IMG/VR virus record: IMGVR_UViG_3300032323_001334
Location: 1-29,917 of that record
Source of the DNA: a virus
Strand: one strand, 5' to 3'
Length of the DNA: 29,917 nucleotides
This document shows, piece after piece, positions 1 to 29,917 of the stretch (its first letter is position 1; every line of letters starts with the position of its first letter). The translations under genes and the position numbers were made by a program. The notes under the pieces are model-generated. The model saw only the letters and a program-made list of their open reading frames with translations, was not told the origin of the DNA and made no database searches.

Positions 1-14
1 ATGACGACCGAACG
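1..14. repeat. Left copy of 14-bp terminal direct repeat
   Basis: The first 14 bases (ATGACGACCGAACG) are identical to the last 14 (29904-29917). This is either the overlap of a circular assembly or the filled-in single-stranded end of a cos phage. Its place, just past the last terminator and about 120 bp upstream of the small terminase gene on a circle, is where cosN lies in lambda-type phages. Confidence 0.9.
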
Positions 15-21
15 ACCGGCC

Positions 22-57
22 AAAAACCACCCTAAGGAGACTCCTTATAGGGGGTGG
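22..57 (-). terminator. Intrinsic terminator closing the leftward transcript
   Basis: On the minus strand, CCACCC (57-52) pairs with GGGTGG (32-27) and TAAGGA (47-42) with TCCTTA (38-33). There is a 4-nt bulge and a GTC loop, followed by a run of five T (26-22). The stop codon of the HAD gene lies inside the stem. It ends transcription just before the genome end. Confidence 0.85.
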
Positions 58-340
58 GGTGCTCAATTTTAGCCAATTTGAGCGGTTTTGTGTGCCTAAT
101 CCAGTCCCATCCCCTGTCATCGGCAACAAACTGCGGCTTGCCAACCACCACATCGAAGAAACCGTCGGCAAAATGTTCCGCGTTGAACTTGCGCGTGTAC
201 TCCGTCCCCCGTGCGCTCCAAATAATCAGTTGATACCCTTGCTCCTTGGCAGCTTTGAGGGTGGCAACCAACGCAGTGTTAAGCCCGAGCCTCGGATGCC
301 AGAGCGTGCCGTCAATGTCGACAGCGATTATCCTGTCCAT
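32..340 (-). CDS. Small HAD-superfamily phosphatase
   Basis: A 102-aa HAD-fold hydrolase, probably a phosphatase acting on a small phosphorylated substrate or a nucleic-acid end in the cytoplasm. Motif I is DIDGT (D8, D10), motif II is the Ser in WSARG (S42), motif III is K68 in VVGKP, and motif IV is DD (74-75). It has almost no cap domain, so it is near the minimum size for the fold. The ATG at 340 is chosen because it overlaps the upstream stop (TGATG) and has a purine-rich GAGGGGG just before it. An in-frame TTG one codon earlier is less likely. It is the last gene of the leftward unit. The substrate cannot be told from sequence. Confidence 0.85.
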   Translation of the reverse strand: MDRIIAVDIDGTLWHPRLGLNTALVATLKAAKEQGYQLIIWSARGTEYTRKFNAEHFADGFFDVVVGKPQFVADDRGWDWIRHTKPLKLAKIEHPTPYKESP

Positions 341-675
341 CAAGCCCCCTCAATGGCGCTCTTCGCAGCCTTAACAGCCTCGCCAATAGCCTGGCGACTG
401 ACTCCCAGTACGTGCGCGTTGTCCGCAGCACTGTCGTACCCAGTCAGGTGGCCAAGCCCATAAGCCCAGGCCAACCCAGCCAGGCGCACCGAGATCTTGC
501 CGTCGTTGTGCCCGCCCAATAGGTGCGACAAAATCCGCACGATTGCGACTCCCCCGGAAGTCTCCACCAACTGCCTGCACCGGCCAGCGTGCCAGTCCCA
601 GACCGCGTCAACCTGGTCGTCGGTTAAGCCAAGGTCGAGAAGTTCGTCTGTGGTTTGGTCGTCGCGGTCAAACAT
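340..675 (-). CDS. Small protein with C-terminal helix-turn-helix
   Basis: A 111-aa protein, acidic at the N terminus (MFDRDDQTTDELLDLGL). Its C terminus reads as a helix-turn-helix: a helix, then GVSRQAIGEAVKAAK. It is probably a DNA-binding regulator, but I do not recognise a named family. The start is uncertain: ATG at 675 is preferred, but an in-frame GTG at 705 would add TARRDGHIF. That extra segment lies over a hairpin that recurs upstream (684-699 and 773-788), so it may be leader RNA rather than coding. The stop overlaps the HAD start, so the two are translationally coupled. Confidence 0.7.
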   Translation of the reverse strand: MFDRDDQTTDELLDLGLTDDQVDAVWDWHAGRCRQLVETSGGVAIVRILSHLLGGHNDGKISVRLAGLAWAYGLGHLTGYDSAADNAHVLGVSRQAIGEAVKAAKSAIEGA

Positions 676-683
676 GAAGATGT

Positions 684-699
684 GCCCGTCTCTCCGGGC
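684..699 (-). promoter_or_regulatory. Hairpin with GAGAGA loop, copy A
   Basis: Minus strand GCCCG-GAGAGA-CGGGC, a 5-bp stem with a 6-nt loop. It lies 9 nt upstream of the ATG at 675. The same loop, with compensatory changes in the stem, recurs at 773-788. Both copies follow GG(C/T)GTGAC. This is a candidate RNA regulatory element of the short non-coding region 676-886. Confidence 0.45.
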
Positions 700-772
700 T
701 GTCACGCCTGACTGTTCGTGGCGTCCTCCATTGGTGCCACTCTTTTACGACGCGCACCAAAGCGTCAAAACG

Positions 773-788
773 TGCCGTCTCTCCGGCA
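773..788 (-). promoter_or_regulatory. Hairpin with GAGAGA loop, copy B
   Basis: Minus strand TGCCG-GAGAGA-CGGCA. Compared with copy A, two base pairs differ and both stay paired (G-C to T-A, C-G to G-C). Only very short reading frames (10-15 codons) surround it. In both copies the same frame reads SGVT(A/C)RRDG, so an old coding duplication is the main alternative. Confidence 0.45.
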
Positions 789-886
789 GGTCACACCACT
801 TTTAGGCCAACTGGTCAGCCTCGCAGGTGTCGCGGAAGTAATGGCTCGCCGGGTTGAGCCATCAGGCTTGGCAAGCTCTATCTCGG

Positions 887-1075
887 TTACTCATGCACAC
901 TAGGCTGCACTTCGTCAAGATCCTCCTGCGTCCAGCCCTCCCGGCGCATTTGGGTTTCCAGTGCTTCAACCCGGCGCAGTGCGGCTCGAAGTTTACGTTG
1001 AGCATCGGCCAGTTGTGCGGTCAGTGTGTCCAGTGCGACAACTCGTTCAAAGCGTTCCGACGGCTTGATGCTCAT
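887..1075 (-). CDS. Small coiled-coil protein
   Basis: A 62-aa protein with one long amphipathic helix: heptad-like leucine and alanine spacing from about residue 13 to 45 (LDTLTAQLADAQRKLRAALRRVEAL), then an acidic tail. It probably dimerises through a coiled coil. No catalytic motif is seen and the function is unknown. Its ATG overlaps the stop of the 53-aa gene upstream (ATGA), so the two are coupled. It sits after the replication initiator in the early unit. About 180 bp without a gene follow it before the HTH protein. Confidence 0.65.
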   Translation of the reverse strand: MSIKPSERFERVVALDTLTAQLADAQRKLRAALRRVEALETQMRREGWTQEDLDEVQPSVHE

Positions 1076-1233
1076 CTCAACCTTGCCTCCAGTTCCCCCA
1101 GTTCGCAGCCCAGTTCAGCCGCAATCTCCATGCGGGCCTCGATTTCCGATTCGGCCTGAACCAGCCAAACTCGAAACGGTCGCCAGTCGTGCGTTACTTT
1201 GTACGTCAGTTTTGTTATTTCCGCTGTGGTCAT
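1072..1233 (-). CDS. Hypothetical 53-aa protein
   Basis: A short gene starting MTTAEITKLTYKVTHDW, with a mainly helical acidic C-terminal half (EIEARMEIAAELGCELGELEA). Support comes from its fit between neighbours: it starts 24 nt after the upstream stop and its TGA overlaps the next ATG. There is no Shine-Dalgarno sequence. The leader reads TTTTTGCAGCAAACCAAT before the ATG, and TTTTTGCAGCAA recurs in the leader of the gene at 1258-1578. Function unknown. The helical half could pair with the coiled-coil protein downstream (inference). Confidence 0.6.
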   Translation of the reverse strand: MTTAEITKLTYKVTHDWRPFRVWLVQAESEIEARMEIAAELGCELGELEARLR

Positions 1234-1257
1234 ATTGGTTTGCTGCAAAAACGATTT

Positions 1258-1578
1258 CTAGACGGCATTCTGTGCGTCGTGGAGGCAGTTGCGAATCTTT
1301 GCGCAAACCTTGCCGCAGTGCTCTTGAAATGCCTGCCAACGGTCGTGCTGGATCATGGATGCAGTTGCGTCAGTGTCACTGGCGGCAGCGTAATGCCGAG
1401 GAAATGCCTGTATCAGGCTGTCCGCTTGCCGCAATAGTTCGCGGAGTGTGGCAATGCGCACTGGGGTCACCGTGTCGCACTCGAGGCACGGGCGCAGTGC
1501 AAGCTCCATGTTTTGCGCGCGCAGGCTGGTCACCTGGCTGCGGAGTCGGGCCAGTTCGGAGTTGGTGTCTGTCGTCAT
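1258..1578 (-). CDS. Hypothetical protein with N-terminal coiled coil
   Basis: A 106-aa protein whose first about 25 residues form a heptad pattern (LARLRSQVTSLRAQNMEL). A CLEC pair and further Cys residues follow (CGKVC and one near the C terminus), so metal binding is possible but not shown. The rest is helical. The ATG at 1578 is preferred; an in-frame TTG at 1605 would add nine residues. The leader has no Shine-Dalgarno sequence, is A/C-rich (ACCGATACCCAAACC) and shares TTTTTGCAGCAA with the next leader. It lies 32 nt after the initiator gene. Function unknown. Confidence 0.65.
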   Translation of the reverse strand: MTTDTNSELARLRSQVTSLRAQNMELALRPCLECDTVTPVRIATLRELLRQADSLIQAFPRHYAAASDTDATASMIQHDRWQAFQEHCGKVCAKIRNCLHDAQNAV

Positions 1579-1610
1579 GGTTTGGGTATCGGTTGGTTGC
1601 TGCAAAAATT

Positions 1611-2225
1611 TTAAAGGTCTTTTGTCATTTCGTGGATGCGACGCGCCTGTTCAATTTCTTCCGGGGTCAGGTCGCGCAAATGGTGGCTTTCGTTTTTTGA
1701 GGGACCGCCGCTGCGCCCCAAGCGCGAGCGGGCGGAGCCCTCCCCATCTTCTTTCTCTGTTTCTCCCGCTGCCGCTTGAGGCGGCGCGGAGAAACTGTTC
1801 TCTTTCTCTATTAAGCGACCCTGTGAGGGTTTCACGTCGTGACCCTGTGAGGGTTTCACGTGCTCACCCTGTGAGGGTGTGCCATGACCCTGTGAGGGTT
1901 GGCAAATTGAGAGCAAACAAAATGAGTTTCGGGTTGCTCTTCGGCTTCCATTTGAGCCCGAAAAGATGCGAACCAGTCCGACTTTTGCAAGCACCGGCAA
2001 GCACCTCGCAACGGTGTTTTTTGACGCTCCTATGTGGTTTGCTAGTTGTTCGTATGAGGCTGCAAAGCGGCGTTTCTGGTCGGTTCCTGCTGCACTCTGG
2101 AAATGCGTTAGTGCGTGATAAACGGCGTAGTGATTGGGTCCGTATTGCCCTGCAATTTTGGCAGCTTCGCGGGTCTGCCAAGAAAACGGGCCTTCATCTC
2201 TTGGGTTCTCAGAGCGTGGTTTCAT
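1611..2225 (-). CDS. Lambda O-like replication initiator (winged helix)
   Basis: A 204-aa protein, probably the origin-binding initiator. Residues about 33-90 form a winged helix: YHALTHF, then ASYEQLANHIGASKNTVARCLPVLAKVGLVRI with SGS in the wing, the pattern of phage and plasmid initiator N-terminal domains. Residues 110-136 contain four PSQG repeats, encoded by four identical palindromic 13-mers that look like origin iterons. The C-terminal half is polar, with a final helix (LTPEEIEQARRIHEMTKDL) that could contact the helicase. The start overlaps the helicase stop (ATGA). Lambda O has the same plan: N-terminal binding domain and iterons inside the gene. The family is inferred from pattern, not from a search. 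Confidence 0.75.
   Translation of the reverse strand: MKPRSENPRDEGPFSWQTREAAKIAGQYGPNHYAVYHALTHFQSAAGTDQKRRFAASYEQLANHIGASKNTVARCLPVLAKVGLVRIFSGSNGSRRATRNSFCLLSICQPSQGHGTPSQGEHVKPSQGHDVKPSQGRLIEKENSFSAPPQAAAGETEKEDGEGSARSRLGRSGGPSKNESHHLRDLTPEEIEQARRIHEMTKDL
1818..1899. other. Candidate replication origin: four palindromic iterons
   Basis: Four exact copies of ACCCTGTGAGGGT lie at 1818-1830, 1842-1854, 1866-1878 and 1887-1899, with start spacings of 24, 24 and 21 bp. Each is an inverted repeat (ACCCT-GTG-AGGGT), and they sit in the middle of the initiator gene. AT-richer stretches flank both sides (about 1785-1817 and 1900-1925). The lambda ori is likewise an array of four iterons with inverted symmetry inside gene O. 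No other copy is seen in the window. Confidence 0.75.
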
Positions 2226-3559
2226 TTTCGCTTTTTAGGTTCTTCTGGCGGCTCTGGCCGGCTGCACTGAATCCAGACAGTGCCGGTTACTTTTGGATCT
2301 TTTGGGTGCCGGATGTATATTTTAGCCGTGGCTTTCTTTGTGTCGTGATCGGCCATTCCAGCTCGATTGCGGCGCTTGGTCGCAGTCAATGAGCAGCAAG
2401 GCGGATGGTCTTCTGGTGCCGGGACACGCTGCAATGTCACCACCTCGCGAGCCCAGTTGGTAAGCGCGCTCGACCCAAAGCCGGAATAAGCAAGGTCACT
2501 ATCGGTTGCGACATGTCCTTCTCGCGGCTTGGGAAGATGATGAATGAGGCACATAACGCAGCCGGACTTGGCGCTGATGCGGTTGAGTGCGTTACAGAAT
2601 GCTGTGACGACGCCTTGGTCACTGAGGTCGTCGCCGATGTAGCACATCAGCGGATCAATCCAAACGAGATCAGGTTGGTGCTTAACAACCAAAGCCTCAA
2701 GGACTCGCAAAAACTCTACCCCTGCATGCACGTTGTCCCTATAAAAAATGATCCGTTGTGAAAGGTCGGCTAATTCATCTGGTGTGATTTCATTGTTACT
2801 GCCTTTTGCGTATTTGCTAATCACGCCCTGCAATACGTCCGCTTGATCGCCGATGTCATTTTCAGCCTGAATGATGAGTGATTTAAGAGGTCGCGCGGCA
2901 CGAATGGAAAATGTGCACGCTTGAGAGAATAAATGGTCAGGATCAAGTGCCCATCCAATGGCCAATTGCATGGTCAGCGAGCTTTTGCCGATCCCGCTCT
3001 GAGCGTTAAGCAGCAAACTTCCGCCTTTGCAGAGCCAACGGTCGCCGATGACCGTGTTCGGGTCATGCCGCGTGTCGTACGTCAGTAAATCATCAAAATC
3101 CGTCTGAACAATGTCGCCCAGTCCCTGCGCTGCACTGGCAACCGCCACGGCCTCGCCCAGCTCCGTCACAACGTCGCCAACTGCGCCGCCCTGGTTGATC
3201 GCCTCCAGCGCCTTTGCAAGACTCGCTTGCAGTGCCCGCTTGCTTGCAGTCTCGCGGATCAGTTGGCACCAGTTCGCGAGCGGTGCGAACGTTTCCGGCC
3301 CGATCAGGCCAGACATCAGACTGTGCGACACTCCACGCTCGGCTAGTCGCCGGAAAACGGTGATGGCGTCCAGAGTGGTCCCCGAGTCAGAAAGTGCCAA
3401 AATGCCACCAAACACTGCGCCGAGTTCTGCGCTGCCGAAATCAACCGCCCGCAGCCCAGTGGACCGTACAACATCGAGTGCTCTGGTCGGGTCGTACAAA
3501 AGGCACCCAGCAACCGCCCGCTCGGCCTGTTCAGCCTGCGGCAAAGTGAGGTGCTGCAC
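2222..3559 (-). CDS. Replicative helicase: DnaB-N-like plus RepA-type ATPase
   Basis: A 445-aa protein, the probable replicative DNA helicase. Residues 1-110 resemble the N-terminal domain of DnaB (LPQAEQAERAVAGCLLYDP, then VDF and LDAITVFRRLAERG). Residues about 165-430 form a RecA-fold ATPase of the RepA/AAA_25 type: Walker A NAQSGIGKSS (185-194), Walker B LVWIDP (298-303), and LIHHLPKP (338-345), where the sensor His usually lies. The tail is rich in Pro, Glu and Lys. The start chosen is GTG at 3559, one base after the upstream stop, with AGAGG about 10 nt before it. An upstream in-frame TTG (3577) is possible. It overlaps the initiator, so initiator and helicase are probably made together. 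Confidence 0.85.
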   Translation of the reverse strand: MQHLTLPQAEQAERAVAGCLLYDPTRALDVVRSTGLRAVDFGSAELGAVFGGILALSDSGTTLDAITVFRRLAERGVSHSLMSGLIGPETFAPLANWCQLIRETASKRALQASLAKALEAINQGGAVGDVVTELGEAVAVASAAQGLGDIVQTDFDDLLTYDTRHDPNTVIGDRWLCKGGSLLLNAQSGIGKSSLTMQLAIGWALDPDHLFSQACTFSIRAARPLKSLIIQAENDIGDQADVLQGVISKYAKGSNNEITPDELADLSQRIIFYRDNVHAGVEFLRVLEALVVKHQPDLVWIDPLMCYIGDDLSDQGVVTAFCNALNRISAKSGCVMCLIHHLPKPREGHVATDSDLAYSGFGSSALTNWAREVVTLQRVPAPEDHPPCCSLTATKRRNRAGMADHDTKKATAKIYIRHPKDPKVTGTVWIQCSRPEPPEEPKKRK

Positions 3560-3560
3560 G

Positions 3561-3776
3561 TTACAGCGCCTCTGCAAAAGCCCGCATCGCCCGTTGCTCT
3601 GGCGTCAATGGGTCAGCCTCCAGTGTGGCCTCAAAAATAGCCGCAGCCTTGGCAAGCAGCATGGTTTCCAACCTGCTGGGGTCAAGCGACGGTTGGCCAG
3701 TGCGCCTAAAAACCCGTTCCACCGCTTCCAGTTCGCCCGCAATCCGATCCGCTTCAGTCGTGTTTCGTTTGTTCAT
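3561..3776 (-). CDS. Hypothetical 71-aa helical protein
   Basis: A small charged, mostly helical protein (MNKRNTTEADRIAGELEAVERVF, ending LTPEQRAMRAFAEAL). No family recognised. The ATG at 3776 is chosen because the leader just before it (ACAACTCAAAAACGACTACG) matches the A/C-rich leaders of the genes at 7746 and 7569. Longer in-frame extensions run into the SSB-like gene. It lies directly before the helicase (one base between stop and GTG), so a role as helicase partner or loader is possible but unproven. Confidence 0.6.
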   Translation of the reverse strand: MNKRNTTEADRIAGELEAVERVFRRTGQPSLDPSRLETMLLAKAAAIFEATLEADPLTPEQRAMRAFAEAL

Positions 3777-3832
3777 CGTAGTCGTTTTTGAGTTGTCCGC
3801 GTTGGTTGGATGCGCGGCCCCCAAGATGCGGA

Positions 3833-4237
3833 CTAAAACGGGATCTCGTCGGGCAACAGGTCGTCTGAACCTGCGCTCAACGGAAGCCAACGTTTGATCT
3901 CAAGGTACGGCTTGCCGGTCTTGTCATTGATCCGTTCACCGGGTCCGAGTTCGACCTTTGCGATCTTGTCAACGCAGTCCTCGGTTTCGATAACAAGCGT
4001 TTTGCCCTCGATAACCTTTTTCCCGATGGCGACGGCAAATTCGGCCACGTTGCGGGAGTTTTTCGCAGTGAACACAACCCACGATTTAAACGTGAGCGGC
4101 CCCACTTTCACGCCCAGTTGCAACATCTCGTTGCCTGCTTTGGAAACGGCGTCAATGGCGGTTTCGATGCGTGCGAGGTGGATTCCGGCTTCGATTTGGT
4201 TGGGTTGGTCGGTGGATTCGATTTTTAGGGATGGCAT
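3833..4237 (-). CDS. Probable single-stranded DNA-binding protein
   Basis: A 134-aa protein with a beta-rich core (LQLGVKVGPLTFKSWVVFTAKN, KTLVIETEDCVDKIAKVELG) ending in the acidic tip DDLLPDEIPF. That ending matches the C-terminal interaction tail of bacterial SSB (DDIPF) and the ends of phage ssDNA-binding proteins. It probably coats ssDNA during recombination and replication and recruits partners through the tail. It lies between the RecT-like gene and the helicase, as expected for such a protein. The N-terminal domain was not matched to a named family. Confidence 0.65.
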   Translation of the reverse strand: MPSLKIESTDQPNQIEAGIHLARIETAIDAVSKAGNEMLQLGVKVGPLTFKSWVVFTAKNSRNVAEFAVAIGKKVIEGKTLVIETEDCVDKIAKVELGPGERINDKTGKPYLEIKRWLPLSAGSDDLLPDEIPF

Positions 4238-4243
4238 AGTAGA

Positions 4244-4432
4244 TCAGTTTTGAAATTCTTTAAGTTTGGCTTCAATTGCAATTTGCGCTTTTGCACAAAG
4301 AGTCAAATCTTCAATGTGTCCAAGTTTGTTTGAAACGACAAAAACTTTGCCGTTCAGATTTGCCAGGACAACGACGTGCTGAGCAGTTGCAAGCAACTCA
4401 GCTATGATTTGCAGTGGAGGAGAATCTTTCAT
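4244..4432 (-). CDS. Hypothetical 62-aa protein
   Basis: A small protein (MKDSPPLQIIAELLATAQHVVVLANLNGKVFVVSNKLG...) with the predicted order helix-strand-strand-helix. No motif or family is recognised. Its start overlaps the stop of the RecT-like gene, so it is translationally coupled within the recombination module. It is locally less GC-rich than its neighbours. It could be an accessory factor of recombination, but that is only from position. Confidence 0.6.
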   Translation of the reverse strand: MKDSPPLQIIAELLATAQHVVVLANLNGKVFVVSNKLGHIEDLTLCAKAQIAIEAKLKEFQN

Positions 4433-5154
4433 ATTCCAAAGGCTGCAAAAAAGCGTTCAGGAAACGCGACGGCTTGAGATGCAACGTCGGCGGGGATGTC
4501 GAGGTAGGTTTCGCCTTCCTTAATCCAACCTCGTTTTAGTGCTCCTTGCGTGACTTTTTCACGGGCGGCATCGGATTTGTCAGCGAGCAGTCGCTGCATC
4601 GGGTTAATCCGCTCGATGGCCTCGGGAATCGGTTGCGCTGTGGCTTCGATCGCTATCGGTTCCGGCTCGGTCTGCACCTGGACCGGCGCAAACTCGGCGA
4701 CCTCTTCGGGAGCGTAGCACCCAGACAACACGGCTGGGTAGATGCTGCGCACAGCTTCCGAAATGCAACGAGCCCGGAGCATTTGGCGCGGGAATTTCTT
4801 CCAAGTCGGATTACTCCCCAGCCCGGCCCGCTCTGCGTCTTTGGTAGTCCAAGTCACTCTCAACGTCGCCCCCTGCGGATGCGTAAACGTGCCGGACACG
4901 CAGTCGTGGGTGTATTCGTGCCACTCAACCTTGCCACCAGCCTGTTGGAACCGTGCCAGCATGGCGTCGGACTTCAGAGACGGCTTCCCGCCGATAATGT
5001 GGTAGTCCCGAGCAGCCTCGGCGGGATGTCGGCCTTCGGCTTGGCAAAGCAGCCCTAAAGCCAACGCCTGTTCGGCAGTTTGGATTCCAAACAGTTTGGA
5101 TTTTGCGATGGCTTCGGCCATCAGTTGCGTTTGTTCGAATGGTATCAGGTTCAT
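4429..5154 (-). CDS. RecT-family ssDNA annealing protein
   Basis: A 241-aa protein read as a RecT-like annealase, which pairs complementary single strands during phage recombination and replication. Diagnostic stretches are EAARDYHIIGGKPSLKSDAMLARF (split in the middle of a known RecT-like pattern), GGKVEW (74-79), TFTHPQGATLRVTWTTKDAERAGL and WKKFPRQMLRARCISEAVRSIYP, with the conserved order Lys-Ser-Asp-Ala-Met, then Trp-Lys-Lys, then Arg-Ala-Arg. The last about 90 residues are a proline/glutamate-rich linker and a small helical end. It lies between a resolvase and an SSB-like protein, which fits a recombination module. Confidence 0.8.
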   Translation of the reverse strand: MNLIPFEQTQLMAEAIAKSKLFGIQTAEQALALGLLCQAEGRHPAEAARDYHIIGGKPSLKSDAMLARFQQAGGKVEWHEYTHDCVSGTFTHPQGATLRVTWTTKDAERAGLGSNPTWKKFPRQMLRARCISEAVRSIYPAVLSGCYAPEEVAEFAPVQVQTEPEPIAIEATAQPIPEAIERINPMQRLLADKSDAAREKVTQGALKRGWIKEGETYLDIPADVASQAVAFPERFFAAFGI

Positions 5155-5618
5155 TTGTTTTTCAGTTTAATTCCCGCCTCCAATATCAGCAACGCATCGG
5201 CGGTCTTGAGCGTCACTGTGAGTTGTGGATACAGCGCCTGTGCGCGTCCTTTTAGGTGCGCCTTCCAGCGCGGCCCGTGCGTCTTTTTGTCGCCAAGCCC
5301 GAGAGCAGTCTGCCACTTCTTGGGCGGCAGATACTCAATCCGGGCACCGTAGGCGGCCAGCAATCCCTCAATCCTGCCGTAGTTGCGAAACATGGTCGCC
5401 ATTGAGCTTCCAGACATTTTGCCGGCAAACTTTGGCAACTCTTCGAGGAACACAGTCGTGATTTCTGGTGCCTCCTCTTTGCAAAGAATCCAAAGCTGGC
5501 GCTCTAGGTCGTGCAATGTTGCTGGCATCGGCAGTGCGTGGACGCTGCCATCGGTGTCAGTGTAGGCGATGCCGCCACCAACGCCGGGGTCGATGGCGAT
5601 GTAGTTTTGAGTGCTCAT
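5151..5618 (-). CDS. RuvC-like Holliday junction resolvase
   Basis: A 155-aa RNase H-fold nuclease. The first strand carries AIDPG with D10, the third strand region FLEEL (E59/E60), and the C-terminal acidic position is D141 in TADALLI. The internal YLPPKKWQTALGLG segment is common in phage RuvC-like proteins. It would cut branched recombination and replication intermediates before packaging. It overlaps both neighbours by four bases (ATGA), between the nuclease and the annealase. Its size is near that of bacterial RuvC (about 170 aa). Confidence 0.85.
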   Translation of the reverse strand: MSTQNYIAIDPGVGGGIAYTDTDGSVHALPMPATLHDLERQLWILCKEEAPEITTVFLEELPKFAGKMSGSSMATMFRNYGRIEGLLAAYGARIEYLPPKKWQTALGLGDKKTHGPRWKAHLKGRAQALYPQLTVTLKTADALLILEAGIKLKNK

Positions 5619-6604
5619 TTAGCTGCGACAAGTGGAGCCTGACCAATCTTCCGCTGCACCAGCTCATTCGGCAACACTGCGCCGGCTGCGCTCCAGAGAG
5701 CTTGAGCCTTTTTGATGCTGATCGAGCCCTGCGCACGTATTACGTCCCCGGCGCCCAGCACGCCGTTGGTGACTGCCTGGGCGACGTGCTCGGCCTCGAT
5801 GTATTCGCTTGCCCTAGGCTTTTGCAGCCTCCAGCCCGGCACCTTTTGTCCCGCTTCGAGTAGTTCGCGTGCCTTTGCCTTTGCGGCGTCCCTGAAATCA
5901 TCCAGCGTCTGGCAAGCTACCAAGAATTGCCCGAGTCGGCCTGGGTCGTTGAGCAGAGCAAGAAAGCCCTCGTCCTGCACCGTCGGAGCCAAACCGGCGA
6001 CGGTCACCAGCGCCTTGTCTTTTGTCGCGACTCTCGCGGGACACGTCAGGCTTTTTGCACACCATCCGCAGTAGTCGTTTTCGACCGGCGCGGTGCCGAC
6101 GTTGGCGAGCACGCTGCGCACCAGTTCGTCCGCCGTCGTGTACGTCCAACGGTGCGTGACAACCTGGCGCTGGTCGCAAAAGAGCAGGTGCGTCGTCCAC
6201 TCGCCGACAAAGTGCTCTTGCATCAGTCCCAGAGCGTAAGCTGCCATTTGAGCTTGGTAGTCGTATATCTGGCCCGATTTGAGGTCGATGAGGAACCGGC
6301 CACGCAGTGCCACGCCGTCAGCGGTGCCTCTGTGCTCAATGCCGCCGGTGTGGATGCGGCATTTGTCCTCGGCGGTCGTCAGGTCATGCGCGCCGCCAAG
6401 CCGGATGCATTGGTTAATTGCCCAGCGCACGGCATCGGCGTCCTCCTCGCTTAGTTCCCAGTCGGGAAACTCGCCATGCGTCCATGCGTGCCTGAATGCT
6501 GCGTCCAGTTTAGTTCCGCGTTCTGCAGCGGGACTGGTGCCCGGTGCGCCTTCGTACTGGCCGCACAGGGCCAGTTTTGGCAATGATGAGTGTCTGATTT
6601 TCAT
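5615..6604 (-). CDS. PD-(D/E)XK nuclease, Cas4/RecB-like, with Cys cluster
   Basis: A 329-aa nuclease of the PD-(D/E)XK superfamily. The core is GTADG (D96), IDLKSG (D107 and K109) and YDYQAQMAAYA (Q117), the usual D...DxK...QxxxY order of Cas4- and RecB-type nucleases. Cysteines C14 (ALCGQYEG) and C179, C182, C188 (CGWCAKSLTC) are placed like the 4Fe-4S ligands of Cas4/AddB proteins. It probably resects DNA ends to give single strands for the RecT-like protein two genes downstream. The ATG at 6604 overlaps the upstream stop; the longer in-frame extension upstream lies over the zinc-ribbon gene and is rejected. Confidence 0.85.
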   Translation of the reverse strand: MKIRHSSLPKLALCGQYEGAPGTSPAAERGTKLDAAFRHAWTHGEFPDWELSEEDADAVRWAINQCIRLGGAHDLTTAEDKCRIHTGGIEHRGTADGVALRGRFLIDLKSGQIYDYQAQMAAYALGLMQEHFVGEWTTHLLFCDQRQVVTHRWTYTTADELVRSVLANVGTAPVENDYCGWCAKSLTCPARVATKDKALVTVAGLAPTVQDEGFLALLNDPGRLGQFLVACQTLDDFRDAAKAKARELLEAGQKVPGWRLQKPRASEYIEAEHVAQAVTNGVLGAGDVIRAQGSISIKKAQALWSAAGAVLPNELVQRKIGQAPLVAAK

Positions 6605-7188
6605 TTGGTTTTGGCTTGTTGATTTGCTTCGCGCTGTGCCCGTTTTTCGGCTGCGTTGCGTTTGAAATATTCGGTTCCGCAGGCTTTCCCGCACGTCTTT
6701 GCCATGCCGCCAGCGGAAAACTTCATGCCAAATTCCACGCCGCAAATGGGGCAGATAACCTTTGGCCGTTTTGCCCGAGCCTCGGCAGAATAGGCGTCGA
6801 TGTACACTTTGCGCGCGGCCATGGCGCATTCCTTCGAGCAAGTTTTGTAGTGCGGTTGTTCGGGTTGAAAAGGTTTCCCGCAATGCGAACACGGCTTAGT
6901 TGGAATCCGGCAGGGGATGCATCGCCTGAGTTTGCTGTTTTTCGGTCCCCAGAAAGGCTGCTGACAGCCCCGGCACGAACGCTCAAGGTAGCCCTCGCGC
7001 CAACCAAATGGCTTTGGCTCGTCGCTGGCGAGGCGAATCAGTCCGGCCTTAATCGCAGCGGCAACTAGGCGTGGCGCGTCGGCCAGCGAGACGCCTTCCA
7101 GCGGTTCATCCTCGGCGTCCCAGATCGCGCCAGTGCGAGTCGGTGCGGGACGGCACCAAATTGGTGCTCCGTTCATGGTTGCACTCAC
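6601..7188 (-). CDS. Protein with three zinc-ribbon-like Cys clusters
   Basis: A 195-aa basic protein with three Cys clusters in its C-terminal two thirds: CRGC...CIPC, CSHCGKPF...CSKEC and CPICGVEF...CGKAC. Each is a CxxC pair followed by a second Cys pair 13-19 residues on, as in treble-clef or zinc-ribbon folds. The N-terminal 75 residues carry a helical segment (LADAPRLVAAAIKAGLIRL). It ends in a Lys/Arg/Gln-rich helix. A DNA- or RNA-binding role is likely, but no named family is recognised. It overlaps the nuclease start by four bases. Confidence 0.75.
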   Translation of the reverse strand: MSATMNGAPIWCRPAPTRTGAIWDAEDEPLEGVSLADAPRLVAAAIKAGLIRLASDEPKPFGWREGYLERSCRGCQQPFWGPKNSKLRRCIPCRIPTKPCSHCGKPFQPEQPHYKTCSKECAMAARKVYIDAYSAEARAKRPKVICPICGVEFGMKFSAGGMAKTCGKACGTEYFKRNAAEKRAQREANQQAKTK

Positions 7189-7394
7189 GCCCGTGTCCAG
7201 TTGAGTGCCCAGAGGTTGACAATGACGAGAGCCGCGAACGCGCAGCTTTCGACGATGTTTTGCGAGCCGATAAGGGCGAGCATATCGACCACCAGCAATA
7301 CGCCGATGGTTGCCAACTTTGCCCCAGTATGTTTGCGCGTGTTTGGCGCGACTGCTTGGGGACGGTACGGGCGAGAGTAGTGTGAGGTGCTCAT
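7185..7394 (-). CDS. Small protein with two membrane segments
   Basis: A 69-aa protein with a basic N-terminal 25 residues and two hydrophobic stretches, about 27-45 (LATIGVLLVVDMLALIG) and 50-66 (ESCAFAALVIVNLWAL), joined by a very short turn. This gives a membrane hairpin with both ends on the same side. The shape would suit a small holin or a superinfection-exclusion protein, but its place in the early region argues against the main holin. The ATG at 7394 lies one base after the upstream stop. Longer in-frame starts overlap the 57-aa gene. Confidence 0.6.
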   Translation of the reverse strand: MSTSHYSRPYRPQAVAPNTRKHTGAKLATIGVLLVVDMLALIGSQNIVESCAFAALVIVNLWALNWTRA

Positions 7395-7395
7395 G

Positions 7396-7569
7396 TTAGC
7401 GGCAGATGGCAGTCTCAATGCGCACCACTGTGCAGTCGGCGGGCATACCAGCTCGGCGAAGAATGCGCTCGGCACCGATATAGGTGAGCCGCCGCGAGCG
7501 GAAAATGTGACGAAGCGATTGCTCGCCGGTCGCTGTGTTGGAAACGGTAATAAGGTGCAAAATGTTCAT
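7396..7569 (-). CDS. Hypothetical 57-aa basic protein
   Basis: A short reading frame (MNILHLITVS at the start, ETAICR at the end) with an Arg-rich middle (LRHIFRSRRLTYIGAERILRR). Support is its tight fit: it starts 21 nt after the upstream stop, ends one base before the next ATG, and has a leader (AACAACCCAAAAACAAC) almost identical to those of two other early genes. The sequence suggests a small alpha/beta protein. Function unknown. Confidence 0.55.
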   Translation of the reverse strand: MNILHLITVSNTATGEQSLRHIFRSRRLTYIGAERILRRAGMPADCTVVRIETAICR

Positions 7570-7590
7570 GTTGTTTTTGGGTTGTTGGTT

Positions 7591-7746
7591 TTAACGATTC
7601 GACGGGAAAATGCGCAGCGCCATTGCGTGCGGCCAGTTATTGCGCTCGGCAATCATCAGAAGATTGCGCATTTGCAAAAATGCCAAACGCTCGGTGCGGT
7701 CGCTGCACGTTTTGGCAAACTGAAAGAGGGTTGCGGTGTTGTACAT
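7591..7746 (-). CDS. Hypothetical 51-aa protein
   Basis: A short helical protein (MYNTATLFQFAKTCSDRTERLAFLQMRNLL...). No family recognised. The ATG at 7746 is chosen because it follows the recurrent A/C-rich leader (AAACCCAAAAACGACA) shared with the genes at 7569 and 3776. An in-frame start at 7788 would cover that leader. It lies 66 nt after the basic 57-aa gene; that gap holds a small hairpin (AGCAAA-GCGCGG-TTTGCT) without a T run. Confidence 0.5.
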   Translation of the reverse strand: MYNTATLFQFAKTCSDRTERLAFLQMRNLLMIAERNNWPHAMALRIFPSNR

Positions 7747-7812
7747 TGTCGTTTTTGGGTTTGTTGTTGTTGCTGCTAACGACGCCAACCATAGCCAGCA
7801 AACCGCGCTTTG

Positions 7813-7986
7813 CTAGCTATTTGTTTCACTTTTTTTTGCCCGCTTCAAAGCGTTCAGTTCGCGCGCTTTAGGTCTAGGCCTGCTGGCATTTCGCCGCACG
7901 GCTTCTGTTTTTTTCTCCGATTTCGCAGCGCCTCCCAGTGCGCCAATCTCTCGGCAGTGTTCGCGGAGTGTTTTGTCAGTGCTCAT
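7813..7986 (-). CDS. Very basic 57-aa protein with GG-A-K...RRN-RPRP pattern
   Basis: A 57-aa protein, strongly Lys/Arg-rich. Its GALGGAAKSEKKTEAVRRN stretch followed by SRPRPK matches a pattern I know from small phage and mobile-element DNA-binding proteins (LGG-A-KS-K--A--N---RPR). It is probably DNA- or RNA-binding. Its ATG at 7986 lies 11 nt inside the end of the 73-aa gene, so it is coupled to the first gene of the early unit. Targets unknown. Confidence 0.6.
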   Translation of the reverse strand: MSTDKTLREHCREIGALGGAAKSEKKTEAVRRNASRPRPKARELNALKRAKKSETNS

Positions 7987-8197
7987 CTTGTTTAGGCTTA
8001 ACGAGTTCCAGCACCTGCTCTGCCGCTTTTGCTGCGAGGCTGAAAATCAGCGGCAAAGACTGCGGCGAGCCCGTGCAGAAAAAGTGCCCCTGCACCTGTG
8101 CCACTACTAAGAGCTTGTCGGCTTTGACGTTGTCCGCAGTCAAGTCGGCAGCGGTCTTGAGCACCGCCGCGATGCGGTCAGCTTCTGTTTGTTCCAT
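7976..8197 (-). CDS. First gene of the early unit, 73-aa unknown protein
   Basis: A 73-aa protein with a helical acidic N-terminal half (EADRIAAVLKTAADLTADNVKADKLLVVAQ), a short GHFFCTGSPQ turn and a second helix (LPLIFSLAAKAAEQVLELVK). No family recognised. It is the first gene after a strong sigma70-like promoter whose start point would fall at or a few bases before the ATG, so it may be translated from a leaderless mRNA. As the first early gene it may act in host takeover (inference). Confidence 0.65.
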   Translation of the reverse strand: MEQTEADRIAAVLKTAADLTADNVKADKLLVVAQVQGHFFCTGSPQSLPLIFSLAAKAAEQVLELVKPKQDEH

Positions 8198-8203
8198 ACT
8201 TGC

Positions 8204-8231
8204 AGCCTAGCAAACCACGGTTCGCTGTCAA
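8204..8231 (-). promoter_or_regulatory. Sigma70-like early promoter
   Basis: Minus strand TTGACA (8231-8226) is a perfect -35 box. After 16 bp comes TAGGCT (8209-8204) as the -10 box. Only six bases separate the -10 box from the ATG at 8197, so the transcript would be leaderless or nearly so. It is the best promoter I can find on the minus strand, and it lies where the lysis genes end and the early genes begin. Confidence 0.75.
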
Positions 8232-8279
8232 ATTACGTGCGCGAGTGCCTTTGTTTCATGGGGTAAACAACAAACCCGT

Positions 8280-8296
8280 TGCAGGCTCTCCCTGCA
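8280..8296 (-). terminator. Weak terminator-like hairpin after the muramidase gene
   Basis: Minus strand TGCAGG-GAGAG-CCTGCA, a 6-bp stem, followed by ACGGGTTTGTTGTTT, a broken T-rich stretch. It lies between the end of the late genes and the early promoter. The loop sequence resembles the GAGAGA loops at 684-699 and 773-788. A second short inverted repeat (GCACC-G-GGTGC) lies just upstream. Confidence 0.4.
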
Positions 8297-8328
8297 CACC
8301 ATTCGGCACCCGGTGCGCTCGCCGGAAA

Positions 8329-8931
8329 TTATTCGCCCTTCGGAACCAGTCCAGACTCGAACAACTGCGCCTCCTCGTCCCTTCGCCTGCGCAGCCCCTT
8401 GGAGTCAGGCCAGAGCCGCTTCATGGCCCGTAGCTGCTCGGGAATGTGCTGCGGCTCGTTGACGCGGAGAAGCTCCTGAATGCGCAGCATTTCGCGGCGA
8501 CGGTCCCCGCTGAGGTTTGGTCCGCGATTGAAAACCAGCGAGACAAGTGCCGCAGCGCAGTCGCCCGGCAGGTCAACGAGTTGAGGATAGATCCTGAGAG
8601 TGCGCAGATACCACGTCGGAAGTGTCACGTTTTCAAAAACGGACAGTGCAGCCGCCCACGGGATCGTTATGTGCCTCACATATGGGAGCCGAGTCTGTGC
8701 AGCCTCTCCTTTGTGCCCAGATACTCCGACCAGCGCGGCCATGGTTGAGCCGTCAAGGTGCGGCTTCCACGCCCTGGCTGTCTCCGTTGCTGGCGTGTGC
8801 CCAAGATCCCAGCCGATTCCAATGGTGATCCCAGACTTCTCGCCCGGCCATTCCGGCTGCGGTTCATAAAACTGCTCCCCACCAGTTTCCCAGCCGATTA
8901 TCGCTTTGATGCCGCGCGCGCTAAGATTCAT
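8329..8931 (-). CDS. Endolysin, pesticin/T4-type muramidase
   Basis: A 200-aa lysozyme-fold enzyme that would cut the glycan strands of peptidoglycan at lysis. The N-terminal core is GWETGGEQFYEP (E15), then GITIGIGWDLGHT (T36 and D42). The order Glu, Thr, Asp with six residues between Thr and Asp fits the pesticin-type catalytic triad better than the T4 order (Glu, Asp, Thr). The C-terminal lobe has ALVSLVFNRG, the usual NRG signature. No signal peptide is seen, so a holin is probably needed. It overlaps the upstream gene by 11 nt and is the last late gene. Confidence 0.85.
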   Translation of the reverse strand: MNLSARGIKAIIGWETGGEQFYEPQPEWPGEKSGITIGIGWDLGHTPATETARAWKPHLDGSTMAALVGVSGHKGEAAQTRLPYVRHITIPWAAALSVFENVTLPTWYLRTLRIYPQLVDLPGDCAAALVSLVFNRGPNLSGDRRREMLRIQELLRVNEPQHIPEQLRAMKRLWPDSKGLRRRRDEEAQLFESGLVPKGE

Positions 8932-9142
8932 CGTCGTCCTCCTCGGTTACGATCTCTGACGGCTTGCCTTCGCTCCATCTCATTGCTTGGTACATTCTGG
9001 CAAACAAACTGCCGGAACCGGCCTCGAACGTCTCATAGCTGTCGGTGTCGCTGTCGTGTGCGAGTATCTGCACGCAATCGAAGTGCTCGCCGATTTCCGC
9101 AGCGATGCGCTCGAGGTAGGCTTGTTTTTCCTCAGAAGTCAT
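8921..9142 (-). CDS. Hypothetical acidic 73-aa protein
   Basis: A very acidic protein (MTSEEKQAYLERIAAEIGEHFDCVQILAHDSDTDSYETF...) ending in EEDDDES. The pattern, a helix followed by a Cys-Val-Gln-Ile-Leu strand and a Ser/Thr-Asp loop, suggests a small alpha/beta fold. No family recognised. It overlaps neighbours on both sides (4 and 11 nt), so it is co-translated with the muramidase and the small HTH protein. A lysis-timing role is possible only by position. Confidence 0.6.
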   Translation of the reverse strand: MTSEEKQAYLERIAAEIGEHFDCVQILAHDSDTDSYETFEAGSGSLFARMYQAMRWSEGKPSEIVTEEDDDES

Positions 9143-9363
9143 AGTTTTCCAACGTGGTAATGGTTCATCTTCATCGTTTTTCCATCTTTAGAGACGGCGT
9201 TGTACCGGCGCACCTCATACCCTTTGCGCTCCACGAAATTCTCCACGGCAGTGCGCTTTGCCCCGAGCATTTCCATAAGTTGCTGCACGTTGTACCAGCC
9301 TTCGGGCGCAGGCTCGCCCAGCAACTCCGATTTCAACTCTTCAAGCAGCGTGCGCTTTTTCAT
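9139..9363 (-). CDS. Small helix-turn-helix protein
   Basis: A 74-aa protein: basic N-terminal helix (MKKRTLLEELKSELLG), then a helix-turn-helix (GWYNVQQLMEMLGAKRTAVENFVERKG) and a C-terminal beta hairpin (DGKTMKMNHYHVGKL). It looks like a small winged-helix DNA-binding protein, and could control late genes. The ATG at 9363 is chosen from its ATGA overlap with the phosphoesterase stop. It lies among lysis genes, an odd place for a regulator. Confidence 0.65.
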   Translation of the reverse strand: MKKRTLLEELKSELLGEPAPEGWYNVQQLMEMLGAKRTAVENFVERKGYEVRRYNAVSKDGKTMKMNHYHVGKL

Positions 9364-10109
9364 ATCGGAAGTCGAAAGTCTCCGGCTTTTGTCTCTTTGG
9401 CGAGCCACACAACGGTTTCGGAATCACAGTACTCTCCCCATGCAAAGCCCCTGCTCCAAGAGGCTGTTGCGCGCCGGTTGGCTGCGTAGCCCATGGCATT
9501 CACATCGCCCAGCCATCCCACGCAATAGCCGGTCGGGTGCGCTCTGTTGCGGCCCTCGGCTTGTTGGACTCGGTGAAGGTGTGCGATGACCACTTTAGTC
9601 GTCCCGCCAGGGCCACAAACTGACTCAGCGTGATCCCTTGTAGCCTGCTCATTTGCCATATAACCATGGCCCAGCAGGCAATCGCCTAATTGCCTCCAAC
9701 CGTTCTGGAAATTGTAATCCACCACCTCGCACCGCATTGCTTTTGCCCGGTCGGTGATCTGCGCCATCACACGCGCAGCCAGTGCCGCCACAATGGCACG
9801 CGGTGACTCCATCAGCGTATTCAGTCGCGCTTCATGGTTCCCCAGAAAGTACACCTGCGGCTCGAGTCGCGAGAGGAACGCCAGCCCGTCGTTAAGGTCC
9901 GACTCGGGATCAACAGCATCGTCGGCTGTACCGGCTGCCCCTGCGCGGAGACACGCTAGGTCAATGGCATCGCCAAGGTGCAGTGTCGTGTGTGGTTTCC
10001 AACGCGCCTTAAACGCCAGTACCTTCTTGAGCAAGTCCTGGTCCGCGTGATGCCCATGGCTGCACCCGACGGCCAAGAATCGCTTCCAGCTCCGGGTGAT
10101 GTTTGCCAT
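9360..10109 (-). CDS. Calcineurin-like metallophosphoesterase
   Basis: A 249-aa metal-dependent phosphoesterase. The motifs occur in order: GCSHGHH (15-21), HLGDAID (D47, D50), FLGNHEAR (N91, H92), LLGHGYM and IAHLHR (H-x-H). The usual first motif is Asp-x-His; here the Asp position reads Cys (C16-S17-H18), so one metal ligand may be replaced. The substrate could be nucleic acid, cyclic nucleotides or phosphoprotein; sequence does not decide. It lies between the holin candidates and the muramidase, with a 3-nt gap to the gene before. Confidence 0.75.
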   Translation of the reverse strand: MANITRSWKRFLAVGCSHGHHADQDLLKKVLAFKARWKPHTTLHLGDAIDLACLRAGAAGTADDAVDPESDLNDGLAFLSRLEPQVYFLGNHEARLNTLMESPRAIVAALAARVMAQITDRAKAMRCEVVDYNFQNGWRQLGDCLLGHGYMANEQATRDHAESVCGPGGTTKVVIAHLHRVQQAEGRNRAHPTGYCVGWLGDVNAMGYAANRRATASWSRGFAWGEYCDSETVVWLAKETKAGDFRLPI

Positions 10110-10112
10110 GGC

Positions 10113-10346
10113 CTATGCGCGCGCCAGAAAAGTACTGCCCGGCCCCGGTACGCGAGGCAGTTTGCCGTCCTTGTCGTATATGCCGCTGTAAGGACTAATT
10201 TTGTCAGGCGGCAGTCCGACGCCGTCCATGCTGGCGGGCGGGAGGTTGCGCTTAATCGCCGCGAGGATTTGCAGCCCAGCGGGAGGAGTTGCGCCGAGAT
10301 AGCGCGCTTGCATCGCCGGGATCACCGGCACGGGTAAAACGGTCAT
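10113..10346 (-). CDS. Hypothetical proline-rich 77-aa protein
   Basis: A small protein rich in Pro and Gly (MTVLPVPVIPAMQARYLGATPPAG..., ending PRVPGPGSTFLARA). It has no clear membrane segment beyond a weakly hydrophobic N terminus, and no recognised family. It overlaps the upstream holin candidate by four bases (ATGA). The N-terminal VLPVPVIPA stretch could be a weak export or anchor signal. If so, it might be a spanin or lysis accessory, but there is no lipobox Cys, so this is speculative. Confidence 0.5.
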   Translation of the reverse strand: MTVLPVPVIPAMQARYLGATPPAGLQILAAIKRNLPPASMDGVGLPPDKISPYSGIYDKDGKLPRVPGPGSTFLARA

Positions 10347-10525
10347 AGAAGTGGCTTTTGCCCCCGTTCGTTGCGGATAACATCAATCACGCCAAAAATA
10401 CCGAGAATGGCGTCCACGGTCGTGTTGCCGACGCCGGCGGAGTAAAAGCCCATCGCGGCGCCAAGCTTTGCGAGTCCCAGCCACGTCGAAGGCTGCCGCA
10501 CGTAGTTCTTAAATATCTGTTTCAT
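10343..10525 (-). CDS. Small membrane protein, holin candidate
   Basis: A 60-aa protein starting MKQIFKNYVRQPSTWLGLAKLGAAMGFYSAG, with hydrophobic segments about 15-28 and 35-50 (VDAILGIFGVIDVI) and a charged end (RNERGQKPLL). The pattern SxTWxGL..., a short hydrophobic stretch, then IxGxxDVIRNE, resembles small phage holin-like proteins. It would form membrane lesions that let the muramidase out. It overlaps the upstream 59-aa gene by 17 nt and the downstream gene by four. The muramidase lies about 1.4 kb downstream in the same unit. Confidence 0.55.
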   Translation of the reverse strand: MKQIFKNYVRQPSTWLGLAKLGAAMGFYSAGVGNTTVDAILGIFGVIDVIRNERGQKPLL

Positions 10526-10688
10526 GGTTCTCGTTTGCTTCGTTCAAAAGCCGCTCCCAAAGGGCCTTGCGGTCAGTTTCGCACTCCTTGATTTTGCCGT
10601 TGAGGTACCACACTGCGGCCAGCGTAAGAGCCATGGAAAGCCCCTGCGCGGCTGCCTGCTGTGCGATTAGGTCGAGGAGTTGGGTCAT
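10509..10688 (-). CDS. 59-aa protein with one membrane segment
   Basis: A short gene (starts MTQLLDLIAQQAAAQG) with one hydrophobic helix at about 15-29 (GLSMALTLAAVWYLN) followed by a charged helical tail (KIKECETDRKALWERLLNEANENHE). One N-terminal membrane anchor and a coiled-coil-like soluble tail is the plan of i-spanin or Rz-like proteins and of some small holins. Its ATG overlaps the fibre stop (TAATG) and it overlaps the holin candidate by 17 nt. It is probably the second lysis membrane protein. Confidence 0.6.
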   Translation of the reverse strand: MTQLLDLIAQQAAAQGLSMALTLAAVWYLNGKIKECETDRKALWERLLNEANENHETDI

Positions 10689-12349
10689 TAGAAATAGGTG
10701 GTAACAATCACAATGCCAGAAGCCCCGTTTCCGCCTGCGCCAGAGTTTCCAACGCCATCGAGTCCGGCTCCACCACCTCCACCTGCGCCACCGTAAGTGC
10801 CACCATTACCACCATTGCCGGCATTGCCCGTGACGCTTGATCCGCCGCCAGCACCTGCGCTTCCCGGAGCAGGAAAATTAGCAGCAACATTAGGAGCGGT
10901 TCCTCCGTTGCCTCCTATAACTCCACCTGTAGCAGTTCCGCCAGACAACCAAGAGCCAAGGGCAGTTCCGCCATTTCCACCAGTAAATCCAACTGTTGCA
11001 GATGCTGGCAGTCCACCCCCACTCCCGCCACCTGCTCCTGCCGTGGTGCTGTTGACGCCACCTGCGCCAGCGCCACCACCGCCTGTGCCTCCATTCCCAC
11101 CTTGAAACATTGCGCGAGCACTTGATGACGCACCGGCTGGACCAGATGTATTTGTGGCAGCCCCGGCTCCACCTCCACCAGCAACCTGAATCCAAGTGCC
11201 AAACGAAGAGTTTCCTCCAGCACCTCCAGTGTTACCGTTTGTGCTGTTCGTAGTCACAGACGCGCCGCCTGTGCCTCCACTGCCAACAGTAACAGTTTCA
11301 GTTGCGCCAAGCAGCGCGGCAGAAATGTTTCTCACCGAATAAGACCCGCCGCCGCCTCCGCCCCCACCAGATGCCTGAGTTCCAACGCCACCTTTACGGC
11401 CAGACCCACCACCACCTCCGGCAGAAATTACAACTACGTCGACAGCAACTGCGCCATCGGGTTTTGTCCAAGTTCCGTTGGTGGTAAATGTTTGGACATT
11501 ACACTTTGCGGCTTTTGCACTAAGGGCGTCTGTTAGCCCGCTAATTTTGCTCTGTGCAATAGCCGCAGCGGCGTCCACGTCTGCATCCACTAGCAGACTC
11601 GCCGGGCTTTGGATCACCGAACTAATTACCTTAACCAAGCCGGTCCCTGTCACCGAGGGGATTGTAGTGTGGACGTGTGAAGGCTTGGCATCGCCTGTGT
11701 AAATCGTGATTGTGCGGTTGTTTGCGGTCGCTTTAGCCTGCACCTCAATGTAGATCCGATCCGTCGCGAGTAGCGTCGTTTGCGGAATCACCACGCTGGC
11801 AATGTACTGCGCCGCAACGGTCGGATCGTATATCGAAATGTCGTCCGAAGTGGCCAATAGCGTTGGTGCGTTTGCACCGTCGTATTTGAATATTTGCAGC
11901 CTAAAGATGGTCTGATGCGATTGACTGGCATTTGACGATGCCCACAGGTTAAAGTCGAAAAGGCCCGCTGGAATCGTGGTGGTGCCAGGATCGAGCACAT
12001 CGGACACAAATCCTTTAATCAGCGTGTAGTCCGCTTGCGAAAGCGTGCCGGAAGTGATGGTTGTCAGCGCCGTGTCTGCTACGCGGCCAAGCTCAACAGG
12101 AGTGCCCGGAAGGCCCGTTGTTGGAGATTGTGCAGCGGTTGCGCCGTTGAGGTAAAACGCAACCCCGCCACCGCCTGATCCGCCATTCGCGGGCGCGCCG
12201 GGCACCCAGGCTTCACCGTTCCACGTTAAAACTTCCCCGTCGCGAGGAGTAACGGCGGCCACCGCGTTGCCCTTGAGTTTGTCCACACTCGTCGAGTGCA
12301 GCCCGCCGGACACGTCGCCGGAAAGTATAGGAGAGTTGAGAGATGGCAT
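10688..12349 (-). CDS. Tail fibre/adhesin with C-terminal glycine-rich domain
   Basis: A 553-aa structural protein. Residues 1-75 form a short N-terminal region with WNGEAWVPGAP. Residues about 75-230 form a beta-rich domain ending in HVHTTIP. The last about 260 residues (from TWTKPDGAVAVDVVVISAGGGG) are a Gly-rich repeat domain with runs of 4-8 Gly, ending in ASGIVIVTTYF. Such domains form packed polyglycine-II helices in phage adhesins (known for Salmonella phage S16 gp38), and their loops contact the host. The gene at 12719 has a related domain. It is probably the distal receptor-binding part of the tail. Confidence 0.75.
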   Translation of the reverse strand: MPSLNSPILSGDVSGGLHSTSVDKLKGNAVAAVTPRDGEVLTWNGEAWVPGAPANGGSGGGGVAFYLNGATAAQSPTTGLPGTPVELGRVADTALTTITSGTLSQADYTLIKGFVSDVLDPGTTTIPAGLFDFNLWASSNASQSHQTIFRLQIFKYDGANAPTLLATSDDISIYDPTVAAQYIASVVIPQTTLLATDRIYIEVQAKATANNRTITIYTGDAKPSHVHTTIPSVTGTGLVKVISSVIQSPASLLVDADVDAAAAIAQSKISGLTDALSAKAAKCNVQTFTTNGTWTKPDGAVAVDVVVISAGGGGGSGRKGGVGTQASGGGGGGGGSYSVRNISAALLGATETVTVGSGGTGGASVTTNSTNGNTGGAGGNSSFGTWIQVAGGGGAGAATNTSGPAGASSSARAMFQGGNGGTGGGGAGAGGVNSTTAGAGGGSGGGLPASATVGFTGGNGGTALGSWLSGGTATGGVIGGNGGTAPNVAANFPAPGSAGAGGGSSVTGNAGNGGNGGTYGGAGGGGGAGLDGVGNSGAGGNGASGIVIVTTYF

Positions 12350-12350
12350 A

Positions 12351-12716
12351 TTAGATCAGTTCGACCCAGTTGAGTTGCGCCTCGTCCCACTCGTAAACTT
12401 TGCCGTCTTGTGGCATGGGCACGGGAGGCTGCCAGATCCATTCTGGCGCGGAGATCGTCCACGATAGGAACGGCTGCGGTGCGTGGTAAACGTCTTCGGC
12501 CTGATTGTAAATATAGCCGACGCCCGCGTAGTTGGCGCGCAGTGCTACGCCGCCGTCGGGCTGCCCGTCTGGCCCGTAATGTACCCCGCCGCGGGTGTTG
12601 TATGAGGTTTGCAGCCAAGTTCCGGGCGATGAATCGACAAACGTCAGAAAAAACTCAGGCTCGGCAACAATAACCTGCTGCACCACGCCGTTTAGGACTT
12701 TTGCAAAGTGTGCCAT
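12351..12716 (-). CDS. Small virion-associated protein of cyanophage-like type
   Basis: A 121-aa protein: MAHFAKVLNGVVQQVIVAE, then PGTWLQTSYNTRGGVH, NYAGVGYIYN, PFLSWT...WIWQPPVPMP and a WDEAQLNWVEL end. I know this pattern from small structural proteins of marine and cyanobacterial tailed phages, where it is common but of unproven function. It lies between two glycine-rich fibre genes, so it may be a fibre connector or chaperone. Its stop is one base from the next ATG. Confidence 0.65.
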   Translation of the reverse strand: MAHFAKVLNGVVQQVIVAEPEFFLTFVDSSPGTWLQTSYNTRGGVHYGPDGQPDGGVALRANYAGVGYIYNQAEDVYHAPQPFLSWTISAPEWIWQPPVPMPQDGKVYEWDEAQLNWVELI

Positions 12717-12718
12717 AA

Positions 12719-14401
12719 TTAAGCAGCGTAGGTGCCCGAGCTTGTGTAAGTCAAAACGGTGTTGCTGCCGGACGTTGTAACCGTCGGCGAGCCGGTTGTG
12801 ATGCCAGTGTATTGGCTAGTGGGAATCGACAAAATAACAACGCCAGAGCCGCCATTTCCCCCTGTTGCCGGGCTGCCAGTTGCCCCGCCACCGCCGCCGC
12901 CTGTGTTTGCCGCGCCCGCAAAACCAGTAGTTGCTGCACCATTGCCACCGCCACCTAGGCCGCCAGTACCTTGGCTAACGCCAGAAGATCCACCGCCCCC
13001 TCCAGCGTAATAAGTGGCGCTGCCACTGATGTTGGACTGCAATCCAACGCCGCCGTTTCCACCCAAATTCGTTGTGCCAGGAGATCCAACCGCGCCAGCA
13101 CCACCGCCACCTCCGGCAGGGCTTGACGAAATGCCTGGAGTTGCCCCGCCGTTGTTGCCCTGTCCTTGAGTCCCAGAGCCACCGTTTGAGCTTGCGCCTA
13201 TTGAGGTGTTCGCACCAGCGCCCCCACCCGATCCGCCATTTTGCCCAACCAAATTGCCAGCGGTTGCCGCGCCCCAACGTCCTGCCCCGCCGCCGCCGAT
13301 AGCTGTCACGGTTGCAAATGCCGAATAGGTGCCATTCGCGCCAACCGTCCCGGGCGTAGGGTAAACAGTTCCGGCACCCCCGGCTCCCACCACAATGGAG
13401 TATGTCGAGCCAAAGACTAAAGGCATGACGGTTTCGATCATTCCGCCAGCGCCGCCGCCTCCGCCAGTTCCCCCGCCTCCACCAGCAACGATGAGCACGT
13501 TTGCCGTGTACGCTGGAGCAATTTTTTGGGTCGTCAGGCTCGTAACGCGGCCTTTTGCGTCGATGCTCAAAACGGGAATCTGCGTCGAGCTTCCCACGTT
13601 ACTCTGCGCGGTCGTGATCGCCGCGAGCGTTGGGCTGGGATAGTTTCCAGTGAGATCTCCACCGGCTGTGGCAGTAGCGCCCAGTGCGCCAACATCAGCC
13701 GCAGACGGCAAAAGATGCGCGTGGTCTGCCCGAGCGGCAAAGGTGCTCAAACCCGCGATTGCCGTGGTCGAAAGCGCCGCCGGTGCGGTCGTGGACAGTC
13801 CGGCGATTTGTGCCGTTGTCAGTGCGACAAACGCCGTTGTGCTCAACGCGGTCACCTGTCCCTGGTCGTTAATTGAGAGAACCGGGATCGCCGTGGAACT
13901 GCCCACATTGCTCTGTGCGGTCGTGATCGCTGCAATCGAGATTGTGCCCGAGTCGGTAATGGTTCCACCTTCCAGCCCCGTGCCTGCGGTGATGCTGGTC
14001 ACCGTGCCAGATCCACCGCCGCCGCCTGAGCCTGCCACAATGGCGCGGATGGAAATTAATTCCCCGTCCACGGGAGCCTCTACAAAAGTGATGGTCCCGC
14101 CTGCGGTGGACGAGATCGAGTATTTGCTCGGCGGTTGGTCAATACCGCCAACGCTGACAATGTATCCACCGTCGGCTGTCCCGTTGTAGCCCCCAAACGT
14201 AAACGCTACGGTGGTGCCGTCGCCCGTGTGCTCGGTCACCGTAGTACCAGCCGACACGGGACCGTTTAACAGCATCACGCCGCCGTCGCCGCCTAGGTAA
14301 AGCTCGCCGTCTGCTGTGTTGACGGCAAGCTCGCCCAGTTGCAGCGACGCAGGATTTCCCGGCGCGCCGCTCCTACGTTTTGGGATAATCGGAAACGCCA
14401 T
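12719..14401 (-). CDS. Tail fibre with duplicated beta modules and glycine-rich domain
   Basis: A 560-aa fibre protein. The N terminus (MAFPIIPKRRSGAPGNP...LGELAVNT) is shared with the next upstream fibre and probably docks to the tail. Residues about 150-300 contain two copies of an ITTAQSNVGSS-IPVLSI module, which at DNA level is a repeat of about 66 bp near 13560 and 13870. From about residue 300 (TANVLIVAGGGGG) to 525 runs a polyglycine-rich domain ending GSGVVILSIP, followed by a short Ser/Thr-rich tail. The glycine domain resembles that of the 10688-12349 gene, so the virion may carry two adhesins of the same fold. Confidence 0.75.
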   Translation of the reverse strand: MAFPIIPKRRSGAPGNPASLQLGELAVNTADGELYLGGDGGVMLLNGPVSAGTTVTEHTGDGTTVAFTFGGYNGTADGGYIVSVGGIDQPPSKYSISSTAGGTITFVEAPVDGELISIRAIVAGSGGGGGSGTVTSITAGTGLEGGTITDSGTISIAAITTAQSNVGSSTAIPVLSINDQGQVTALSTTAFVALTTAQIAGLSTTAPAALSTTAIAGLSTFAARADHAHLLPSAADVGALGATATAGGDLTGNYPSPTLAAITTAQSNVGSSTQIPVLSIDAKGRVTSLTTQKIAPAYTANVLIVAGGGGGTGGGGGAGGMIETVMPLVFGSTYSIVVGAGGAGTVYPTPGTVGANGTYSAFATVTAIGGGGAGRWGAATAGNLVGQNGGSGGGAGANTSIGASSNGGSGTQGQGNNGGATPGISSSPAGGGGGAGAVGSPGTTNLGGNGGVGLQSNISGSATYYAGGGGGSSGVSQGTGGLGGGGNGAATTGFAGAANTGGGGGGATGSPATGGNGGSGVVILSIPTSQYTGITTGSPTVTTSGSNTVLTYTSSGTYAA

Positions 14402-14404
14402 GGC

Positions 14405-15352
14405 TTAATAGGTGCCTGCGGACGCTACGGTCGCGGTGCCGTCGAGTGCGATATTGATGGAGTCCGACGACTTCACACCGCCGACAATCGTGGACGTGCC
14501 GGGAATAATTTTGGCGGCACCACCGGCAGAAACGTAGAGCCCGTTGGACGTGTCAGCGTCCACGCTGATGACGCCCAACTGCGTGGTGCTCGCCACGTTC
14601 AACTGTGCATCAGAGACTTTGCCGTTTGAGTCGAGTTTGACGACCTTCCCTGGCGTTGCGGTCAGCACTGCGTCAGCGGTTGCCACTGCTTCGACGTTGG
14701 CAGCGGTCAAAACCACGTTGCCGCCCGCCGTGGGAGAAACGGAATTGACGCTGCGCACCTCAGATTTTGCGCCATCAATAAAGTCCCAGGTCGTGCCGTT
14801 GAAAGCGATCATATCGCCCGCCTGTACAACGGTCTGCCCGTCAATCGCGGTGCCGAGTGTCGCGCTATTGGCAGCAATGTAGTAATCGCCCTTTTCAGCG
14901 GTGCCGCTACCAACTACGCCGCCAGATGCAATTGCCGGCGAGGTGTTAACCGTCCAAGCGCCTCGGTAAGTCAGCGCTCCAACGGATGCGGCTGGCAGGA
15001 AACTGGAATCAATTTTACCGCTCGAAGTCGTCAGCGGGATTTTGTTGGCAACGCCCGTGGATGACTGCGATGCGTCGGCAATCTGGCTGTATTTGAGTCC
15101 CGAGATCTGAGCCTCTGCGATGATCCCGCCGCTTGTGAGCTTTACGACCTTGCCAGCGGTCGCGGTTTCCACCGCGTCAGTGGAGAGGATGCGATCCCAG
15201 CCGATTTCGACCACCTCATCCCCGTTTGCTTTGAGGAAGGTTTTTTTAGACTGGGTGTTTACGGCAAGCTCACCGAGGAGCAAATCACTTGCTCCAGGAG
15301 GTGTTGCACTGCCTGCTGTCGAATTGCGCTTGGGTTGGATTGGAAATGCCAT
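14405..15352 (-). CDS. Tail fibre protein, paralogous N terminus
   Basis: A 315-aa fibre. It starts MAFPIQPKRNSTAG and continues to LLLGELAVNT, matching the start of the 560-aa fibre, so both probably bind the same tail site. The middle part (residues 85-200) resembles phage fibre shaft sequence (LTYRGAWTVNTSP, GDYYIAANS, GDMIAFNGTTWDFIDG). The rest is Ser/Thr/Ala-rich beta sequence ending ATVASAGTY. It lacks the glycine-rich tip. It could be an alternative or proximal fibre. Three bases separate it from the next gene. Confidence 0.7.
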   Translation of the reverse strand: MAFPIQPKRNSTAGSATPPGASDLLLGELAVNTQSKKTFLKANGDEVVEIGWDRILSTDAVETATAGKVVKLTSGGIIAEAQISGLKYSQIADASQSSTGVANKIPLTTSSGKIDSSFLPAASVGALTYRGAWTVNTSPAIASGGVVGSGTAEKGDYYIAANSATLGTAIDGQTVVQAGDMIAFNGTTWDFIDGAKSEVRSVNSVSPTAGGNVVLTAANVEAVATADAVLTATPGKVVKLDSNGKVSDAQLNVASTTQLGVISVDADTSNGLYVSAGGAAKIIPGTSTIVGGVKSSDSINIALDGTATVASAGTY

Positions 15353-15361
15353 GGTCGTGAT

Positions 15362-15643
15362 TTAGTAGGTGCCTGCGGTAAAAGTAACCGGCACCCATTG
15401 CGTGCCGTTGAACTGGAAAATTTGGTTAGCCGTCGGATCAGTGCCAGAAACTGGCTGGCCCTGAATGCCGGTAACCGTTGCCACCGTCTCAGTCTCGCCA
15501 GCCGCGAGCGAGAGGTCGCCGGTGATGCTGGTGAAGTCCCCAGGCACGCCTTGTGGACCTTGCGGGCCTTGTGGTCCCACTACGCCCGGTGCGCCAGTTA
15601 AGAGAGTGACCACCAACGGGCCACATGAAGAGTTGCAGCTCAT
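15362..15643 (-). CDS. Short collagen-like fibre-associated protein
   Basis: A 93-aa protein with seven Gly-X-Y triplets at residues 17-37 (GAPGVVGPQGPQG...), then a beta-type domain with FQFNGTQWVPVTF near the end, a pattern common in phage fibre modules. Collagen-like triplets form triple helices that trimerise fibres. The ATG at 15643 is chosen because it lies two bases after the upstream stop. It ends in TAGTY, like the ASAGTY end of the next fibre. Likely a short trimeric fibre or connector. Confidence 0.65.
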   Translation of the reverse strand: MSCNSSCGPLVVTLLTGAPGVVGPQGPQGPQGVPGDFTSITGDLSLAAGETETVATVTGIQGQPVSGTDPTANQIFQFNGTQWVPVTFTAGTY

Positions 15644-15645
15644 GG

Positions 15646-15966
15646 TTAAGAGATTGTCACGCGGGCTTCGATTAGTCGCTCGTCCCACCCATCGGGACGC
15701 TGCACGTTAACGACCAACTGCGCGCCAAACTGCACCGCCAGCGCAGCGGTTTGCGTTTGAGTCAGCCGCAGGGAAACTGTCTCCGAGTCAGGCCGGACAA
15801 CGGTCGGCGTCGTCAGCGATGCACCTGCGGAGGTTTTGAGAGTCGGTGTCACCGTCCAGTCCGTCAGGTCAGCGTACGGACTGCAAAGCCCGTTTTCTTG
15901 AAGCTGAAACGAAAAGTCCCAATCAGCGCCACGCTGAATCGTTGAGGATGTCTGAATGGCGACCAT
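15646..15966 (-). CDS. BppU/Ig-like tail-associated protein
   Basis: A 106-aa protein starting MVAIQTSSTIQRGADWDFSF, then LTDWTVTPTLKTSAG. The pattern of RG-DW-F-F, then DLT-W and a lysine strand, resembles the N-terminal domain of baseplate upper protein (BppU) and other Ig-like phage modules. It probably helps dock the fibres. The ATG at 15966 follows one copy of the CTTGTCCCG element (15982-15990). An in-frame start at 16044 would overlap the upstream gene and is less likely. Confidence 0.6.
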   Translation of the reverse strand: MVAIQTSSTIQRGADWDFSFQLQENGLCSPYADLTDWTVTPTLKTSAGASLTTPTVVRPDSETVSLRLTQTQTAALAVQFGAQLVVNVQRPDGWDERLIEARVTIS

Positions 15967-15971
15967 TATAT

Positions 15972-16196
15972 CTAAGAGCGGCGGGACAAGTAATTTTGAG
16001 CCGAGTCGCAGCACCCGCTCACCTGTTGTGCTCCCTCGGGCCACGCTTTTGCGGCTACCTCATCAGCTCTGTTTAAGAGCCGTCCTAGCGGGCATCTTGG
16101 AGCCTCAGCGAGGATCTCAAAGCGAGCCGTGCAGGTCGCTTTAAGATCGCAAGCTAAGCAGGTTTTCAGCCTCTTGTCCAGAATCCAGCGTGGCAT
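15972..16196 (-). CDS. Small Cys-cluster protein
   Basis: A 74-aa protein with a four-Cys set in the first half: CLACDLKATC, then CPLG twelve residues later. The spacing (CxxC, C, C-P-x-G) suits one bound metal ion, rubredoxin- or zinc-knuckle-like. The end carries a further Cys pair (GCCD). The ATG at 16196 lies two bases after the upstream stop. It sits among tail genes, where such small metal proteins can act in tail-tip assembly. The exact role is unknown. Confidence 0.6.
   Translation of the reverse strand: MPRWILDKRLKTCLACDLKATCTARFEILAEAPRCPLGRLLNRADEVAAKAWPEGAQQVSGCCDSAQNYLSRRS
15982..15990 (-). promoter_or_regulatory. CTTGTCCCG element, copy 3
   Basis: Minus strand CTTGTCCCG followed by CCGCT and TAGATATA directly before the ATG at 15966. 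The same nine bases at the same distance from the ATG occur before the gpW-like and the scaffold genes. Unlike those two copies it has no terminator hairpin attached. Confidence 0.5.
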
Positions 16197-16198
16197 TG

Positions 16199-16912
16199 TT
16201 ACTCGCCCCATGCTTCGGTGATTTGGACGTTTCGTGTCCCGGTGACTTTGATTTCGTATGGCGTTCCCCCCGGTTCACCAAACTCGTCGAACGAAATGAT
16301 GACCAAGCTGCCTGTGGTTTCGTAAGGCTCGTTGTTCGCGCTTCCGTAATTGTAAAGGCCCGTCGAAATCGAAAATGGAATGTTGATCCAGCCGACGGGA
16401 TTTTCAGGGTCAGGAATTTCCCCGAGCGGCACGCCGATCAGGTTGAAAAACGCATTAGTGGGACACGGCTGCGGGTTTTCAGGATCGGGAGGCGTAGCTT
16501 CTGCTTTTGCCTTGCGCCCGTAGGCGTTCAACCTGCCATCGAATCGTTCGTAAGGGCACTCTCCCCACAGATTGAACTCAAAAAAGAGGCAAATGTTGTA
16601 CTCTGGCAATGGAAAGCCGGACGACCTGTAAACGCCTAAGTCACCTGGATTTCCTGCGAACCCACCTTTGGCAAGACTGCCAATATAGCGGTGGTAATTG
16701 TCGCAATACGGGCCACGAATTGCCCACGGTTTGCCGGGGTCGGCACCTTGGCTGATTTTGCACAAATCCTTGTAAGTCAGGTCCAAACTCAACGTTGAGG
16801 ATTCAGCGATTGAAACGCTGTAGACATCTTCTGTCCCCAAGTCTGTAAGCTTGAACGCAAACCCCGAGCTGACACTGCCTGCTTTGACGGTCGCGAATTT
16901 GTAGCAGTTCAT
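16199..16912 (-). CDS. Tail-tip region protein, unknown (237 aa)
   Basis: A 237-aa protein (MNCYKFATVKAGSVSSG...) with beta-rich stretches and loops rich in Gly, Pro and Asn. The middle has two similar PDPENP turns (PPDPENPQPCPTN and IPDPENPVGW). It has several Cys residues but no clear metal cluster. The ATG at 16912 overlaps the upstream stop (TAATG); longer in-frame starts lie inside the previous gene. By order it should belong to the tail tip. I recognise no family. Confidence 0.6.
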   Translation of the reverse strand: MNCYKFATVKAGSVSSGFAFKLTDLGTEDVYSVSIAESSTLSLDLTYKDLCKISQGADPGKPWAIRGPYCDNYHRYIGSLAKGGFAGNPGDLGVYRSSGFPLPEYNICLFFEFNLWGECPYERFDGRLNAYGRKAKAEATPPDPENPQPCPTNAFFNLIGVPLGEIPDPENPVGWINIPFSISTGLYNYGSANNEPYETTGSLVIISFDEFGEPGGTPYEIKVTGTRNVQITEAWGE

Positions 16913-17511
16913 TACCCGCCCCCAGTGCTCCACGCCAGCGAGCACGGCTGCGCCTCAATGCGCCCACACACGCTGCTGATGTTGCTGATGTAGTTCCCGT
17001 CAGCGGGTCCACCGGGCGAGACGGTCACGGTGCCGATAAGCTCGTATTGCGTCGTCTCCGTGTTTGTTTGGAGATCCGGCGATGCCATGATGGTTATGGC
17101 CGTGTCCTCGTCGATCAATTCTACGTCGTCTGGCTTGTATTCGAGCACCATCCACACGTAGCAGGTTTCCGTGATGTCCAGCAGATAGTCGCCAGATGTT
17201 AGACTCATGCCGTCCGGCCAGCGGTTTGCCACCAATCCCTTTTCCACTTTGACTTTAAGGATTAACTGCCCAGACTCGCCCGGCTCGGAGTAGTCGCTAA
17301 GTCCAAACGGACACGGATTTGCTGGCGCACCACCGCCGCCGCCACCGCCGCCAATGGTGCCACGGTCAATCACAAGCGACGTGCCCCCGGAGGACTCTTT
17401 AAGCAGATACCCAACGCCTGGGCGAAGTCTAGCCTGCCGGATGGCTGCGTTGATGCGTTGGATGTGGTCGGCAAGGATTGCCATGCCTGCTTTTACGTCG
17501 GGTAAGTCCAT
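16912..17511 (-). CDS. Tail-tip region protein with Gly8 tract
   Basis: A 199-aa protein. Its N-terminal helical part (MDLPDVKAGMAILADHIQRINAAIRQARL) is followed by an eight-Gly tract (TIGGGGGGGGAP) and a beta-rich C-terminal domain with CYVWMVLEYKPDDVELI. The Gly tract looks like a flexible hinge. The ATG at 17511 overlaps the upstream stop; an in-frame ATG at 17538 would overlap it more. No family recognised. It is translated in a tight chain with both neighbours, so a shared tail-tip complex is likely. Confidence 0.6.
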   Translation of the reverse strand: MDLPDVKAGMAILADHIQRINAAIRQARLRPGVGYLLKESSGGTSLVIDRGTIGGGGGGGGAPANPCPFGLSDYSEPGESGQLILKVKVEKGLVANRWPDGMSLTSGDYLLDITETCYVWMVLEYKPDDVELIDEDTAITIMASPDLQTNTETTQYELIGTVTVSPGGPADGNYISNISSVCGRIEAQPCSLAWSTGGG

Positions 17512-18185
17512 TAGCTTCCGTAGATTAGGGCATCCCACTTGTTAGGCTTGGAAACGAGCCATTCAAGCGTCACGCGGAATGTGCTTCCCTCTTGCACCGC
17601 AGTTGCGCCCGTCGCCAAAAAGTTAACGTCGCTCGGGAAATTAAATGGATTTCCAGCAATGTCGTTGACGGCAAATCCAACGTCCCCCAGCGACGGCGGC
17701 ACAAGGTATACTTTTTGGTGTTTGACCACGCAGCGCGGCGCGAGGTAGTCAGTCTCTCCACGGTTAAACCGCTCGTAAAGAGCTTGCACAACTGCATTTG
17801 TAGACGGGCCAGTGCCGGGAAAGCCATCGATTGGATATATACTTCCTTCTTCAGCATCCCTGCCCATTTTCCACGCGGCCCACCACGACATTTGCTGAAG
17901 AGTCATCCCGTTTTTGAAATAAGGGTTAGACTCCATCGCCTCCGTCGTCGTGGACACGTCGAGACTCCAAATGTCTGGGTACACCTGCCCGCCGCCGCCG
18001 CCGCCGGGATCGGGCACCTCTTCCGTGAAAGTCTCCGTCAGCGTGTAAACTCCATCCTCCTGCGTAAGCGTGTAGCTTGTTGCGCCAGTGTCTGGCGTCA
18101 TGCTCGTAAAGTCCTGATACACATTCGTCAGGTACTTGTTCCCCCGGGCGTCCTTGCCCGTTTCCGTGCGAATTAAAGTGCTCAT
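17511..18185 (-). CDS. Tail protein after tape measure, Gly6 tract
   Basis: A 224-aa protein. The N-terminal about 60 residues are a Thr-rich beta segment (TLIRTETGKDARGNKYLTNVYQ) ending in PDPGGGGGGQVYP, a Gly6 hinge encoded by a CCG triplet run on the plus strand. The rest is a compact alpha/beta domain (MTLQQMSWWAAWKMGRD, DVNFLATGATAV, FRVTLEWLVSKP). It directly follows the tape measure gene (ATGA overlap), where distal tail proteins are normally encoded, but I do not recognise the usual distal tail protein pattern. Confidence 0.6.
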   Translation of the reverse strand: MSTLIRTETGKDARGNKYLTNVYQDFTSMTPDTGATSYTLTQEDGVYTLTETFTEEVPDPGGGGGGQVYPDIWSLDVSTTTEAMESNPYFKNGMTLQQMSWWAAWKMGRDAEEGSIYPIDGFPGTGPSTNAVVQALYERFNRGETDYLAPRCVVKHQKVYLVPPSLGDVGFAVNDIAGNPFNFPSDVNFLATGATAVQEGSTFRVTLEWLVSKPNKWDALIYGS

Positions 18186-19918
18186 TGGTAAATTGCGCCA
18201 GTGCTTGAAGATGCCGGTTGCAGCTTGTTCAGTTTTTCAACCATTCGCGCGGTATTTTCGGCAGTGCGCTGTTGCGCCTGTAGCTGCTGCCGTGCGTAAT
18301 CCACCGCACTGGTTTGTGCGGCTCCTTGGTCGCCTCCGATTTTTGCCATTGAGGAGACGATTGCGCCGACCGGCTGCGATGCCATTGCGCTGGCTTGTGG
18401 CAATGTCAAACGCTGCTCTGTTGGTGCGGGAGTCGCAAATTTCTTGCGCAAATCTTCGGCAGTTGCTGCCGCGTTTGACTTAGCTCGGTTTTCGATTTCC
18501 TGCATTGCCTGCCGTGCCGAGTTTGTTATGTCAGATTCCCTTCCAGTTGCGGCTTCACGGCCCTGCTGAAACGCTGCTGGAATGCCTGCAATGTTGTTGG
18601 ACAACTGCCCAACCGCTGCCTGCGTCGCATCTGCGATTTGTTTGCCACCACTAGCAATCCCCTCGCGGCCAGCTTTCATGTTGGCCCCAGCGGCCCCCGC
18701 TATGTTAGCGACCATTTCGGGCGAGATGATCTTAGAAAAAACGCTGCTCGATTGCCGCAAATTGTTAAGCACCTTGGCAATTCCTTGCTCAATGATGCCA
18801 AGGAAAAGACGACCAATACCAAGCATCCCGGCTTGAAATCCGGCAAGGATACTGCCGAAATCCACATCTTTAAAAAGAGCCGACAGGGCAAAAGCAACGC
18901 CACCCAATACTCCAGCAATGGCCTGCCGAAAAGCATCACTGGCGACAATCAACCCGGCTTTCAAGTACGCAATGGCGTCGCCATTCATTATTGCCTCGCC
19001 GATAGCCGCAGCACCTGCGCCCAGTTGCATCCCAACTCCGGCGAGGTCCATGTTTACAAGCGACTCAACCAGTTTTGCCAACGGTTCCAGTGCGGGAGAA
19101 AACTGCCGAATGGCAGCCGCTAAGTTCATGCCGCCCGTAGAGCTGGCCTCCATGATTTTAAGCACCGTCGGAGCCACACCCGCAGCGATGCCAGTAAATA
19201 ACCCTTGCAGCTTGCCTTTAACGGCCACTGCTAGGCTGTTTAGCGACGATCCTTGCGCGCCCATTAGCTGCATAATCCGAGCAAAGACGCCAGCGTTGGC
19301 CTGCATGATTTGAGCTTGAGCCCCCATCGCAGCAGCGGAACTGTTCAGGTTTTTCGGGTCCAACGCCGCGAGCATTTTGATGCCAGATGAGCCAAACGCA
19401 GCCACTGCCGCCTCGGCTTGCTGCGCTGGGTTTGCAATCGCGCGGATCGCGTCGCCCACGGCCACCATGCGCTGCGCCACGGACATCCCAGCCAGTGTCT
19501 GCATAGAGATCCCAGCGTTTTGCAAAATGCCAGCCAGCGGGCCTGCGTTGTTTGCGGCTTGTTGCAGTGCCTGGTTGAATCGGTCAGTGGACGGTGCCGC
19601 GTCTTCGGCTTTGCCGCCAACCTCGTCGAGGCTGCGCTCGAGCGCCATGATTTCCTGTACAGCCAGCCCAGACTTGTAGCCCACCTCAACAAAGCGAGCG
19701 CCTAGCTCAATGGTCGAGGCAACGCCTTTGTACATGACGGCACCCAACGCCACCACGGTTGCAGCAAGCCCTACAGCGGCCACTTGTAGCCGCGCCATGC
19801 CGTTGCCCTCGTCCACCTTGCCAGACTCATTGCGGAGGCTGTTGAGTCCCTGCTTGGCGAGGTCCATGCCCGCAAGGAACCCACGGACATCCAGTGCTAG
19901 TTGTGCGGTTGCGCTCAT
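18182..19918 (-). CDS. Tail tape measure protein
   Basis: A 578-aa protein that would set tail length and leave the tail during DNA ejection. The N terminus (ALDVRGFLAGMDLAKQGLNSLRNES) is a typical tape-measure start. Long helical stretches are rich in Ala, Gly and Gln, and hydrophobic segments occur at about 50-70 and 320-380 (GVLGGVAFALSALF, AGMLGIGRLFLGI). At about 1.5 angstrom per residue the predicted tail is near 87 nm, short for a siphovirus. It overlaps the genes on both sides by four bases. Confidence 0.85.
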   Translation of the reverse strand: MSATAQLALDVRGFLAGMDLAKQGLNSLRNESGKVDEGNGMARLQVAAVGLAATVVALGAVMYKGVASTIELGARFVEVGYKSGLAVQEIMALERSLDEVGGKAEDAAPSTDRFNQALQQAANNAGPLAGILQNAGISMQTLAGMSVAQRMVAVGDAIRAIANPAQQAEAAVAAFGSSGIKMLAALDPKNLNSSAAAMGAQAQIMQANAGVFARIMQLMGAQGSSLNSLAVAVKGKLQGLFTGIAAGVAPTVLKIMEASSTGGMNLAAAIRQFSPALEPLAKLVESLVNMDLAGVGMQLGAGAAAIGEAIMNGDAIAYLKAGLIVASDAFRQAIAGVLGGVAFALSALFKDVDFGSILAGFQAGMLGIGRLFLGIIEQGIAKVLNNLRQSSSVFSKIISPEMVANIAGAAGANMKAGREGIASGGKQIADATQAAVGQLSNNIAGIPAAFQQGREAATGRESDITNSARQAMQEIENRAKSNAAATAEDLRKKFATPAPTEQRLTLPQASAMASQPVGAIVSSMAKIGGDQGAAQTSAVDYARQQLQAQQRTAENTARMVEKLNKLQPASSSTGAIYQ

Positions 19919-20784
19919 TTGTCGATGATCTCCTGCATGGCTTTTTCTGCGGTGGCTGCGGCTTTTGCTTCAGCACGCTTTGCGGCTTTTCTGGCAGCGA
20001 AATTGAGCCTCCGCTGCATCCCCTCAATGCCTCCAGCGTACTGCACTTGGTTCTCCGCGCGGATGTCTATTTTTTGGTCAGTGCGGCCCACGTTAATAGT
20101 GCCGCGCCCGCCCTTGCCAGAAATCCAGCTTGGAGTTGCCGCGCCAAATCGCTCGGAAGCTGCGTTCCATCCGCTTTGCAAATAGCCAACGCGGGCGTGT
20201 AGAGCGCGCCTGATGTTGGACAAAGTGCCTGCGTCAATCTCCATGCGTTGGCGTCCAGCAAAACGCCCGTTGCGCCGTTGCTGCTCGTACCAGCTTTGCG
20301 GGTCCTCGTCGGCTGCGCTTTTGATTTCGCTCACCGCTTTTTTGCCAGCCGCAAAAGCCCCGATCTTTGCCTGCGCTGCCACATAACGCCCCGCCTGTTT
20401 GGCGCGTTGAAGGTTCACCACCCTTGCAAGCCTAGCAGCCACTTTCCGGCCTGTTTTGGTGGACACCTTGTTGACCACTCCCGCGAGCTTGCCAACGCTT
20501 TTGCTGCCCGGGATGGCGGACACAACGCCCTTTGCCGCGACTATAAATGCGCGCCCTAAGTCCACATCAATCGCGGCTTTGCCTCGGGACAACTCAAGAG
20601 AGCCCACAATCCGCGCACCTTTGGCTGGAGGGGTGACACCACGGACATCGGTCATGTAGTCCACAAACGCCATCCCCATCAATTCCGGCAACGCTACGCC
20701 GCCAGTAGCAACGCCCTCAACGACGCGAGTCAGTGTCGCCACTCCCCATTCTGCCTGCGCTTCATTCAGCTTGAGCGAGATCAT
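19915..20784 (-). CDS. Basic protein between chaperone and tape measure
   Basis: A 289-aa protein with a very basic middle (KTGRKVAARLARVVNLQRAKQAGRYVAAQAK) and a basic Ala-rich C terminus (FAARKAAKRAEAKAAATAEKAMQ). An N-terminal alpha/beta part (GVALPELMGMAFVDYMTDVRGVTPPAKG) could resemble tail completion proteins of the HK97 gp10 type, but this is weak. It overlaps the end of the frameshift product by 23 nt and the tape measure by four. A gene between chaperone and tape measure is unusual. It may be a tape-measure partner or tail completion protein. Confidence 0.6.
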   Translation of the reverse strand: MISLKLNEAQAEWGVATLTRVVEGVATGGVALPELMGMAFVDYMTDVRGVTPPAKGARIVGSLELSRGKAAIDVDLGRAFIVAAKGVVSAIPGSKSVGKLAGVVNKVSTKTGRKVAARLARVVNLQRAKQAGRYVAAQAKIGAFAAGKKAVSEIKSAADEDPQSWYEQQRRNGRFAGRQRMEIDAGTLSNIRRALHARVGYLQSGWNAASERFGAATPSWISGKGGRGTINVGRTDQKIDIRAENQVQYAGGIEGMQRRLNFAARKAAKRAEAKAAATAEKAMQEIIDK

Positions 20785-21360
20785 TTTCGCAAAAGGCTAA
20801 CAGTCGGGAAAGCTGCTCGGTCGGTGCCGGGCCTTGCCGCACAGTCCACGCACCGGCTGCCCACAGTGCCGCGTGGTAATACGCCAGCGCGCGCGGCATT
20901 GGAAGGTCGAGGATTGAATCTTCGGTCCATCCTGTTTTGTCGGCCAACGTGAGAATGAGAGCGGCTTCCCATGTTGGCCCGACTAGTTTCCCGGCGCGTC
21001 TTTGTCCTCCCCACCTGGACGTGGGACAACTTCCACCGCCTGAGCTTTGATTTCGGCTGCAACGCGGTTTATCTCGGCAACCAACTGCGGCAGCGCGGCG
21101 AGCGGCAACGAGTCGGCAAAATCATGGATTGCGTCCCATGCCGTGCCTGCGTCAATGGCCTTGCGCACGACGGGCACCGGCTGCGACCGCTCCCACGCCA
21201 GAGCGAGGATCTGTTCCTCGATTTGCAACGGCGTCAGTTCCGCGCCTTCGGTTTCCGTGAACAGCGTCAACCCAAGTGCCATGCAGTTGAGCCGACTGCG
21301 CAGCGAAAACGGACGCAACTTGATCCCCTCAATTTCGACCTGTCCTGAAAGAAAGCTCAT
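20762..21360 (-). CDS. Tail assembly chaperone, frameshift product (gpGT type)
   Basis: The long form of the chaperone. It follows the 125-codon gpG-type frame up to the GGGAAAC heptamer (20992-20986), slips back one base and continues through LVGPTWEAALILTLADKTGW to the stop at 20762-20764, about 199 aa in all. The second frame is open across the slip site and has no good start of its own. In lambda the G and GT products, made by -1 slippage at GGGAAAG, hold the tape measure protein before tube assembly. Order (tube, G, GT, then tape measure) agrees, apart from one extra gene. Confidence 0.85.
20939..20992 (-). promoter_or_regulatory. Programmed -1 frameshift signal
   Basis: Minus strand slippery heptamer G-GGA-AAC (20992-20986) in the correct register, directly followed by TAG (20985-20983). 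Downstream, GTCGG-G-CCAAC (20983-20973) pairs with GTTGGCCGAC (20948-20939): ten base pairs with one bulged G and a 24-nt loop. The stem begins only two bases after the heptamer, closer than usual. Confidence 0.85.
20983..21360 (-). CDS. Tail assembly chaperone, short form (gpG type)
   Basis: A 125-aa protein (MSFLSGQVEIEGIKLRPFSLRSRLNCMALGL...) with an N-terminal beta strand pair and a helical rest, ending EDKDAPGN at TAG. Such small proteins with a -1 frameshift at their 3' end are the tail assembly chaperones of long-tailed phages. The ATG at 21360 overlaps the upstream stop (ATGA); the longer in-frame extension upstream lies inside the previous gene. The slippery heptamer directly precedes the stop codon. 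Confidence 0.8.
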   Translation of the reverse strand: MSFLSGQVEIEGIKLRPFSLRSRLNCMALGLTLFTETEGAELTPLQIEEQILALAWERSQPVPVVRKAIDAGTAWDAIHDFADSLPLAALPQLVAEINRVAAEIKAQAVEVVPRPGGEDKDAPGN

Positions 21361-21809
21361 AGCGCGGCAAGAAGTTTGGCTTTTTTGTCCTCTGGAAGAT
21401 CCGGGTGGATCACAGCAACTCGTTTGCCTTTGCGGATCAGTGCGCACGGCTTTTGTGTCTGCAACCAGGTCTTAAGCTGCACCGTAAAGTCCCTCTGCGC
21501 CCGTTGGATGGTGATCCAGTGCAGCGGGTTTGCTGCGCGCCACTCGTCAGAAAGCCAGCGACGGCGAAACTCCTCAAACGTGACTTCCTCGTCGTTGATT
21601 TTGGCGAGCACGTCGCCCTTCACGCTCCAAACCACCTGGCGTTTGATGCCGTCAGCGGTTTCCTCAACAGTGTCGTGGAAATTCTCTTCGTCCAAAAGTT
21701 GCCCGCCCACCGCAAGCCACGCGCCAATCAGATCAGTGTTGGGTGACTTGAGCGGCGGGAGGTTATCGCGGATGTAGTCAATCCGCATTCCAGATTTTAG
21801 GTGTGACAT
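21357..21809 (-). CDS. Tail-region protein, unknown (150 aa)
   Basis: A 150-aa protein (MSHLKSGMRIDYIRDNLPPLKSPNTDLIGAW at the start) with a central acidic loop, RRRWLSDEWRAANPLHW, and a basic end (RKGKRVAVIHPDLPEDKKAKLLAAL). It lies between the tube candidates and the chaperone, and its stop overlaps the chaperone start. No known family is recognised. A minor tail or tail-assembly role follows only from position. Confidence 0.6.
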   Translation of the reverse strand: MSHLKSGMRIDYIRDNLPPLKSPNTDLIGAWLAVGGQLLDEENFHDTVEETADGIKRQVVWSVKGDVLAKINDEEVTFEEFRRRWLSDEWRAANPLHWITIQRAQRDFTVQLKTWLQTQKPCALIRKGKRVAVIHPDLPEDKKAKLLAAL

Positions 21810-21830
21810 AATCAGGTGCGCCGTGGCGCG

Positions 21831-22139
21831 TTAGGTTGCGGCTGGGTAAGCAACCCCGTCGTAAGAAAAGGCGTTCCAGTCCTCGTTTGTTTGCGATTCG
21901 GTGATTTTGGTAATGATCACTTTCCCGGTGACGCCGTCAGGCTCGCCCGCACTGCCGCCAATCGTGACGGTTGGCAAATCGCCTTTGCCTTTAACGGAAA
22001 AAGAAAACTGAGTGTCCACAATGCGAGCCGCAGAATGTGTGCCGTCAGCGTTAATGAGTTCCTTGGTTTCGCCCGCGAGCGTAACGTCCACCGCTTCGAC
22101 CAAAGTTCCAGTGATTGAGGAAATTCCAAAAGTAGCCAT
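21831..22139 (-). CDS. Tail tube candidate, paralogue 2
   Basis: A 102-aa beta-rich protein (MATFGISSITGTLVEAVDVTLAGETKEL...). It shares its start (MATFG) and its end pattern with the gene just upstream: ITKITESQTNEDW here, ITSSKYSETNDDF there. Small all-beta proteins placed before the chaperone genes are usually tail tube subunits, and a tandem pair suggests duplication. The ATG at 22139 lies four bases after the upstream stop; there is no Shine-Dalgarno sequence. Which copy forms the tube is unknown. A head decoration role is the main alternative. Confidence 0.6.
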   Translation of the reverse strand: MATFGISSITGTLVEAVDVTLAGETKELINADGTHSAARIVDTQFSFSVKGKGDLPTVTIGGSAGEPDGVTGKVIITKITESQTNEDWNAFSYDGVAYPAAT

Positions 22140-22143
22140 ATGG

Positions 22144-22446
22144 TTATTCAAAGAGGGTTCCAACGGTTTCCTGCGTCGCGAAATCGTCGTTCGTTTCGCT
22201 GTATTTTGAGGAGGTAATGGTCAGGCTCGAAAAGTCGGCAACCGAAATGGATGACAGCCCGGTTTCGCCTTTTGACCGCACTGTCACCGTGGTTTTGATG
22301 CGCGGTTTAGCCTGTGCGACAACCACGCGGCCTGTGGTCCCTTTAATGGTTGCGGTTTCCACTTCCACAGTCCTTTCGGAGCTTTGAGTAAAACTGCCGG
22401 TTGGCGGTGTAATGCCGAATGTTGAGGTAACTCCAAACGTAGCCAT
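22144..22446 (-). CDS. Tail tube candidate, paralogue 1
   Basis: A 100-aa beta-rich protein (MATFGVTSTFGITPPTGSFTQ...) with repeated Thr/Val strands (TVEVETATIKGTTGRVVVAQ, TTVTVRSKGETG). It is a paralogue of the next gene, with the same MATFG start and a similar SETNDDF end. It lies five bases after the tail terminator candidate. The pair may form a two-component tube, or one copy may be a specialised end ring (inference). Confidence 0.6.
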   Translation of the reverse strand: MATFGVTSTFGITPPTGSFTQSSERTVEVETATIKGTTGRVVVAQAKPRIKTTVTVRSKGETGLSSISVADFSSLTITSSKYSETNDDFATQETVGTLFE

Positions 22447-22451
22447 ATGCT

Positions 22452-22832
22452 TTAAGGTTGCGGGCCGTAGCCCAGGGTGAACTGAAGGTTGGTAATCCAG
22501 TGGCGTTCCGTGTTTTGCGCCTCCGACGATGTCGCAACCACGCCGTAAATCTGAATGGCAGAACCGCTGCCGGTGACGCCCTTAATCGCCGTTGTCACCT
22601 CCTGCACCAGTTCGATGTGCTCGGCGACCGTGGAGTCGTCAGCCTGGCTCATTACGGCCACGGTGAGCGCGCCACGTTGGAGCGGTCCTCCCACCAGTGC
22701 GTCCCCGCGAATGTCGAGCAGGATGCATGGCATCGTAATTGACTCGCCATCGTGAGGAAGTCCGATGTACGTGCCGGGAAAATCCGGCGCGATCTCGTCC
22801 CGGATCACTTCGCAGGTGAGCAGGTCGATCAT
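22452..22832 (-). CDS. Tail terminator candidate (gpU-like position)
   Basis: A 126-aa alpha/beta protein (MIDLLTCEVIRDEIAPDFPGTYIG...). The order helix, strand with MPCILLDIRGD, strand with GALTVAVMSQ, helix (AEHIELVQEVTTAIKG) and final strand resembles tail terminator and joining proteins. The ATG at 22832 overlaps the upstream stop (ATGA) and has GGAGG ten bases before it, one of the few clear Shine-Dalgarno sequences here. It sits between the head-completion and tube genes, as gpU-type proteins do. The family is not proven. Confidence 0.6.
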   Translation of the reverse strand: MIDLLTCEVIRDEIAPDFPGTYIGLPHDGESITMPCILLDIRGDALVGGPLQRGALTVAVMSQADDSTVAEHIELVQEVTTAIKGVTGSGSAIQIYGVVATSSEAQNTERHWITNLQFTLGYGPQP

Positions 22833-23131
22833 CGTGAAACGTCCTCCAAGTAAAGCGTCCACGAAATGGGATCCTCGGCAATGTCGCCAATCCTGCGTTC
22901 TGTGCCGTTCACCGAAATTTTGGTGCCCTTCACCGGCTGCGGAAACCCGGCCTTTGCCATCCGAACGGATCCCGCGAAATGCGACTCAAAACCACCGATG
23001 GCAAGTGTCTGGCTTTCGCGCTCGCTGGCGACAGAAAACACCGTGACGCCTTGGTATGTCACGCTGTCGGCTTGCATATAGCCGAGAGCGTCGTCCAGTG
23101 CGGTTGCGGTAATGTCGCGCCAGTCTGACAT
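22829..23131 (-). CDS. Head-tail completion protein candidate (gpFII-like)
   Basis: A 100-aa beta-rich protein with an N-terminal helix (ITATALDDALGYMQ), then VTYQGVTVFSVASERES, and near the end GTKISVNGTERRIGDIAEDPISWTLYLED. The pattern of a late G-x-x-I-x-x-x-G-x-x-x-x-I strand followed by W-x-L-x-L is what I expect of gpFII/head-completion proteins. Position after the coat gene agrees. It couples to the next gene by a four-base overlap. Confidence 0.6.
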   Translation of the reverse strand: MSDWRDITATALDDALGYMQADSVTYQGVTVFSVASERESQTLAIGGFESHFAGSVRMAKAGFPQPVKGTKISVNGTERRIGDIAEDPISWTLYLEDVSR

Positions 23132-23353
23132 TTAGAGCAGTGCCTCTTTTACGCGCCTTGCGGGTTTCACCGATTCGACAACCGGCGTGCCTCGGATCGT
23201 GCGGAAATTGTCGGGCGTCGGGTTGCACACCAAAACCAACTTGCCGGGATTGACGTGCGCTTTGAAAAACGCCCGAGCGTCTGCCGGTTCCGGCGACGTG
23301 TAAATGACCTGCGGGCCTGCGCCTGTGTCTTCGATGACTAGGGAAATTTTCAT
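23132..23353 (-). CDS. Small head-region protein, unknown
   Basis: A 73-aa protein (MKISLVIEDTGAGPQVIYTSP...) with a beta-strand start, a helix (ADARAFFKAH) and a basic end (VKPARRVKEALL). It comes right after the coat protein terminator, with the start 20 nt downstream of the hairpin, and its stop abuts the next ATG. No family recognised. It could be a head accessory or neck factor; position alone suggests this. Confidence 0.6.
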   Translation of the reverse strand: MKISLVIEDTGAGPQVIYTSPEPADARAFFKAHVNPGKLVLVCNPTPDNFRTIRGTPVVESVKPARRVKEALL

Positions 23354-23372
23354 TTTGAGATAATCGGAGAAA

Positions 23373-23404
23373 AGCCGGAGCCCCCCGTGAAGGGAGCCCC
23401 GGCT
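23373..23404 (-). terminator. Intrinsic terminator after the coat gene
   Basis: Minus strand AGCCGGGGCTCCC (23404-23392) pairs along 13 bases with GGGGGCTCCGGCT (with two G-T pairs) around a TTCAC-type loop, followed by TTTTC. It lies between the coat gene stop and the next small gene. It would separate the abundant coat mRNA from the neck and tail genes, or set their ratio by partial readthrough. Confidence 0.8.
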
Positions 23405-23419
23405 CTTTGGAGGGCAAAC

Positions 23420-24301
23420 TTAGGGAGTGACAATGCGGACGCCCATGTTGGTGCCCTTTGCAACTCCGTATATACAACTGACCGAAACACAGGTCTTTCC
23501 GCTTTCACGGGAGTAAAAACGACGAAAACTCACCGGAAGCCCAAGGCCTGGCACAATCACTTCAGCGATTTCGATGGAATCCTGAAGAGCGGCTTCTGGG
23601 TTCACACGGCGTGCAGCCATGATGAGCGCGGAGGAGTGCATCGCAAACCCGGCGAGTGCTTCGCTGTTAACGTCGCACAGGTCGGACTCGTAAATGTCAA
23701 AGCCGGACACGCGAGGAACAGTGCCTTCGGCTTTGAATGGAGTGATTCCGGGAATTTCCGCGCTGATAAAGGTTTTGCTCAACGCGCCGTAGTAAGCCGG
23801 ATTCATCAGGATTGCTCGGCCCATTTTCGGAGCCTTGAGCGTCTGCGTCAGTGTCACGCCGAGGTCGATCACATCGCTGCGATCAAAGTTGGCTGCGCTG
23901 GAGGACAATGGAGTCTGCGCGAAATTTGAAGCAGTTACCAAATTCCAGAGGTCACCAAACACCTTGGCACCCAAGGCTTGCACCATCGGCGCGAGGAACA
24001 GCCGCTCAAAATTGATGGAGGACTGGAGTACCTCAATGTCCGTAAACCCGAGAGTAACAGCCTGATGCTGATCCAAGGTAATCGTCCGAGCGGTAGTGTC
24101 ACCAGCTACCGGAGCGTACCCTTCGGAGGTAACGTCAACAACGGAAGGCACCGTTGCGAAACGAGTTGTCACAGACTGCCCCGCCGATGCGACATCGGTG
24201 GAGAAATCCAATGTTATGCCCGCCAACGGAGCGAACGCGTTGGTTAGGTAGGGCAGTGAGGTTTGCGAGATCTGAGCGAGGAAATTGCCACTTAAGGACA
24301 T
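23420..24301 (-). CDS. Major capsid protein (HK97 fold, P22-coat-like)
   Basis: A 293-aa protein, the main shell subunit. The early part (SVTTRFATVPSVVDVTSEGYAPVAGDTTARTITLDQHQAVTLGFTDIEV, given in parts: SVTTRFATVP, TITLDQHQAV, LGFTDIEVLQ) is the pattern of P22-type coat proteins of the HK97 fold, followed by a long helix (FLAPMVQALGAKVFGDLW), then RAILMNPAYYGAL and a domain ending in GVRIVTP. The size is below that of HK97 gp5 or P22 gp5 (385-430 aa), so an insertion domain is absent. It lies between terminators. The ATG at 24301 has no Shine-Dalgarno sequence. Confidence 0.85.
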   Translation of the reverse strand: MSLSGNFLAQISQTSLPYLTNAFAPLAGITLDFSTDVASAGQSVTTRFATVPSVVDVTSEGYAPVAGDTTARTITLDQHQAVTLGFTDIEVLQSSINFERLFLAPMVQALGAKVFGDLWNLVTASNFAQTPLSSSAANFDRSDVIDLGVTLTQTLKAPKMGRAILMNPAYYGALSKTFISAEIPGITPFKAEGTVPRVSGFDIYESDLCDVNSEALAGFAMHSSALIMAARRVNPEAALQDSIEIAEVIVPGLGLPVSFRRFYSRESGKTCVSVSCIYGVAKGTNMGVRIVTP

Positions 24302-24327
24302 ATGATTGAATTAGTTAGAGATGAGAT

Positions 24328-24729
24328 TTAGAGCTGCATTGCTTTCCGGTTCGCCGCGTAAAACTCATTACGTTCGACGAAGCCCAGAGTCATATAGTGC
24401 GCCCATAGTTCGCTATGCGTCTTGGGTGCAGAAACTTGTTCGGGCACGATGGCCACGGGAGCCACGCCCAGGTTGGCGACAATCGCGTTCGCCTTCGCAG
24501 CCGCGTCAGCCTCTGCGGCTTTCATCGCGTCGAGCGCCGCAGCGAGGTCGCGGTTGTTGGCGTTGGCAAGGTCCAGTGCAGCGGACAGTTCTGCGCTGCG
24601 GGCCTTTAGTGCTTCAAAATTGGCGACAAGCGCAGTGTGCTCTACGGAGAGAGCGTTAAGCGCAGCCACGTCCGCCTGGGCGGCAGATAGCGCAGCCAGC
24701 GCGTCGGTGAGGGTCGATGGAAACTCCAT
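24328..24729 (-). CDS. Scaffold candidate, Ala-rich coiled coil
   Basis: A 133-aa protein. Residues 5-85 are an almost unbroken Ala/Leu-rich helix with heptad spacing (LTDALAALSAAQADVAALNAL..., LSAALDLANANNRDLAAALDAMK). The C-terminal part has TLGFVERNEFYAANRKAM. A coiled coil directly before the coat gene is the usual place and shape of a scaffolding protein. In lambda the scaffold Nu3 is nested in the protease gene; here it would be separate. The gene starts right after a terminator hairpin and a CTTGTCCCG element. Confidence 0.65.
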   Translation of the reverse strand: MEFPSTLTDALAALSAAQADVAALNALSVEHTALVANFEALKARSAELSAALDLANANNRDLAAALDAMKAAEADAAAKANAIVANLGVAPVAIVPEQVSAPKTHSELWAHYMTLGFVERNEFYAANRKAMQL

Positions 24730-24743
24730 ATACCACTAGCCCC

Positions 24744-24752
24744 CGGGACAAG
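24744..24752 (-). promoter_or_regulatory. CTTGTCCCG element, copy 2
   Basis: Minus strand CTTGTCCCG followed by GGGGCTAGTGGTAT and the ATG at 24729. It runs directly on from the T tract of the 24758-24785 terminator. The layout, hairpin, T run, CTTGTCCCG, about 14 nt, ATG, is the same as before the gpW-like gene. Confidence 0.55.
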
Positions 24753-24785
24753 AAAAACCCCTCCGGGGAACAACACCCGGAGGGG
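24753..24785 (-). terminator. Intrinsic terminator between protease and scaffold
   Basis: Minus strand CCCCTCCGGG (24785-24776) pairs perfectly with CCCGGAGGGG (24767-24758) around an 8-nt loop, followed by TTTTT (24757-24753). This is a textbook rho-independent terminator, 24 nt before the scaffold start codon. Confidence 0.9.
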
Positions 24786-24812
24786 AACAACAAACCCAAA
24801 AAACATGAACAA

Positions 24813-25622
24813 CTACGCGCCTACCATACCAAGGAGTTGAGAATACGCAAGCTCCTGATTTCCTATGCCGTCAATCAAATTCGCAGCCTTTGCGCGAGGT
24901 GCCAAATACGCGGCCCCGGTCATGTACTCGTCGGCGACGAGCCGGTTGCGGAGGACGTTGTTTTTGAACTGCGCAAAGCTGTCGTCAACGAGCTGCTGGA
25001 GGCTGGCGCGTTGAGCGGGAGTCAGGGACGGTCCCATCCCGGCACCTTTGAGCGGGCCCGACGTGATCGGGTCCCAGCGGAGCCCTTCCTCTTCGTACAT
25101 TGCCGATTGATCCACCCACGGGATGATCGTTCCGATGGAGCCCCAGGTTGATCCCACGGAGCCGTACACTTTGTCGCAACTGACTGCGATGTTGTAAGCG
25201 GCAGAACAAGCGGTGTCGTCGGAGTAGGCCACGATTGGCACTTTAAGGAACTGAATGAGATCGGTGATCTCCGAGCAGCCGGAGCAGCTTCCACCGGGCG
25301 AGTTAATCTCAAGCAGCACGCCGCGCACGTTCGCTTCCATCGCGGCCTCGAGATCCTCGGCAACCCACTCGTAGTCCCAAACTCCGCAGCAAGCTTCGAT
25401 GGCGCTGATCCCTTTTGCCAACGTCCCTTCAATGCAAATGTGCGCGATCCCTTGCCCGTCAATTTCCATCGGCTCGCGTTGGGATTTCATCATCCCTTCG
25501 TATTCATCCCCGTTTGCGCGCACCAGTCGGGCCTCCACCAGCTTGCGGACGGCTGCGTATCCGCCCGGCGTGATGAGCCAAGGACGGTAGAAAACTTGTT
25601 CGATGACGCGCTGGAATTTCAT
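24813..25622 (-). CDS. Prohead protease, S49 family (gpC-like)
   Basis: A 269-aa serine protease that would process head proteins during prohead maturation. The S49/ClpP-like core is EINSPGG (105-111), TACSAAY with the nucleophile S140, then VGSTWGSIG (156-164) and K192 in PLKGAG as the probable general base. This is the single-domain phage type (lambda gpC). It lies between portal and scaffold as in lambda. The start overlaps the portal stop. Confidence 0.85.
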   Translation of the reverse strand: MKFQRVIEQVFYRPWLITPGGYAAVRKLVEARLVRANGDEYEGMMKSQREPMEIDGQGIAHICIEGTLAKGISAIEACCGVWDYEWVAEDLEAAMEANVRGVLLEINSPGGSCSGCSEITDLIQFLKVPIVAYSDDTACSAAYNIAVSCDKVYGSVGSTWGSIGTIIPWVDQSAMYEEEGLRWDPITSGPLKGAGMGPSLTPAQRASLQQLVDDSFAQFKNNVLRNRLVADEYMTGAAYLAPRAKAANLIDGIGNQELAYSQLLGMVGA

Positions 25623-27121
25623 TCTGTGGGAACGGATGTAACGGGATTTCCGTTGGGTGTGAGCAAGCCGAATACGTCGCGAGTCAGTCCGCTGCGTTCG
25701 ACGCGCTTTTTGATTTCCAACTCTTCACGCTCAACTTCGTCAAGGTGCTCCTCCAACGTCTTGGAACCACTGGCGAGGATGTCGGTCATGCTGCGCATTC
25801 CAGCCCGGTAGGCTTCGATGGCGTCGCGGCTTGCGTAGCCCGAATCCGCGGTGAGCCTAGCGGGTTCCGTGAATCGAAATTGATAGGCGCCGCCGCGGTC
25901 TTTGTCGGCGCCGGTGTACGGGGGCAACATTCCGAGTTCGACAAACTTAGCGACCGCAAACGCGCACCGGCGTTTACAGAATGCAGCGAGGTAAGCGTGA
26001 CGCTCGGAAGTGATGCGGTTGACCTGCTCGAGCACGATGCGGGCGGAGGCGCCGCCCAGTTTGCTCATGTCCCAGCCAAACTCAGGGGGCCATTGAGCCG
26101 CGAGAAGTGCATTGCGGATGAGCCGCTCCTGAAGCCGGTCCTGCGCCTCGGTCGGGATTTTTGCGTCAATCTGGTCGATGCTTTCGCCCGCGTTTGCGGT
26201 CAGGTACTCGATCCTGCCGCCCTGCATCGGGGTAAACCGCAGCCCCGGCGAGCAGTTGCCCGGCATCGTTTCCGTCAGCGCGTTGTAGGCGTCGCTGGCG
26301 TCGGCCATGCCTTGCTGGTTGGTCACCAGTAGGCCAATTTTCGCGGCCATGCGGGAAGCGGACTGGATGTCGTCGCCGAGGTCTTTGAGTGAGATCAGAT
26401 CCCGAATCGCGGGAGCAAACGCCGAGATGCCGCGGACCTGATCCACTTCGCGGGGATCCATGGTCAGCATACACGACTGCACCGGGATGTCGCGGTCGTC
26501 TGCGCCGCTCTGATCCTCACCGAGGACTCGATAGGCCACGGCTCGGTTGGTGCGGGAAAGGATCACTCCGTTGTAAATTCGCAACCCGCGATAGCGCCCC
26601 TCGGTCAGGATGCCGTCGTCGCCGCGAGATCCGATTTGATGCCAAGGTACTTGCTGGAGTTGCGGGTATCCACTCGCGGCAGTCGTCAGGATCGTGAGCA
26701 GGTCGCCTTCGCGGTCAATCGCCGTTGATTCCAGCCGCAGCCCTTCCCACCACGTCTTGCCGTCGAGGTAGGCGATTTGAAACCAGTCCAGAAGCATGGC
26801 TTCGGCTTGCTTTCCCCACTCTTTATCCGCTCCGACAAAGATTGGACGCATCGCCATCCCTACAGACAGCATGGATTTCTGGTCGATGGCTGCGTTGACC
26901 ATCCCGTTGTTCCAGTACAACTTACGCGCCGCCGAGTTGACTGTACGCCACTCGCCAACAGTCAATTCCTTGCTAATGCTCTGGGTGTGATTGCGCCACC
27001 AAGGTTCCGCCCATACGCCGCCTTCAACGAGCCGTTGGCGACGGTACGCGCCGCCGTTGTTTGCGCCAACCTTGGGCGAGCCAAACCCGGCCAGTTTTTT
27101 GATGCGGTCAAAAAGGCTCAT
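25619..27121 (-). CDS. Portal protein, lambda gpB family
   Basis: A 500-aa protein forming the dodecameric portal through which DNA is packaged and ejected. Family marks include NSAARKLYWNNGMVNAAIDQ near residue 60, then a VPWHQIGSRGD region, the middle RDLISLKDLGDDIQSASRMAAKIG helix, PTEAQDRLQERLIRNALLAAQWPPEF and RFTEPARLTADSGYASRDAIEAYRAGMRS near the end (each within family pattern). The size is close to lambda gpB (533 aa). It overlaps the joiner and protease genes by four bases each, the lambda order W-B-C. Confidence 0.9.
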   Translation of the reverse strand: MSLFDRIKKLAGFGSPKVGANNGGAYRRQRLVEGGVWAEPWWRNHTQSISKELTVGEWRTVNSAARKLYWNNGMVNAAIDQKSMLSVGMAMRPIFVGADKEWGKQAEAMLLDWFQIAYLDGKTWWEGLRLESTAIDREGDLLTILTTAASGYPQLQQVPWHQIGSRGDDGILTEGRYRGLRIYNGVILSRTNRAVAYRVLGEDQSGADDRDIPVQSCMLTMDPREVDQVRGISAFAPAIRDLISLKDLGDDIQSASRMAAKIGLLVTNQQGMADASDAYNALTETMPGNCSPGLRFTPMQGGRIEYLTANAGESIDQIDAKIPTEAQDRLQERLIRNALLAAQWPPEFGWDMSKLGGASARIVLEQVNRITSERHAYLAAFCKRRCAFAVAKFVELGMLPPYTGADKDRGGAYQFRFTEPARLTADSGYASRDAIEAYRAGMRSMTDILASGSKTLEEHLDEVEREELEIKKRVERSGLTRDVFGLLTPNGNPVTSVPTE

Positions 27122-27384
27122 AGGAAGTAGGCCTGCGTCCTGCGCACGGGCGCGGAAATGCCTGCGGCTTTGTAATTTAACGCCATCTGCGCCAGCATCA
27201 TAACGTCCAGCGGTGAGAGTGTGCCGTTGACGTTGAACTGGAACGAGGCTCCGTCGATGGAAGACGAAACGAGCGAGCTTTTACCTGCGGCGACGAGGTC
27301 AAACTTTTGCGACACTATGGCGCGAAGCTCGGCGACATCCCGCAGAAGGAACACTTGAAGCAGCAGTCTTTGATCGGGAGCCAT
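27118..27384 (-). CDS. gpW-like head-tail joining protein
   Basis: An 88-aa protein: N-terminal helix (LLLQVFLLRDVAELRAIVSQ), a central beta hairpin (SSSIDGASFQFNVNG), then a second helix (SPLDVMMLAQMALNYKAAG) and a basic end with RRTQAYFL. This helix-hairpin-helix plan and the end match lambda gpW (RRRGPAGFYV). gpW completes packaged heads so that tails can attach. It lies between large terminase and portal, as in lambda (A-W-B). It starts just after a terminator and a CTTGTCCCG element. Confidence 0.75.
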   Translation of the reverse strand: MAPDQRLLLQVFLLRDVAELRAIVSQKFDLVAAGKSSLVSSSIDGASFQFNVNGTLSPLDVMMLAQMALNYKAAGISAPVRRTQAYFL

Positions 27385-27398
27385 CTATCTACAGCGTC

Positions 27399-27407
27399 CG
27401 GGACAAG
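27399..27407 (-). promoter_or_regulatory. CTTGTCCCG element, copy 1
   Basis: Minus strand CTTGTCCCG followed by GACGCTGTAGATAG and the ATG at 27384. It follows the T tract of the terminator at 27412-27437. Same layout as copy 2 (24744-24752). Confidence 0.55.
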
Positions 27408-27437
27408 GAAAAACCCGCCCCCACTCAGGGACGGGTT
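27408..27437 (-). terminator. Intrinsic terminator after the large terminase gene
   Basis: Minus strand AACCCG (27437-27432) pairs with CGGGTT (27417-27412), extended by a T-G pair and CCC-GGG around a TGAGTG loop. TTT and CC follow. It would separate the terminase mRNA from the head genes. Confidence 0.8.
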
Positions 27438-27493
27438 CCTTTCCGGGTCTCCACCATCGCACTTACGTCTGTGTTGATGGTTGAAGCGCCACG

Positions 27494-29272
27494 TTACTCC
27501 GTGCCCGTGGGTTCGTCAACCTCGGGCGCTGCGGAAACCATATCCGGCAGGATGCCGAGGATTTGCGCTGCGAGCACATTCATTGCCTCGGCGTCCCACA
27601 TATGATTCGCCCGTGTGGTTGCGGTCCAGCGCAGCCGGGTTTTTTTGGTCCTCTTGTCCACCGTGGCCCGCTTGCGTTCGGAATTGAGATGCTTGATGTA
27701 CTCGGGCGGCGCGTCCTGCGGAAACTCCCAAACAGGCGAGCCGGTGTTTCGTAAATTGGCGAGGATGTCTTTGATCGGATCCGACGACCAATAAAAGAAA
27801 GTCACGAAAATGCGCTTGCCCATCGCATCCCGAGTTGTCGGAGCCAGCACGCGATCAGGAGCGGAGTAATACCGGCGGATGGGTTTTCCGTCCGGGCCTT
27901 TAACGGTGAAATGGTCCTCGGCGCGGCCCACCAATGCGGTCCACCCAAACTTTGCGCACACGTCGTAAATGCGCCCGTGAAACGAGTTGCCAGCGTCAAG
28001 CAGCGTGCGTTTGTCGGGCACTTTGAGCCTCGTCTGAATTTCGCGGAGCTGGTCAACGGTGAGTATCTTCCCAGCCCACAAAAGCCGACTGTGCCCGTTT
28101 TTGAGCCAGACGCGCACGATGCCCCAGTAATGATCCTGTTGACAGTCAACCGTCATTATCCTCGCCGCCTCGTCTGGCATCGGTCGCCCATCCTGCCATT
28201 CGTTGACCCAGTACTCGCTCGCTTCCAGTTCGAGCGCGGGCAGTTCCTCTTCCTGTTTCCACGGTTCCGCGAGCCGCTGCATTCGGAAGTCTTTGGTTGG
28301 TTGTAGCACTCCCAGATGCCGAGCGTCGGAAGCCTGGCACCATTGGATGACAAGGTCGGCCCATCTGATCCAGTAGACCGATTGAGCCGATACACGGCGG
28401 GATCGGTAGCCTTCAACGTGGTCATTGCCCTCTGATCTCCACTCACTCCGCTGAGTCAGCCCCCGGCGGGCTGCGGTAGTGTCAGGAGTGACATGCCCGC
28501 AGTGCGGACATTCATGCCGCACGGTCTTTACCAGTGCGCCCCAGTTCCATTCGCCGTTCTCGTTTTTGGCCTCGTCGTATTTGATGTCTACCCAAGCGGG
28601 TTTGACCCACTCACTGCAGCCAGGGCAGGAGTGGCACCACTGAAACTCTTCGCCCGAGCGCCACTCCTCGGTTAGCTGGTGCGGCTCTTCAAAGCTCTGG
28701 CTGGTCAAAAGCGCGTAGCCGTTCCATCGGTCGTGAAGTCGCTTCTTAAACTGAGTGATGAGGTCGCTATACTGCCAGCACTCGTCCAAAAACAGCACCT
28801 GCACGCTCTTTTCCTGCGCGTTGCTAGTGTTGGCACCTCCGAGCATGAGCGGCATGTGTGGAAAGTAGATGCCATCCTTTTTGACGTGGTGCCGGTTGCT
28901 CGGCATCAGTCCTCGCAAAGGCTCGCACGCGCCCAGCACCGGCTTCAGTCGCGTCTCCATCCATTCAGCACTGGTCGCATCGGTCTGTGTGATGGAAAGC
29001 ATCGGCCCAGGCTGCTGCGCAACTGCCCAGCACACTAGCGCCTCCAGTGCGGTGGACTTGCCTGCGCCGGTGCAAGCCTGGACGAAGGTCTGCCGACAGG
29101 TAGGATCCGCGAAATCGGCAAACACAGCGTTCCACCACGGCGCGGTTGAGCGGTCGAAATGGGTGGAACGTGAGGAGTGCGGGAACCGCACGTTAGCCTC
29201 CATCCAGTCCAATGGGTCGCCGGTGTACGCCAGCCGGACGCCAAGACACGAACCGTCAGCAATCGGGTTCAT
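27494..29272 (-). CDS. terL: Terminase large subunit (lambda gpA family)
   Basis: A 592-aa packaging motor: an N-terminal ATPase pumps DNA and a C-terminal nuclease cuts it. Walker A is ACTGAGKST (66-74, K72). Walker B is VLFLDE (159-164). A Zn-binding set of C213, C216, C219 and C255, C258 (CPHC) is typical of gpA proteins. RNase H-like nuclease acidic residues are D376 (TVDCQQD), D426 (LLDAGN) and D560 (HMWDAE). The size is near lambda gpA (641 aa). The gpA type normally cuts at a cos site, which fits the short repeat at the window ends. It overlaps the small subunit by four bases. Confidence 0.95.
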   Translation of the reverse strand: MNPIADGSCLGVRLAYTGDPLDWMEANVRFPHSSRSTHFDRSTAPWWNAVFADFADPTCRQTFVQACTGAGKSTALEALVCWAVAQQPGPMLSITQTDATSAEWMETRLKPVLGACEPLRGLMPSNRHHVKKDGIYFPHMPLMLGGANTSNAQEKSVQVLFLDECWQYSDLITQFKKRLHDRWNGYALLTSQSFEEPHQLTEEWRSGEEFQWCHSCPGCSEWVKPAWVDIKYDEAKNENGEWNWGALVKTVRHECPHCGHVTPDTTAARRGLTQRSEWRSEGNDHVEGYRSRRVSAQSVYWIRWADLVIQWCQASDARHLGVLQPTKDFRMQRLAEPWKQEEELPALELEASEYWVNEWQDGRPMPDEAARIMTVDCQQDHYWGIVRVWLKNGHSRLLWAGKILTVDQLREIQTRLKVPDKRTLLDAGNSFHGRIYDVCAKFGWTALVGRAEDHFTVKGPDGKPIRRYYSAPDRVLAPTTRDAMGKRIFVTFFYWSSDPIKDILANLRNTGSPVWEFPQDAPPEYIKHLNSERKRATVDKRTKKTRLRWTATTRANHMWDAEAMNVLAAQILGILPDMVSAAPEVDEPTGTE

Positions 29273-29784
29273 AAACTGGAGAAGCCCTCCCGAGCATTGC
29301 TCTTCAGAAGCTCGATCCGGCTGCGGAGCTTCGGCTGAATCTCGGCTTCGGTGAGCCCGGCTAATTGTCCAGGCAGGTCACCAACTAGCGCGTCCAGTTC
29401 CGAGCACCAGACTGCCACCACGCGAGTCGCGGTTTCGCGCATCTCGTCGGCCAGCACCAGCTCGCCTTTTTCACGTTTGATGATGAGATCAAGACGCTCG
29501 ATCTCTTTGCGGAGCTTGGCAGTCCGGGTTTCTTGAAAGCCTGCGGCCTGTGAAATCACAGCTTCGGCTGTCGGTTTTTCAACCTTCGGCGCAGAAGCGG
29601 GAGCGGATTCTGGAGTTGCCGGTTTCGTCGGCGGAATCACCACGCGGCCTGCGGAGTGAACTGCACGCCACTCTTCAATTTTCTCCCACGTCCAGGCTCG
29701 ATTCAGCCCACGTTTTTCCCAGCCCTGAACGGCCCCACGGGAAACGCCGTACTTTTCCGCGATCTGCTTGTGACTGTATGCCAT
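29269..29784 (-). CDS. terS: Terminase small subunit
   Basis: A 171-aa DNA-recognition subunit. N-terminal helix-turn-helix of MerR/Nu1 type (HKQIAEKYGVSRGAVQGWEKRGL, residues 5-27, split: HKQIAEKYGV, SRGAVQGWEK) with a W-T-W-E-K-I wing. Residues about 50-75 are a Pro/Ala-rich linker. Residues about 86-107 form a coiled-coil helix (TAKLRKEIERLDLIIKREKGEL) like those of Nu1-type subunits, and the end would bind the large subunit. It would bind the packaging site, whose likely place is the repeat-rich region just upstream. The start at ATG 29784 has no Shine-Dalgarno sequence. Confidence 0.85.
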   Translation of the reverse strand: MAYSHKQIAEKYGVSRGAVQGWEKRGLNRAWTWEKIEEWRAVHSAGRVVIPPTKPATPESAPASAPKVEKPTAEAVISQAAGFQETRTAKLRKEIERLDLIIKREKGELVLADEMRETATRVVAVWCSELDALVGDLPGQLAGLTEAEIQPKLRSRIELLKSNAREGFSSL

Positions 29785-29801
29785 GCGTATTTTCTGCCTG
29801 T

Positions 29802-29807
29802 ATTATA
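29802..29807 (-). promoter_or_regulatory. -10 box of the terminase promoter
   Basis: Minus strand TATAAT, a perfect -10 sequence, 17 nt upstream of the ATG at 29784. It lies in the centre of a 20-bp inverted repeat, CTGTATTAT with ATAATACAG (29799-29818). The -35 region is poor, so an activator or overlapping binding sites may control it. This would drive the packaging genes. Confidence 0.6.
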
Positions 29808-29811
29808 AATA

Positions 29812-29843
29812 ATACAGCCGAAAATACAGCCCAAGATACAGCC
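29812..29843. repeat. Three 8-bp direct repeats upstream of terS
   Basis: Minus strand GGCTGTAT occurs at 29843-29836, 29831-29824 and 29819-29812, spaced exactly 12 bp. An imperfect inverted copy lies at 29796-29803. Such arrays upstream of terS are candidate binding sites of the small terminase subunit (as the lambda cosB R sites) or of a regulator. Confidence 0.75.
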
Positions 29844-29847
29844 AAGT

Positions 29848-29860
29848 GGCAGTTTTTGCC
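29848..29860. repeat. Palindrome GGCA-N5-TGCC, copy 1
   Basis: GGCAGTTTTTGCC is an inverted repeat with 4-bp arms and a 5-nt T-rich centre. A second copy of the same design lies 42 bp further right (29890-29902). Confidence 0.55.
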
Positions 29861-29888
29861 GTAAGCAGGCCATTTTTTTGCGGTCACC

Positions 29889-29903
29889 CGGCAAAATTTG
29901 CCG
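29889..29903. repeat. Palindrome next to the terminal repeat
   Basis: CGGCAAA-A-TTTGCCG is a perfect 7-bp inverted repeat with one central base. Across small mismatches it extends by GTCA (29883-29886) and TGAC (29905-29908). It directly touches the right 14-bp terminal repeat and shares GGCA-N5-TGCC with the copy at 29848. It has no T run on either strand, so it is not a terminator. Confidence 0.65.
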
Positions 29904-29917
29904 ATGACGACCGAACG
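29904..29917. repeat. Right copy of 14-bp terminal direct repeat
   Basis: Identical to bases 1-14. With the ends joined once, the repeat lies between the end-of-genome terminator and the palindrome at 29889-29903. Confidence 0.9.

Follow-up and report, generated by a model that had tools for sequence, protein, structure and literature searches.

The window, as we call the whole stretch of DNA analysed here, comprises the 29,917 bases of the IMG/VR virus record IMGVR_UViG_3300032323_001334. On its minus strand, an ORF at 1611–2225 that encodes a winged-helix (wH) protein overlaps by 4 bp the ORF of a replicative helicase at 2222–3577. The wH gene carries a putative replication origin, and the features of the locus are as follows.

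2222–3577, minus strand: replicative helicase gene (DnaB_N plus a RepA-like AAA_25 part; PF00772, E=6e-8, and PF13481, E=4e-20, both above the curated cut-offs)
1611–2225, minus strand: winged-helix initiator gene (204 aa) holding the putative origin, defined from the ORF, profile matches and an AF2 model
1983–2021, minus strand: predicted recognition helix, residues 69–81, with K69, N70 and A73 as class-determining residues (AF2 model, CAP alignment and class-informative residues)
1887–1899, minus strand: iteron 1, exact 13-mer, closest to the HTH-coding part
1866–1878, minus strand: iteron 2, exact 13-mer
1842–1854, minus strand: iteron 3, exact 13-mer
1818–1830, minus strand: iteron 4, exact 13-mer, closest to the A-rich tract
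1796–1816, minus strand: A-rich purine tract GCTTAATAGAGAAAGAGAACA, putative unwinding element, 21 nt long in 37 of 41 homologues
1759–1795, minus strand: hairpin 1, stem of 8+2+5 bp with two conserved bulges on the 3′ side and a 5-nt loop
1705–1735, minus strand: hairpin 2, stem of 5+3+5 bp with two bulges on the 5′ side; more weakly supported than hairpin 1

The ATPase part of the helicase matches AAA_25 and not a DnaB C-terminal model. Relatives of this helicase in phages are only 23–25% identical, and none was detected in plasmids at a threshold of 1e-5. Elsewhere in the window, two adjacent genes within 10688–15352 start alike (MAFPIQPKR and MAFPIIPKR), and two of the three genes there (10688–12349 and 12719–14401) have long glycine-rich tails and are tail-fibre-like.

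A sequence-only reading of this DNA had described four exact 13-bp palindromes, spaced at 24/24/21 bp and appearing in the protein as PSQG repeats, inside a winged-helix gene beside a helicase gene. A sequence search found the same arrangement again: the 13-mer ACCCTGTGAGGGT occurs in exactly four exact copies (1818–1830, 1842–1854, 1866–1878 and 1887–1899), with start-to-start distances of 24, 24 and 21 bp. No further copy of the 13-mer, and no ACCC-N5-GGGT site outside the four iterons, was found in the 29,917 bases. Each iteron is an interrupted palindrome, in which 4-bp arms (ACCC/GGGT; 5-bp arms in one copy) flank a 5-bp spacer. It reads ACCC-TGTGA-GGGT and, on the coding (minus) strand, ACCC-TCACA-GGGT, which is translated as PSQG, so that the 204-aa protein contains this peptide four times. 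The same reading had proposed GC skew as a check on the origin. The skew has no turning point near 1.8 kb and is uninformative in this respect, since nearly all genes lie on one strand.

To place the array in its family, we used 48 distinct homologous genes from IMG/VR contigs, the window's own included, of which 42 are close and 6 distant. An array of 3–5 repeats was present in all 42 close homologues, in a constant position immediately behind the winged helix; L019 has three copies, and L066, L071 and L083 have five. Iteron offsets from a common anchor were mostly 1, 22, 46 and 70 throughout six classes of half-site, which we name by their sequence: ACCC (11 genes), GTnCA (17), ACGCC (7), GGTCA (2), ATGAC (3) and GGGAC (2). 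Each gene carries a single class, common to all its copies. The 5-bp spacer is outside the class signature and is often rich in CA/TG (TCACA, CCACA, TGTGA, TGTGT) in most classes. In five ACCC-class genes (L017, L018, L019, L022 and L097), the right half-site of the last iteron is GGTG instead of GGGT (PSQVC in the protein), and in L022 two copies have this degenerate half-site; thus, not every copy need be functional. One locus of nine, L061, has an additional GTnCA-type site about 4.5 kb upstream of its array, possibly by chance. The six distant homologues (L089, L090, L091, L092, L093 and L109), which lie beside related helicases, also have palindromic arrays, with other half-sites (GTCCC-N5-GGGAC in L091), followed by downstream hairpins, indicating that the plan of the array extends beyond the close family.

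The initiator has no detectable relatives in annotated phages and, in plasmids, one distant partial match only (E=0.1). The sole match of a scan of bacterial genomes was discarded because the aligned stretch covered just 27 residues. A pair of exact 13-mers occurs in IMG/VR only in the six contigs already recovered by protein, and the ACCC class is therefore narrow. A fold search returned A0A6J5NTP9, a UniProt entry from an uncultured phage annotated as 'Crp-type HTH domain containing protein', which is 68% identical to the initiator. The protein has thus been sequenced before; we found no study of it in open-access full texts.

Selection on DNA rather than on protein had been suggested from third-position identity among the four copies. 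We compared the arrays with a synonymous null, in which the protein sequence was fixed and codons were drawn from the family's usage (5,000 draws). In the window, half-site identity among copies was 54/60 against an expected 38.3±2.6 (p=0.0002, the floor of 5,000 draws), a value for which this null cannot exclude recent duplication, since duplication within one gene could also produce third-position identity. Palindromic pairs numbered 17/20 against 10.8±1.2 (p=0.0002, the same floor). Over 39 distinct arrays, 630 palindromic pairs were observed where the null gave 358±9.7, about 28 SD lower. Within the GTnCA class, the half-site bases at third codon positions (T, A, T, A) were invariant in 65/65 iterons, and codon positions 1 and 2 of the spacer were free to vary. 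This pattern is the reverse of that expected from selection on protein.

The peptide itself varies among relatives. PSQG is replaced by TPHGR, TQFGR or TPDER, by APQAR, by SPQDL, by ATQS or YDSQ, and by DCES, while the DNA plan of half-site, five-base spacer and inverted half-site stays constant. Comparison of relatives thus bears out the suggestion of selection at the DNA level, third codon positions included: copy number ranges from three to five and the peptide changes, yet the palindromic plan is kept. We give almost no weight to the alternative that the repeats are a PSQG linker motif under protein selection, with recent tandem duplication alone behind their DNA identity. The within-gene identity noted above is what such a duplication would leave, but the peptide is exchanged wholesale between classes (PSQG, TPHG, APQA, SPQD, DCES) with geometry and palindromy persisting, the wobble bases of half-sites are fixed where spacer codons vary, and the array has been kept among all 42 close homologues despite identities to the window protein of 44–81%. 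Duplication as the sole source of DNA identity is ruled out by the wobble pattern, which holds class-wide. Under such selection on the DNA, some 70 residues of the protein would have a sequence dictated mainly by DNA signals.

Downstream of the last iteron, the 21-nt A-rich purine tract separates the array from hairpin 1. On average the tract is 77% purine, 54% A and 66% AT, compared with 55%, 27% and 45% in whole genes. All 15 stem positions of hairpin 1 form Watson–Crick pairs in the window (codon null, 8.5±1.4), and 19 versions together have 279 pairs against 168.5±6.0 under the synonymous null. Among 17 distinct versions, 98.8% of cells were paired, 11 of the 15 pairs had changed on both sides, and G-U accounted for 2 of 255 cells; the covariation signal was lost when the register was slid. 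In four homologues, L033 (2470–3072), L035 (6001–6606), L045 (6001–6642) and L095 (7931–8557), the DNA of hairpin 1 is read in another frame. The peptide there is wholly altered (RAAPSGSG or similar, against SAPPQAAAG), and the stem is intact. Hairpin 2 was 97.8% paired, with two-sided changes in four pairs. Both hairpins lie in the part that encodes the disordered linker, and their bulges are on opposite sides, 3′ in hairpin 1 and 5′ in hairpin 2. No known RNA family was found in the window, and a role of hairpin 1 as an intrinsic terminator was rejected, as the terminator scan lists none there.

The hairpins could instead be mRNA elements, acting in regulation or stability beside genuine iterons and having no part in an origin. 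Both would be stable as RNA, and on the coding strand of hairpin 2, T-G pairs, which would pair in RNA, are frequent. Against this, the changes in hairpin 1 are near-strictly Watson–Crick, the rarity of G-U cells fitting DNA better than RNA, and a hairpin occupies the corresponding place in the lambda ori. On balance, we consider a purely mRNA role unlikely, and favor the view that hairpin 1, at least, acts as DNA.

We aligned the HTH of the window protein with CAP residues 166–198. CAP contacts bases through R180, E181 and R185; in the alignment, R180, E181 and the neighboring helix position 184 correspond to window residues 69, 70 and 73. With the repeats excluded, the residues most informative on iteron class were 77, 73, 69, 70 and 87. 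Each class has its own helix motif: KNTV(A/S)R with ACCC, RGTVK(T/A) or RGTVNS with GTnCA, QRTVCR with ACGCC, RGTVRI with GGTCA, ERTVAR with ATGAC and TKT(I/V)QR with GGGAC. Iteron class was concordant with residues 69/70 in 42/42 genes. In phylogenetically independent pairs, helix and iteron switched jointly in 9/9 cases for ACCC and 10/10 for GTnCA.

On the tree of the adjacent helicases, at least 19 changes of class are required, compared with 20.6±1.3 for shuffled labels (P=0.20), so that class is distributed at random on this tree. Sister phages have a valley of identity at the HTH and the iterons. Between L008 and L031, for example, identity is 89% in helicase DNA, 100% in the purine tract and hairpin and 95% in the C-terminus, and it falls to 49% in the HTH and 50% in the iterons. 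Helix and array fall within a span of about 130 bp, so that part of their association is explained by linked inheritance. Linkage alone is disfavored by the sharp break at the hairpin, 21 bp away, together with the absence of any mismatched combination of helix and iteron. These sequence comparisons are best read as a single specificity cassette made up of helix and iterons. It comes in at least six types and would have moved between relatives repeatedly, with the helicase and the 3′ end of the gene left in place.

Matches of the window protein to profiles (HTH_Crp_2, HTH_36 and RP-C) are weak, and PHROG families annotated as 'replication initiation' match at E of about 1e-4 to 3e-5. The AF2 model is confident for residues of about 20–105, the wH domain, and disordered for residues 110–183, the stretch encoding array, tract and hairpins. 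By sequence, the wH domain resembles transcription regulators of the CRP, MarR and Rrf2 types at least as much as initiators.

This resemblance is one reason to ask whether the array might be an operator or silencer, at which a winged-helix transcription factor acts from within its own gene to block or regulate operon transcription; helix and sites would covary in the same way if the protein bound a unique array in the operon that encodes it. We nevertheless regard an operator as improbable. To our knowledge, operators rarely consist of four sites phased at 21–24 bp in mid-gene, and no promoter-like excess was found near the array. Next to it lie the purine tract and the covarying hairpin, the gene that overlaps by 4 bp encodes a replicative helicase, and the matching PHROG families are replication initiators. 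More improbable still is that the array acts in partition, as a centromere-like site for a wH protein of the TubR/ParR kind. The tubC/parC centromeres do typically consist of iteron arrays to which wH proteins bind, and TubR (4asn) is among the weak matches of a fold search against solved structures, which gave nothing below E=1e-3. Here, however, the partner gene encodes a DnaB_N/AAA_25 helicase instead of a TubZ, ParM or ParA filament protein, and no partner of the TubZ, ParM or ParA type was found among the early genes scanned.

We conclude that the array is probably, at a rough probability of 0.85, the initiator-binding part of a replication origin located in the initiator's own gene, and that recognition helix and iterons pass between relatives as one cassette, of which there are at least six types. 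An interpretation as an origin of the lambda style is well supported on comparative grounds, by the palindromy, the wobble pattern, the covariation, the adjacent helicase gene, the uniqueness of the site and the lambda-like order of elements. Each 15-bp site is probably occupied by a dimer of the wH protein, whose two recognition helices would read the half-sites in successive major grooves, one turn apart, across the 5-bp spacer. The CA/TG-rich spacers would supply the flexible steps expected where DNA bends. Four bound dimers could then assemble into a nucleoprotein complex that strains and melts the adjacent A-rich purine tract, where the phage's own DnaB_N/AAA_25 helicase would be loaded. 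Opening of the tract would leave the hairpin single-stranded, and it may then help to place helicase or primase; this is the least-supported step of the scheme. Residues 110–183, a 74-residue peptide, would serve as a disordered linker with a sequence largely set by the DNA signals.

Why so many types should coexist invites a tentative proposal, possible rather than probable: origin specificity may be a balanced multi-allelic trait, akin to an incompatibility or immunity type, in which helix and iterons switch as a cassette and rare types escape interference. Frequent switching, and the escape of rare types, would account for the random distribution of type with respect to phage phylogeny. If so, the interference would come from co-infecting relatives, prophages or satellites with the same iterons, and the family, with its hairpin, would offer a natural specificity code joining recognition-helix residues to half-site sequence.

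Intragenic origins are usually known phage by phage. Here, one gene family presents at least six natural pairs of helix and half-site on a common background, swapped many times, so that the principles of origin choice by an initiator can be read from sequence. The covarying hairpin also raises the role of structured DNA at such origins. Intragenic origins and a type-specific O/ori are already known; the initiator family, its six interchangeable helix-plus-iteron classes and a covarying hairpin kept across frames appear undescribed, as we did not find them in open-access full texts, to which our literature negatives refer. Parts of this may already be contained in older papers on lambdoid and lactococcal origins that are available by subscription.

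The lambda ori is an iteron array inside gene O. In the lambda region 38600–39700, the annotated iterons start at 39034, 39054, 39078 and 39101 (spacing 20/24/23), and are followed by an A-rich purine tract and then a predicted hairpin at about 39158–39181. Both lambda and the window thus have four iterons in mid-gene, each an inverted repeat, with an A-rich purine tract and then a hairpin after them, in the same order and on the same scale. The last lambda iteron (array 39034–39118) encodes YPSKQGD in the same codon phase as KPSQGH of the window, and its half-sites, CCC/GGG, are similar, probably by coincidence. The likeness to lambda is closer than the sequence-only reading had stated, as it extends to tract and hairpin. 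The protein, for its part, could not be detected as belonging to the lambda O family. Among the families listed, PF04492 (Phage_rep_O) was matched by none of the 48 members, the window protein included, whereas lambda O matches it at 5.7e-36, and hhalign of the profile with lambda O gave a probability of 0.3%; membership in the O family was rejected on these grounds. O-like PHROG families do match the window protein at E of about 1e-4, and fold matches in BFVD include replication protein O (E of about 1e-4 to 3e-4, low TM-scores). Such weak similarity to initiators, O-like ones among them, would fit either a common winged-helix fold or convergence. The best reading of the sequences is a lambda-like intragenic origin whose protein is not a detectable homologue of lambda O. 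Lambda has a P-type loader beside O, whereas the initiator gene of the window has its own DnaB_N/AAA_25 helicase, which plausibly stands in for lambda P.

Other intragenic origins share parts of this organization. In SPP1, oriL lies inside gene 38 (gp38/G38P) (PMC6316719); unlike the window phage as we read it, SPP1 carries oriR as well, at a distance of about 13 kb, and has gp39 as a separate loader. In repABC plasmids, oriV lies inside repC, which has no iterons, and replication is lost when silent changes reduce A+T (PMC3155836). The window likewise has its origin, as proposed, within the initiator gene, and differs in having iterons. The window protein matches RP-C (PF03428) at E=0.0027 with 18 bits, below the curated cut-off of 24.4, and 11 of the 48 members match it at E≤0.01. 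For lambdoid phages and hybrids, the passage of PMC6022878 that cites Furth and Yates (1978) describes differences in O/ori specificity. In the O/ori of Stx phages (P27, 933W), the number of iterons varies (six, against four in lambda), which adds residues to O (PMC7466680). Iteron number varies in the window family as well (3–5, for example in L019, L066 and L071). The Stx phages have essentially one iteron class and near-identical O proteins, whereas the family described here has at least six classes, each with its own recognition helix.
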